The notes under the pieces were generated by a model. It had not been told where the DNA came from, searched no databases, and was given only the letters and a program-made list of their open reading frames with translations. The position numbers and the translations under genes were made by a program. This document shows positions 1 through 20,450 of a DNA stretch of 20,450 bases, one piece after another. This stretch comes from a virus. The first letter of the stretch is position 1, and the number at the start of each line of letters is the position of its first letter. The stretch is from IMG/VR virus record IMGVR_UViG_3300006802_000778, positions 1 through 20,450 of that record. One strand, written 5' to 3'.

Positions 1-2922
1 CAGCCGGACCTTGCCCTTGGGGCGAACGTTGGGCTCACGGCTGGCAACGCAACTCTGACGCTTACGGGTAATGCCCCTAGTGTTGTGGCGAGCGCCAACA
101 TTGAGCTTGCAACCTCCTCTGCCTCGCTAACACTTACGGGGTACACTCCGTCCGTCGCGTCTGTCGTTCCGGCTCCGGCGTCAAACGTATTTGCGGAACC
201 GTCAAGCGCATTGCTTACGGCGGTTGGCTACGCACCACAGGTAGCCTTTGATAACAACGTCACGCTGTCCCCGTATGTCGCAGACCTGACGCTATCCGGC
301 TATGTGCCCACGGTAGACATCAGCACCGGCATCGGGTCTTCTGTTATCCTGACCCCGGCGGAAGCTAGCCTGTCGGTTACAGGGTACACGCCGTCTGTTG
401 GTATTGGCGCAAACGTTTCACTTAGCACCGGCAACGCATCTCTGACGCTTACGGCGTATGCGCCCACCGTAAGTGCAACCGCTTCTGTTGGCGTAACACC
501 GTCCACAGCTTCTCTTGCGGTTACGGGTTACGCCCCCACGGCAACGGCAAGCGCAAACGTTTGGTTAACGCCGTCTGCCGCCTCTTTGTCAATTACGGCG
601 TACGGCCCCGTTGTATCATACTCCAGCGGCTATGAGTCGCTGTACCCGGATGCAATCATTTCGCAGACCGGATCAACGGGTGCGTACACGGACATTGACG
701 ATGATCCAGACAGCCCAGACGGACTATGGCTGACCACCACGGCGCAGAACGGTACGCTTCGTGTGTCGTTCCCAACGCCGTCCGCAAATCTGCGTACCGG
801 AGCTGGGCTCCAGCAGTTCCGGGTTTATGTGCGGAAGGTGGACAACACCGACACCCCGTCCTCCGGTGGTGGTGATCCTACACTAAAGATCTCCGTTCGT
901 GAGACGGGTGGCAGCTCAGACCTTGCTGCTGGGTCCACCGATATCATCTCCAGCACTACCGGCGTTGTTGCCACGTTTGACTGGAACGCATCAGTACTTG
1001 CTAGTATTGATGGATCCGGCGTTGAGTGTTACTGCGTCACAACGGGCGACGGCGTAGGCGAGACTGATGAGCGCCGTGTCCAGATTGGCGCGGTGGAGTG
1101 GGTTGCGGCAACCGTTACCACCACGACGGTCCAGCCTTACGGTGGCTCTCTCACCCTGACGGGCTACGCCCCGACGGTAGACGCTTCTACAAGCGCAGCG
1201 GTAACGCCATCCACCGCATCCCTGACGGTCACCGGCTACGCACCGTCCGTAACGGCGTCCGCAAATACGGCACTTGCACCATTTGCCGCTGTCCTGTCGC
1301 TTCGTGCTGGGCAAAACATCTTCCAACGTTCGGAAGAGTTTACCAACACTTACTGGGGAAAGCGGACCGGCGTTGTCCTGACCGCAAACAGCATTGCGGC
1401 ACCCGACGGGGTTGTCAGCGCAACCAAACTTGCCACGGACTCAGCGGGTGGCACGGCAGAGCAGACAATCTACCGTTCTCCTCCTGCCACAACGTTTAGC
1501 CCCTACACTTTTAGTGTATACGCAAAGGCAGACCAAACCAGTCTTCTCTGCGTTGGGAACACGGGGTACGGTTCTCCTGACGGGTGGACATACTTCGACT
1601 TAAGTGCTGGAACCGTTGCACAAGCGGACAGCGAACACACGGCGTCTATCGTTGACGTTGGCAACGGGGGGTATCGCTGCGTCATCTCAACAACGCTTAC
1701 GACGGACAGTTCTGGGTTCTGGCTGTTTGGACTTGCGTCTGGCGTTGGGACGCCAACCGTCACAAGAGACGGCAACTCGTCTGTTTATGTCTGGGGTGCC
1801 CAGCTACAGGATGGGTTGAGCGTTGGTGCGTACAACAAGACCACCACCGCAGCAATCACGTTTATCCCAACTATTGCGGCGACCACCAACGCAGCCGTTA
1901 CCCCGTCTACGGCAAGCCTTGTTGCCACGGGCTACGCGCCGTCGATTGCGGCCAACGACAGCGTAACCCTTGTACCGTCTAGCGCGGTCCTGACGTTTGC
2001 CAGCTACGCCCCGACGCTCCTGCTTGGTGTCAACACCTACGCCTACCCGTCTACGGCCACGCTGTCGCTGGTTTCCGGCCACAACATCCTGCCCTATTCG
2101 CAGGAGATCGGTAGCTGGACCAGTCTGGGTACGTCTACCGTCACCGCAGATGCTGCCACCGCACCAGACGGAACCTTTACCGCCGATATCGTCAACTCGC
2201 GTGGCGGTGTTTACACTTGGCAAAAGACGCCGTACCAGCAAGTTACGGGTACCCTTGGTGGCGATTACGTCGTCAGCGGGTATTTCAAGTACACAACGGG
2301 TGGCGCATGGCCCGCAGCACAGTATGCGTTCCTCGCTTTCTGGGACGGTAATACGGCGTATGCGTGGTCATATTTCGACATACTAAACGGTACATTCCCG
2401 TTTGACTGGTTTGGTTCCGGTGGTGGCAGTGTTACTCCTTTTGGCTACGTTTCGGAAGACGACACCACCATTGAGGATGTTGGTGACGGCTGGTACCGCT
2501 GCACCCTGCGGGTTAGGCACACCGTTACCTACCCGCTCCCAACTACGGCATACGTAGTAATCGGCGGCGACTCAAACACCAGCGGTTATGGCACCTCTAG
2601 CTCTAGTCGCAGCGTTTTGGCTTGGGGTGTTCAGGTTAGCTGTGAGAGCCGTAATACGGGCGGTACCGTCGCTGCGCCGCAGTACATTGCGACGACCTCC
2701 TCTATTGTTGACTATAGACCGTCTGTTTCGTCTCAATACATTGTAGCTCCGTCGTCAGCCGAATTGCTATTGGTTGGCGTTGAGCCGTTTATTGTAAACT
2801 CTGGTGTTGTAGATTCTATCTCGCCACGCGATGAAAGAAACGCCAACGAGATTGTAACCGCACAGAAAGCCAACCACATTGTAGTAACAAGAACTGCCAA
2901 CCGCCGACAAGGAACAGTTTAA
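1..2922 (+). CDS. Tail-fibre-like beta-repeat protein with inserted lectin-like domains (5'-partial)
   Basis: The frame is open from the first base of the window, so the start lies further left; the in-frame GTG at 85 sits inside a repeat and is not a convincing start. The visible 973 residues contain about 14 copies of a 22-25-residue beta repeat whose core reads like TPSTASLTVTGYAPTV. Three larger domains interrupt the array. The first (about nt 625-1119) begins at YESLYPDA. The second (about nt 1312-1848) starts NIFQRSEEF and ends VYVWGAQLQDG. The third (about nt 2080-2709) starts NILPYSQEI and contains VLAWGVQVS. The last two have the N-L-x-x-S-E-x-F ... W-G-A-Q-L-E pattern common in phage receptor-binding and head-fibre lectin-like domains. 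Inferred role: virion surface adhesion. The stop overlaps the next ATG by one base (TAATG). The family is recognised by pattern only, and a head fibre or other decoration protein is possible. Confidence 0.7.
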   Translation, partial: QPDLALGANVGLTAGNATLTLTGNAPSVVASANIELATSSASLTLTGYTPSVASVVPAPASNVFAEPSSALLTAVGYAPQVAFDNNVTLSPYVADLTLSGYVPTVDISTGIGSSVILTPAEASLSVTGYTPSVGIGANVSLSTGNASLTLTAYAPTVSATASVGVTPSTASLAVTGYAPTATASANVWLTPSAASLSITAYGPVVSYSSGYESLYPDAIISQTGSTGAYTDIDDDPDSPDGLWLTTTAQNGTLRVSFPTPSANLRTGAGLQQFRVYVRKVDNTDTPSSGGGDPTLKISVRETGGSSDLAAGSTDIISSTTGVVATFDWNASVLASIDGSGVECYCVTTGDGVGETDERRVQIGAVEWVAATVTTTTVQPYGGSLTLTGYAPTVDASTSAAVTPSTASLTVTGYAPSVTASANTALAPFAAVLSLRAGQNIFQRSEEFTNTYWGKRTGVVLTANSIAAPDGVVSATKLATDSAGGTAEQTIYRSPPATTFSPYTFSVYAKADQTSLLCVGNTGYGSPDGWTYFDLSAGTVAQADSEHTASIVDVGNGGYRCVISTTLTTDSSGFWLFGLASGVGTPTVTRDGNSSVYVWGAQLQDGLSVGAYNKTTTAAITFIPTIAATTNAAVTPSTASLVATGYAPSIAANDSVTLVPSSAVLTFASYAPTLLLGVNTYAYPSTATLSLVSGHNILPYSQEIGSWTSLGTSTVTADAATAPDGTFTADIVNSRGGVYTWQKTPYQQVTGTLGGDYVVSGYFKYTTGGAWPAAQYAFLAFWDGNTAYAWSYFDILNGTFPFDWFGSGGGSVTPFGYVSEDDTTIEDVGDGWYRCTLRVRHTVTYPLPTTAYVVIGGDSNTSGYGTSSSSRSVLAWGVQVSCESRNTGGTVAAPQYIATTSSIVDYRPSVSSQYIVAPSSAELLLVGVEPFIVNSGVVDSISPRDERNANEIVTAQKANHIVVTRTANRRQGTV

Positions 2923-3287
2923 TGTCTAGAGGAAATCGTCAAGCAGAAGACCAGTTCTACGAAAAGCGGCGAGCCGAAACGCGCAACTATACGCTAGACT
3001 GGTCGCGGGAACTGGATACGGGTGAAGCGTTGAGCGGAAACCCCACCGTCACCGTTGTAAAAATGACGGGCCAGACCGCCACAGATGCCTCAAGCGAACT
3101 AAACATCAGCAACCAAACTACATCTGGCACTAAGTCCGTGTGGACGTTTGGCGCAGCAACGACTGGTGAACAAGACGAGGACGATGTTTACTACGTTATC
3201 GTAAAACAATCAACAGACGCATCACATACATTTGAGTCTATTCACCGGCTATATATTTATGAGTTCGGTGATAGTACGGCACCATGA
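2922..3287 (+). CDS. Small Ig-like structural protein, Gp77-like fibre/tail adaptor candidate
   Basis: 121 aa, starting in a TAATG overlap with the fibre gene. The N-terminal 25 residues are charged and followed by RNYTLDWSREL, then beta-rich sequence (PTVTVVKM, ELNISNQTT, VYYVIVKQ) ending IHRLYIYEF. The pattern of an early YxxDW motif followed by an Ig/BACON-like sandwich is typical of small phage proteins next to tail fibres, annotated in some phages as Gp77-like or fibre-tail adaptor proteins. Role inferred from pattern and position: it probably links the fibre to the tail or decorates the virion. No catalytic motif is visible. Confidence 0.5.
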   Translation: MSRGNRQAEDQFYEKRRAETRNYTLDWSRELDTGEALSGNPTVTVVKMTGQTATDASSELNISNQTTSGTKSVWTFGAATTGEQDEDDVYYVIVKQSTDASHTFESIHRLYIYEFGDSTAP

Positions 3288-3637
3288 TTACAGATAAACG
3301 CCTAGCGGACTTACAAAGTGCCTTGACTAAGAGCGGTAGCACTCACGACATTGATGATGTCTTGACCAATGTTATGAGCGGTCACGCCCAACTCTGGGAA
3401 ACCGACACCGCAACAGTCGTTACACAGATTGTACAGCATCCAAACTATCGCAGTTTTAATGTTTGGTTGGCTGGCGGCGATCTCACGGGTGTCCTAAGCC
3501 TTCTAGAGGAAGGCGAGGAATACGCAAAAGCCAACGGCTGTTCGACCATGGAGGTCACAGGCCGACGGGGCTGGAAGCGAATCCTCGCGCCTCACGGTTT
3601 CCACGAAGAAGCTGTCGTGCTTCACAAGGAGTTATAA
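3284..3637 (+). CDS. GNAT-like acyltransferase of the phage structural module
   Basis: 117 aa. The ATG overlaps the stop of the preceding gene (ATGATTACA at 3284, TGA at 3285-3287). The order is typical of short phage GNAT-like proteins: N-terminal helix MITDKRLADLQSAL, LWETDTATVVTQIVQHP, the strand RSFNVWLAGGDL, a helix LLEEGEEYAKANGC, then TMEVTGRRGWKRILAPHGF and the final strand AVVLHKEL. The GRRGW turn and the G-F-x-E-E-A-V-V end match the acetyl-CoA-binding part of the fold. Such proteins recur in podovirus genomes between fibre and internal-protein genes. Whether it is catalytically active and what it modifies are unknown. The stop overlaps the next ATG (TAATG). Confidence 0.6.
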   Translation: MITDKRLADLQSALTKSGSTHDIDDVLTNVMSGHAQLWETDTATVVTQIVQHPNYRSFNVWLAGGDLTGVLSLLEEGEEYAKANGCSTMEVTGRRGWKRILAPHGFHEEAVVLHKEL

Positions 3638-4380
3638 TGGGCAAGTCAACCACTTCGCAGACCCTCAAAGCCGACCCGGCGCTTCGTAGCCGTGGTCTAG
3701 GAATGTACGATGCTGCTTCTGGGTACGGCGGCAGCGGATCCTCCTACGCCCCCCAGTACGGCGGTTTCTTGGGTAGTGCCGTTGGGAAGCTTGGTTTGGG
3801 CGGTGGCGGCTACGGCGGTGGCGTTCCCCCGGTCTCTACGGAACTCACGCAGGACGAGCAGTTGGCCCGTGAGGGGTTCCGCTCCATGTCCGATATGCCC
3901 GGATACTTCAGCCAGAACATTGGGGCGTACATGAACCCCTCTACTGGCGAAGTGATTGATTCAACCATCGCGGACCTCAACCGCGCCAGACAGATGGCAA
4001 ACGTTGACGCTGCCGGGTACGCCACTAGGGCTGGTGCCTTTGGTGGAGATCGCGCTGCCATACTAGAGGCAGAAAACAACCGGAACTACCTTGAATCTGC
4101 CGCACGGTCTGCCGCGCAACTGAGGTCAGCCGGGTTCGATCAGGCTAGCCGCAACCTCTATCAGGGACTGGGGCTGCAAACCGGTGCATACGGCAACCTT
4201 GCCAGCCTTGGCGCTATGGAGCGGCAGATCCCCATGCAGTATTACGACTTCCTGAGCGGCCTACTGAGCCGTGTACCGGGCAACACCACGGAGACAATGA
4301 CGGAAAACGGTAGCCTACTTGGTGGGCTTGCCGGTCTAGCCGGTACGCTTGGTGGGGCATACATTGGGAGAAAGCGATGA
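3637..4380 (+). CDS. Putative internal virion / DNA-ejection-module protein (247 aa)
   Basis: The chosen start is the ATG at 3637, which overlaps the previous stop (TAATG) and is preceded by AAGGAG; a longer frame from 3463 runs through the acyltransferase gene and is rejected. The N-terminus is Gly/Ser/Tyr-rich. It is followed by the block IGAYMNPSTGEVIDSTIADL (about residues 90-110), then AGAFGGDRAAILEAENNR and AARSAAQLRSAGFDQA, and a glycine-rich hydrophobic tail (GGLAGLAGTLGGAYIG). The YMNP...DxTxADLxR...AGAFGGxR...E pattern is a recurrent podovirus protein upstream of the internal-protein genes, usually unnamed or called a DNA-transfer/ejection protein. It overlaps the next gene by 4 nt (ATGA). 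Role inferred. Confidence 0.5.
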   Translation: MGKSTTSQTLKADPALRSRGLGMYDAASGYGGSGSSYAPQYGGFLGSAVGKLGLGGGGYGGGVPPVSTELTQDEQLAREGFRSMSDMPGYFSQNIGAYMNPSTGEVIDSTIADLNRARQMANVDAAGYATRAGAFGGDRAAILEAENNRNYLESAARSAAQLRSAGFDQASRNLYQGLGLQTGAYGNLASLGAMERQIPMQYYDFLSGLLSRVPGNTTETMTENGSLLGGLAGLAGTLGGAYIGRKR

Positions 4381-5624
4381 TGAGCCCTAAGTATCCATTC
4401 CAAGTTTCTAGGATGGTTGGTGGCGCTCTTCCACGGATCGGTCAGGCCGTACTGCAACAGCAGCCTCAGCCCCAGATCCAGCAGCCCCAGTCGATGGGGG
4501 GGCGCATCCAAGGTATTCTTAGCACCCTACTGGGGGCACAGAATAGGTCAGAACTTAGCAAGGGTCTGCTTGACTTTGGCTCCCGCATGATGGCTGCGAG
4601 TGCCCCCGGTGGTGCTGGCAGCTTTCTGGGCGCTCTGGGTCAGTCGCTTCCCGCCACCCGTCAGACGCTTGAGGGGCAGCGCGATCAACAGATGATGCTG
4701 GACGCGCTCCCGGAGGAGTTCAGGAAGTTCGGACTCGCTGGCGCACAGATGTATATGAATATGCTGGGTACCCAAACACCTATGGGCGGTAGCGTTTATG
4801 GTACTGGCGGGTGGTCTACCCCATCCCCACTTCCGCCGGAGTCGCCGGATTACGTTGATCCGGGTAGGTTTTTCCAGCAGTCAATGGCAACGCATGACAT
4901 TCCGACCATGGAGACATACTTCGGTCTGGACCCAGAAACACAGGCCAGTATATCGAACTTTGCGGTGTTGTTGGAGCAGCGCATGGAGTCCGCAAGGAAT
5001 GCGGGTACTAATCCAAGACTTGATGCTATTACAAAGCTCGACGCCGACAAGCTTGGCGAACTCCGCTCCGCTGCGCAGGGCGCACAAAATCAGGAGCCAA
5101 TGCTAGAGGCAATGGAGTATTACGCATCCAACCCGGAGATTTACCAAGGTCAGTTTGCGGATTTCAAGCTTTCTGCGGTTAAGCTGGGTCAGGCGCTTGG
5201 TCTGCCGGTTGACGAGAACACGGGACAGGCGGAAGCGTTCAGGCAACTTAGTTCTGAGCTTGCGCTCTACTACCGGAACCCAGAAAGCGGCTTTGGTATG
5301 CCCGGTTCGCTGTCTCTGGGAGAACTGGCGTTCCTAGAGGCAATGGTTCCGGGTATCAAAAACACTCAGGCCGGTAACCTTGCCATGGTCCGGTTCTTAC
5401 GTGCGGTTAATCGCAGAAAGGTGCTCTTGGCTCAGGCGGCACAACGGCACTTTGTAAACGGCGGCTCACTTAACGATACTGGGTGGTATGAAGTTGCGCG
5501 ACAGATCTCCAGAGAAAACCCAATAATTGATGGGGTTAATTTCGACGAATGGGAGTCTGGTCGTGGAAAAGCACCAGATTGGGCAGAGGCGGCGGTGAAC
5601 GACACCTCTTCAATTCGCGAATAA
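4377..5624 (+). CDS. Putative internal virion protein (415 aa)
   Basis: Starts in an ATGATGA overlap with the previous stop. Residues 25-45 are Gln/Pro-rich (QQQPQPQIQQPQ). They are followed by a helix with LLDFGSRMMAASAPG and FLGALGQSLPATRQTLEGQ, then a mostly helical, soluble body. The FGxxMMAAS-x-PG...FLGALGQ element recurs in the second protein of podovirus internal-protein modules. There is no signal peptide, nuclease or lytic-transglycosylase motif that I can see. It lies between two proteins of the same module and is translationally coupled to both, so a role inside the capsid or in genome ejection is inferred from context. The stop overlaps the next ATG (TAATG). Confidence 0.45.
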   Translation: MMSPKYPFQVSRMVGGALPRIGQAVLQQQPQPQIQQPQSMGGRIQGILSTLLGAQNRSELSKGLLDFGSRMMAASAPGGAGSFLGALGQSLPATRQTLEGQRDQQMMLDALPEEFRKFGLAGAQMYMNMLGTQTPMGGSVYGTGGWSTPSPLPPESPDYVDPGRFFQQSMATHDIPTMETYFGLDPETQASISNFAVLLEQRMESARNAGTNPRLDAITKLDADKLGELRSAAQGAQNQEPMLEAMEYYASNPEIYQGQFADFKLSAVKLGQALGLPVDENTGQAEAFRQLSSELALYYRNPESGFGMPGSLSLGELAFLEAMVPGIKNTQAGNLAMVRFLRAVNRRKVLLAQAAQRHFVNGGSLNDTGWYEVARQISRENPIIDGVNFDEWESGRGKAPDWAEAAVNDTSSIRE

Positions 5625-7447
5625 TGGACCCCGAACTTCAAAAACAGCGCGGTATTGTAAGCACAATGAAGGCACAGGGGCGCAGCTACGACGCCATTGT
5701 GCAGTATCTACGCACACAGGGGTACGAGTCCGTGGATGCGTGGAATGAGGCGGTTGACAGGGCCGACGCAGCGGTGGCACAACCTGAGCGTCAGCCCCCA
5801 CAGCGCCAACCGGGCATGACTGGAATGGCGGCGTTCGGCGCGGACCCGAACTACTTCAATGCGCTTTCCGGTGCAACGAGGGACGTTGTTCGTGAGATGG
5901 CCCAGCCCGTCACGCTTGGATACGCAGACGAGTTGGAAGCAAGGGCAAGGGGTATTCCGTATGAGCAGATTGCCGCAGAACGTGCCGCTGTCCCGACGCC
6001 AGTCCGGGTAGCAGCGCAAGCGCCCGGAATGGTTTTGGCGGGCTTGGGAAGTGGTGCGCTTACACGGGCTGCTATTCCCGCTGCCGCTTCTGGACTGCGA
6101 AGCACCGCTACCGCGCTGGGTTTGGCTGGTGCGGAGGGGTACCTTTACGGCACGGGCGCGGCAGATCCCGGTCAGCGGATGGAGGGTGGCAAGACCGGCG
6201 GGTTGACGGCTTTGGCCTTTGGTACACCGTTGGTTGGCCTTGGGCACCTTGGACAATACATCGGTAAGCAACGGGATATCGCAAAGGGTCTCATTGACGC
6301 CCCGGATTTTCTTGCCAACGAAGTTGGTATTACGCCAACGATGTTTGCGCCAGAGGCGGGGATGACCCTTGCGGAGACTATGGGTCCTCGTTTTGGCGGC
6401 TCGCTTCTCAGATCGGCTACGTCGGGCATTGATAATCCTCAACGGCTTAAAGATGTTGAGAGCTTTCTTGTAAGCCGCCAGAGAGGCGTCCCAGCTAGGC
6501 TGGGGCAAGCTGCGGACGTCCTGCTACCGGGTACTAGTGCCGGGAACAGGACTGGCCCTGCTCAGGCAATGTACAAAACGCTGGATCCGCAGGAAGTGCC
6601 GGAAAACGTACTGGACGCCCTCATGGGCGTGGAGAGGTTGACCGAAACCTCTGGGATCGGCACCGGCATGGCGTCAAGGCATGGCGCAAAGCTTGGCGGC
6701 TATCAGCTACCAAACAGGGCGGTAGAGATTGGCCGTGATACCGGCGGCGTTTGGCAGCAGCCACGGTCTGCGACATGGGAACAGGCCATGGAGACGCAAA
6801 GAGGTATTAAAGAGATGACGCCACCATTGCCGCTGCAAAAGGCCAACACGGCTCTTCGTGAGGCAATGATTGAGGCGTCTCCGGTATATGCAGAAGCGAA
6901 CGAACTGTACCGCATTGGCAAGACCGTGGAACTTGTTGACAATGCGATCAATAAGGGCAACGCCGGTAAGGTGATTTCTGCGCTTCGTGCGCCACAGATT
7001 AGTCAAAGGATTGCGGCTGACTTTGGTGAGGAAGCTGCGGCTGGCTTTGCAAAGCTCTTGAATGACGGAGAGACAATCTACGATGTGTCCAAGCGCGGAC
7101 TACAGGGCGTAGAAACTGCCGGTGGTGCCATGACTGGTCGCGTGTACGACCAGATGAAGGGACTGTTCACGCAGGGGCTGACGGCAGTTGCGTACGCGCT
7201 CAACAAGATGTTTGGTGCGTCTGCGCGGACGATGATTCAGGCCAACCTCAGCGGTAGTGCTGGTGGGCGACGGCTGGCCAATGAGTTGATTGACATCCTC
7301 AACATGGAGTCTACTGCTGCTCAAGGTCTTCTAAGAGAGGCCAGCGAAATACCCGGAAAGATTGCAAAGGCCAACGCATTCAGGTCTGGCCTCTTGGCTA
7401 GTGTTGGTGGGCAACTTGGATCTAAGGGACTTCTTGGAGGGCGGTAA
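5624..7447 (+). CDS. Large putative internal virion / ejection protein (607 aa)
   Basis: The start is the ATG at 5624 in a TAATG overlap with the previous stop; an in-frame extension from 5549 lies inside the previous gene and is rejected. The N-terminus (MDPELQKQRGIVSTMKAQG) is helical. Residues about 75-110 read like VREMAQPVTLGYADELEAR, with PYEQIAAERAA shortly after. Residues about 130-185 are Ala/Gly-rich and mildly hydrophobic (MVLAGLGSGALTRAAIPAAA, GLAGAEGYLYGTGAA). The order G-x-x-DEhEA ... PGxxLA-G-G ... A-x-G-x-L-Y-G-x-G is common to large podovirus proteins believed to form the ejected internal core. The C-terminal third is helical and ends glycine-rich (GGQLGSKGLLGGR). No enzymatic domain is recognised. 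Confidence 0.5.
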   Translation: MDPELQKQRGIVSTMKAQGRSYDAIVQYLRTQGYESVDAWNEAVDRADAAVAQPERQPPQRQPGMTGMAAFGADPNYFNALSGATRDVVREMAQPVTLGYADELEARARGIPYEQIAAERAAVPTPVRVAAQAPGMVLAGLGSGALTRAAIPAAASGLRSTATALGLAGAEGYLYGTGAADPGQRMEGGKTGGLTALAFGTPLVGLGHLGQYIGKQRDIAKGLIDAPDFLANEVGITPTMFAPEAGMTLAETMGPRFGGSLLRSATSGIDNPQRLKDVESFLVSRQRGVPARLGQAADVLLPGTSAGNRTGPAQAMYKTLDPQEVPENVLDALMGVERLTETSGIGTGMASRHGAKLGGYQLPNRAVEIGRDTGGVWQQPRSATWEQAMETQRGIKEMTPPLPLQKANTALREAMIEASPVYAEANELYRIGKTVELVDNAINKGNAGKVISALRAPQISQRIAADFGEEAAAGFAKLLNDGETIYDVSKRGLQGVETAGGAMTGRVYDQMKGLFTQGLTAVAYALNKMFGASARTMIQANLSGSAGGRRLANELIDILNMESTAAQGLLREASEIPGKIAKANAFRSGLLASVGGQLGSKGLLGGR

Positions 7448-7459
7448 CCGCCAAAGGCA

Positions 7460-7768
7460 ATGGTCTTGAGACTACCAACCAAAGAGGGTGCAGAAGTTCA
7501 CTTGGAGCTTCCAAGTGGTTTTGTTGCTGGTGTAATTGGGCTGCTAGGCATTCTTGTCTCGTTTATGTCATGGACAGCCATTGAAGTTGTTCATAACTCG
7601 CGCACAATTATAAACCACGACACTAGACTAAATTACATTGAGGAAAGCCGGTTCACGGAATCTGATTTCCGCAACCAGTCTACTTCTTTTGTTAGTATTC
7701 GTGAATACGAAGCGCTATCGCAACGATTGGATAGGATAGAAGATAAACTTGACCGCGCATTGAGGTAA
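7460..7768 (+). CDS. Single-TM coiled-coil membrane protein, holin-like candidate
   Basis: 102 aa with an ATG at 7460, 12 nt after the previous stop; the A/G-rich CAAAGGCA lies just upstream. A short charged N-terminus is followed by one transmembrane segment (about residues 20-44, FVAGVIGLLGILVSFMSWTA). A soluble, charged C-terminus follows, ending in a heptad-like helix (EYEALSQRLDRIEDKLDRAL). One TM plus a coiled coil fits several small phage lysis or membrane-anchoring proteins, and the next gene also encodes a tiny membrane protein. The holin role is inference from size, topology and position. A membrane-docked accessory virion protein is an alternative. Confidence 0.45.
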   Translation: MVLRLPTKEGAEVHLELPSGFVAGVIGLLGILVSFMSWTAIEVVHNSRTIINHDTRLNYIEESRFTESDFRNQSTSFVSIREYEALSQRLDRIEDKLDRALR

Positions 7769-7772
7769 CGCC

Positions 7773-7943
7773 GTGCCCGATCAATCACCTCTTTTCCACA
7801 AGCCGTGGGGCTGGCCGGAAATGCTAGTCATCCTTGTGTCGCTTGTGTTGGTTGATTTCTTTACGGAGAGGCCTCTGCTGCCGTTTTTTTCCGGCTATAT
7901 TGACGCAGTAAGAGATCTTGTTCTAACGCTAATCTCACGTTAG
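7773..7943 (+). CDS. Tiny membrane protein (56 aa, GTG start)
   Basis: GTG at 7773 preceded by GAGG at 7762-7765 with 7-nt spacing; the SD lies inside the last codons of the preceding gene. The reading frame runs 56 codons to TAG at 7941. The product starts PDQSPLFHKPWGWPEM, has one hydrophobic segment (about residues 17-29, MLVILVSLVLVDF), and ends with the amphipathic stretch YIDAVRDLVLTLIS. It fills the otherwise empty gap between two genes and is probably real. It has no recognisable family. It could be a lysis-cassette partner (holin/antiholin or pinholin-like) of the preceding membrane protein; that is inference only. Confidence 0.55.
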   Translation: MPDQSPLFHKPWGWPEMLVILVSLVLVDFFTERPLLPFFSGYIDAVRDLVLTLISR

Positions 7944-7952
7944 GCAGACTAA

Positions 7953-8678
7953 GTGAACCATACTTGGTGGGTATCCAACCCGGGACCCGATAAGCCGTGG
8001 TGGACCCGTGGTAGCACGGCCCCCGTTGTGCCAGCGAGAGACCGTGATCGGGTGATTCCGCGCACCCCCGTGGCTGAGGCTATGTACTCCGGTGACCCAT
8101 CCCGGTTGCTTGATCTCGCCAAGAGCGCCGCTGGGCTGGCCGTGGATTTTTCCCCGCTTGGTGACGCGAAAGCTCTCCTGTGGGACGCGCCCAGAGAGTT
8201 TGTTAGCGGACATCCGGGCATGGGCTTGCTTGCGCTTGCGTCTGCCGTCCCCGGCATCCCCGGACTGCCACGGATTATCCTCGCTAACCCTTCATCTGTG
8301 CCTCGTCTTTCGTCTGAGACGTTTAGGGGCGTGACCGGAAACAAGGATCACATAACAATGGTGGAGAGGGGCACAATTCCCACGGATGCGCTTGCTGATC
8401 TGCGTGGAGCCAAAGGTGAGGTGCGTGGTGCCCACAGAAACAGGCTTGGCGCAGACTGGGACAGTTTCAAGGCAGACATATCAGATCGCGGAATACAGGA
8501 GCCGTTGTTTGTCACCGTTGATTATGACGGGTCTCCACTAATTGCGGAGGGGAACCACAGGCTTGATGCCGCGCTAGAACTTGGACTTGCGGAGGTCCCG
8601 GTGGAGATTAGGTATTTTGGCAATGCTCAAAATCGCGGCACCGTGTTCGACAGGTTCCTAGAATACGGTCGGCGCTAA
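7953..8678 (+). CDS. ParB-like domain protein at the end of the virion operon
   Basis: 241 aa with a GTG start at 7953 and a weak TAGG SD in the preceding stop region. Residues 1-40 are basic and Trp/Pro-rich. Residues 60-107 (LAVDFSPLGDAKALLWDAP, then AVPGIPGLP) resemble the linker that precedes C-terminal effector domains in polymorphic toxins and some phage structural proteins. Residues 140-225 form a ParB/sulfiredoxin-like fold: a helix with DSFKADISDRGIQEPLFVTV, then PLIAEGNHRLDAALELGL and VPVEIRYF. The GNHR box at 200-203 corresponds to the GERR-type phosphate-binding box of ParB-like nucleotidases/nucleases. The function is unproven: virion-delivered DNA-binding protein, nuclease or toxin-like effector. 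The stop codon interlocks with that of the convergent gene. Confidence 0.55.
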   Translation: MNHTWWVSNPGPDKPWWTRGSTAPVVPARDRDRVIPRTPVAEAMYSGDPSRLLDLAKSAAGLAVDFSPLGDAKALLWDAPREFVSGHPGMGLLALASAVPGIPGLPRIILANPSSVPRLSSETFRGVTGNKDHITMVERGTIPTDALADLRGAKGEVRGAHRNRLGADWDSFKADISDRGIQEPLFVTVDYDGSPLIAEGNHRLDAALELGLAEVPVEIRYFGNAQNRGTVFDRFLEYGRR

Positions 8679-9802
8679 CCCCTCCTGAGATACTTCAGGT
8701 AGTCCGCTTCTTCGTGGACATCGCGTGAGCCGCGCAGCTTGCGCTCTCCGGGCCACAGGATCACCGTGGGGCAAGTGGGCGTAGACTGCCCGTACCCGTA
8801 GCGTCTGCTGTAGCCGCTCGTCACCTGATACGAGCCGGGGCGCAGAGCGATCCGCTCCATGCCGTTATGCTCAAACTCCTCGTAGGCCCACTTATGCTTG
8901 TGGCAGAGAACCCCGACATCGAAGTCGTGGTCATCAAACCGCAGCATCTGCTTGACGGAGTGCGTCTCGTTGATCGTGGAGTTGAAGCGGTACTGGTGGC
9001 GGATCTTGATGACGTAGGGCTGAACGTGCCCAGCGGAGTTCTCTAGCTCCACCGTCAGGACAAAGTAGTCGGGCGCAAACCAGATGCGGTTGCGCTTCAT
9101 TAACTGCGACACGGCGTCGTGCCCCGTGGTGTCCTGCGTCCAGTCGTCGTGGTTGCCGCTGATGGCCCCCACTACCTTATGCCCGAACATCCCCAAGTAG
9201 TGGTCGTACATCTTCCACTCATTGCCGGGGCGCGACTCAGAGTTAACCATGGCTGACTGGTGCTTGATGTGGTTGTCCACACCGTCGCCACCCAGAATAG
9301 CATACAGTCCCGGGGTGTCGCGGATAAGCTCCGCATCCTGCCGCATCCGGTCTAGAAGGACGGGGCCACCCTGCGAGATGTGCTGGTCAGCTAGGAAGCT
9401 GATGCCGATGGGGTGGTCAGTCTTGAAACGGATCGTAGCAAAGTGTCTTGCTTGATGCCACTCAGCCATGGCGCGGGTCTGGACCTCAGCCCTCTTCCAC
9501 ATTGCCTCGACTGAGAGTGCTGGCGGCTTCTCCGCATACTCTAGGGTGATTCCGGGTTCGTGTTCACCGGCCAGCGCACGTTCTACGCGCTCCGGCACCG
9601 TGTACCCCTTCTCAGCCCTATCCATTGCGTCTCGCACTAGCGTTACCGATGTCCGTGCTTTGGCAATTGATGAAAAAGCTCTCTTGGGGAACCCTTCAGC
9701 AGCGGAATGTTTTTGCCACACCTCCTGATTTGTGTGGCCCATCGTCCAGAGACGGGCGCAGAAACTTGCTTCCTGTTCTGTCCAAGGTGCCCCACCGGCC
9801 AT
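8675..9802 (-). CDS. Calcineurin-like metallophosphoesterase with Myb-like N-terminal domain
   Basis: 375 aa from the ATG at 9802, preceded by GGGGGG; a TTG five codons upstream is possible. Residues 6-50 (PWTEQEASFCARLW ... FPKRAFSSIAKA) look like a Myb/SANT-type helix-turn-helix. The C-terminal two thirds carry the metallophosphoesterase motifs: D139-Q-H141 in ISFLADQH, G172-D173 in LGGDGVDN, GNHD at 216-219 and a CHKH motif (H301/H303) in place of GHxH, followed by RPGSYQV. It is probably a di-metal nuclease or phosphatase acting on DNA in the cytoplasm; the N-terminal DNA-binding domain supports a DNA substrate. It is the last gene of the leftward operon, and its TAG interlocks with the TAA of the ParB-like gene. 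The substrate is unknown. Confidence 0.8.
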   Translation of the reverse strand: MAGGAPWTEQEASFCARLWTMGHTNQEVWQKHSAAEGFPKRAFSSIAKARTSVTLVRDAMDRAEKGYTVPERVERALAGEHEPGITLEYAEKPPALSVEAMWKRAEVQTRAMAEWHQARHFATIRFKTDHPIGISFLADQHISQGGPVLLDRMRQDAELIRDTPGLYAILGGDGVDNHIKHQSAMVNSESRPGNEWKMYDHYLGMFGHKVVGAISGNHDDWTQDTTGHDAVSQLMKRNRIWFAPDYFVLTVELENSAGHVQPYVIKIRHQYRFNSTINETHSVKQMLRFDDHDFDVGVLCHKHKWAYEEFEHNGMERIALRPGSYQVTSGYSRRYGYGQSTPTCPTVILWPGERKLRGSRDVHEEADYLKYLRRG

Positions 9803-9806
9803 ATGT

Positions 9807-9845
9807 TTACCCCCCAATAGCTTGCTTAATAGCTTTGCGGATCAT
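9807..9845 (-). CDS. Possible 12-residue micro-ORF between two genes
   Basis: An ATG at 9845 overlaps the TGA of the upstream gene (ATGA) and opens 12 codons, MIRKAIKQAIGG, ending in TAA at 9807, 4 nt before the ATG of the metallophosphoesterase. The peptide would be basic and amphipathic. It may simply be a coupling device that carries terminating ribosomes to the next start, or it may be chance. It is supported only by the perfect fit into the 39-nt gap. Confidence 0.25.
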   Translation of the reverse strand: MIRKAIKQAIGG

Positions 9846-10114
9846 TCCTTCTCTTCTTGTTCTGGATTCACTCCGTACTCAGCCGGAAGATCGCCGTCGT
9901 GATTCGCCCCGCAGAACCCGCAGAAGTCTTGATGTGAGTCGTTTATAAAGTTGCACACCTCGCACCGCCACGTTGTCTGGTCATCGTCGTGGGCGATATA
10001 CCATCCGGGCTCGTCTGCGTCTTCCCGTGTCCTGTAAAATCGGTATCTCATGGTATTTACGCGACAGTCGTCAGTTACGTTCAACACCCTTGCTACCGCT
10101 TTATAATTATCCAT
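9842..10114 (-). CDS. Small protein with RanBP2-type zinc finger
   Basis: 90 aa, ATG at 10114. Residues 49-68 match the RanBP2 zinc-finger rule W-x-C-x2-C-x3-N-x6-C-x2-C exactly: W49, C51, C54, N58, C65, C68 (WRCEVCNFIN then DSHQDFCGFC). In characterised eukaryotic proteins this finger binds single-stranded RNA or ubiquitin; short zinc ribbons of the same shape also occur in bacteria. The N-terminal 48 residues (YRFYRTREDADEPGWYIAH) are of unknown fold and the C-terminus is acidic (PEQEEKE). It has no clear SD; a 13-nt gap containing part of an inverted repeat separates it from the upstream gene. An RNA-binding role in infected cells is a guess. Confidence 0.6.
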   Translation of the reverse strand: MDNYKAVARVLNVTDDCRVNTMRYRFYRTREDADEPGWYIAHDDDQTTWRCEVCNFINDSHQDFCGFCGANHDGDLPAEYGVNPEQEEKE

Positions 10115-10117
10115 AGT

Positions 10118-10144
10118 TCACACAATTTTAGTCAATTTGTGTGA
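10118..10144. repeat. Inverted repeat in the gap upstream of the RanBP2-type gene
   Basis: Perfect 8-bp arms TCACACAA (10118-10125) and TTGTGTGA (10137-10144) with an 11-nt spacer that holds the TAA of the DUF5675 gene. On the leftward mRNA it would form a stem between the two genes, followed within a few bases by the downstream ATG. There is no U-tract, so a classical terminator is unlikely. A processing site, translational attenuator or protein-binding site is possible. Confidence 0.4.
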
Positions 10145-10511
10145 TTACTAGCGTAAACTCGTCAATGTCCTTGTTTGCGTTCATAAATTTGCCAAGCGCG
10201 GCCTTGGAGTGGATCACGGCGGTCTGGCCGCTGATCTTGCTGCGTTCGTGGCCGGGGGCGATACACCCCTCAAGTTCTCTTGCGCGGTTGGCGGCGTGGA
10301 TCAGGAGCCTGTCCCGGCCCTCCACCAAGATCTCAAACGCCTCGTAGTCGCCACGGTGGTACCAGTCGCGGACGCAACGGTATTCGCCGGAAGCAATAAG
10401 GGTGGCGGGGTTTTCAATAGTCTCAAAGACTAGACCCCCGCCACCCTCAAGCTTTCCCAGCACCCCGTCGTCCAAGAACGTGTCCCGGTGTAGGTGCCAG
10501 ACGTTTGCCAT
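10128..10511 (-). CDS. DUF5675-like protein, possible L,D-peptidase-type lysis protein
   Basis: 127 aa. The ATG at 10511 overlaps the TGA of the upstream gene (TGATG) and GGGGG lies 4 nt upstream; a GTG one codon earlier is possible. The pattern fits DUF5675: an early strand LHRDTFLDDGVLGKL, LVFETIENPATLIASGEY, a charged turn, FEILVEGRDRLLIHAANRA with H72, EGCIAPG with C83, then a Ser-His pair near residue 101 (VIHSKAALGKF). The IHxxN...GCI arrangement recalls L,D-transpeptidase-type Cys/His enzymes. A peptidoglycan role in lysis is inferred from this and from the spanin-like gene nearby. It is cytoplasmic by sequence, with no signal peptide. Confidence 0.6.
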   Translation of the reverse strand: MANVWHLHRDTFLDDGVLGKLEGGGGLVFETIENPATLIASGEYRCVRDWYHRGDYEAFEILVEGRDRLLIHAANRARELEGCIAPGHERSKISGQTAVIHSKAALGKFMNANKDIDEFTLVITQID

Positions 10512-10864
10512 CACGCCCCCGATACTTTGGTATCAAAGCCAAACGGGTTAATTGAATCCCTGATTTCCTTAAACCCGTCGCTCTGGCTCAGAACTGCTTC
10601 ATAAGATTTGTCAAGTTTGTGCCGTAGAACCTGATCCATCATGTACTCCATATCAGCTTGCCGCTCCTGAAACGACTCAAACACATCCACGGCATCGTCT
10701 ATGTTCACCTCGTTCTCTAGGTCCCTACCCGCTGCAAGCGCAACACAAATGCAGCGCACAAACGTTGAGATAAGCTCCTCGTCGTTGTCCCACCCTCCGT
10801 TTGAATCGTCGTACCGCTGCATGGCCCAGTCTACCCACTCTACTTGCATGGTGCTGAGTTTCAT
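10511..10864 (-). CDS. Hypothetical acidic helical protein (117 aa)
   Basis: ATG at 10864 with GGGGGG 7 nt upstream. The product is predicted soluble and mostly helical, with an acidic central part (RYDDSNGGWDNDEELISTF, NIDDAVDVFESFQERQADM). I recognise no domain. It is the gene upstream of the DUF5675 gene, sharing a TGATG overlap, and begins just 1 nt after the spanin-like gene ends, so it is part of the same operon. Real by coupling and spacing; function unknown. Confidence 0.6.
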   Translation of the reverse strand: MKLSTMQVEWVDWAMQRYDDSNGGWDNDEELISTFVRCICVALAAGRDLENEVNIDDAVDVFESFQERQADMEYMMDQVLRHKLDKSYEAVLSQSDGFKEIRDSINPFGFDTKVSGA

Positions 10865-10865
10865 T

Positions 10866-11495
10866 TTAGAACCCCCCGAGTTGTGAGATTGTGTAGCCGA
10901 TTGCTACCCCACCTACGGCGTACAGGGCTTTCTCCAAGAACCCCGTCTGCGCCCTCTCCACGGCTGCTGCTGCTGCCACCCTTGCCGACAGCGCCTGTTC
11001 AAGCGCGGAGATCTGCTGGTCCTTAGCTAGGATCTGGACTGCCTGTGCGGTGATGATGTCGTCCTGACTTTCTATCACCTGTATAAACTGATCGATCTTC
11101 TGCTCGTTTAACAGCCGTTCCATCTCAATGTCCACCCGCAGAGAGTCTACGACAGATTCGTAGCCTTCTGGGAGGGTATTAGCGAGTAGGTCAACGGTGG
11201 CGTCCGTGGCGTCCATTACAGCCGCTTCCCGTGCTTCGATCTCAGCCACCACCTCTTCGGCTTGCATCACAATGAAATCGGCTTCGGCGGCGATGGAGTC
11301 TGCCCTCTCGTCCGCTTCTCTAGCCGCCGCCCTGAAGGCATCTGCGACGGATGTCAATGAGTCCGCTCGTTGGATGTACACCCTAGCTTCCCCTTCGGCT
11401 CGTAGCCTTGCGTCACGCTGGTGAATGTATAGCAGCCCCCCGCTGATGGCAAGCAGCCACCCAACTAGCTGCCAGTTACGGATTAGGATTGACAT
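10866..11495 (-). CDS. Membrane-anchored long coiled-coil protein, spanin-like
   Basis: 209 aa, ATG at 11495 inside the end of the glycosyltransferase gene (20-nt overlap), with GGAG about 6 nt upstream. Residues 8-24 (WQLVGWLLAISGGLLYI) form an N-terminal membrane anchor. Residues about 28-185 are Ala/Glu/Asp/Gln-rich heptads typical of a long coiled coil (EADERADSIAAEADF, ISALEQALSARVAAA). The C-terminus is a second hydrophobic glycine-containing segment (ALYAVGGVAIGYTISQLGGF). An N-terminal anchor plus a periplasmic coiled coil matches i-spanins (Rz), and two membrane ends recall unimolecular spanins. No lipobox is seen and no separate outer spanin was identified. Lysis is the likely role, not proven. 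Confidence 0.5.
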   Translation of the reverse strand: MSILIRNWQLVGWLLAISGGLLYIHQRDARLRAEGEARVYIQRADSLTSVADAFRAAAREADERADSIAAEADFIVMQAEEVVAEIEAREAAVMDATDATVDLLANTLPEGYESVVDSLRVDIEMERLLNEQKIDQFIQVIESQDDIITAQAVQILAKDQQISALEQALSARVAAAAAVERAQTGFLEKALYAVGGVAIGYTISQLGGF

Positions 11496-12186
11496 GGTAC
11501 TCCGGGGTGAAGGGGAGCATTGCGGTGTTCGGTGCCTTGTCCATGATTGTCAGGGCGTGGCCCCATGCGGCTGGCGACAGCGCACTATCCTGATACAGCA
11601 AGGCGTACTTCGCGAACTGCTGCTTGCGCCCCTCTGGCGTGGCGTAGGCTAGATGCAACAGAGAGTAGCGGTCCTCCATCACCTGAAGCGGCTGTATCTT
11701 CGCGCTGTCTGGGATGTGCCCTGAGTGCCACGCCTTTTTGGGGAGCTTGTGGCTGTTGGGTCCCGGATTGCGTACAGCCCATATACGTGGCCTTGTGTGT
11801 GCGTCCCACCACACATCGTCCCGGTACTCCCACTCACCCCACATATCGTAATACTTGAATGCAAAGGAGTTTGAGTTCTCCTCAAACGCTTCCTTCGGGT
11901 TAGATGCCGGATACATATCGGCATCCAACCACAGCAGGATGTCGTGCTTGGATTGCGTTGCGATGTCCCAGAGAAACTGGCGGATGTCGTGTTCCGCACC
12001 CATCATGGGCGCTGAGTGGTTGTCGTACACCCGGCACTTCTGTGCAATCATGTACTCCCGTGAGCCGTCCGTCGAACGGTCATCCACAACAAGGATGTCG
12101 TCCGCAAACTCTTGCCAGATTGGAACGACTTGTTGCAGGTATCTGCCCATTTCGTTTCGACAGAGCGTACAAACCAGAATGCTCAT
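11476..12186 (-). CDS. GT-A glycosyltransferase, family 2-like
   Basis: 236 aa, ATG at 12186, 3 nt after the upstream stop. The N-terminus has the family 2 nucleotide-sugar fold: ILVCTLCRNEMGRYL, then DDILVVDDRSTDGSREYM (residues 29-46), and the metal-binding D88-A-D90 in LLWLDADMYP. Residues 110-180 include WGEWEYRDDVWWDAHTRPR and KKAWHSGHIP. The acceptor is unknown; phage enzymes of this kind modify phage DNA, virion proteins or host surface glycans. Upstream is a small 3-TM protein, downstream a spanin-like protein, so a surface-glycan role is possible. There are no TM segments of its own. Confidence 0.75.
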   Translation of the reverse strand: MSILVCTLCRNEMGRYLQQVVPIWQEFADDILVVDDRSTDGSREYMIAQKCRVYDNHSAPMMGAEHDIRQFLWDIATQSKHDILLWLDADMYPASNPKEAFEENSNSFAFKYYDMWGEWEYRDDVWWDAHTRPRIWAVRNPGPNSHKLPKKAWHSGHIPDSAKIQPLQVMEDRYSLLHLAYATPEGRKQQFAKYALLYQDSALSPAAWGHALTIMDKAPNTAMLPFTPEYHVNPNP

Positions 12187-12189
12187 TCT

Positions 12190-12498
12190 TTAATGCCAAA
12201 TCTTTTTTGAAACCAAGTGTACCGGGAGCCACGCCATCACAAGCAACCCAACAACCCAGTTGATTTGTAGCATCACCTGTAGCGCCAGCCATACGCCGAC
12301 GGTCCACCTGATTGCAGGGACCGGGATCATCCAAACGTGTTCGCTGTAGGTGTTGCCCCACTTATTCGACATCGCCGCGCTACCCTCCAGTAGCACAAAG
12401 GCAGACGCAAGCAGGAATGTTAGGATTGAGTTAGCAAGGAATGCGTTCGCGAGCACGGCGGCTGAGAACACGATCCACGCTTTGGTTATAGCTGGCAT
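12190..12498 (-). CDS. Small polytopic membrane protein (102 aa)
   Basis: The start is taken at the ATG at 12498 because it overlaps the upstream TAA (TAATG) and has GAGGG 8 nt upstream; a longer frame to 12585 would run through the zinc-ribbon gene. Two or three N-terminal hydrophobic stretches (AWIVFSAAVLANAFLA, ILTFLLASAFVLLEG) and a C-terminal pair (WTVGVWLALQVML, WVVGLLVMAWLPVHLV) indicate about 3-4 membrane passes with a short polar loop SNKWGNTYSEHVW. It could be a holin or a partner of the adjacent glycosyltransferase; neither is demonstrated. Confidence 0.6.
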   Translation of the reverse strand: MPAITKAWIVFSAAVLANAFLANSILTFLLASAFVLLEGSAAMSNKWGNTYSEHVWMIPVPAIRWTVGVWLALQVMLQINWVVGLLVMAWLPVHLVSKKIWH

Positions 12499-12677
12499 TA
12501 CCACACCCTCTCTGAGTGGCGGGGAGTGTCCCCTCCCTGCGGTGGCTGTGTTAGTGGCATCATGCGCTTCTTTTGCCCACCGCACTCGCAGGAACGGTCA
12601 CCCCCAAAGTCCATGGGCTCAAAGACATCCCTCTCCACGGTTTTGCAGTCGGGGCAAATGAGGTCGTATCTAGGCAT
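12498..12677 (-). CDS. FmdB-like zinc-ribbon mini-protein (59 aa)
   Basis: ATG at 12677, overlapping the end of the upstream gene by 8 nt; stop TAA at 12498-12500 overlapping the next ATG (TAATG). The product begins MPRYDLICPDCKTVERDVF and has a second Cys pair in SCECGGQKKR (C8, C11, C30, C32), the layout of FmdB/zinc-ribbon regulators (MPxYxxxC-x2-C ... C-x1-2-C-G-G). The C-terminal tail is polar. The exact coupling on both sides makes this a real gene although it is under 60 codons of coding sequence. A nucleic-acid or protein-binding zinc ribbon is inferred; partner unknown. Confidence 0.7.
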   Translation of the reverse strand: MPRYDLICPDCKTVERDVFEPMDFGGDRSCECGGQKKRMMPLTQPPQGGDTPRHSERVW

Positions 12678-12903
12678 TGATCGATGGGTATTTAAGTTCG
12701 CTGATCTTGATCACGCTGCGCTTTGGAATGGTTGTCACGGATCGGTTGAATCGGTGTCCATCCGACACAAGCTCCTCTCCGGCCACCGTAATGTAGTCCT
12801 TGGTGGACTCCAGCACGAACCCTACCGTGCAAGCGTTGTAAACTGGTGGGCTTTCATCGTCTAGGCTGAAGGATGCGTCCTCCCAGAACACCATGACCAG
12901 CAT
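12670..12903 (-). CDS. Small beta-rich phage protein (77 aa)
   Basis: The start chosen is the ATG at 12903, 1 nt after the upstream TAA and preceded by GAGGTGG; a TTG five codons upstream is a weaker option. The pattern WEDASFSLDD ... CTVGFVLESTKDYITVAGE ... TTIPKRSVIKISEL matches a very common family of short phage beta-barrel proteins of unknown function (W-x-DA ... hGhhh...hhhA ... IPxxxI..I..L). It is probably a cytoplasmic SH3/Lsm-like fold. The stop TAG overlaps the next gene by 8 nt. Confidence 0.6.
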   Translation of the reverse strand: MLVMVFWEDASFSLDDESPPVYNACTVGFVLESTKDYITVAGEELVSDGHRFNRSVTTIPKRSVIKISELKYPSINA

Positions 12904-12904
12904 C

Positions 12905-13477
12905 TTAATCCACCTCAAGTTTGTGCCGCTTTGAGTACGGGTAGAACCACCCCAACCACGTTGCTGCGTCTACACTTGCGGACAGGTACGTCACAATTTT
13001 GCGGTTGATTGCGTCCTTGTCAACGTTTTTCTTCGACTCTGCTTCCGCCATCAACACCCTGAAACGGTCCACGTTGCCCTTGGTTAGCGCCTTTTTTGCG
13101 GACGATTCTAAGAACTTCACGGTCCTGTCTGGGTCACCAAAATGGTCAATGGCGATCTGTTCCGGCGTCCTACCATTGAAGCCACCCTTGTGGCGCTCTA
13201 GGTGAATGCAGACATCCTTGTGAGCCCTGACCATCTCCCACAGAATTTCAACGTTCAGGCCGCGCTTTTCCGCTGCAAACTCCACCGGACACCCGTCAGG
13301 CTTCTTCGCCAGCATCTCATCGTGGTGCTTCCGCAGACAACTGGACGGGCGCAGCTGGCGTGACTTCTCGTCCACGCACTTGTCGCACCGCTTGTTGTCA
13401 CCCGTAAACTTGGCCTTCGGTGCCGCCTCGTAACAGCGGCTACAGGCTCTTACCTTCTTGGTGCCCTTGCGTGGCAT
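12905..13477 (-). CDS. Zinc-finger protein of unknown function (190 aa)
   Basis: ATG at 13477 overlaps the upstream TAA (TAATG) with GGAGGGG upstream. The basic N-terminus carries a C4 knuckle (C12, C15, C31, C34: ACSRCYEAAP and RCDKCVDEKSR) plus C47. The remainder is helical, with residues 80-160 rich in charged helices (EMVRAHKDVCIHLERH, RVLMAEAESKKNVD) and a C-terminal YLSASVDAATWLGWFYPY. The zinc knuckle followed by helices suggests DNA or RNA binding. Its place just downstream of the helicase gene fits a replication accessory role, but no homology is recognised. Confidence 0.55.
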   Translation of the reverse strand: MPRKGTKKVRACSRCYEAAPKAKFTGDNKRCDKCVDEKSRQLRPSSCLRKHHDEMLAKKPDGCPVEFAAEKRGLNVEILWEMVRAHKDVCIHLERHKGGFNGRTPEQIAIDHFGDPDRTVKFLESSAKKALTKGNVDRFRVLMAEAESKKNVDKDAINRKIVTYLSASVDAATWLGWFYPYSKRHKLEVD

Positions 13478-13704
13478 TATCCCCCCTCCAGTTCTTGCTT
13501 TCTGGCACGCAGGATGGTTTCCCGGCGCAGCATCTCCGCATCGTTCGCCAACTGTGCAGCCTCAGACGACAGTCTGCGGTAGGCCGCAAGATCCTCAGCG
13601 TCCAATGCAGTCTTCGCCCGTCTCTCCAAGGACTCCGCTCGAATGCGGTCAGCAAAATAGCGGACGGCATCTTGCATCGGTGACACCCCACTCCCCCCAA
13701 TCAT
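13477..13704 (-). CDS. Small helical protein (75 aa) following the helicase gene
   Basis: The ATG at 13704 overlaps the helicase stop (ATGA) and GGAGG lies 8 nt upstream; a longer in-frame extension to 13872 lies inside the helicase gene and is rejected. The product is almost entirely helical and charged (ADRIRAESLERRAKTALDAE, SSEAAQLANDAEMLRRETIL), so it is probably a coiled-coil or helical-hairpin protein. It is coupled to the genes on both sides. No family is recognised; a helicase accessory or regulator is possible by position. Confidence 0.6.
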   Translation of the reverse strand: MIGGSGVSPMQDAVRYFADRIRAESLERRAKTALDAEDLAAYRRLSSEAAQLANDAEMLRRETILRARKQELEGG

Positions 13705-14567
13705 TTCGAGTCCCTCCTCCGGGGGAAGTTGTACTCCTCGTCCTGCATCATCTGGCGGTAGGTGTTCTTGGCGAAGTCCACCTCCACGGGAACCCCGAAC
13801 TTGTCCGGCCCGATCCGGCTCTTCCCCAGCATCAGCCAGTAGCGTAGGATGTGGTTCCGCTGCTCGTCCCACTCCAGCCGTGTGTGGTCAAGCATCAGGA
13901 TGATGCTGGCGTTGCTCTCCATGGACGTACCACCCCACAGGTCGTGGATGGATGGGGTCTGGAAGTAGTTTTCGGACGCAGACCGCTTTAGCTGAGAAAG
14001 GCCGACCACCGTCACCCGGTTGGAGAACGCCCACTCACGCAACGTCTCGCTCACAATCTCCACCCGGTCCAGCATATCGCGGACACGATCCATCTTGACC
14101 AACTGGAGGTGATCGACCACGAAGAACGTGCAGCCGTTATGCCGCCCGTCCTCCAGCGAATCCATCACGTTGTCCAACTGTGAGCGCCCAACCAACGAGC
14201 AGAGATTCAGGGTGGCACCAGACGCCGCCCTCTTCTGTCCCACGGCGGTCATAAGGCGGTCCCCGTGGCCCTCCGTCCATTGCGACGGGAGCCAGTCGTT
14301 GTACTCCAGCCCCCCAATCCCCTGCATCTGGGCGATCAGCAACTCGTCTTGCGGCATCTCCATGGAAATCAGTTCCGCTGACTCCCCAGCGGCCACGGCG
14401 TTCTTCATCAGCCACAGCCCGAAGCGTGTCTTACCCGCAGAGCTTGCACCGCCAATGATGACGTAGCTCCCACGGGGGATCCCCTTCCGGTCCCCCCACA
14501 GTCGGAACGCCTTGTCGATGTCCGGCAGTCCGGTTGGCACGGTGTGGACGGGTTGCCGCATCCGCAC
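13701..14567 (-). CDS. DnaB-type replicative helicase core (RecA-fold ATPase)
   Basis: 288 aa from the GTG at 14567; an ATG two codons later is equally possible, and no strong SD is seen. It has the DnaB-family set: Walker A GASSAGKT at residues 40-47, the H1a motif ISMEMP with E70, Walker B FFVVDH with D152, H3 VVGLSQLKRS with Q192, then SIHDLWGGTSMESNA and a C-terminal KSRIGPDKFG arginine/lysine motif. It lacks the N-terminal domain of full-length DnaB (family about 450 aa) and any primase zinc domain. It likely unwinds phage DNA 5'-3' as a hexamer. A likely initiator gene lies two genes upstream and could load it. Confidence 0.8.
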   Translation of the reverse strand: MRMRQPVHTVPTGLPDIDKAFRLWGDRKGIPRGSYVIIGGASSAGKTRFGLWLMKNAVAAGESAELISMEMPQDELLIAQMQGIGGLEYNDWLPSQWTEGHGDRLMTAVGQKRAASGATLNLCSLVGRSQLDNVMDSLEDGRHNGCTFFVVDHLQLVKMDRVRDMLDRVEIVSETLREWAFSNRVTVVGLSQLKRSASENYFQTPSIHDLWGGTSMESNASIILMLDHTRLEWDEQRNHILRYWLMLGKSRIGPDKFGVPVEVDFAKNTYRQMMQDEEYNFPRRRDSK

Positions 14568-14601
14568 ATCGACAATCGCCGCCGCCTTCTCCGTTTATAC
14601 C

Positions 14602-15012
14602 TCAATCCGTTCCGTTGTCATCCTGTTCCCCCGATCCGAAGTTCTTCCTCGCTTGTGCGGCCAGCCGCTCCCGCTCCTCGTCCGACAACACCCGCTTCTT
14701 CCGGTGCTGGATGGCCTTCACAGCATACTCAAGCGCCTCGTCGTTGTCCACCCCGAACACGAACACGCCCTCCACATCTCCGTCTTGCGTGATGCGACAG
14801 CCCGGAGGGAGCCGCTTCTTGACCCAAGACCAACGCTGGTCAACGTCCCCGATCTGGCGGTATTGCGGGAGAAACACGCACCCCAACTCCCCCTCACCGT
14901 ACACCCAGATGTGGCCCCTGCGGCCAGCCGCAATCGGCTCCAGATCCTCCCCCCGGGTAATTCGTAGACCCTTGGCCCTCAAAACCTTCACGGATGATGC
15001 CGCCCTAGCCAT
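14602..15012 (-). CDS. Hypothetical protein in the replication cluster (136 aa)
   Basis: ATG at 15012 preceded by a strong GGGGAGG with 5-nt spacing. The N-terminus is basic (RAASSVKVLRAKGLR), followed by a beta-rich middle (GRRGHIWVYGEGELGCVFLP, GDVEGVFVFGVDN) and a charged C-terminal helix (HRKKRVLSDEERERLAAQAR). It sits between the initiator-like gene and the helicase gene. No fold is recognised; by position it may be a helicase loader or replication accessory protein. Confidence 0.6.
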   Translation of the reverse strand: MARAASSVKVLRAKGLRITRGEDLEPIAAGRRGHIWVYGEGELGCVFLPQYRQIGDVDQRWSWVKKRLPPGCRITQDGDVEGVFVFGVDNDEALEYAVKAIQHRKKRVLSDEERERLAAQARKNFGSGEQDDNGTD

Positions 15013-15074
15013 GATACCTCCCCGTGTCTCCTCGTCGCTCGAAAGGCCCCTAGACCCCCCTTTTTCTCGACGTT

Positions 15075-15863
15075 TTAATCGTTGTGGGTGAATGTCCGAT
15101 ACGCCGAATTCCCCCCGCCGCCACGATTCACGGTGTTGTTGCGACTGGGGAAGGGATTCTGGAACTCGTAGGCTCTAATCAGCCAGTTGTGGAACGTTCG
15201 CGGCCAGTCTCGCTTCTTTTTCCCGCTTGCCACGAAGTAGTTCGTGAACTTCTCCGCTTCCAGCCGGAGGTTCAGGCCAAACTCTTCGGCGCGGTGGGCG
15301 TGGATGGCGTCTGGCTCCCAGTCGTCGGGAATCGTGGTCGCTGACTTCCGCCGGTGGAGTTGCGACTGGGGGGGCTCTAGGGGGTTGTTTTTAGGTAGTT
15401 TAGTTATATAGCTAGTCTCTTCTATATTTGTGCTCAAATTTTCAGCAGCTAAAAGTGCCCCGTTTTTGCCGTCTCCGTCACCATCGTTGTCAATAGCATC
15501 TGAGGTGCTCAATTTACCGCTACCCAAAATCTGGGTGTCGGTGGATATTGTCACCCCGTTCGGGTGTGGGTTGAACGACCAAACGTAGGCGAATTTACTG
15601 GACTTTTCGTCCTTTCGGATGGTCAGGTATCCAGCCTCAGAAAGCTCTGCCAAGTATTTTTGAATTGTATTTCTTGACAGTTTCCGGGCGGAAGCGACAC
15701 CGCTGACGCTGTAGTCCCAGCCCTCCGGTCTGGTGAAGAGCCAGATGAAGAGCCAGAGCGCCATGTCGCTGCACTTGGTGTCGTTGATGACGGCCAGCGG
15801 GACCATCTTCCAAGCGTGAATCTCGCTGAGATCTTCGCGCCTACCGTTGAGTTCTTTAGGCAT
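15075..15863 (-). CDS. Winged-helix replication initiator-like protein
   Basis: 262 aa, ATG at 15863, overlapping the upstream gene by 8 nt. Residues about 15-95 form a winged helix of the phage replication-protein type (AWKMVPLAVINDTKCSDMAL, SGVASARKLSRNTIQKYL, LSEAGYLTIRKDEKSSKFAY). A low-complexity acidic linker (DNDGDGDGKNG) follows. Residues about 185-240 (PDDWEPDAIHAHRAEEFGL, then FTNYFVASGKKKRDWPRTF and HNWLIRA) match the C-terminal module of many phage O-like/DnaT-like replication proteins. It probably binds the origin and brings in the helicase encoded two genes downstream. The end is Gly/Asn-rich. Name based on architecture only. Confidence 0.65.
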   Translation of the reverse strand: MPKELNGRREDLSEIHAWKMVPLAVINDTKCSDMALWLFIWLFTRPEGWDYSVSGVASARKLSRNTIQKYLAELSEAGYLTIRKDEKSSKFAYVWSFNPHPNGVTISTDTQILGSGKLSTSDAIDNDGDGDGKNGALLAAENLSTNIEETSYITKLPKNNPLEPPQSQLHRRKSATTIPDDWEPDAIHAHRAEEFGLNLRLEAEKFTNYFVASGKKKRDWPRTFHNWLIRAYEFQNPFPSRNNTVNRGGGGNSAYRTFTHND

Positions 15864-16071
15864 GGAGGTACCTGTCGTCCACGCGCCTGACGTAGCCGCG
15901 CTGCCTGAGAGTGTTAAGCGCGGTATTCAGATCGTTCGGGCGGTCTGCACAAACGACCTTTATGTCTTCGAACGTAGCCCCCCCTGTGTCGTGGTGTCGC
16001 AGAATGAGTAGATATGCAGCTTTGGCGGCCAGCGTCAGTTCGGCGTCCTGAAGGACTTCATCAATCTTCAT
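15856..16071 (-). CDS. Small winged-helix protein (71 aa)
   Basis: ATG at 16071, overlapping the glycosyltransferase stop by 11 nt; the SD is weak. Helices (LTLAAKAAYLLILRHHDTGG), a recognition-type helix (DLNTALNTLRQRGY) and a short wing (VRRVDDRYLHA) give a compact MarR/winged-helix-like DNA-binding domain. It is directly upstream of, and overlaps, the initiator-like gene, so it may regulate or assist replication initiation. No specific family assigned. Confidence 0.55.
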   Translation of the reverse strand: MKIDEVLQDAELTLAAKAAYLLILRHHDTGGATFEDIKVVCADRPNDLNTALNTLRQRGYVRRVDDRYLHA

Positions 16072-16783
16072 TGTTGTATCCCGCCATCCTTAGCCCAAGG
16101 CGGATCATGTCTGGCGTCCGCATCGCGGGGCTGTACAGGTGAATGATGCGTGGGCTGGAAACAGCGATCTGCTTCAGCCCGTGAACTTCGGCGCAGAGCG
16201 CAAACGTCCGGTCCTCACCCTGCCACATCTGCCCCATGGGGAGCGAAGTGATCCGGGGGTGGTATCGACAGAGTTCAGCGGCTCGCTTCGACAGCATGGT
16301 GCAAGCCCCGCCACCGTGTACGATCATGGTTTCGCGGTTGTTGAGGCGGGTCATTAGCTCCGGGTCACGGAAGCCGTAGGGATGCTCGTCCCACACCTGT
16401 GGCAGCGGGGGGCTACCATTCTGCCACACCGTCCAGAATACACCGTAGGCAATGTCTGCGCGGTGGTACTGCATCTGCTGCTCTAGGGTAGCCGCCGTGT
16501 CCGTAGAGAGTAGAAGGTCGTCGTCCACGAAGAGAAGCTTGTCGTAGTCGGACTCAGCGAAACGGTCCAAGAACCGTTGCCGGGACGCAGCCACCCTCTC
16601 AATGGCATCGTGTCGCCAAATGTGCGTGTCGTGAATGTCTCCCGGCGTGTACCCCTTATCCACCTCGTAGCTCAGGTCGATCTCCACCCGCTCTTGGGCG
16701 TGGATGCACTTGCTCCACACCTCAAAAAGTTCGCCCTTGGCTTCCCTGACCGGCCCACCGGCTAGGATTGTTGGCTGTCGCAT
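16061..16783 (-). CDS. GT-A glycosyltransferase (Anp1/GT2-like)
   Basis: 240 aa, ATG at 16783 with GGGGG upstream, overlapping the nuclease gene by 22 nt. Residues 60-95 (ASRQRFLDRFAESDYDKLLF then VDDDLLL, D87-D89) give the metal-binding DxD. Residues 105-120 (ADIAYGVFWTVW) and 155-170 (HGGGACTMLSKRAAEL) form the sugar pocket. The G189-E-D191 in GEDRTFALCAEVHG is the acid motif of this group, followed by IIHLYSP. No membrane segment is seen. It sits among nuclease and replication genes rather than surface genes, so glycosylation of phage DNA or a protein is as likely as a host-surface role. Confidence 0.75.
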   Translation of the reverse strand: MRQPTILAGGPVREAKGELFEVWSKCIHAQERVEIDLSYEVDKGYTPGDIHDTHIWRHDAIERVAASRQRFLDRFAESDYDKLLFVDDDLLLSTDTAATLEQQMQYHRADIAYGVFWTVWQNGSPPLPQVWDEHPYGFRDPELMTRLNNRETMIVHGGGACTMLSKRAAELCRYHPRITSLPMGQMWQGEDRTFALCAEVHGLKQIAVSSPRIIHLYSPAMRTPDMIRLGLRMAGYNNED

Positions 16784-17109
16784 AGCGCCCCCAGTAAGTC
16801 TGATAATTTGAGTGTACAGAGGATCTCCCCCCTGTTTTTCTTGTGTACAACAATCGGCGTTAGCTCCCCCGCATTCTTGCTGGCTTGCTCAAATGCGCTG
16901 CGTAGGTCTAGACGCTCTTGCGCCTTGCATTCTACCGCAAACGGGAAGTGCCGTCTAGCGGCTGGCGACAGCTTGATGTCTGCGCCATTCTCCCCCATGA
17001 TCGCGGATCGCACATCGTCAGGCTCAAGGCCGGGGAATGCGTCTGCAATCATCTTTGCCACCGCCTGTTGCAAGCGTCTCCCCTTAGCCTTGGCCGAAGC
17101 TGGCTTCAC
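16762..17109 (-). CDS. PDDEXK-type nuclease, resolvase-like (115 aa)
   Basis: GTG at 17109, overlapping the upstream TGA (GTGA) with GGGGAG 7 nt upstream. The small phage nuclease layout is clear: a basic N-terminal helix (SAKAKGRRLQQAVAKMIADA), ENGADIKL with D44, FAVECKAQE with E60 and K62, then a helix AFEQASKNAG and the strand LTPIVVHKKNRGEIL. This is the D...ExK pattern of PDDEXK enzymes such as Holliday-junction resolvases and VRR-type nucleases. The likely role is processing branched or recombining phage DNA. The substrate is not determined. Confidence 0.7.
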   Translation of the reverse strand: MKPASAKAKGRRLQQAVAKMIADAFPGLEPDDVRSAIMGENGADIKLSPAARRHFPFAVECKAQERLDLRSAFEQASKNAGELTPIVVHKKNRGEILCTLKLSDLLGALCDSQQS

Positions 17110-17312
17110 AGGCGCTCCCCCCAGTTGTCGGGGTTGTCGAACGGGTCTTGCGTGGGTTCAAGTGCTGTCAGGGTTGTGAGGTTCGCCACGGCGAGATTGT
17201 TGATGATGTCTGCGGCGGTCCTCAGTTGGTCCTGCGTCTTGGCTTGCGTCAGTTTCTTGCCAAGCGCATATCCGGCCCAAGCGCCAAGCGCAAAGATCAC
17301 AGCGTAGTTCAT
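17106..17312 (-). CDS. Small N-terminally anchored membrane protein (68 aa)
   Basis: ATG at 17312 overlapping the upstream stop (ATGA), GGAG 6 nt upstream; an in-frame extension to 17393 lies within the upstream gene. One TM segment at the N-terminus (NYAVIFALGAWAGYALGKKL) is followed by a polar helix (TQDQLRTAADIINNL) and an acidic end. Single-TM accessory protein; function unknown. Confidence 0.55.
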   Translation of the reverse strand: MNYAVIFALGAWAGYALGKKLTQAKTQDQLRTAADIINNLAVANLTTLTALEPTQDPFDNPDNWGERL

Positions 17313-17512
17313 GGCTGCTCCGGGCAGATGTAGAATACGAGCGTGGAGTCTTGCGGTGCCCACGAATGGATGTCCCCAGTCAGCATACGGCACTCAGCCA
17401 CCGGGGAGCGCACATGAGTAACCGGATCCTTGGGTGCCACAAGCACCGCAACCACCAGCATGATTGCCGACGCCCCCACGGTGACGGTTGCCACCAGCGC
17501 ACCGCTACTCAT
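17309..17512 (-). CDS. Small exported or membrane protein (67 aa)
   Basis: ATG at 17512, overlapping the upstream TAG by 8 nt, with GAGGGG upstream. The hydrophobic N-terminus (VTVGASAIMLVVAVLVAP, about residues 10-28) is a TM segment or uncleaved signal. The 39-residue C-terminal part has two cysteines (AECRM, FYICPEQP) that could form a disulfide outside the membrane. No lipobox is visible. Function unknown. Confidence 0.5.
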   Translation of the reverse strand: MSSGALVATVTVGASAIMLVVAVLVAPKDPVTHVRSPVAECRMLTGDIHSWAPQDSTLVFYICPEQP

Positions 17513-17675
17513 CGTTGGTGCGCCCCTCAAGTCTATCCAGTTCGCGCTCCAGATACCGGAGATTTACGCGCAGCGTCAGGATCTCACTCCGCAGTTCTGC
17601 GGCTCTCCTCCCATTGCTTGGCGTACATGGTCGCGGCTGCACGTAGCCGTACTCCGAAATGCGATTCATAGTCAT
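17505..17675 (-). CDS. Short coiled-coil protein overlapping the HNH gene
   Basis: Open in the frame of the interrupted HNH start but supported as a separate gene: the ATG at 17675 has GAGGG a few bases upstream, and the stop TAG overlaps the next ATG (17512). The C-terminal 35 residues form a charged helix (RRAAELRSEILTLRVNL, RYLERELDRLEG) typical of a coiled coil. A GTG at 17642 with GGAG upstream is an alternative start (45 aa). The ATG-started version (56 aa) overlaps the intact-frame HNH gene by 92 nt. Start uncertain. Confidence 0.45.
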   Translation of the reverse strand: MTMNRISEYGYVQPRPCTPSNGRRAAELRSEILTLRVNLRYLERELDRLEGRTNDE

Positions 17676-17906
17676 GTTGCCCTCTCTGGTGGATGTAATT
17701 GTGGCACTCCCTGCACAGGGCACCATGTCGTCAGCGCTCCCCCCGGCCCCACGACTGCGAACGTGGTGGGCATCTGTAGCCTTTTTGCCGCAGACGCAGG
17801 GCCGGGACTTGAGCCAGTCAAGCCGCTCCTGAGAGCCGAACTGCCTCTCCCATAACTTCTTTTTCCGTTTTGGGTTAGACTTGCGGAGCGGCTTGCTGCG
17901 CTTCAT
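17584..17906 (-). pseudogene. HNH endonuclease interrupted by a 1-nt deletion at 17718-17720
   Basis: ATG at 17906 overlaps the upstream stop (TGATG). Residues 1-63 read KPLRKSNPKRKKKLWERQFG, SRPCVCGKKATDAHHVRSRG and AGGSADDMVP. In the same frame the sequence then turns meaningless for this family. One extra C in the CCC run at 17718-17720 would give VPLCRECHNYIHQRG and ESHFG, then a helix ending WEESRRTAE at TGA 17584 (107 aa in total). That is the exact HNH/DUF968-like phage nuclease end, with the second zinc Cys pair and the catalytic N/H residues. As written, the gene is a frameshifted pseudogene. A sequencing error or a -1 ribosomal frameshift would restore it. Confidence 0.75.
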
Positions 17907-18490
17907 CAGCGGTGGTGCTGGATGAAAAGAGAAATCGCGATGGTGCGATCATTTTCGGTCATGGGTCTACCCAAGTGCTCCGCGAATCCGTCCACGACGC
18001 CCCCAGCGATAATCGCGCAGCGGAGCATCAAGTCTTGATCTGCTTGCAGCGGCGTCCCGCTCGCCTGTGCGACGGTGGGCTGCGACACGATACGTCTAGC
18101 CGCCTCATTGACCGGAGCGAGGTCAAGCTCTCTCACCGCAGCCTGTACCGTCTCAGCCGGGAACACCAGCCCCTCCTCATCTTCAAGCGTCAGCGCGGGG
18201 TGTTCGCCCACAAACGTGGCGGTGGCGAGAACCCACCCGCCCTTGGTCGCCTTGATCTGAGACTCCATTGTCGGCCACCATTCCTCGCTGGGGGGCGCAT
18301 CCTTCCCCGGCTTGAACATATACTCGCCACTCGTATCCCCGTGGACCTCAAACCCCGCGAACGGCCCGTACTGCCCGTCCCCCGTCTTGCCCCAGCGGAC
18401 CAAGAGTGGAGCGTCCTTCGTGTGGTACCAAAAGTTCTTGAAAGAAATATTCTTGATGCGCTGTCCGTTAGAGCCCGTGAAAGTTACCAT
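17906..18490 (-). CDS. Hypothetical protein (194 aa)
   Basis: ATG at 18490 with GGGGG 6 nt upstream, overlapping the HTH gene by 23 nt; a TTG extension to 18535 is rejected. The N-terminal half is beta-rich and aromatic (KNISFKNFWYHTKDAPLLVR, GPFAGFEVHGDTSGEYMF, GGWVLATATFVGEHPAL). The C-terminal half is helical (QDLMLRCAIIAGGVVDGF, NDRTIAISLFIQHH). It lies in the promoter-proximal part of the leftward operon, before the nuclease genes. An OB-fold-like DNA-binding role is conceivable but no motif supports it; treated as unknown. Confidence 0.6.
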   Translation of the reverse strand: MVTFTGSNGQRIKNISFKNFWYHTKDAPLLVRWGKTGDGQYGPFAGFEVHGDTSGEYMFKPGKDAPPSEEWWPTMESQIKATKGGWVLATATFVGEHPALTLEDEEGLVFPAETVQAAVRELDLAPVNEAARRIVSQPTVAQASGTPLQADQDLMLRCAIIAGGVVDGFAEHLGRPMTENDRTIAISLFIQHHR

Positions 18491-18668
18491 GGTTTGCCCC
18501 CTTGCTGAGTTGGTTGATGGTTTCGGGTAGTGCAAGCTCGTACACTTTGGGGAGCGGCGTTTTGCGCTCTACGTACAGCCATTGCCGTGTGTGCCCCCAT
18601 GCGGCTGCGAGTTGTGCGCCGCTAATCCCCCAAGCTGCGGCGGCTTCGATTGCTTCTCGTTTTGTCAC
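18468..18668 (-). CDS. Small helix-turn-helix regulator candidate (66 aa)
   Basis: GTG at 18668, with GGAG 8 nt upstream directly after the previous stop; a frame open to 18782 lies within the upstream gene. TKREAIEAAAAWGISGAQLA, then AAWGHTRQWLYVERKTPLPK, has the two-helix layout of small Cro/YdaS-like HTH proteins. The tail is polar. It could regulate the nearby divergent control region. HTH call by pattern only. Confidence 0.5.
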   Translation of the reverse strand: MTKREAIEAAAAWGISGAQLAAAWGHTRQWLYVERKTPLPKVYELALPETINQLSKGANHGNFHGL

Positions 18669-18681
18669 AGTCAAGTCTCCG

Positions 18682-18873
18682 TTAGTCGTCAAACCGTTCT
18701 GCGGCCAGTTCGCCCAGCCGCTCCACCCACCGCTCTTCGTCGATGAATCCATTGAGCGAGCAGGGACAACCGTCCCAGTCAATCACACCCTCCTCCCAAG
18801 AGAACAGAACGTCGATCCGTGCCTCGCAAGAAGGGCAATCAACCGCAATCTCTCTCTCCTCGTCGCGTCTCAT
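18682..18873 (-). CDS. Small zinc-binding protein candidate (63 aa)
   Basis: ATG at 18873, 1 nt after the upstream TAA, with GAGG 9 nt upstream. C13-P-S-C16 and C36-P-C38 flank an acidic middle (SWEEGVIDWDG), suggesting a zinc ribbon; the C-terminus is a charged helix (RWVERLGELAAERF). Acidic overall. Such small acidic promoter-proximal phage proteins often bind host factors, but that is inference here. Function unknown. Confidence 0.5.
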   Translation of the reverse strand: MRRDEEREIAVDCPSCEARIDVLFSWEEGVIDWDGCPCSLNGFIDEERWVERLGELAAERFDD

Positions 18874-18874
18874 C

Positions 18875-19090
18875 TTACTTCGCCTCTCTAGTGTGGATCA
18901 GGATCCTCAGTTGCGTGATTGCCTCAACCGCCTCGTTGATGCCCCCGTGGAGTCCGGGTACATGAGCCCACAGCGAAGCGTCTGCCGCCTCGCACAGGAG
19001 CTTGCGAGCGTCCCAGAGGCGCTGGAGCGCGATGTCACGGCTCTCGTCCCGCTTGTCGGCAAAATAGTCCAGCACTTCGTGGCCGTTCAT
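18875..19090 (-). CDS. First gene of the leftward operon, small helical protein (71 aa)
   Basis: ATG at 19090 with a strong GGGAGG 5 nt upstream, about 45 nt after the predicted transcription start of the promoter at 19143-19171. The protein is helical and charged (GHEVLDYFADKRDESRDIA, LWDARKLLCEAADASLW, NEAVEAITQLRILIH). No domain recognised. Position at the head of the operon makes it a probable early, host-directed protein. Confidence 0.6.
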   Translation of the reverse strand: MNGHEVLDYFADKRDESRDIALQRLWDARKLLCEAADASLWAHVPGLHGGINEAVEAITQLRILIHTREAK

Positions 19091-19142
19091 GGGACCTCCC
19101 GTTGGTGATAAAATTTACAAGAAAGCGCCGTTACACGCTACC

Positions 19143-19171
19143 ATTCTACAGGCACCCTCTCCCGGTGTCAA
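19143..19171 (-). promoter_or_regulatory. Leftward sigma70-type promoter of the long operon
   Basis: On the - strand TTGACA (19171-19166), a 17-bp spacer and TAGAAT (19148-19143): perfect -35 and 5 of 6 for -10. Transcription would begin near 19136, giving a 5' UTR of about 45 nt before the ATG at 19090. This is the only strong promoter seen for the leftward genes. The 28-nt operator-like module ends 31 nt upstream of the -35. Confidence 0.7.
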
Positions 19172-19202
19172 CACATTTGTCAGCCTATTTTCCATGCGCG
19201 GG

Positions 19203-19230
19203 AACATTGTTACAGTTTAGGCACACCTAA
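19203..19230 (-). promoter_or_regulatory. Operator-like module, copy A
   Basis: Read on the - strand it begins TTAGGTGTGCCTAAAC and continues TGTAACAATGTT. It shares 23 of 28 positions with copy B at 20309-20336. Its palindromic half has 7-bp arms, GTTTAGG / CCTAAAC on the + strand (19215-19232), spacer CACA. The palindrome ends 12 nt before the + strand ATG at 19245, next to its SD. It could therefore control the divergent + gene as well as the leftward promoter. Confidence 0.6.
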
Positions 19231-19244
19231 ACAACGGAGGTCGC

Positions 19245-19724
19245 ATGGCTGGGGGCAGAAAAATCTACGAGGCACGTATCGCACAGCTAGATGACATGGG
19301 GGTAGAGGAGGTATTCCGGCTGTATCTTGAGCATGGCACTGTCAAGGCGCTTGTGTCGTCGCTGTGGGAGCCAGCGCACGAAGGTCAGCAAGTTGGTGTG
19401 TCTGCGCTGTACGGTTGGCTGGATCGCAACCCGGCTGCGAAAGATGCGTGGCGAAGGCTGCGGAAGATGCGCGGGGATATGGATGCAGACGAGGCTGTGC
19501 ATATCGCAATGAATGCGACGCAGGAAGACTGGCAAGCCAAGAAGCTACAGGTGGAGACCCTAAAATGGAGAGCAGGGGTCAATAATCGGGAGGACTACGG
19601 CACCGGCGTGGATGCCGTCGTCTCGACGCTGGGTCAGGCGATTCTCCGGGCGATCACGGCAGCGGAGCAGCAGGAGCGTCTACCGGTACCCGCAACTGAC
19701 GCAGAATACGAGATTGAGGAATAG
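19245..19724 (+). CDS. Terminase small subunit-like DNA-binding protein (159 aa)
   Basis: ATG at 19245 with GGAGG upstream. The N-terminus has an HTH-like region (DDMGVEEVFRLYLEHGTVKA, VSALYGWLDRNPAAKDAWRR). It is followed by the typical TerS helical block: MDADEAVHIAMNATQEDWQA, LQVETLKWRAGVNNREDYG. The acidic C-terminus (DAEYEIEE) follows an oligomerisation-type helix (AILRAITAAEQQERL). TerS proteins bind pac/cos DNA and hand it to the large terminase. No large terminase is in the window, so a dedicated regulator with the same fold cannot be excluded. The non-coding region immediately downstream could be its packaging target. Confidence 0.65.
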   Translation: MAGGRKIYEARIAQLDDMGVEEVFRLYLEHGTVKALVSSLWEPAHEGQQVGVSALYGWLDRNPAAKDAWRRLRKMRGDMDADEAVHIAMNATQEDWQAKKLQVETLKWRAGVNNREDYGTGVDAVVSTLGQAILRAITAAEQQERLPVPATDAEYEIEE

Positions 19725-19790
19725 GGGGGGGCGTTTGCACAGAGAATAGGTTCCGATTGCGCAGAGAACCGTGTGCGAGCGAACCCCCAG

Positions 19791-19836
19791 TTTCAGGGCA
19801 AAAAAAATCACCCCTTCGGAAGCTTCAGCCCTGAAA
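19791..19836. repeat. Inverted repeat after the TerS-like gene
   Basis: Perfect 9-bp arms TTTCAGGGC (19791-19799) and GCCCTGAAA (19828-19836) around a 28-nt interior that contains A8 and a short TTCGGAA turn. It lies 67 nt after the TerS stop. It could form a long stem that ends + strand transcription inefficiently, or a cruciform. Confidence 0.5.
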
Positions 19837-19848
19837 TGTTGCGTCTGC

Positions 19849-19870
19849 AATAGTTGACGCTGCAACTATT
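19849..19870 (+). terminator. Possible weak terminator hairpin
   Basis: Perfect 8-bp stem AATAGTTG (19849-19856) / CAACTATT (19863-19870) with a 6-nt loop, followed by a pyrimidine tract TTCTCTTC. The stem is AT-rich, so an intrinsic terminator after the TerS-like gene would be weak. A binding site for a protein is the alternative. Confidence 0.35.
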
Positions 19871-19903
19871 TTCTCTTCGCCCATCGCGCAGCATACACGC
19901 AGC

Positions 19904-20003
19904 ATCGCCCGGGCAACCCGAACAAAAACCGAAACCCGCCCCGCGCGGGTTCGCAGCGTATCAGCAGGGTGGATCGCGCGGGTAAACCGAACAAAACCCG
20001 AAA
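19904..20003. repeat. 31-bp direct repeat, two copies 69 bp apart (iteron-like)
   Basis: Copies at 19904-19934 and 19973-20003 agree at 27 of 31 positions; the shared core is CCGAACAAAA followed one base later by CCGAAA. A 7-bp hairpin (AACCCGC / GCGGGTT, 19933-19951) lies between them. Further CCGAA units occur to about 20070. The layout resembles iterons of initiator-dependent origins. Confidence 0.55.
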
Positions 20004-20023
20004 GGGGGGCGGGGCTTGACTGC

Positions 20024-20039
20024 GTTGCGCCGACGCAAC
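20024..20039. repeat. Short hairpin GTTGCG / CGCAAC
   Basis: Perfect 6-bp arms (20024-20029 and 20034-20039) with a 4-nt loop CCGA. One of several stems in the non-coding region. Confidence 0.4.
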
Positions 20040-20244
20040 ACCGAAGCATTTCCCGAAGGAAACCCGAAATAGCCCTAAAAAGCCCGTAAAGGGCACTAGG
20101 AAGCACGACAACTCCTTAGGGCCACCGCCATACGGGCTGGGTCATCCTCGCAAGTTCCCCTTATTTCATGCGGGTTCCGAGCGGTTTTCCACATAGGTGG
20201 CACAATCCCTGCTGGGGTTCGCCAATTTCGCAGCTTATGCGCAG

Positions 20245-20279
20245 CAATCCGGGGGGCTACCCCCACGGTATCGGGATTG
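20245..20279. repeat. Nested hairpin in the non-coding region
   Basis: Outer arms CAATCC (20245-20250) and GGATTG (20274-20279) enclose an inner GGGGG (20251-20255) / CCCCC (20260-20264) stem with loop GCTA. A two-step stem or cruciform, 30 bp left of operator module B. Confidence 0.4.
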
Positions 20280-20308
20280 GGGGGGAGTGTCCACGCAATG
20301 ATTTGGAA

Positions 20309-20336
20309 TTAGGTAAGCCTAAATTGTAACAGTATT
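20309..20336 (+). promoter_or_regulatory. Operator-like module, copy B
   Basis: Begins TTAGGTAAGCCTAAA and continues with TGTAACAGTATT; 23 of 28 positions match copy A. Here the 10-mer ATTGTAACAG is repeated (20323-20332 and 20334-20343) with an 11-bp period, so two protein units could bind side by side on one face of the helix. The TTGACA at 20371-20376 begins 34 nt after the module. Confidence 0.6.
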
Positions 20337-20370
20337 GTAACAGCGTGGGGCTTTCGGGGTTTATTCGGTA

Positions 20371-20397
20371 TTGACAAGAAAAAATTCACAATAATTT
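20371..20397 (+). promoter_or_regulatory. Rightward promoter candidate for the gene at 20435
   Basis: TTGACA (20371-20376) is a perfect -35. The -10 is unclear: AATAAT (20390-20395) is 5 of 6 but only 13 bp away, TAATTT (20392-20397) has 15-bp spacing but a poor match. The A/T-rich stretch between them and the operator module upstream favour a real, regulated promoter. Confidence 0.4.
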
Positions 20398-20434
20398 GGA
20401 GCACGTTCACCACACCTCTCGAAAGGAGACCCAA

Positions 20435-20450
20435 ATGAGCAACGCCACCC
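20435..20450 (+). CDS. Start of a + strand gene (3'-partial, first 5 codons)
   Basis: ATG at 20435 preceded by AAAGGAG (20422-20428) with a 6-nt gap, the best SD in the window. Only MSNAT is visible, so nothing can be said of function. It is the first gene after operator module B. Confidence 0.7.

Follow-up and report, generated by a model that had tools for sequence, protein, structure and literature searches.

A conserved pair of inverted modules flanking the terminase small subunit gene of an uncultured podovirus-like phage lineage, and its predicted role as an operator

Gene organization of the locus

The stretch of DNA analysed here (the window) is a virus record of 20,450 bases, apparently a fragment. 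Rightward, structural-looking genes occupy positions 1–8678, followed by a leftward block (19090–8675) that includes a DnaB-like helicase, a replication initiator, a RusA-like protein and an exonuclease-like phosphoesterase. The first gene of this leftward arm (18875–19090, minus strand) encodes a protein of 71 amino acids with no family match. Beyond it lies the gene for the terminase small subunit (TerS; PF20901, Sf6-like; 19245–19724, plus strand), then 710 nt lacking any convincing gene, and finally the first gene of the right arm, of which only the start lies in the window (20435–20450, plus strand). The final 127 bases of the window recur exactly in the IMG/VR contig L031, which continues into the right arm; as this overlap resembles an assembly k-mer, L031 most likely belongs to the same phage. 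It carries, in order, the gene begun at 20435 (80 amino acids; L031 112–354), more small genes, and then genes for a phrog_2554 match, for a Cro/C1-type helix-turn-helix (HTH) protein at 2129–2329 and for TerL. The carrier appears to be a podovirus-like phage with two divergent transcription arms. The window DNA has no DNA match in INPHARED.

Two repetitive features were also observed in this phage. The leader and gene start at 20415–20450 (CTCTCGAAAGGAGACCCAAATGAGCAACGCCACCC) recur before a second gene in L031, repeats of this type being found in L031 at 408–450 and 677–691, the third time as ATGAGCAACGCCACC; the end of the window at the first CTCTCGAAAGGAGACCCAAATGAGCAACGCCACCC copy is probably an assembly break at a repeat. 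A large protein encoded at 85–2922 (plus strand) contains repeated ‘SLTLTGYAPTV’ units and has relatives in the related contig G001 (see below) and in an otherwise unrelated phage, G006.

The two modules

TerS is flanked by two 28-nt modules in inverted orientation: module A (TTAGGTGTGCCTAAACTGTAACAATGTT; 19203–19230, minus strand) and module B (TTAGGTAAGCCTAAATTGTAACAGTATT; 20309–20336, plus strand). Read as 19230–19203 on the minus strand against 20309–20336 on the plus strand, they match at 23 of 28 positions, exactly as originally predicted, coordinates and counts included. Each contains a palindrome, TTTAGG-n4-CCTAAA with arms of 6 + 6 at A (19216–19231) and TTAGG-n4-CCTAA with arms of 5 + 5 at B (20309–20322). 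Across the copies the four central bases vary (TGTG, TAAG, CTGG) while the arms stay constant, as would be expected for a dyad read via its half-sites. In module A, a TGTAACA element lies at 19208–19214 (minus strand); on the plus strand it is part of TG-T-TACAGT (19207–19216), a possible extended −10 facing TerS. The TTGACA hexamers beyond the modules were likewise found where predicted, 31 nt further on at A (19171–19166, minus strand) and 34 nt at B (20371–20376, plus strand), as was an extra repeat one helical turn along at B, where a second, tandem ATTGTAACAG (20334–20343, plus strand) begins 11 bp after the start of the first (20323–20332).

In 24 replicates of first-order Markov sequence, region pairs matching at 23 or more of 28 positions are expected approximately 0.1 times per window, and the window itself has two direct-repeat pairs that reach this level, so that the match between A and B is, taken alone, only moderately surprising. 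A palindrome-plus-TGTAAC pattern, which was derived from sites A and B themselves, matches only these two sites with up to three mismatches (none in 100 shuffles); with at most one mismatch, TTAGGnnnnCCTAA is also restricted to A and B in the window (0.27 expected). An RNA hairpin as the real feature was rejected: with folding z values of −1.5 at A, −0.2 at B and −0.6 in the related contig G003, and no Rfam match, a site acting at the DNA level is preferred.

Conservation in related contigs

The same TerS gene was detected in three other IMG/VR contigs, G001 (41,883 bases), G002 (13,628 bases) and G003 (8,368 bases). Inverted copies surround TerS in G001 and G002 as in the window, and the B copy is also present in G003. 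These contigs are approximately 99–100% identical to each other, and were therefore counted as one independent lineage; they show mostly 75–90% DNA identity to the window in aligned stretches. The evidence for conservation accordingly comprises two independent lineages. A 123-nt terminal overlap, together with the bridging of its ends by G002, indicates that G001 is complete, and the palindrome TTAGG-n4-CCTAA (one mismatch allowed) occurs in it exactly twice, 785 bp apart, flanking TerS, with one copy ahead of each of two divergent arms. These arms meet near 9.8 kb: the first runs from module A through the replication genes, and the second from module B through small genes, TerL, the portal and structural genes. 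The search for further copies suggested with the original prediction therefore returned two only in a complete genome, and the module is kept in a second lineage.

The two sides of TerS differ in how they have diverged. On the A side, the lineages hardly differ in the interval running from the TerS start up to and including the −35, and module A is 100% identical in G001 and G002. On the B side, the intergenic regions after TerS (710 nt in the window, about 390 nt in the relatives) barely align. Within them, a footprint test ranked the module first among shared 22-mers, at 19/22 where 400 null trials averaged 15.6 and never exceeded 18; its counterpart in G001–G003 is TTAGGCTGGCCTAAATTGTAACGATATT. 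Second came a −10/leader block (18/22), a score reached by 3 of the 400 null trials. For the differing occupancy suggested originally, the comparison adds no more than this: the tandem ATTGTAACAG copy is present in the window phage and absent from the relatives (G003 among them). The lineages differ by 12 bp in the distance from module to leader at B, and this copy makes up 11 of them. It is this comparison with relatives, rather than the match itself, that makes the module convincing: in all likelihood it represents a genuine cis-acting element, whatever its kind, and by sequence comparison it is a conserved, lineage-specific paired element of the cis-regulatory type.

Promoters associated with the modules

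The original prediction placed a promoter beyond each module, and the two fared differently. At A, the leftward promoter (PA) consists of a −35 TTGACA (19166–19171, minus strand) and a −10 TAGAAT (19143–19148, minus strand) separated by a 17-nt spacer, which agree with consensus at 11 of 12 positions. It reads TTGACG-17-TAGAAT in G001; the −10, the spacing and the distance to the module are kept in both lineages while the spacer sequence has changed, so PA is well supported as a predicted promoter. At B, the possible −35 of the rightward promoter (PB; TTGACA, 20371–20376, plus strand) is not conserved, relatives having TTGCGT, and a promoter scan found no −10 comparable to that of PA; a possible −10, TAATTT, with the leader TAATTTGGAGCACGTTCACCAC (20392–20413, plus strand) is conserved in G003 at 18 of 22 positions. 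The window modules lie 59–62 bp upstream of the −35. The palindrome is separated from the −10 by 82, 82, 83 and 71 bp, which would be compatible with placement on one helical face; as the B −10 was picked with the alignment in view, this lends weak support.

Other repeats occur close to these promoters. A further GTGTAACGsCG lies just past the PA −10 (19109–19139, minus strand) and is kept in G001 while adjoining bases change. A second repeat family, CCGAACAAAACCCGAAA, is present as three direct copies 66–69 bp apart after TerS (19918–20069), as an inverted copy directly before the PB TTGACA (20351–20369) and, ahead of TerL, as an array spaced at 11 bp (L031 3041–3117); it may represent another operator or an element used in replication.

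Occurrence outside the lineage

The module is absent from five annotated INPHARED phages with a related TerL (40–50% identity), and was not found in 152 loci with more distant TerL cousins (80 from IMG/VR and 72 from genomes; 1.69 Mb). The exact full pattern was not retrieved in any of 84,980 bacterial and archaeal genomes, a module-like BLAST query against phages and plasmids yielded partial matches only, and a scan for wider relatives of the left arm gave known contigs only. A loose pattern matched four IMG/VR contigs outside the lineage (L023, L025, L026 and L027), which is at chance level as the reversed-pattern control matched six; a strict form fits three of the four loose matches and none of the six controls. 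TTAGGC-n2-GCCTAAATTGTAAC occurs exactly in three IMG/VR phages that have no detectable regulator in common with the window phage, and no regulator shared between the four matched phages and the window phage was detected. In L027 this sequence lies 16 nt before TTGACA-17-TACACT, and in L026 it falls inside a GCCTmAATTGTAAC repeat array. That an undescribed regulator, perhaps one supplied by the host, might bind it at the control regions of several unrelated environmental phages is a long shot.

Several features of these contigs may be recorded separately. The L026 repeats (5745–5860; IMGVR 3300028388_004314) are spaced by about 22 bp within a large intergenic stretch and adjoin TTGTAACAATGTGCC inverted repeats, and this phage has a 44%-identical repeat protein in common with the window open reading frame at 85–2922. 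In L023 (5915–5936; IMGVR 3300009506_000027), one exact copy of the module shares bases with the end of a tyrosine-recombinase-like open reading frame, between convergent genes, where a promoter reading is not apparent.

Candidate regulators and known operators

A Cro/C1-type HTH protein (PF01381, over cut-off) was detected once in G001 and once in the continuation of the window phage, in the right arm in both cases, and is the best-placed candidate binder. The AlphaFold model of the window-lineage protein is good (pLDDT 88), and its fold search placed P22 c2 repressor–DNA complexes among the best PDB matches, none of which fell below an E of 0.001. Comparison of the lineages counts against this candidate: at 51% identity, their Cro/C1-type proteins have different recognition helices (TGNTVSNW versus TRKTVSLW), even though module A is identical. 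Among the binders proposed originally, the 66-amino-acid left-arm protein (18468–18668, minus strand) is nearly identical in G001, its HTH assignment is doubtful and its model (pLDDT 55) was too poor to use; the Cro/C1-type protein, encoded outside the window, is at least as good a candidate as those earlier ones.

The operator of P22 C2, CATTTAAGATATCTTAAATA, has the form TTAAG-n4-CTTAA, with a 5-4-5 geometry (PMC9976882). The modules resemble such operators in their 5-bp arms and variable 4-bp centre (TTAGG-n4-CCTAA at both sites in both lineages), in recurring within a divergent control region and, according to the model, in the P22-C2-like fold of a Cro/C1-type protein encoded by the phage. 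On geometry and fold, a P22-C2-like pairing of regulator and dyad may thus be predicted. In contrast to P22 and lambdoid phages, however, there is a single copy per promoter, the copies being 785–1092 bp apart and not forming an operator cluster, and the modules are located upstream of the outward promoters rather than overlapping them. They also carry an extra TGTAAC, and the candidate regulator gene lies inside the right arm. Unlike in a temperate immunity region, no tyrosine integrase (PF00589) was matched in G001 or in the continuation contig G009.

Activator sites of P2 Ogr and P4 Delta, of the form TGT-N12-ACA, are located upstream of phage promoters. Both window modules contain TGT-N12-ACA; however, it is missing from the B copy of G003, and its position near −80 differs from the −55 of those sites. 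As the motif is not conserved, this identification was rejected. The best Ogr_Delta score among the proteins scanned was 8.6 bits against a cut-off of 26.3.

Alternative explanations

The modules could instead be read inward, the opposite strand of TGTAACA forming an extended −10 with the palindrome over its start site. At A, with a start near 19222 (plus strand), TerS would thereby have a promoter and a leader of about 23 nt, under repression by the dyad-bound protein; at B, the product would be a leftward transcript heading toward TerS. Indeed, TerS requires a promoter within the 154-nt divergent region, a GGAGG at 19236–19240 would suit a short leader, the extended −10 reads TG-T-TACAGT at A (also in G001) and TG-T-TACAAT at B in the window, and the promoter scan of G003 B gives TTGGCG-18-TACAAT. 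However, the −35 partners are poor (2–4 of 6 matches), the TG is lost in G003 B, it is hard to see what a conserved leftward transcript starting at B would be for, and another extended −10 (TGATAAAAT, with TAAAAT at 19109) could serve TerS. Overall, we regard this reading as unlikely.

A host regulator such as a metal-dependent DtxR-family protein, which the phage would read to sense the state of its host, is a less probable binder still. The DtxR/IdeR iron-box consensus, a 19-bp dyad (TTAGGTTAGCCTAACCTAA), contains a similar core with TTAGG and CCTAA half-sites (PMC7762939), and the plasmid matches to the module-like query were partial haloarchaeal ones, one of them in an ABC transporter gene. 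Yet the dyad here is 14 bp long, only 13–14 of the 19 positions match by inspection, the outer CCTAA half is missing, and none of the bacterial and archaeal genomes searched contains the full pattern. No DtxR-family gene (PF01325) was matched in G001 or G009, so that such a protein would have to be the host's.

About as improbable is a function in packaging or replication rather than transcription, with TerS or the replication initiator as the binder of the sites. In headful phages, packaging sites are often in or near TerS; the modules flank this gene, and the B intergenic region holds other repeats too. Against this, the modules are oriented toward conserved promoter elements, and a better candidate packaging site is offered by the conserved CAGAGAAT-type repeats right past the TerS stop codon. 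TerS being similar in both lineages, conservation cannot separate these hypotheses. The CAGAGAAT-type repeats are found at 19738–19767 in the window and at 371–429 in L006, and G003 has three 18-nt copies, GTTACrCCAGAGAATCsS.

Finally, chance similarity of two unrelated sequences is hardly credible, despite the expectation of about 0.1 such pairs per window: B is kept independently within an otherwise diverged region, G001 has exactly two copies, and the 152 cousin loci hold no comparable inverted palindrome pair, the sole other hits being a directly duplicated one in L166 and one rich in A+T in L205. Barring a chance origin of the B copy in the relatives as well, these relatives refute this explanation.

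A predicted paired operator

With a conserved module present in exactly two copies in a complete relative, each lying ahead of one of two divergent arms, one common regulator is the natural reading. We give even odds to the modules being a paired operator, that is, two sites for one dimeric DNA-binding regulator. The original prediction coupled a leftward operon to the gene starting at 20435; the common regulator is retained, and what it would couple is extended to the two whole-phage arms.

The TTAGG-n4-CCTAA dyad would be bound by a helix-turn-helix dimer with half-site spacing of the P22 C2 type, most likely the right-arm Cro/C1-type protein, with TGTAAC possibly providing an accessory contact. 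The regulator would act about 88–91 bp upstream of the presumed starts, near 19136 (minus strand) and 20405 (plus strand), jointly on the leftward replication arm and on a weak rightward promoter, thereby coordinating both arms. As the modules are clear of the outward promoters, upstream action (activation, A–B looping) is more natural than simple occlusion; activation may be taken as a first guess, possibly with looping across TerS, just ahead of whose start codon the bound regulator would also sit. Several points weigh against the paired operator: PA appears strong enough without an activator, the elements of PB are poor or not conserved, and the TerL-cousin loci have no counterpart.

Overall, the paired element is real, probably a docking site for one control protein, and fairly ordinary in kind. 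In this uncultured, podovirus-like lineage it marks the apparent master control point, and here a regulatory module has been retained while surrounding genes and spacer DNA were exchanged. It also offers a testable pairing, of one small Cro/C1-type protein with two predicted sites, and may be of use for reading the control logic of metagenomic phages that resist culture.

Follow-up and report, generated by a model that had tools for sequence, protein, structure and literature searches.

A probable composite cis-acting control region where the transcription arms of an uncultivated phage genome diverge

Several described systems resemble the phage non-coding region analysed here. In the pac regions of SPP1 and SF6, direct repeats adjoin the gene of the terminase small subunit (TerS) and overlap promoters, as they did at our locus (PMC4737164). 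However, the SPP1/SF6 repeats span the beginning of TerS, whereas the repeats here followed TerS and recurred before TerL. It has also been reported that TerS of SF6/SPP1 hardly prefers the pac repeats (PMC4737164), which weakens a reading of our repeats as TerS sites. Isolated-record relatives of our TerL and portal proteins were all less than 60% identical. Among them was phage phiM5, with a related TerL (40% identity) and portal (in the 40-44% range); its terminal repeat of 357 bp immediately precedes TerL, in the place occupied here by a second CCGAA region. The phiM5 repeat is without CCGAA arrays, and our phage is known from contigs alone. In iteron origins, direct repeats spaced by roughly one helical turn occur together with an A+T-rich neighbour and with genes for an initiator and a helicase. 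All of these had counterparts in our phage, but the repeats were not conserved in place in a relative. Finally, Class I activator promoters (with CRP-like geometry) have a dyad box upstream of the -35 element and spacing steps of whole turns. The same arrangement was found here, although the box fitted no nameable regulator.

The window, i.e. the whole stretch of DNA that was analysed, was an entire virus contig of 20,450 bases (IMGVR_UViG_3300006802_000778). The region of interest comprised 710 bases (19725-20434), from the TerS stop codon (19724) to an ATG at 20435. The first-pass annotation had called these 710 bp non-coding, and both its coordinates and the contents it listed were correct: coding statistics ranged from -0.06 to -0.12 per codon over all frames, compared with +0.09 to +0.26 for the genes of the window, and the best internal ORF (19825-20106, minus strand) scored -0.01. 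A hidden gene was excluded by these codon statistics, despite a fair Shine-Dalgarno sequence before this minus-strand ORF. The neighbouring gene (19245-19724, plus strand, 159 aa), described earlier as TerS-like, encoded a real terminase small subunit (PF20901, E 4.6e-11; phrog_1482). Likewise, the initiator-like HTH protein (262 aa) and the DnaB-like helicase were indeed encoded in the window. A blastn search for homologues of the region in isolated phages or plasmids returned no match. Additionally, a glycosyltransferase-2-like gene with a weak Pfam match was seen in the leftward arm (11476-12186).

The final 127 bases of the window were an exact match to the initial 127 bases of another contig, G002 (IMGVR_UViG_3300025889_001988, 14,886 bp). 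Since an exact overlap of 127 nt is typical of assembly at k=127, G002 was taken as the neighbouring contig. The assembly break fell exactly at a promoter (window 20324-20450, the 127-bp overlap), which suggests coexisting strains in the sample that differ around this point. A search for strains with the same promoter but other upstream cassettes returned the adjoining contig only. The relative G001 (41,883 bp) had a 123-bp end overlap and was therefore closed at 41,760 bp. It was colinear with the window plus G002, and its transcription had a single divergence, at TerS, and a single convergence, near 29 kb. The cumulative GC skew of this closed genome had its minimum at the TerS start and its maximum at the convergence. 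GC skew had been proposed earlier as a check on an origin; the minimum did lie at this locus, yet transcription diverges there too, and since skew follows transcription it was uninformative on the origin. The earlier view that the genome was otherwise almost free of gaps was only partly right, because another gap, about 700 nt long, preceded TerL in the adjoining contig and the relatives. G001 also contained a 78-bp direct repeat (96%; 3541-3616 and 4476-4553) that flanked extra genes, while the window had one copy (12875-12943), as if a gene cassette had been gained or lost by recombination.

Conservation was assessed in G001, G003 and L004, which were about 84% identical to the window elsewhere. 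The initial 26 to 46 bases past TerS stayed alignable, and CAGAGAA boxes were kept. There were two such boxes in the window, 22 bp apart and directly after TerS (19733-19770, plus strand), and three copies of the GTTACACCAGAGAATCGG type in the relative. From about 19785 to 20300, the 84%-identical relative had unrelated sequence and all three direct CCGAA pairs (see below) were missing. Conservation in place of the iteron style was not observed, as the pairs were absent at the corresponding site of G001 and G003. The right end was conserved again, with TTAGGNNNNCCTAAAYTGTAAC followed by the promoter and the Shine-Dalgarno sequence. Since the ends were conserved and the middle was exchanged, we considered the region to be composite. 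Moreover, the middle CCGAA pairs were evidently not essential in that place because an 84%-identical relative did without them.

The first-pass annotation had missed that the right-hand 130 bases of the region were a promoter with a conserved upstream box, which the leftward promoter had as well. This upstream box, TTAGGNNNNCCTAAAYTGTAACA (TTAGGTAAGCCTAAATTGTAACA at 20309-20331, plus strand), was also present in G001, G003 and the unrelated phage contig L008. An exactly matching mirror partner, TTAGGTGTGCCTAAACTGTAACA, was located at 19208-19230 on the minus strand and was identical in G001 and G003. Thus, the window, G001 and G003 each had two copies of the box, which flanked TerS as mirror images and each faced a promoter; a reversed-pattern control gave 0 matches. 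The leftward promoter was strong and of the sigma-70 type (TTGACA-17-TAGAAT, 19143-19171, minus strand), with 11 of 12 consensus positions. Its counterpart in the relative was TTGACG-17-TAGAAT at the same distance from the box, the spacing from box to -35 (55 bp) being nearly constant between the window and the relative. The rightward promoter (20371-20397, plus strand) was sigma-70-like and combined TTGACA (20371-20376) with a -10-like TAATTT (20392-20397). The latter was poor, with a short spacer of 15 nt; at the matching position, the relative had TACCTT and L008 had TACACT. Downstream were the Shine-Dalgarno sequence GAAAGGAG and the ATG of the first rightward gene (20421-20450, plus strand), which continued on G002. 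The leader and first codons CCTCTCGAAAGGAGACCCAAATGAGCAACGCCACCC (window 20412-20450; L054:408-446) recurred almost unaltered where the next gene starts, and the ATGAGCAACGCCACC portion of this stretch was present a third time (L054 666-691).

The distance from the box to the -10 element was 82 on the left and 83 on the right in the window, 71 on the right in the relative and 61 in L008. These values differed in steps of 10 to 12, or about one helical turn, a phasing that was based on four distances only and on -10 hexamers picked by eye. The layout of an activator promoter, namely a conserved upstream site in helical phase, was found here at few sites and with a weak rightward -10. By its spacing, the box behaves as a candidate activator site, and the weakness of the rightward -10 would also fit activation. 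The box resembles the DtxR/IdeR iron box over the initial 14 bp of the latter but lacks its second half.

In L008, an unrelated 53.6-kb phage contig, the same TTAGG box stood before a good promoter. The surrounding 500-bp non-coding divergent region (6340-6872) had 25-bp direct repeats of its own. This box is suggestive only and may be a chance match, since by estimate the scan pattern predicts about one random match in such a collection. A scan of viral contigs with the pattern CCGAACAAAANCCGAAA gave 43 places, approximately the number estimated for chance, and no second copy was found in the unrelated contigs among them. A phage-encoded regulator common to L008 and the present phages was considered and rejected, as nothing beyond a methylase-like protein and a single weak match of 29 residues was common to them. 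The lack of a recognisable regulator gene common to these phages would fit a host-encoded activator.

Clustered direct repeats in the region exceeded chance. The 31-bp repeat with a 69-bp period that had been noticed earlier was confirmed (19904-19934 and 19973-20003, 27/31 identical): the best of 300 dinucleotide shuffles gave 22/31, and none reached 27/31. The earlier count of about seven CCGAA units also held, with exactly seven in the region compared with a shuffle mean of 1.1 (0/1000 shuffles reached seven). The most apt unit for this repeat was the CCGAA-N6-CCGAA pair, of which the window had four (three direct and one inverted) and the control 0; three direct pairs occurred in 0/2000 shuffles. 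The direct pairs were on the plus strand at 19918-19934, at 19987-20003 (69 bp after the first) and at 20053-20069 (66 bp after the second). The inverted fourth pair (20352-20368, minus strand) was located between the upstream box and the promoter. The Alphaproteobacterial LexA box is GTTC-N7-GTTC. As an identity for the CCGAA pairs it was ruled out, since their outer bases vary and their spacer is fixed. Interleaved with the pairs was a second repeat family, TTCGCAGCNTATNNGCAGCA, with three copies in the region (shuffle mean 0.02), at 19885-19904 (3 mismatches), 19950-19969 and 20227-20246, all on the plus strand.

Perfect inverted repeats (stem of at least 7, loop of at most 30) were moderately enriched: they numbered four, compared with a shuffle mean of 1.24, and 4 of 200 shuffles reached four. 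On the plus strand, the hairpins TTTCAGGGC/GCCCTGAAA and AATAGTTG/CAACTATT, then TTTTCTCTT, followed TerS (19791-19870), and these possibly form the end of the TerS transcript. Further along the same strand were AACCCGC-CCCGC-GCGGGTT (19933-19951), between pairs 1 and 2, where a hairpin between the copies of the direct repeat had been annotated, GTTGCG-CCGA-CGCAAC (20024-20039) and the branched inverted repeat GCCCTAA...TTAGGGC (20072-20122). The DnaA-box-like sequence mentioned in the first-pass annotation was present (TTTTCCACA, 20185-20193), but it was single. As the only TTWTNCACA match in the region, with none at this place in the relatives, it did not form a cluster.

The CCGAA pairs occurred once more on the adjoining contig. 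Just before TerL (G002 3041-3106), they formed an array in which 11-bp units, CCCGAAGAAAA, were repeated in tandem. An identical array was found on L053 and a decayed form before TerL in G001; no CCGAA pairs were seen elsewhere in these contigs. Moreover, 80 loci of the wider MCP (capsid) family had no further CCGAA.AAAA.CCGAA arrays and no TTAGG box. An uncommon unit at two places of one genome, both non-coding and both in the packaging module, points to a DNA-binding protein. Thus, the earlier preference for direct repeats as protein-bound DNA gained support from these paired sites of 11-bp pitch that recur upstream of TerL. In L003 (6200-6240) and L054 (3299-3340), a very strongly conserved block, AATTTTTAAAAATTAGAACGGTTTAAAAGTTGGCTTGGT, was located before TerL; it was not recognised as a promoter and is a candidate terminus or regulatory site. 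The 11-bp tandem unit CCCGAACAAAA, with a free base that was mostly C, was also present in three or more copies in unrelated genomes (L162:306-332; L165:4382-4408; L166:2972-2998; L167:2622-2648; L168:2500-2526; L169:4741-4767). These were a prophage between a tRNA and its integrase, Pedobacter, Flavobacterium, Blautia, a Clostridia MAG and an uncultured bin. Such arrays could be either tandem repeats of an ordinary sort or a protein site that these genomes share.

What the repeats do can be read in several ways. They may mark a packaging start (pac or terminus), at which TerS would bind the CCGAA pairs, the CAGAGAA boxes or both, with a cut by TerL nearby. We hold this reading tentatively, as possible and well short of even. 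Terminase genes adjoined both places (TerS ends at 19724, and the second array lies just before TerL on G002), the CAGAGAA boxes directly after TerS were kept in the relative, and TerL of phiM5 is preceded by the terminal repeat of that phage. Spacers before TerL were also seen in several relatives, e.g. 426 nt in L106 and L123 according to a crude gap finder. However, in SF6/SPP1 the repeats are a poor guide to where TerS makes contact (PMC4737164), and the two CCGAA regions were about 3 kb apart. Alternatively, the CCGAA pairs may be iterons of a replication origin, bound by the 262-aa HTH/DnaT-like initiator, with melting at the A+T-rich 20296-20410 and loading of the DnaB-like helicase. 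The 11-bp pitch, the two interleaved repeat families, the presence of genes for both proteins and the skew minimum at TerS in the closed relative are all in line with an origin, and a tandem-repeat search found no other iteron cluster in the window or the initiator gene. Nevertheless, we regard it as unlikely, if far from negligible: the relative was without pairs here and had only the decayed array before TerL, the DnaA-like box was single and non-conserved, the skew minimum coincided with divergent transcription, and the initiator gene was 4 kb away.

It is also conceivable, although rather doubtful, that a phage regulator uses the CCGAA pairs as its operators and that they take no part in DNA processing. 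The fourth pair lay between the box and the -35 element, and a small HTH_3 protein was encoded on the adjoining contig between both CCGAA regions. On the other hand, a distance of 300-450 bp, which is long for operators, separated the direct pairs from the promoter, and no recognisable TerL promoter was found beside the second array. A long structured phage RNA, which had been offered earlier as an option, was poorly supported and is very improbable. The inverted repeats were enriched, and the folding z after TerS was -4.1 in one 150-nt window, but -2.3 with another boundary and -1.9 for the counterpart in the relative. This locally strong folding suits hairpins that end the TerS transcript. 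No Rfam covariance model matched, even with E allowed up to 5, the folding z of the whole region was -0.8 to -1.6 with the other windows near background, and the repeats stood upstream of the rightward promoter. Additionally, the middle was not conserved in the relative, so that covariation had one sequence only as its basis.

The best explanation, which we favour somewhat beyond even, is a composite control region that acts in cis and lies at the divergence of the two transcription arms in a phage genome of about 40 kb; the activation and the protein identities within it are inferred from sequence. A host or phage DNA-binding protein would bind TTAGGNNNNCCTAAAYTGTAACA on the same helix face as RNA polymerase and switch on the rightward operon (packaging and head), while the mirror box upstream of TerS would switch on the leftward replication operon. 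The CAGAGAA boxes at the left end and the CCGAA-N6-CCGAA pairs in the middle would serve as repeated binding sites. The CCGAA pairs are probably candidate protein-bound DNA for packaging or replication and, being common to the array before TerL, would most likely load a phage DNA-processing protein. By their place, TerS (at a packaging start) would be somewhat favoured over the replication initiator for this role. A bolder version, in which a host activator common to unrelated phages drives both arms via TTAGGNNNNCCTAAAYTGTAACA and the exchangeable CCGAA cassette forms a two-site packaging/replication signal with the array before TerL, appears improbable.

As such, the region would be of an ordinary phage type, though some of its details are unusual. 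If the composite reading is right, it would provide a testable regulatory box and two candidate packaging/replication signals for a barely studied group of uncultivated phages. It would also show how the middle of a phage control region can be exchanged while the promoter and the terminase-side boxes stay in place.
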